This document shows positions 1 through 11,340 of a stretch of DNA of 11,340 nucleotides, piece after piece (positions within the stretch are counted from its first letter, which is position 1; every line of letters starts with the position of its first letter). The position numbers and the translations under genes are program-made. The stretch comes from Pseudomonadota bacterium. GTDB taxonomy: Bacteria; Pseudomonadota; Alphaproteobacteria; Acetobacterales; Acetobacteraceae. The stretch is from contig JAJZEG010000052.1 of the NCBI GenBank assembly GCA_021828605.1, forward strand, positions 1 to 11,340, in the 5' to 3' direction. Below the pieces are notes generated by a model that saw only the letters and a list, made by a program, of their open reading frames with translations, did no database searches and was not told the DNA's origin.

Positions 1-1003
1 CGTGGGCGAAGCCTTCGGCATCGGTGCCGCCATGGGATTTGACCACCACGCCATTCAGCCCGAGCAGCACCGCGCCGTTATAGCGCCGCGGATCGAGCCA
101 TTCGCGCAGGCGCCGGAGGCCGGGGCGGGCGAGCAGATAGGCCAGCCGGGCGGCGAGCGAGGCGCTGAACACCCGGCGGAGCAGATCACTCGCCAGTTTC
201 AGCGCACCCTCGCCGGTTTTCAGGGCGATATTGCCGGTAAACCCATCGGTGACGATGACATCGACCGTGCCGGCCGCGATGTCGTGCCCTTCGACGAAGC
301 CGTGAAATTGGCCGCTGAGCGGGCTGACGCGCAGGGCTTCGGCGGCGCGTTTGCGCATCTCGTCGCCCTTCATTTCCTCCGAGCCGACACTGAGCAGGCC
401 GATGGTGGGCGCGGGCAGGCCGAGCACGGTGCGCGCGAAGGCTTCGCCCATGACCGCGAACTCGATCAGGTTGCGGGCATCGCAGGCCATGTTGGCGCCG
501 AGATCGAGCATCACCACGTCGCCGCGCGCGGACGGGCCGATGGCGGCCATGGCCGGGCGATCAATGCCGTTCATGGTTTTCAGCACGATTTTGGTCAAAG
601 CGAGCATCGCGCCGGTATTGCCTGCGGAAATGATCCCGGCGGCTTCGCCGCTGGCCACCGAATCGATGGCGCGGCGCATCGAGGCGTCACGCAGGCGCAA
701 GGCGGCGGTGGGTTTGAGATCGTCGGCGATGCGCTCGCTGGTCGGGCGGATCACCGCCCTGCCCTGCAACCGCTTGGCGCGGCGCAGCGGCTCCGCCAAG
801 GCGGCCTCGTCGCCGAAAATCAGGAATCGAGCCTTGGGATGGCGTTCGGCGGCGATGTTGAGCCCGTCAATCACGCAGTCAGGAGCGTAGTCGCCACCCA
901 TGGCGTCGACGGCCAGCAGGCAGGCGCTCAAATCCGGCGCGGAGCTGGAATCCGGCGCGGAGCGAGGGTCCTGCTTGGGACGGGTCGGGAGATTATCCGA
1001 CAC
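1..1003 (-). CDS. plsX: Phosphate acyltransferase PlsX (3' end off the window)
   Basis: PlsX converts acyl-ACP and orthophosphate to acyl-phosphate, the donor for PlsY in phosphatidic acid synthesis. It is a peripheral membrane enzyme. The translation from the GTG at 1003 shows the family signature DAMGGDYAP (about residues 33-41), SAGNTGAMLALTK, DLGANMACDARNL and TDGFTGNIALKTGEG. About 334 codons are visible and the reading frame is open at the left edge, so only a short C-terminal part is missing. The GTG is preceded by GGAG at a normal distance. This start gives about 30 residues before the Rossmann-like core, slightly longer than usual. It lies 33 bp downstream of rpmF on the same strand, the standard rpmF-plsX arrangement that links ribosome and membrane-lipid synthesis. 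The long plus-strand frame opposite it is a high-GC shadow. Confidence 0.95.
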   Translation of the reverse strand, partial: MSDNLPTRPKQDPRSAPDSSSAPDLSACLLAVDAMGGDYAPDCVIDGLNIAAERHPKARFLIFGDEAALAEPLRRAKRLQGRAVIRPTSERIADDLKPTAALRLRDASMRRAIDSVASGEAAGIISAGNTGAMLALTKIVLKTMNGIDRPAMAAIGPSARGDVVMLDLGANMACDARNLIEFAVMGEAFARTVLGLPAPTIGLLSVGSEEMKGDEMRKRAAEALRVSPLSGQFHGFVEGHDIAAGTVDVIVTDGFTGNIALKTGEGALKLASDLLRRVFSASLAARLAYLLARPGLRRLREWLDPRRYNGAVLLGLNGVVVKSHGGTDAEGFAH

Positions 1004-1036
1004 GGGAGACTCCAGGACCAGAGATGGCGGGGACGA

Positions 1037-1240
1037 TCAGATGCGGACCGCGCCCTTGAGCGGCTTGCCAGCCTCGACGACTTCGCGGCTGTCATAATGG
1101 CCGCAATGGCCACAGACATGGTGCGGACGCTTCAGCTCGCCGCAATTACCGCATTCGGCATGGGCTTGCGGGGTGAGCGCCTGATGGCTGCGCCGCATGC
1201 CGCGACGGGAGGGAGAGGTTTTTCGCTTCGGAACAGCCAT
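1037..1240 (-). CDS. rpmF: Large ribosomal subunit protein bL32
   Basis: This is a 67-aa basic protein beginning [20 protein letters not shown], the typical bL32 N-terminus of a 50S subunit protein. It keeps the zinc-ribbon Cys pairs C30-x2-C33 and C43-x2-C46 (CGNC ... CGHC), so it is the zinc-binding (C+) form. Length and both ends fit the family. A weak GAGA-type ribosome binding site precedes the ATG. It is the upstream gene of a two-gene unit with plsX, 33 bp apart. Confidence 0.97.
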
Positions 1241-1386
1241 GATTGGTCTCGTTTGTTGTCAGAGTGAGAAGAAGTTCGAAGGGTGACGCGGCGCGGCACA
1301 GGGCCGAGCCGTGTAGAGGGGCGGAGGTAGCAGAGGCGGGGGGAATGGGCAAGATGTGGGGTGTCGCTCCGTGCTCCGATGATGCG

Positions 1387-2013
1387 CTACCGGGGCGGAC
1401 CGCCGGGGCCGCCGGGGCCGCCGGGACCGCCTGGACCGCCAGGGCCAGCAGGACCACCGGGACCGCGTGGACCGCCGGGGCCATTTGGACCGCCTGGACC
1501 GGGACGCCCCCTGGGACGCAAACCGGGTCCGGCGCCGGGAGGGGCGAAATTAGGGCGCCAATGGGGGATGGGGCCGCCGGGACGCGGATGCGGGGCGTCA
1601 GGGTAAAAGCCGGGGCGCGGGAGGCGCAGACCTGGAAAATATTGGCCCGGCGGCGGCGGTGGTGGTGCGCCATAAGGCGGGGCTGGCGGCAGCGGCACGC
1701 CGGGCGGCGGTGGCGGCGGTGGGGCGTTGTAATAGCGGTAATAATAGGAGGGATAATAATACCACATGGTATATTGGTCGTAGAGCGGTCGGGAATAATA
1801 ACGCTGGTAATAAGTTGGCGGTGCCCAGAAGCCGATATTATAGCCCGGTGAACCGAAACTGAAATTTAGGGAGACCGCTTGCGCGTGGGCGACTGGGGTG
1901 GTGACGGCCAGAGTCGCCACGCCCAAGGTGGCGATACCGAGGCTGGTCAGTAGGCTGAAAGCGGGAATGCCGAGGGTGCGCGCGAATGGTCGGTGCTTGG
2001 GTGACAGCGTCAT
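1387..2013 (-). CDS. Secreted Tyr/Pro-rich protein with collagen-like GGP tail
   Basis: This 208-aa protein has no function I recognise. It has a clear Sec signal peptide: a basic N-region (KHRPFAR), a long hydrophobic core, and TPVAHA with a likely cleavage after residue 44. Next come a Tyr/Trp-rich segment (about 65-95, with YYQRYYSRP and MWYYYPSYYYRYYN), two proline runs (PPPPPPPG and PPPPPPG, about 97-122), and a C-terminus (about 160-208) made of GGP/GPG triplets such as GGPGGPGGPGGPGG. AGGAG sits 7 nt before the ATG, which supports the start. Low-complexity Tyr/Pro/Gly proteins with signal peptides are common in alphaproteobacteria and are thought to be periplasmic or envelope-associated. 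The plus strand also reads as Gly-Pro-Pro repeats here, but has no signal peptide or ribosome binding site. It is divergent from the peptide island at 2126. Confidence 0.75.
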   Translation of the reverse strand: MTLSPKHRPFARTLGIPAFSLLTSLGIATLGVATLAVTTPVAHAQAVSLNFSFGSPGYNIGFWAPPTYYQRYYSRPLYDQYTMWYYYPSYYYRYYNAPPPPPPPGVPLPPAPPYGAPPPPPPGQYFPGLRLPRPGFYPDAPHPRPGGPIPHWRPNFAPPGAGPGLRPRGRPGPGGPNGPGGPRGPGGPAGPGGPGGPGGPGGPGGPPR

Positions 2014-2138
2014 GATCCGTCTCCTGTCATTGATCAGAGAGAAGTATGGTCGGTGATCATGGTTTCAATGTGACGGGGTGCTGGCCGCATACGACCAAGG
2101 GGGTTTTTGCGTTTCGCGCGCGGATCCGCAGAAATCGC

Positions 2139-2190
2139 TTGACCGCTCGGTGATTTTAGATGACATTAACCTCAGCGCGTCATTAACTTG
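2139..2190 (+). promoter_or_regulatory. Conserved upstream region of module 1 (putative promoter/operator)
   Basis: A -35-like TTGACC is at 2139-2144. A -10 at 17 bp spacing (GACATT) is poor. The most distinctive element is a direct repeat, GACATTAAC (2162-2170) and GTCATTAAC (2179-2187), with starts 17 bp apart. The block is almost unchanged in the second module, as expected for a shared control site. The promoter assignment and any regulator are inference. Confidence 0.4.
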
Positions 2191-2233
2191 TTTCGATAGA
2201 TTATTCTGCGTTTATTTTTGATTCGATTTGGCA

Positions 2234-2536
2234 ATGTCGGATGGATTAACGTTTGAAGCTGTATTCCGTGCTGAATCGGTGGATGCGCGCTGGGGTGCCT
2301 GGCTTGGCGTGATGCGGATTGTCGCGGCGATTGCGGATTGGGCGATGGCGTCGCGGATTATTGCTCCGCACCGGCCTGAGGCGATAGCGACGCGGGCGGA
2401 TGCGATTTTCCTGTTGACACGCGCGAGAGCGAAATTATTGGATCGGGAGGCGTTTTGGCGTCTGGGGTCCGGTGGTGCCGAAGCCATGACGGCTCATCAT
2501 GGCATAACTGAGAATAAGGATTTGGAACATGCGTGA
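2234..2536 (+). CDS. Unknown ~100-aa protein of microcin module 1
   Basis: I do not recognise this 100-aa family. The protein is probably soluble and helical, with no signal peptide or membrane segment. It begins MSDGLTFEAVFRAE, has Trp-containing amphipathic stretches (ARWGAWLGVMRIVAAIADW) and ends in a charged tail (NKDLEHA). I chose ATG 2234, because the upstream TTG at 2228 adds only two residues. No good Shine-Dalgarno sequence is visible. Its stop overlaps the start of the precursor gene in the 8-nt string ATGCGTGA, so translation is probably coupled. A paralogue precedes the second precursor (4579-4878). The two differ by one whole codon and about 13 amino-acid replacements against about 3 silent changes. 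A role in peptide maturation, chaperoning or regulation is possible but unproven. Confidence 0.65.
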   Translation: MSDGLTFEAVFRAESVDARWGAWLGVMRIVAAIADWAMASRIIAPHRPEAIATRADAIFLLTRARAKLLDREAFWRLGSGGAEAMTAHHGITENKDLEHA

Positions 2537-2879
2537 ATTAGTATCTGGCGAGATTGCGTTTGTGAGTGGGGGAGCAAACAACCATCTGAGCATAAGTAGT
2601 AATAACTTGGGCAATGGAACGAATTACGGTCTCGGAACTAATAATAACGGTATTGGCGCCAACATTCCAATTTCTAGTAATAATGCAGGCGGTGGCGGTG
2701 GACATATTAATCGAGGAGCGGCGGCGGCGTGCATAGTTGCTGGACCAGGTGCGCTATATGTCGCTGGCACGGTAGATATTGCGAGTGGTGGGACTGCAAT
2801 TCCTTTGAGCGTAGCAGCACTTGCATTGAGCGGCGTCGTGGGAACAACTCTAGATTGCACTTCGGCTTTTAGACGTTAA
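2529..2879 (+). CDS. Double-glycine leader microcin-like precursor 1
   Basis: This is a 116-aa precursor. Residues 1-15 (MRELVSGEIAFVSGG) match the class II microcin/bacteriocin leader. Relative to the cleavage site they give L at -12, E at -8, I at -7, V at -4 and GG at -2/-1, as recognised by peptidase-containing ABC exporters. The predicted mature part (16-116) starts with an Asn/Gly/Ser-rich stretch (about 16-60, including GGGGG), continues with a small-residue hydrophobic region carrying the motif VAGPGA, and ends LDCTSAFRR. It has two Cys (68 and 110) that could form a disulfide. AAGGA at 2516-2520 lies 8 nt before the ATG. Known members of this class are exported antibacterial or signalling peptides. 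Here the activity is inferred from the leader and architecture only. Confidence 0.8.
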   Translation: MRELVSGEIAFVSGGANNHLSISSNNLGNGTNYGLGTNNNGIGANIPISSNNAGGGGGHINRGAAAACIVAGPGALYVAGTVDIASGGTAIPLSVAALALSGVVGTTLDCTSAFRR

Positions 2880-2895
2880 CTAGGACGATGCTGTG

Positions 2896-2945
2896 CAGAC
2901 GGCAGACTTGACCGCATTTTTGGAATTTTTCTGGCCTGCCGCCTG
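2896..2945 (+). terminator. Possible weak hairpin after precursor 1
   Basis: CAGACGGCAG (2896-2905) can pair with CTGCCGCCTG (2936-2945), 10 bp with one G-T pair, across a 30-nt T-rich loop. Only TTT follows. It could be a weak terminator or attenuator between precursor 1 and the AT-rich gene, but the long loop makes it uncertain. Confidence 0.25.
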
Positions 2946-2975
2946 TTTCACTGTAAATCCCTGTGCGAGTAAAAA

Positions 2976-3260
2976 ATGTATAATCCAAAGACAGTAAACA
3001 AAAATAACAATAAAATTAGAATGTTGAGTTTCTTTATAATTATTTATTGGACTTCGGTTGTTATTCTCGAGCTTTTTCAAATACACTATGGAGATATTCC
3101 ATTTATGATGTACACGCAGTTTATTGGGTTTATTGACATATATATAAATTGTTATTATAAACTTAGAGATAAACAAATTGATGATATAAGAGATGTTCGA
3201 ATTATTTTATATATATTTGGACTTTTTGGAATTATTTTAGATTTAAGTATCTTCTCATAA
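2976..3260 (+). CDS. Small AT-rich membrane protein, candidate immunity protein
   Basis: This 94-aa protein belongs to no family I recognise. After a polar, Asn/Lys-rich N-terminus (residues 1-15) it has three likely membrane segments: about 17-34 (FFIIIYWTSVVILELF), 41-60 (around MMYTQFIGFIDIYI) and 74-93 (VRIILYIFGLFGIILDL). A charged loop, KLRDKQIDDIRD, separates the last two. GAG lies 6 nt before the ATG. Small multi-span proteins directly downstream of a class II microcin or bacteriocin gene are usually its immunity protein, so that is the best guess. Base composition is extreme: 13 of 60 bases are G or C at 3001-3060 and 11 of 60 at 3121-3180, far below the neighbours. This points to transfer from a low-GC source. 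Confidence 0.6.
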   Translation: MYNPKTVNKNNNKIRMLSFFIIIYWTSVVILELFQIHYGDIPFMMYTQFIGFIDIYINCYYKLRDKQIDDIRDVRIILYIFGLFGIILDLSIFS

Positions 3261-3280
3261 ACTGATTCAGGTAAATTATC

Positions 3281-4384
3281 ATGGGATTTCTATTTCCCAT
3301 TAATGTGAAAGTCCGGCCATCCCACTGGTTTATTGGAATCCTCGCTGAGATGAACGGTGTGTTCACGGGTTGGAGTGATGGGTCTTATGATTGGGCAGCT
3401 CAATATGATGATTTTTTGTATGTGCCTTCGGATCTGCCGTCGTTTGATGACGATGTTTTTAAGACAACGCTGAGCAAGTGCGTTTTGGAAGAGTTGTTGG
3501 AAATATTTTTGTGCCTGATCAGCGGCGAGAATAAGATTATTCAGGACTATTTGGCTGGTGTGAAATTTGCCTTTGTTATCGGCTATCCACGCAGTGGCGG
3601 TAGTTATCTGACCAAGGAGTTGTTTCGGTCCATCGGGATTGATCACGTGCGCGTTTCCGAAGCGCTGGCGCATGACGGGTTCCCCGATATCGTCGAAAAC
3701 TGGTTCGGATCAAAGCCTGGGGAGCCTTATTTCTATTTGCAAGAATCGATGTTGCAGCTTGCCGAATTTCTGGTGCTGTCGAAAAATTATTTCAGTGAAA
3801 GACAGAGAGCTGAGCAAGGCAGACCAATCATCATTCCGAAAAAAATGCATAAACTTATCAACTGGGCGGGGAGTTTGAGATCGCTGCTTGGTGGTGATCT
3901 GGCGGATTATATCGTCACGATCCGTAACCCGTTGCCAACCGCCATCTCGATTTATGAAAAAAGCTTTGGCATGCCTGCGGACGGTAAATTTCCGGCTCTT
4001 GGACCGCGCAGCGCGATTGAAAAATGGATTCTCAATGATCTTACGTCGTTGGGCTTTAGCGCACATGCCAGTGCTGCTCTGGATTATTTCGAAGCAGTTC
4101 AGATCAGTTGGACGCGATTTCATACCAAACTGGCGGATTCCGGGTTGTTTGCCGGTGATGCCAACGATGTCACGGTGTTGCCATATGACCCTGTTGCCTA
4201 CCAAGAATTTTTGCGCCGGCGTTATGCCGAAGCCGGAAATCCAAATGGGCCAGAACCGCTGCTTGTTCACGACAAATATCGGCGTTTTCCAGAATGGTCT
4301 GATCGTGCCGATGGGGCCATTGCCTCGATGAGATCGATTTGGCGTGATCTGGGCCTGCGTTTTCCGCATGTCACAAACTTTTGA
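3281..4384 (+). CDS. Sulfotransferase-like protein
   Basis: This is a 367-aa protein with the two PAPS-binding elements of the sulfotransferase superfamily. The 5'-phosphosulfate loop is GYPRSGGSYLTKEL (about 101-114). The 3'-phosphate element is IVTIRNPLPTAISIYEKS (about 211-228), with candidate R215 and S223. Such enzymes move sulfate from PAPS to a hydroxyl or amine of a peptide, sugar or lipid. The ~95 residues before the P-loop resemble no domain I know and may confer substrate binding. The start at 3281 has only a weak AGG upstream. The gene lies 20 bp after the AT-rich membrane protein and between two double-glycine peptide units, so a precursor peptide is a candidate substrate, as in RaxST acting on RaxX. 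That link is inference. Sulfation of a glycan or another metabolite is the alternative. Confidence 0.75.
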   Translation: MGFLFPINVKVRPSHWFIGILAEMNGVFTGWSDGSYDWAAQYDDFLYVPSDLPSFDDDVFKTTLSKCVLEELLEIFLCLISGENKIIQDYLAGVKFAFVIGYPRSGGSYLTKELFRSIGIDHVRVSEALAHDGFPDIVENWFGSKPGEPYFYLQESMLQLAEFLVLSKNYFSERQRAEQGRPIIIPKKMHKLINWAGSLRSLLGGDLADYIVTIRNPLPTAISIYEKSFGMPADGKFPALGPRSAIEKWILNDLTSLGFSAHASAALDYFEAVQISWTRFHTKLADSGLFAGDANDVTVLPYDPVAYQEFLRRRYAEAGNPNGPEPLLVHDKYRRFPEWSDRADGAIASMRSIWRDLGLRFPHVTNF

Positions 4385-4419
4385 AAATTGGGGGCTGTTA
4401 TCTGGAGTTTTCCCCCTTC

Positions 4420-4436
4420 GGCGCCTTTTTGGCGCG
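4420..4436. terminator. Short GC hairpin after the sulfotransferase gene
   Basis: GCGCC-TTTTT-GGCGC forms a perfect 5-bp stem with a five-base loop just downstream of the sulfotransferase stop. No T-tract follows on the plus strand, so its role as a terminator in either direction is weakly supported. Confidence 0.3.
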
Positions 4437-4437
4437 G

Positions 4438-4481
4438 TTAGGCCACCATCGCGTCGCGCTTGAATGAGACGCGCACTTCTG
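4438..4481 (-). pseudogene. Possible C-terminal relic of a minus-strand gene
   Basis: On the minus strand this stretch reads AEVRVSFKRDAMVA followed by a stop (TAA at 4438-4440), in GC-rich host-like codons. It abuts exactly the left boundary of the second duplicated module at 4482, beyond which no related coding is seen. It resembles a C-terminal beta strand, such as an ABC-ATPase TOBE end, but is too short to assign. It may be the stump of a gene cut by the duplication, or chance. Confidence 0.2.
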
Positions 4482-4494
4482 CCGCAGAAATCGC

Positions 4495-4546
4495 TTGACC
4501 GCTCGGTGATTTTAGATGACATTAACCTCAGCGCGTCATTAATTTG
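4495..4546 (+). promoter_or_regulatory. Conserved upstream region of module 2 (putative promoter/operator)
   Basis: TTGACC at 4495-4500 and the direct repeat GACATTAAC (4518-4526) / GTCATTAAT (4535-4543) are conserved from module 1. The same 17-bp periodicity suggests a common regulator and coordinated expression. No strong -10 hexamer is seen. Confidence 0.4.
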
Positions 4547-4578
4547 TTTCGATAGATTATTTTCGATTGGATTTGGCA

Positions 4579-4878
4579 ATGTCGGATGGATTGGCGTTTG
4601 AAGCTGTATTCCGTGCTGAATCGGTGGATGCGCGCTGGGGTGCGTGGCTTGGCGTGATGTGGATTGTCGCGGCGATTGCGGATTGGACGATCACGCGGAT
4701 TATTGCTCCGCACCGGCCTGAGGCGATAGCGTCGCGGGCGGATGCGATTTTCCTGTTGACAGGCGCGACAACGAAATTGTTGGATCGGGAGGCGTTTTGG
4801 CGTCTGGGGTCCGGTGGTGCCGAAGCCATGACGGCTTTTCATGGCATATCAGAGAGTGAGGATTTGGAACATGCGTGA
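4579..4878 (+). CDS. Unknown ~100-aa protein of microcin module 2
   Basis: This 99-aa paralogue of the protein at 2234-2536 has the same start context (ATG after TTGGCA) and the same 8-nt ATGCGTGA overlap with the following precursor. Differences from copy 1 are a one-codon deletion after DW (AMAS becomes TIT) and replacements including R28W, T-to-A at residue 6 and several in the C-terminal third (HHGITENK to FHGISESE). The first 27 residues are almost unchanged. The frame is intact with no stops, but replacements outnumber silent changes, so it is either under weak constraint or diversifying. Function unknown. Confidence 0.65.
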   Translation: MSDGLAFEAVFRAESVDARWGAWLGVMWIVAAIADWTITRIIAPHRPEAIASRADAIFLLTGATTKLLDREAFWRLGSGGAEAMTAFHGISESEDLEHA

Positions 4879-5203
4879 ATTGGTATCTGGAGAGATTGAG
4901 TTCGTAAGTGGTGGGTTAGCCACAAAGGCTCAAACGGGCTCAAATTCCACAAATAGCGGTGGCGGTGGATCAAATGCGAGTGGTGGTAATTATAGATTTT
5001 GCGGAATTACTCAATCGACCTTTTTTCAAGATATGTTCGCCATTGTTGGAGGACTTGCCGGCGGCGCTGTCGCTGGACCAGGTGGAGCGATAGTTGGAGG
5101 GGGCATCGGTGGAATGGTCGGCCAATCCGTGAACTATTACTCCGAAGGTCTGCATGCCACGCCCAACTCATACGTGATCGCGCATTTGGGTCGAGCAGCC
5201 TAA
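4871..5203 (+). CDS. Double-glycine leader microcin-like precursor 2
   Basis: This is a 110-aa precursor. I chose the ATG at 4871 over the in-frame ATG at 4841, because 4871 begins the MREL leader, has GAGGA (4858-4862) 8 nt upstream and matches copy 1. The leader MRELVSGEIEFVSGG has L-12, E-8, I-7, V-4 and GG at the cleavage site. The mature part has a Ser/Thr/Asn/Gly spacer (about 16-40), NYRFCGIT with the only Cys (44), and a strongly hydrophobic Gly/Ala helix (about 55-85: AIVGGLAGGAVAGPGG then AIVGGGIGGMVG) rich in GxxxG. It ends with NYYSEG and a polar tail. This is a classical pore-forming class II bacteriocin layout. NYYSEG is the most plausible Tyr-sulfation site in the two peptides, which is speculation. 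Confidence 0.82.
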   Translation: MRELVSGEIEFVSGGLATKAQTGSNSTNSGGGGSNASGGNYRFCGITQSTFFQDMFAIVGGLAGGAVAGPGGAIVGGGIGGMVGQSVNYYSEGLHATPNSYVIAHLGRAA

Positions 5204-5212
5204 AAAATAAAA

Positions 5213-5255
5213 TCTGCTCTTGCTTTCTGTGTTAATGGAGCAAGAGCAGAATTTT
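5213..5255 (+). terminator. Stem-loop after precursor 2
   Basis: TCTGCTCTTGCT (5213-5224) pairs perfectly with AGCAAGAGCAGA (5239-5250), a 12-bp stem with a 14-nt loop followed by ATTTT. It starts 9 bases after the precursor stop and ends 25 bases before the 56-aa ORF. It could terminate most transcripts after the peptide gene or act as an attenuator or processing site that sets the peptide:immunity ratio. Confidence 0.6.
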
Positions 5256-5275
5256 AGACCTAAGGAAACAAGACA

Positions 5276-5446
5276 ATGAGCTTATCAGGAAAAACTGCAA
5301 AGACTTGTGTGTTTAGCTTTATTGGTATGGTCCTGGCAGGTAAAATATTTGGAATTTTAGATTTAGATTTAAGCGCCGCAATATTTTTTGTCGTCGTCAG
5401 TGTCATTTTATACATAGCTGCACTCATAATTCAAAAGTTAAACTAA
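5276..5446 (+). CDS. 56-aa membrane protein, candidate immunity protein
   Basis: This short ORF begins MSLSGKTAKTCVFSFIG. It has two predicted membrane helices, about 11-28 (CVFSFIGMVLAGKIFGIL) and 34-52 (AAIFFVVVSVILYIAALII), and ends QKLN. AAGGA at 5262-5266, 9 nt before the ATG, is a good ribosome binding site. It lies 72 bp after precursor 2, the place the 94-aa membrane protein holds after precursor 1. The two are not obviously similar, which fits immunity proteins matched to different peptides. Codons are A/T-rich compared with the flanking operons. Confidence 0.6.
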   Translation: MSLSGKTAKTCVFSFIGMVLAGKIFGILDLDLSAAIFFVVVSVILYIAALIIQKLN

Positions 5447-5485
5447 TTAATAGAAGTAATAGCTAAAATGATACGAATCAGTACT

Positions 5486-5697
5486 TGACCTTGCCCCGTG
5501 GTTTTCATCCAGGAATGATTAGAGTCCGGCCCCTGGAAGGACGGACAGATGAAACGGTCACGATTTTCGGAAGAGCAGATCATTGGGGTGCTGAGGGAGG
5601 CGGAAGCTGGGGCGAGTGCTGCTGTGCTTGCCCGCAAGCATGGGGTTTCCGAGGCGACCCTCTACAACTGGAAAGCCACGTATGGCGGGCTGGAGGG
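5486..5697 (+). mobile_element. Left-end remnant of an IS3-family insertion sequence
   Basis: The segment starts with TGACCTTGCCCCGTGG, which resembles terminal repeats of IS3-family (IS407-like) elements, and runs into the orfA start 60 bp later. Coding similarity to OrfA stops near 5697. No orfB, and no inverted copy of the end sequence (CCACGGGGCAAGGTCA), is present to the right, so the element is truncated and cannot move by itself. Confidence 0.65.
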
Positions 5698-5716
5698 TAA
5701 TCCCCCCTGCGATTAA
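5549..5716 (+). pseudogene. Truncated IS3-family transposase OrfA
   Basis: The frame from ATG 5549 reads MKRSRFSEEQIIGVLREAEA and then a helix-turn-helix, LARKHGVSEATLYNWKATYG, followed by GLEG. This is the N-terminal DNA-binding half of an IS3/IS407-type OrfA. After about 50 codons the typical YGG(L/M)E...EAKRL continuation is lost and the frame ends at a TAA after only 55 residues, against roughly 85-100 in intact OrfA. The programmed-frameshift region and OrfB are missing. Confidence 0.75.
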
Positions 5717-5784
5717 CGGGCTTGATAAATAGAGTTATTTCGGCAGATCGCACAAGGCGATGACCGATGATTTTGCCGCGATTG

Positions 5785-5818
5785 GCCGCCGATCCTGACC
5801 GGGGCCAGGATCGGCGGC
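5785..5818 (-). terminator. Strong stem-loop downstream of the dehydrogenase gene
   Basis: A perfect 13-bp stem (GCCGCCGATCCTG at 5785-5797 with CAGGATCGGCGGC at 5806-5818) has an 8-nt loop and begins 9 bp after the stop of the minus-strand dehydrogenase. There is no T-tract immediately behind it, so it may be an imperfect intrinsic terminator or a 3'-end stabiliser. Confidence 0.55.
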
Positions 5819-5827
5819 GGCGCAAAA

Positions 5828-6559
5828 TTATTCCATGAACCAGCCGTGGCTGACTACCATCGACTGGCCGGTTAGGGCGTTGGTGGGGAAGCCTGCGAAA
5901 TAGAGCACGGCGCTGGCGACGTCATCGACGGTGGTGAATTCGCCATCGACGGTGTCTTTGAGCATGACGTTGCGGATCACCTCATCCTCGGTGCGCACGA
6001 AGCCGGGGCAGACCACGTTGGCGCGCACGCCATGTTCGGCGCCCTCTTTGGCGAGCACTTTGCACAGGCCGATCAGGCCATGTTTGGCGGTGACGTATGG
6101 CGCTTTGAGTTTGCTCGCTTCTTTGGAATGGACCGAGCCGATATAGACCACCGCGCCGCTTTTTTGGGCGTACATATATTTCAGGCAGGCGCGGGTGGTG
6201 AGGAAGGCGCCGTCGAGATGGATGGCGAGGAGTTTTTTCCAGTCGGCGAATGGGAAATCGACTAGGGGCTTGACGATCTGGATCCCGGCATTGCTGACCA
6301 GCAGGTCGATTTTGCCGAATTTTTTGAAGGCGGCATCGACGCCGTCTTGGACTTGCTGTTCGTCAGCCACATCCATCGCGATGGCGAAGGCTTCGGGGCC
6401 GGATTTGCCAATCTCGGCGGCGGTGGCCTGGGCGGCATCAAGATTGAGGTCGGCGATCACGGCGTGGCCGCCTTCGCGGGCGAATTGTTCGGCGATGGCA
6501 CGGCCAATGCCGCTGGCGGCACCGGTGATAATGCCAACTTTTCCGTCAAAACGAGCCAT
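5828..6559 (-). CDS. bdhA: 3-hydroxybutyrate dehydrogenase (SDR family)
   Basis: This 243-aa short-chain dehydrogenase probably interconverts (R)-3-hydroxybutyrate and acetoacetate with NAD+ in the cytosol. It has the cofactor motif TGAASGIG (12-19), an acidic residue at the end of beta-2 (IADLN, D37) that favours NAD(H), NAG (90-92), Ser142 in GSVHSKEAS, and Tyr155/Lys159 in YVTAKHG. The stretch [20 protein letters not shown] and the later CPGFVRT are typical of bacterial 3-hydroxybutyrate dehydrogenases. The position often held by the catalytic Asn reads His (AIHLDG). AAGGA lies upstream of the ATG. It is last in a co-directional set with acetoacetate decarboxylase and a patatin, which supports a ketone-body/PHB role. 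Another hydroxyacyl substrate is possible. Confidence 0.82.
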
Positions 6560-6598
6560 AGGTGTTTCCTTTCGGTGGTTTAAGAGAGTTCATCAAGC

Positions 6599-6740
6599 GC
6601 GCCGGGTTGGTCGGCGGCGGCGCGCCAAATATCAGGCGCCGGGTTGGTCGGCGGCGGCGCGCCAAATATCAGGCGCCGGGTTGGTCGGCGGCGGCGCGCC
6701 AAATATCAGGCGCCGGGTTGGTCGGCGGCGGCGCGCCAAA
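6599..6740. repeat. 37-bp tandem repeat (about 3.8 units)
   Basis: Four head-to-tail units begin at 6599, 6636, 6673 and 6710. The last is cut after 31 bases. The unit begins GCGCCGGGTTGGTCGG, contains GGCGGCGGCGCGCC and ends AAATATCAG. The complete units are identical by eye. The array fills the gap between the acetoacetate decarboxylase stop (6750) and the dehydrogenase start (6559). Because 37 is not a multiple of three it produces spurious Gly/Ala/Arg ORFs. Each unit can fold through GGCGC...GCGCC. Confidence 0.95.
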
Positions 6741-6749
6741 CATAAAACT

Positions 6750-7487
6750 TTAACCCAAATAATCATGGACCACGTCGCCGAGGCCGAGCGTCAGATCGGC
6801 GATGATATGGGTGGCGGAGATGATTTCGCGCACTGGCAAATCGGCGACCGGGGCGAGCGCGTGCGGGTACAGGCCGAGCGCGCCGGGGCCGGTCCAGGCA
6901 CCTTTCAGGTTGATATCGGCGAGGTAATAGCGGACCAGTTCGCAAATGCGCGGGCTGCCATCGACATGGGGGATGATTTTCAAAAGAAAGCTGGGTTCGG
7001 CGAGGGATTTCAGCACGGCGTCGTGATCAAGCGTGCGGTGCTTATAGCCCATGGTGCCGGTGGCGACGCGGATTTTGCCGTAATCGAGGGTGCCGACCAG
7101 CGTGTCGATTTCGACTTCGAGCACCGGGTTGGCGAGTTTTTTCGGGAAACCCCAGAGTTCGCGCCCGCCAGCGATGGGCGGGTGGTCGTTGAGGAACATT
7201 GAATGGACGTAGCCGCCTTTCTGGCCGTTCAGGCTGACCGGGATGACTTGGCCGGATTCGGTGTAATCGCCGAAGCCGGTGCTGTCGGGCATGCGGATGA
7301 ATTCGTATTTGACCACGTCATCGGCGAGTTCGAGCGGGGCGGGGATGATTTTTTCGAGCGCCGCGCGATCAGTCCGGTAGGTGATGATCAGATATTCGCG
7401 GTTGACGAAGCGATAGGGGCCCATCGGAAAGCCGGGGCTGGTGAGCGGCATGGCGTAGGCGGATTGGCGCACCGTTTTGGCGTCCAT
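6750..7487 (-). CDS. adc: Acetoacetate decarboxylase
   Basis: This 245-aa protein decarboxylates acetoacetate to acetone and CO2 through a Schiff-base lysine. [13 protein letters not shown] (108-120) holds the catalytic Lys116 and neighbouring Lys117, equivalent to K115/K116 of the Clostridium enzyme. The other active-site residues follow with the same one-residue offset: Arg30 (VNREY), Glu62 (KYEF) and Glu77 (YTESG). Length is normal and AGGAG lies just upstream of the ATG. The gene sits 18 bp after the patatin gene and upstream of the dehydrogenase. Together the latter two would interconvert 3-hydroxybutyrate, acetoacetate and acetone. Some family members act on other beta-keto acids, but conservation of all these residues favours true decarboxylase activity. 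Confidence 0.92.
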
Positions 7488-7505
7488 GGGAATTCTCCTG
7501 TGCGG

Positions 7506-8672
7506 TTAAGCGGTGGGTTTGGCGATATCGAAGGTGCGCATCGCGCGCTCGGGGGCGTGGGGTTCGCGCCAGGGGGCGGCGTCGAGGGCGCGTTTTGCGT
7601 CCTGTTGGCCTTCTTCCCAGCGTTGTTCGGCGGTGAGCCGGTCGAACTGGAAGTCTTTTTGCGAGCCTTGGGGTTGATCCGGGCGGTAGATCAGATGGAC
7701 CACGTCGATTTGCGCGGGGCAGGCGAAATCATGCAGGAAACTGGCGACCGGATCGGCGTGTAGGTCGGCGGGCAGGCGTTCGATGAAGGCGGCGACTTGG
7801 CGGCGCAGATTTTGGCGGCGCTGTTCCTGATCGGTCGCGGCGCGGGTGCGGCTGGAATAGCGGATATCCTTGTCGCGCTCGGCCACCTCATCGAGGGTGG
7901 TGGGCATTGGGCCGCGGGCGGGAAACAGATCGATTTGGAACACCAGACTGCTACGGCGCGGCTCGGTGCTCATCATATATTCGAGCGGGGTGTTGGAAAC
8001 CAGACCGCCATCCCAATAGGCTTCGCCGTCGATTTCGATGGGTGGAAAGCCGGGCGGCAGGGCGCCGCTGGCCATGATATGGTCGGCGGTGATGGTGCGA
8101 TCGGTATTGTCGAAATAGACCATATTGCCGGTGCGAACCTGCACCGCGCCGACGGCGAGGCGGGTATGGCGGCTGTTGATCCGGTCGAAATCGACCAATT
8201 CATCGAGGGTCGTGCGCAGCAGGCTGGTGTCATAAAAGCTGAGCGGGGTGGGCTGGGCCAGGAAATCGAGCGGCGGGCGCGGGCGGAAAAAGCCGGGCTG
8301 GCCGAACATCACCGCGTTCATCGCGCCCAGTTTTTGCTCGATTGTCGGCATGAAGGGGAGTTTGAGCGCGCCGAGATTGGCCGGGGCGGCGGTGATGCGC
8401 GACCAGAATTCGCGCAGCCGGTCCAGCCGGTGATGCGGTTCGTTGCCGGCGATCAGGCTGGCATTGATCGCGCCGATGGAGACGCCGATTACCCAATCCG
8501 GCTCGAAATCATGGGTGGCGAGCGCTTCGAAGGCGCCCGCCTGATAGGCGCCGAGGGCGCCGCCGCCTTGGAGCAGGAGCACGGTGCGCTGGGGGTCCAT
8601 GTGCTGAGGGTCCATGTGCTGAGGGTTGGGCGTGGGTTGCGGTTTGGCGGCGGGTTTGAGTTTGGTGGGCAT
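7506..8672 (-). CDS. Patatin-like phospholipase/esterase with C-terminal DUF3734-type region
   Basis: This 388-aa patatin-fold serine hydrolase has the oxyanion-hole loop GGGALG (36-41), nucleophile Ser65 in GVSIG, and the catalytic Asp221 in DGGL, so the Ser-Asp dyad is complete. The C-terminal ~120 residues (RDKDIRYSSRTRAATDQEQR onwards) match the extension seen in patatins associated with hydroxybutyrate genes, usually called DUF3734. There is no signal peptide. The longer in-frame start at 8714 has no ribosome binding site. ATG 8672 has AAAGG about 9 nt upstream, so I prefer it. The N-terminus carries a short tandem duplication, QHMDPQHMDPQ. It is first in an apparent operon with adc and the dehydrogenase. 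The natural substrate is unproven; lipid esters or PHB-derived oligomers are candidates. Confidence 0.88.
   Translation of the reverse strand: MPTKLKPAAKPQPTPNPQHMDPQHMDPQRTVLLLQGGGALGAYQAGAFEALATHDFEPDWVIGVSIGAINASLIAGNEPHHRLDRLREFWSRITAAPANLGALKLPFMPTIEQKLGAMNAVMFGQPGFFRPRPPLDFLAQPTPLSFYDTSLLRTTLDELVDFDRINSRHTRLAVGAVQVRTGNMVYFDNTDRTITADHIMASGALPPGFPPIEIDGEAYWDGGLVSNTPLEYMMSTEPRRSSLVFQIDLFPARGPMPTTLDEVAERDKDIRYSSRTRAATDQEQRRQNLRRQVAAFIERLPADLHADPVASFLHDFACPAQIDVVHLIYRPDQPQGSQKDFQFDRLTAEQRWEEGQQDAKRALDAAPWREPHAPERAMRTFDIAKPTA
8594..8624. repeat. Short tandem duplication in the patatin gene
   Basis: GTCCATGTGCTGAGG occurs twice in a row (with a third partial GTGCTGAGG start context to its left), encoding the repeated HMDPQ near the patatin N-terminus. 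It preserves the frame (15-nt unit). Confidence 0.6.
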
Positions 8673-8860
8673 TAAATGGAACCTTTTGGTAATGATAACG
8701 GACGCGATGGCCATTATGTGAGGCGGGGTTCAGAATCGGTCAAGTTGCATTGCAGCAGAACACGGAGAGTTGCTTGGGTTACGGGTGAGGAGTTCGGCTT
8801 TAATATCTGATTTTAAATAAAATTTATTGAAATGACAGATTTGTGAAGCGGCGCGGTGGG

Positions 8861-9796
8861 TTAGAAATGGCTCCAGCCGAGGCGGGTGGGTAAAGCGGGT
8901 GCGGGGTTATCGAGGAGCGAAATGCCGGGGGTGCCTTCGGCGAAATGACCGATGCAGGTGAGCGGGATCGGGGCGCAGGCGGTGCGGAGTAATTCGGCGT
9001 GATCGGGGTGGGCTGCGACAATCAGTTCGTAATCATCGCCGCCGGTGAGACGCGGGATCAGCCAGTCGGGGCCGAGGCTGGCGGCTTGCGGCGAGGCGGG
9101 GACGCAGGCTGCGTGAATATGCGCGTGCAGCGCGGAGGACTGGCAGAGATGATTGAGATCCTGCAACAGCCCGTCCGAGACATCGATTGCGGCATGGATC
9201 CAGGGGTGAAGGGGTAGGAGCAGGCGTGGTTCGGGTAGCAGGCGTCGGGTGCGGAAAAAGCCGGTCGGGTCATTGAGGTCGCCGCGCGCGGCGGCGAGGC
9301 CGAGGGCGGCGTCGCCGATGGTGCCGGTGACGAAAATCGCATCGCCTGGTTTGGCGCCGTTGCGGCGCCAGGCGGTGCCCGGTTCGATGGTGCCGAGCAT
9401 GGTGACGCTGCAGGCGAGCGGGCCCGGGGTTGAGGTGCTGTCCCCGCCGATCAGGGTGACCGTGTAGGTCGCCTGGTCGGCGGCGAGGCCATCCGCGAAG
9501 GATTGCAGCCAGCCATCGGGCAGATCGGGGCGGAGCGCGGTGGTGAGCAGATAATAGAGCGGCGTTGCGCCCATCGCCGCGAGATCGGAGAGGTTGCGGC
9601 GGAGTAGTTTGCGGGCGATCAGATCGGGCGGGTCATCGGGCAGGAAATGGATGGTTTCGATCATTTGATCGACGGTGATCACTTGCTCGCGCGCGGCATC
9701 GGGGCGCAGCACGGCGGCGTCGTCGGTGAGGCCGAGACCGGGTGGGGCGGCGAGCGGGGCGAATAAACGGGCGATGCGCTCGAATTCGCCGCTCAT
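8861..9796 (-). CDS. thiL: Thiamine-monophosphate kinase
   Basis: ThiL phosphorylates thiamine monophosphate to thiamine pyrophosphate with ATP, the last step of cofactor synthesis. The 311-aa protein carries the AIR-synthase-like motifs GLTDDAAVL (22-30), TVDQMIETIHF (41-51), IGGDSTSTP (116-124), IDVSDGLLQDL (204-214) and TGGDDYEL (251-258), which hold the metal/ATP-binding aspartates. I chose the ATG at 9796 (MSGEFERIARLFAPLA) because it matches the family N-terminus. The longer frame upstream overlaps the nusB coding region. It begins 4 bp after the nusB stop, so it is the last gene of the ribB-ribH-nusB-thiL operon. Confidence 0.95.
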   Translation of the reverse strand: MSGEFERIARLFAPLAAPPGLGLTDDAAVLRPDAAREQVITVDQMIETIHFLPDDPPDLIARKLLRRNLSDLAAMGATPLYYLLTTALRPDLPDGWLQSFADGLAADQATYTVTLIGGDSTSTPGPLACSVTMLGTIEPGTAWRRNGAKPGDAIFVTGTIGDAALGLAAARGDLNDPTGFFRTRRLLPEPRLLLPLHPWIHAAIDVSDGLLQDLNHLCQSSALHAHIHAACVPASPQAASLGPDWLIPRLTGGDDYELIVAAHPDHAELLRTACAPIPLTCIGHFAEGTPGISLLDNPAPALPTRLGWSHF

Positions 9797-9800
9797 GCTG

Positions 9801-10316
9801 TCACGGCGTGGGGCTGGTTTGGAAATCGGCCGGGCGGAGGGTGTGGGCGATGCGGTCGAGCATGGCGTTGGCGAGTTGCACCGCGTCATCGGCGAAGAAA
9901 CCATGGGCGATGTCGAGATATTCGTTGATCACCACGCGGGCGGGCGGGCCATCGCTCATCCGCAATTCGGCGGCGGCGGCGCGCAGCAAAGCGCGCAGCA
10001 CCGGGTCGAGCCGGGGCATCGGCCAGGATTCGGGCAGGTTGGCGGCGATCAGCGGGTCGATCTGGTCCTGTTCGGTGGTGGCGCGGCGGACGATGTTGGC
10101 GAACAGAGAAGCGTTGGCGTCCGGGCTGAGGCCGTCATCGATGCGGGTGGCGATGGTGATCGCTTGGGTGCCCGCTGGCGGGTGCGGCGGTTTGGTCAGG
10201 CGGTGGCGGATGAATTGATCGATCACGGTTTCGGCGGAGTCGCTGCTTTGTTCGCTTTGATACAAGGCTTGTACGGCGGCGACGCGGGCCAGGGTGCGCG
10301 GGCGGGCGGTGACCAT
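9801..10316 (-). CDS. nusB: Transcription antitermination factor NusB
   Basis: This is a 171-aa all-helical RNA-binding factor that joins NusE/S10 on boxA RNA in rRNA antitermination. The N-terminal RTLARVAAVQALYQSEQSS is the characteristic NusB arginine-rich start. The C-terminal part has LDPVLRALLRAAAAELR and VVINEYLDIAHGFFADD, matching the family core and its C-terminal helices. The start is only 2 bp downstream of the ribH stop and the gene ends 4 bp before thiL, so it is surely cotranscribed. Confidence 0.95.
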   Translation of the reverse strand: MVTARPRTLARVAAVQALYQSEQSSDSAETVIDQFIRHRLTKPPHPPAGTQAITIATRIDDGLSPDANASLFANIVRRATTEQDQIDPLIAANLPESWPMPRLDPVLRALLRAAAAELRMSDGPPARVVINEYLDIAHGFFADDAVQLANAMLDRIAHTLRPADFQTSPTP

Positions 10317-10318
10317 GG

Positions 10319-10801
10319 TTAGGCGGCTCCCAGTTCGCGGGCGATGGCGATTTGGCGCAGGCAGGCGATGGCGGCTTCAGCACCTTTATTGGGGCCGGTT
10401 TCCGCACTGCGCGCTTCGGCCTGGGTGAGGGTTTCGACGGTGAGCAAAGCGGTGCCCAGCGCGATGCCGTATTGCAGGCTGACCTGGATCAGGCCGGTCA
10501 TCGCACTCGAACAGATATAGTCATAATGGTCGGTCTCGCCGCGCACCACGCAGCCGAGCGCGATATAGCCATCGAAACGCTGGGTGCCGCGCAACGCGAT
10601 GCGCAACGCCTGGGGCAGCTCGAACGCGCCCGCGACATCGATCGCCTGATGGGTCGCCCCCGCTTGCGCAAGGAGCGAAACAGCGGATTGGGTCATGCCA
10701 TCGACGATGGCGCGGTAATAGGGCGCGCGGATCAGCAGGATATGGGGTTTCGGGCCTGAGATTTGTGGGATTGCGCCGAGAATGGCGTCGGCGGTGCTCA
10801 T
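10319..10801 (-). CDS. ribH: 6,7-dimethyl-8-ribityllumazine synthase
   Basis: RibH condenses 5-amino-6-ribitylamino-uracil with 3,4-dihydroxy-2-butanone 4-phosphate to give lumazine, the penultimate step of riboflavin synthesis. The 160-aa protein shows GAFELP (58-63), the loop VVRGETDHYDYIC with the catalytic-type His92, and GPNKGAEAA (136-144), which contributes to phosphate/substrate binding. Its ATG overlaps the TGA of the upstream RibB-like gene (ATGA, 10798-10801), so translation is probably coupled. The dihydroxybutanone phosphate made by that upstream protein is its substrate. Confidence 0.95.
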   Translation of the reverse strand: MSTADAILGAIPQISGPKPHILLIRAPYYRAIVDGMTQSAVSLLAQAGATHQAIDVAGAFELPQALRIALRGTQRFDGYIALGCVVRGETDHYDYICSSAMTGLIQVSLQYGIALGTALLTVETLTQAEARSAETGPNKGAEAAIACLRQIAIARELGAA

Positions 10802-11340
10802 CGGGTGGGTTCGGTGATGGCGCGTTGCTCGGTGATGTTGAGCCCATAGCCTTCGAGGCCGATCACCGGGCGTTGGTGGTTGGTGAGCAGGATCATGTCA
10901 TGGACGCCGAGATCGGTGAGGATTTGCGCGCCGATGCCGTAATCGCGCAGCACCGGATCGGGCTTGGCGCCGCCGGTGATCTGGCGCAGGCGGAGTGAAA
11001 TTGCGTCGGCGCGGGCTTCGCGGATCAGCACCACCACGCCGCGACCGGCCTCGGCGATCTGGGCCATCGCGCGGCGTAGATCGCGGACATGGGTGCCACC
11101 CAGAATATCATCGATGGTGCTGATTGCGTGCATGCGCACCAGAACCGGGCCCTCGGTGGTGAGGTCACCTTGGACCAAAGCCAGATGCTCGACCTGATCG
11201 ATGTTGTTGGTGAAGCTGAGCAGGCGCCAGGACTGGCCGGTGCCATCGGTGACCGGGCCTTCGCCGGTGCGGCGGATCAGTTTTTCGGTGGTGCGGCGAT
11301 GGGCGATCAGATCGGCGATGGTACCGAGTTTGAGGTTGTG
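10798..11340 (-). CDS. ribB: RibBA-like protein, C-terminal part with degenerate GTP cyclohydrolase II domain (5' end off the window)
   Basis: 180 residues are visible, open at the right edge. The first, HNLKLGTIADLIAHR, is the end of a 3,4-dihydroxy-2-butanone-4-phosphate synthase (RibB) domain. The rest aligns with GTP cyclohydrolase II (RibA): LALVQGDL, VLVRMHA, and NHQRPVIGLEGYGLNI near the end. The RibA zinc site normally reads RVHSECLTGD...SLRCDCGEQL. Here it is RMHAISTIDD...THVRDLRRA, so all three zinc-binding cysteines are replaced. By analogy with described RibBX proteins, only the RibB activity is expected and a separate ribA should exist elsewhere. Whether the RibB domain is intact cannot be seen here. 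It heads the visible operon into ribH. Confidence 0.85.
   Translation of the reverse strand, partial: HNLKLGTIADLIAHRRTTEKLIRRTGEGPVTDGTGQSWRLLSFTNNIDQVEHLALVQGDLTTEGPVLVRMHAISTIDDILGGTHVRDLRRAMAQIAEAGRGVVVLIREARADAISLRLRQITGGAKPDPVLRDYGIGAQILTDLGVHDMILLTNHQRPVIGLEGYGLNITEQRAITEPTR

Follow-up and report, generated by a model that had tools for sequence, protein, structure and literature searches.

Two probably displaced microcin-like precursor cassettes joined to exporter-operon remnants in an Acetobacteraceae genome

We analysed an 11,340-nucleotide stretch of Acetobacteraceae DNA (contig JAJZEG010000052.1, assembly GCA_021828605.1), referred to here as the window. We found that it carries two direct modules, at 2126-3260 and 4482-5446, each made up of a control region, an open reading frame (ORF) of about 100 codons, a double-glycine precursor gene, and a gene for a small hydrophobic protein (Table 1). 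The modules lie where the original prediction had placed them, as both alignment and repeat blocks confirmed (2126-2205 and 4482-4561, 99% identical; 2212-2346 and 4557-4691, 95%; 2352-2572 and 4694-4914, 92%). Similarity between the modules ends at the GG codons of the leaders, and each module retains its own upstream region. The control region of module 1 is presumably the promoter of a former exporter operon. A sigma-70 scan of 2000-5600 did not rise above chance (8 sites, against a mean of 5.9 in shuffled sequences), and none of the sites listed falls in 2126-2227 on the plus strand. Searches with the control region (2126-2330) gave no match in the genomes of seven relatives, in a search run without a positive control. 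An Rfam search at gathering cut-offs gave no hit.

Table 1. Features of the two modules and their surroundings in the window
Feature	Position	Strand	Description
Control region, module 1	2126..2227	+	A+T-rich, GC 0.40; 80 nt 99% identical to module 2
Scar ORF 1	2228..2536	+	102 aa; start of HlyD-type fusion gene plus end of C39-ABC exporter gene
Hairpin, module 1	2483..2503	+	7 bp; in exporter tail, 25 nt 5' of precursor ATG
Precursor 1	2529..2879	+	116 aa; leader 2529-2573; mature part 101 aa
Small hydrophobic protein 1	2976..3260	+	94 aa; 2 predicted transmembrane segments; GC 0.235
Sulfotransferase-like protein	3281..4384	+	367 aa; accompanies cassettes in L001 and L002
Control region, module 2	4482..4566	+	Repeat match and alignment with module 1
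Scar ORF 2	4567..4878	+	103 aa; fusion of same make-up as scar ORF 1
Hairpin, module 2	4825..4845	+	Pairing across cassettes; outside minimum-energy fold of this copy
Precursor 2	4871..5203	+	110 aa; leader 4871-4915; mature part 95 aa, Gly-rich
Small hydrophobic protein 2	5276..5446	+	56 aa; 2 predicted transmembrane segments; GC 0.333
IS3-type transposase orfA fragment	5549..5716	+	Right edge of island; PF01527, 63.3 bits

Both precursors begin with the leader MRELVSGEI(A/E)FVSGG, and direct reading confirmed the predicted residues L-12, E-8, I-7, V-4, and GG, as well as the predicted lengths of the mature parts. A IUPAC pattern of the leader matched twice in the window and never in 200 shuffles, although the pattern was derived from those same two leaders. 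Between modules 1 and 2, 7 of the 15 leader codons are changed, 6 synonymously and 1 non-synonymously. The ATG of precursor 1 lies upstream of the stop codon of the scar ORF, giving overlapping frames, and a longer reading of precursor 2 is possible from an ATG at 4841. The mature parts had also been called long for their class, but this did not hold: the verified class II microcin precursors described in part of PMC9746304 are 75 to 120 aa and have, at the N terminus, a leader that ends in GG or GA. Both window precursors fall within this range, and both leaders end in GG. When we searched a protein collection, precursor 1 recovered just itself among 95 candidates, and precursor 2 recovered the relatives P0003 to P0007, of which P0007 is 43% identical to precursor 1 in an alignment. 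As the original prediction anticipated, these homologues retain the GG; one cassette of the related locus L002 has GA instead. The mature parts match no microcin family in Pfam, NCBIfam, or further family searches.

The ORFs of about 100 codons had been noted previously, and they do exist in both modules; what had been missed is that they are scars of an exporter operon. In each, the start of an HlyD-type fusion gene runs in frame into the final ~68 codons, stop codon included, of the exporter gene. By blastn, 2262-2325 corresponds to 410-473 of the related locus L001 (fusion gene) and 2327-2539 to 3729-3935 (exporter end); in scar ORF 2, 4672-4882 corresponds to 3729-3936 (exporter end). Protein comparisons with the L001 fusion protein agreed, with scores of 79 for scar ORF 1 and 71 for scar ORF 2 against maxima of 50 and 40 in 2,000 shuffles each. 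The window modules are about 3.3 kb shorter than L001 between the fusion-gene front and the exporter end. Thus, the earlier statement that the window lacks a peptidase-containing exporter and a fusion gene is correct for intact genes, but remnants of both lie inside these ORFs: the last ~68 codons only of the C39 exporter, and the gene start only of the membrane-fusion protein. Similar short tail ORFs occur on other contigs, among them P0116, which has the same fusion. The scar peptides of modules 1 and 2 differ with a dN of 0.053 and a dS of 0.059, and these values are so close that they give no signal of selection on the scar protein. Neither ORF matched a Pfam or NCBIfam family above cut-off.

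Each small hydrophobic protein has two hydrophobic segments on the Kyte-Doolittle scale. Protein 1 has no match in Pfam or NCBIfam, and protein 2 gave just a subthreshold Pfam match to HupE_UreJ (14.3 bits; cut-off, 23). From their position and topology, we presume that both are immunity proteins. The sulfotransferase-like protein is 79% identical to a protein of G001, is present in pieces in G002, and occurs in 4 of 397 family genomes in total; in G258, it is encoded next to a gene for a putative FhaC-like transporter. It is 33.5% identical to an A. caldus protein annotated as a sulfotransferase, which itself shows weak likeness to Sulfotransfer_3 (15.7 bits; cut-off, 27), and the examined stretch of the A. 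caldus record has no annotated bacteriocin gene. The window protein has no Pfam match. In a profile search, four solved structures were matched (E, 0.3 to 0.6), none of them a sulfotransferase, and a structure prediction from a two-sequence input reached a mean pLDDT of 31.4. The transposase fragment at the island's edge covers positions 1-42 of the 369 of an NCBIfam IS3 profile, below that profile's cut-off. The flanks are 77 to 84% identical in G002, the closest relative compared, with no cassette at the corresponding place there. Plasmid records gave no DNA match to the island, and a single 17-residue match at the end of a 230-kb viral contig was taken as chance.

The parent operon is intact in L001. 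There, the fusion gene (397-1731) is followed by the exporter gene (1728-3932), the precursor ATG lies at 3925 within the exporter end, and a small transmembrane protein is encoded at 4294-4479, 3' of this first precursor. The exporter carries a C39 peptidase domain (PF03412, 114 bits) and the fusion protein is of the HlyD type (PF13437, 62.5 bits); the exporter reaches at most 57.5% identity with plasmid-borne peptidase-domain ABC transporters. Farther downstream, 4574-4888 is a truncated exporter tail, followed by a second precursor with the leader of the window; genes for a hydrophobic protein and for the sulfotransferase-like protein come next. L002 has six cassettes, with this exporter present as fragments only, whose left boundaries differ. 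Two of the six (c1 and c6) are followed by an aspartyl protease and a YbjQ protein instead of a small membrane protein, and two of the six have early stops in the leader. Both L001 and L002 are metagenome-assembled genomes (MAGs), in which repeats can be misassembled.

Across nine cassettes (36 pairs), mean nucleotide identity was 0.75 in the tail (last 90 nt) and 0.74 in the leader; over the 150 nt after GG, it was 0.54, compared with 0.52 for shuffled sequences. After GG, identity was at chance level in 32 pairs and exceeded 0.58 in the other 4. Net length changes in the exporter tail (+6, +3, -69, and -66 nt) keep the frame in all four unbroken cassettes that have one, at most three independent events because modules 1 and 2 share ancestry. 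The sole frame-breaking change (-37 nt) affects a cassette in which the precursor, too, is interrupted by an early stop. Stop codons lie further upstream in the tails of L001 c2 and L002 c5, so not every cassette can be translated across its entire tail. Such tails were absent from all 60 other C39-exporter loci surveyed in the order; three apparent tails of ~211 aa in that survey were dropped because they belong to second, longer ABC transporters.

These alignments show that each window module has a fusion-gene front in frame with an exporter end, which overlaps a double-glycine precursor gene; a small hydrophobic protein is encoded after the precursor. They also show the same type of cassette behind intact or truncated exporters in relatives, with tail and leader conserved and the mature part different. 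Taking anatomy and cassette origin together, we consider it probable that the island comprises two precursor/immunity cassettes displaced from a microcin-like system of the CvaB type, with a C39-ABC exporter and an HlyD-type fusion protein, in an Acidiphilium relative. This agrees with the class II microcin-like reading of the original prediction as far as the double-glycine precursors, the small membrane proteins, and the same leader family directly behind the C39 exporter and HlyD-type protein in L001 are concerned; the scars and the family of cassette arrays had been overlooked.

According to this model, recombination in a shared arm formed by the exporter 3' end and the leader would let cassettes be gained, duplicated, and swapped. 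The scar would supply the promoter and Shine-Dalgarno sequence to the precursor. Since the operon front is fused to the cassette, the window cassette may still be expressed, with an exporter needed in trans. A C39 exporter encoded elsewhere could then export the precursors and cut after GG, and the mature Gly/Ala-rich peptides might target relatives without the cognate small membrane (immunity) protein. We infer antibacterial action, immunity, and export for the window peptides on this basis. Export by genes elsewhere, which the original prediction had taken as given, is not assured, because a C39 search of G002, a MAG with six cassettes, gave a single subthreshold match (20.5 bits; cut-off, 22).

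The strongest alternative accepts the anatomy just described, as does the decay considered below; both differ from the displaced-cassette model in present function. The cassettes could be an immunity memory or silent reserve, kept chiefly for their immunity proteins or as spares for an intact exporter, with the peptides not exported here. We hold this to be a real possibility, if one that we would not favor. L002 retains its six cassettes, yet that MAG has no C39 match above cut-off; the same explanation is offered for orphan contact-dependent inhibition (CDI) modules in the portion of PMC4927057 available to us, and in pneumococcal blp loci a broken exporter is frequent, full-length blpB and blpA being reported for 23.5% of genomes in a section of PMC4860687. 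In contrast, a pure immunity store would have no need of a leader conserved at the protein level between modules 1 and 2 or of two open precursors. The upstream region retained by each module also speaks against this alternative.

It is unlikely that the island is simply the dead remains of a microcin operon, left functionless by deletion and IS activity. The exporter genes are scraps, a transposase fragment adjoins the island, two L002 precursors are broken, and the scar has changed neutrally, as decay would have it. However, the precursor and small-protein frames of the window are all open, six of the seven changed leader codons are synonymous, and the length changes in unbroken cassettes are frame-preserving. 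The hairpin also argues against decay, as all of its pairs are kept in all nine cassettes compared, though two of these are broken. Two of its seven pairs have changes on both sides, each of which may be one event. One of 500 shuffles reached its covariation score, 44 of 500 reached its number of two-sided changes, and all 500 reached its number of further pair types. In none of seven tested copies was the single-sequence folding energy better than in shuffles, and in three of the seven the hairpin lies outside the minimum-energy fold.

Less likely still are double-glycine peptides without antibacterial action, for instance signaling peptides or Cdz-like surface aggregates. The mature parts are Gly-rich, precursor 2 has three GxxxGxxxG motifs, and P0003 is weakly similar to glycine-zipper Pfam models, under their cut-offs. 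These motif numbers are not above composition, though (P = 0.12 against shuffled composition for precursor 2; no motif in precursor 1), and we rejected glycine zippers as a defining trait. Mature parts that differ and are each paired with a separate small protein would also suit toxin/immunity pairs better than signals. Finally, that the ~100-codon ORFs are real genes, for instance regulators duplicated along with the precursors, is very improbable despite a long open frame in both copies, given that both halves align to two exporter-operon genes, dN is near dS, and no family matches above cut-off.

Returning to the displaced-cassette model, two adjacent peptide genes behind scraps of a pump suggest that peptide genes are collected and swapped by recombination at the end of the pump gene. 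Plain duplication, with no exchange between strains, is another possible source of the common cassette ancestry. As a tentative proposal, the exporter 3' end, conserved hairpin, and leader might form a built-in recombination arm for a cassette-exchange system: a new precursor/immunity pair would land behind the exporter, the old one would be pushed downstream with a copy of the tail, and past weapons would be recorded heritably in the array. In the window, the operon front spliced to the cassette would keep displaced weapons expressed without their exporter. If this is right, Gram-negative double-glycine weapons would diversify with a constant exporter tail and leader and a changing payload, which would explain how unrelated mature peptides share one leader. 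Cassettes of this kind would be missed or filed as junk, because gene finders seek microcins beside an exporter and here there are just exporter scraps. The exporter tail could also serve as a sequence handle for more peptide/immunity pairs in acidophile metagenomes.

We found no description of exporter-tail cassettes by title or abstract in the open PMC literature, and the available part of PMC11494933 contains nothing on them. The Cdz system of Caulobacter, as partly described in PMC5380434, likewise comes from an alphaproteobacterium and combines small, Gly-rich exported peptides with a small transmembrane immunity protein. It differs in that CdzC and CdzD (86 and 84 aa) have extended glycine zippers, whereas GxxxGxxxG zippers are absent from precursor 1 and do not exceed composition in precursor 2. 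Pneumococcal blp, in the sections of PMC4860687 concerned, resembles the cassettes in its many double-glycine peptides, shared leaders, recombination between peptides, and often broken exporter, and its immunity genes include CAAX proteases and membrane proteins. In contrast, blp is Gram-positive and quorum regulated, and the possible recombination site described for it is a short repeat derived from a transposase rather than a copy of an exporter tail.

Class II microcin clusters (CvaA/CvaB/CvaC type, and McbABCI of Moraxella as partly described in PMC2761928) share with L001 a C39 exporter, a fusion protein, a double-glycine precursor right behind the exporter gene, and a small, putative immunity protein. 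In the window, by comparison, the exporter and fusion genes are cut to a ~100-codon scar, precursor and small protein are present as two sets, and the mature parts match no curated family searched. The orphan cdiA-CT/cdiI and rhs modules described in part of PMC4927057 are likewise displaced tandem toxin/immunity-like pairs that carry a piece of the upstream gene, a possible recombination arm, and lie near transposase scraps. A parent-gene fragment on a displaced pair is seen in L001, where a truncated tail stands behind an intact exporter; the window has scars with no parent exporter gene in view. Here the parent is a C39 ABC exporter rather than a CdiA or Rhs carrier, the retained piece is the exporter 3' end plus leader instead of part of a large toxin carrier, and the window modules also keep the operon front.

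Two direct modules had been predicted in the window, and both a repeat search and an alignment found them at the same coordinates. The two modules are similar over the control region, the ~100-codon ORF, and the leader, as far as the GG codons; their mature parts and small proteins are unlike. The leader motif of the original prediction was also correct. The precursors are not long for their class, as had been claimed of their mature parts, because at 116 and 110 aa they lie within the 75 to 120 aa that verified class II microcins span in the available part of PMC9746304. The control region of module 1 has a direct repeat, GACATTAAC-N8-GTCATTAAC, which recurs in module 2 with one base different and is a possible regulator site.

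With the ORF of module 1 as the query, a scan of the collected genomes gave 88 pattern matches and two confirmed loci, L001, in a proteobacterial MAG, and L002, in the MAG Acidiphilium sp. 37-60-79 (G002, the closest relative examined). We found that the window sequence aligns to the start of the L001 fusion gene and then to the end of the L001 exporter gene. The protein score of the front part against the L001 fusion protein was 79 for module 1 and 71 for module 2, compared with shuffle maxima of 50 and 40, respectively (n = 2000). The front part also scored above every shuffle, by a smaller margin, when compared with the fusion proteins of two other genomes of the family, G155 and G198. Judged from these alignments, the window ORFs are the two ends of an L001-type fusion/exporter gene pair joined in frame (a "scar," whose exporter part is the tail; tail, precursor, and follower form a cassette). 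Relative to L001, about 3.3 kb between the joined points is absent. Because the joint is common to both modules, we infer that the deletion is older than the duplication or that one module copy replaced the other.

Features of the window and of related loci
Locus	Feature	Coordinates (strand)	Details
Window	Protein with collagen-like tail	1387-2013 (-)	Gly-Pro-Pro tail, 9-nt period; near rpmF
Window	Module 1	2126-3260	
Window	Direct repeat	2162-2187	
Window	Match to start of L001 fusion gene	2262-2325	
Window	Match to end of L001 exporter gene	2327-2539	
Window	Sulfotransferase-like protein	3281-4384 (+)	
Window	Module 2	4482-5446	
Window	Short-chain dehydrogenase	5828-6559 (-)	243 aa
Window	Tandem repeat	6599-6743	37 nt, ~4 copies, nearly perfect
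L001	HlyD-type fusion protein		444 aa; PF13437, 62.5 bits
L001	C39 peptidase ABC exporter		734 aa; PF03412 (114 bits), PF00664, PF00005
L001	Precursor		ATG overlaps end of exporter gene
L001	Small protein		two predicted TM segments
L002	Aspartyl protease (c1)	4294-5286	PF13650, 34 bits
L002	CAAX-protease-like membrane protein (c3)	8841-9671	PF02517, 22.6 bits (cut-off, 22.4)
L002	Cassette c6	12337-12987	
L033	Two proteins that we take to resemble a Hint domain in sequence	9052-10239 and 12554-14782 (-)	
L033	Gly-rich GG precursor	12065-12289	

The second L001 precursor carries the window's leader, MRELVSGEIEFVSGG. A truncated exporter tail precedes this precursor, and a hydrophobic protein and then a sulfotransferase-like gene come after it. 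L002 contains six cassettes (c1 to c6) flanked by the same neighbor genes as L001, and the left boundary of the exporter fragment varies among them. Cassette c6 sits within a sulfotransferase-like gene, whose middle is lost; this gene and the exporter tail share a short run of bases, at which they are joined, and the c6 leader ends in GA. Cassette c3 has a different type of leader, and it is preceded by a sulfotransferase-like gene fused to a longer exporter piece. Its precursor is followed by a CAAX-protease-like protein, a type listed among blp-locus immunity genes in the available part of PMC4860687. The followers of the c2, c4, and c5 precursors are hydrophobic proteins. Cassettes c1 and c6 lack the expected immunity type, since their followers are an aspartyl protease, at the place expected for an immunity gene, and a YbjQ protein. 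Two of the six precursors, those of c1 and c2, have an early stop.

We compared nine cassettes (two from the window, two from L001, and five from L002; c3 was excluded because its leader differs) in 36 pairs. For the final 90 nt of the tail, mean identity was 0.75; for the leader, it was 0.74; and for the 150 nt after GG, it was 0.54, where shuffled sequences gave 0.52 in a run with one start off by one base. The 90-nt tail values of L002 c2 and c6 are low because the single block that they form with the exporter end spans just the final 52 nt ahead of the overlap. Identity after GG exceeded 0.58 in 4 of the 36 pairs and was highest (0.97) between L001 c2 and L002 c5. The protein relatives of precursor 2 agree, by sequence comparison, that tail and leader are constant and the payload is variable: P0004 to P0007 have the leader in common with precursor 2 and little beyond (E values of 0.8 and 1.0 for P0006 and P0007), and P0003 is 57% identical over the full length, with a differing leader and linker. 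Among the best 120 of 3565 matches in the protein collection, most of them ordinary ABC-transporter pieces on short contigs, we found short exporter-tail ORFs on further contigs (P0008, P0010, P0012, P0014, P0017, and P0018) and a fusion of the window's type (P0116). The contig given for P0004 and that given for P0010 both measure 1327 bases, an agreement suggestive of a single contig with both tail and precursor.

Between modules 1 and 2, the scar has 3 synonymous and 10 non-synonymous changed codons of 95 (dN, 0.053; dS, 0.059), so the scar peptide bears no sign of constraint. In contrast, six of the seven changed leader codons are synonymous, and this difference is clear, though the leader is only 15 codons long. 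The leader diverged more than the scar, which suggests that a recombination joint lies near the scar end and that leader and payload move as a unit. Net tail length changes are multiples of three in all four unbroken cassettes that have one, modules 1 and 2 not being independent, and the change in the broken L002 c2 is not. Frame-keeping tails fit a need for translation into the precursor. The L001 c2 and L002 c5 tails have stop codons further upstream, which counts against a general need for translation through the whole tail.

In the window, a 7-bp inverted repeat lies in the tail, 25 nt upstream of the precursor ATG. Over nine cassettes, all 62 cells of this hairpin are paired, compared with 21 to 71% when the partner was slid by 1 to 3 columns, and two of the seven pairs are changed on both sides. 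Among 500 shuffles, one reached the paired cells, one the covariation score, 44 the double-change pairs, and all 500 the further pair types; the folding energies of seven single sequences were not better than those of shuffles. We take the hairpin signal to be real but modest. The hairpin may serve translation or RNA stability, or it may belong to the recombination joint.

A C39 match at an E value of ≤1e-12 was found in 129 of 395 genomes of the order of G002, and from the upper part of this list we surveyed 60 C39 places in 58 genomes, a non-random choice. No short exporter-tail copy was found in the fetched stretches of these 60 loci; the contigs of two of them, L094 and L111, end at the exporter or no more than 150 bases past it and so are incapable of showing a tail, the remainder having at least 2.8 kb behind it. 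In none of the 60 did our motif find a GG precursor in the first 600 nt past the exporter. Both the tail copy and the GG precursor were detected in L001, run alongside as a comparison. Three larger tail hits in the survey were second ABC transporters. Within the family, exporter-tail matches occur in 2 of 299 genomes, G002 and G155; that of G155 belongs to a full-length exporter. In both G155 and G198 the fusion and exporter genes form intact pairs, and displaced tails are absent. The Hint-like pair of L033 lies near the G155 exporter operon and its GG precursor.

The window flanks share 77 to 84% identity with G002, which gave the best match when 397 family genomes were searched with the right flank. 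Between the flanking genes, G002 has other genes and no cassette, at a place where two contig ends share about 60 bases. The L002 cassettes, and the L001 cassettes with the same neighbors, are at a different place from those of the window. An IS3-type transposase fragment adjoins the window's island. Small proteins 1 and 2 are probably of foreign origin, because their GC contents are 0.235 and 0.333 versus 0.60 to 0.68 in three flanking stretches. Elsewhere in the window, the protein with the collagen-like tail has relatives in G002 and G155, that of G002 without the long repeat; the short-chain dehydrogenase lacks, in frame, 17 residues of its 260-aa G002 counterpart (L058); and the tandem repeat lies between two metabolic genes.

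The exporter is present in the MAG of L001. In the MAG of G002, which has six cassettes and is possibly incomplete, the best C39 match was 20.5 bits, below the cut-off. The window precursors have the attributes of class II microcin precursors, and we class the modules as microcin-like and not as microcins. As described in the available part of PMC4927057, orphan CDI/Rhs modules are displaced 3' ends retained as a fossil, an immunity store, or a reserve. The window arrangement would resemble these in how displaced ends work and would resemble blp loci, whose leaders are shared and whose exporters are often broken (PMC4860687, available part). Unlike in either system, the piece carried by the cassettes is an exporter tail, and they therefore belong to neither.
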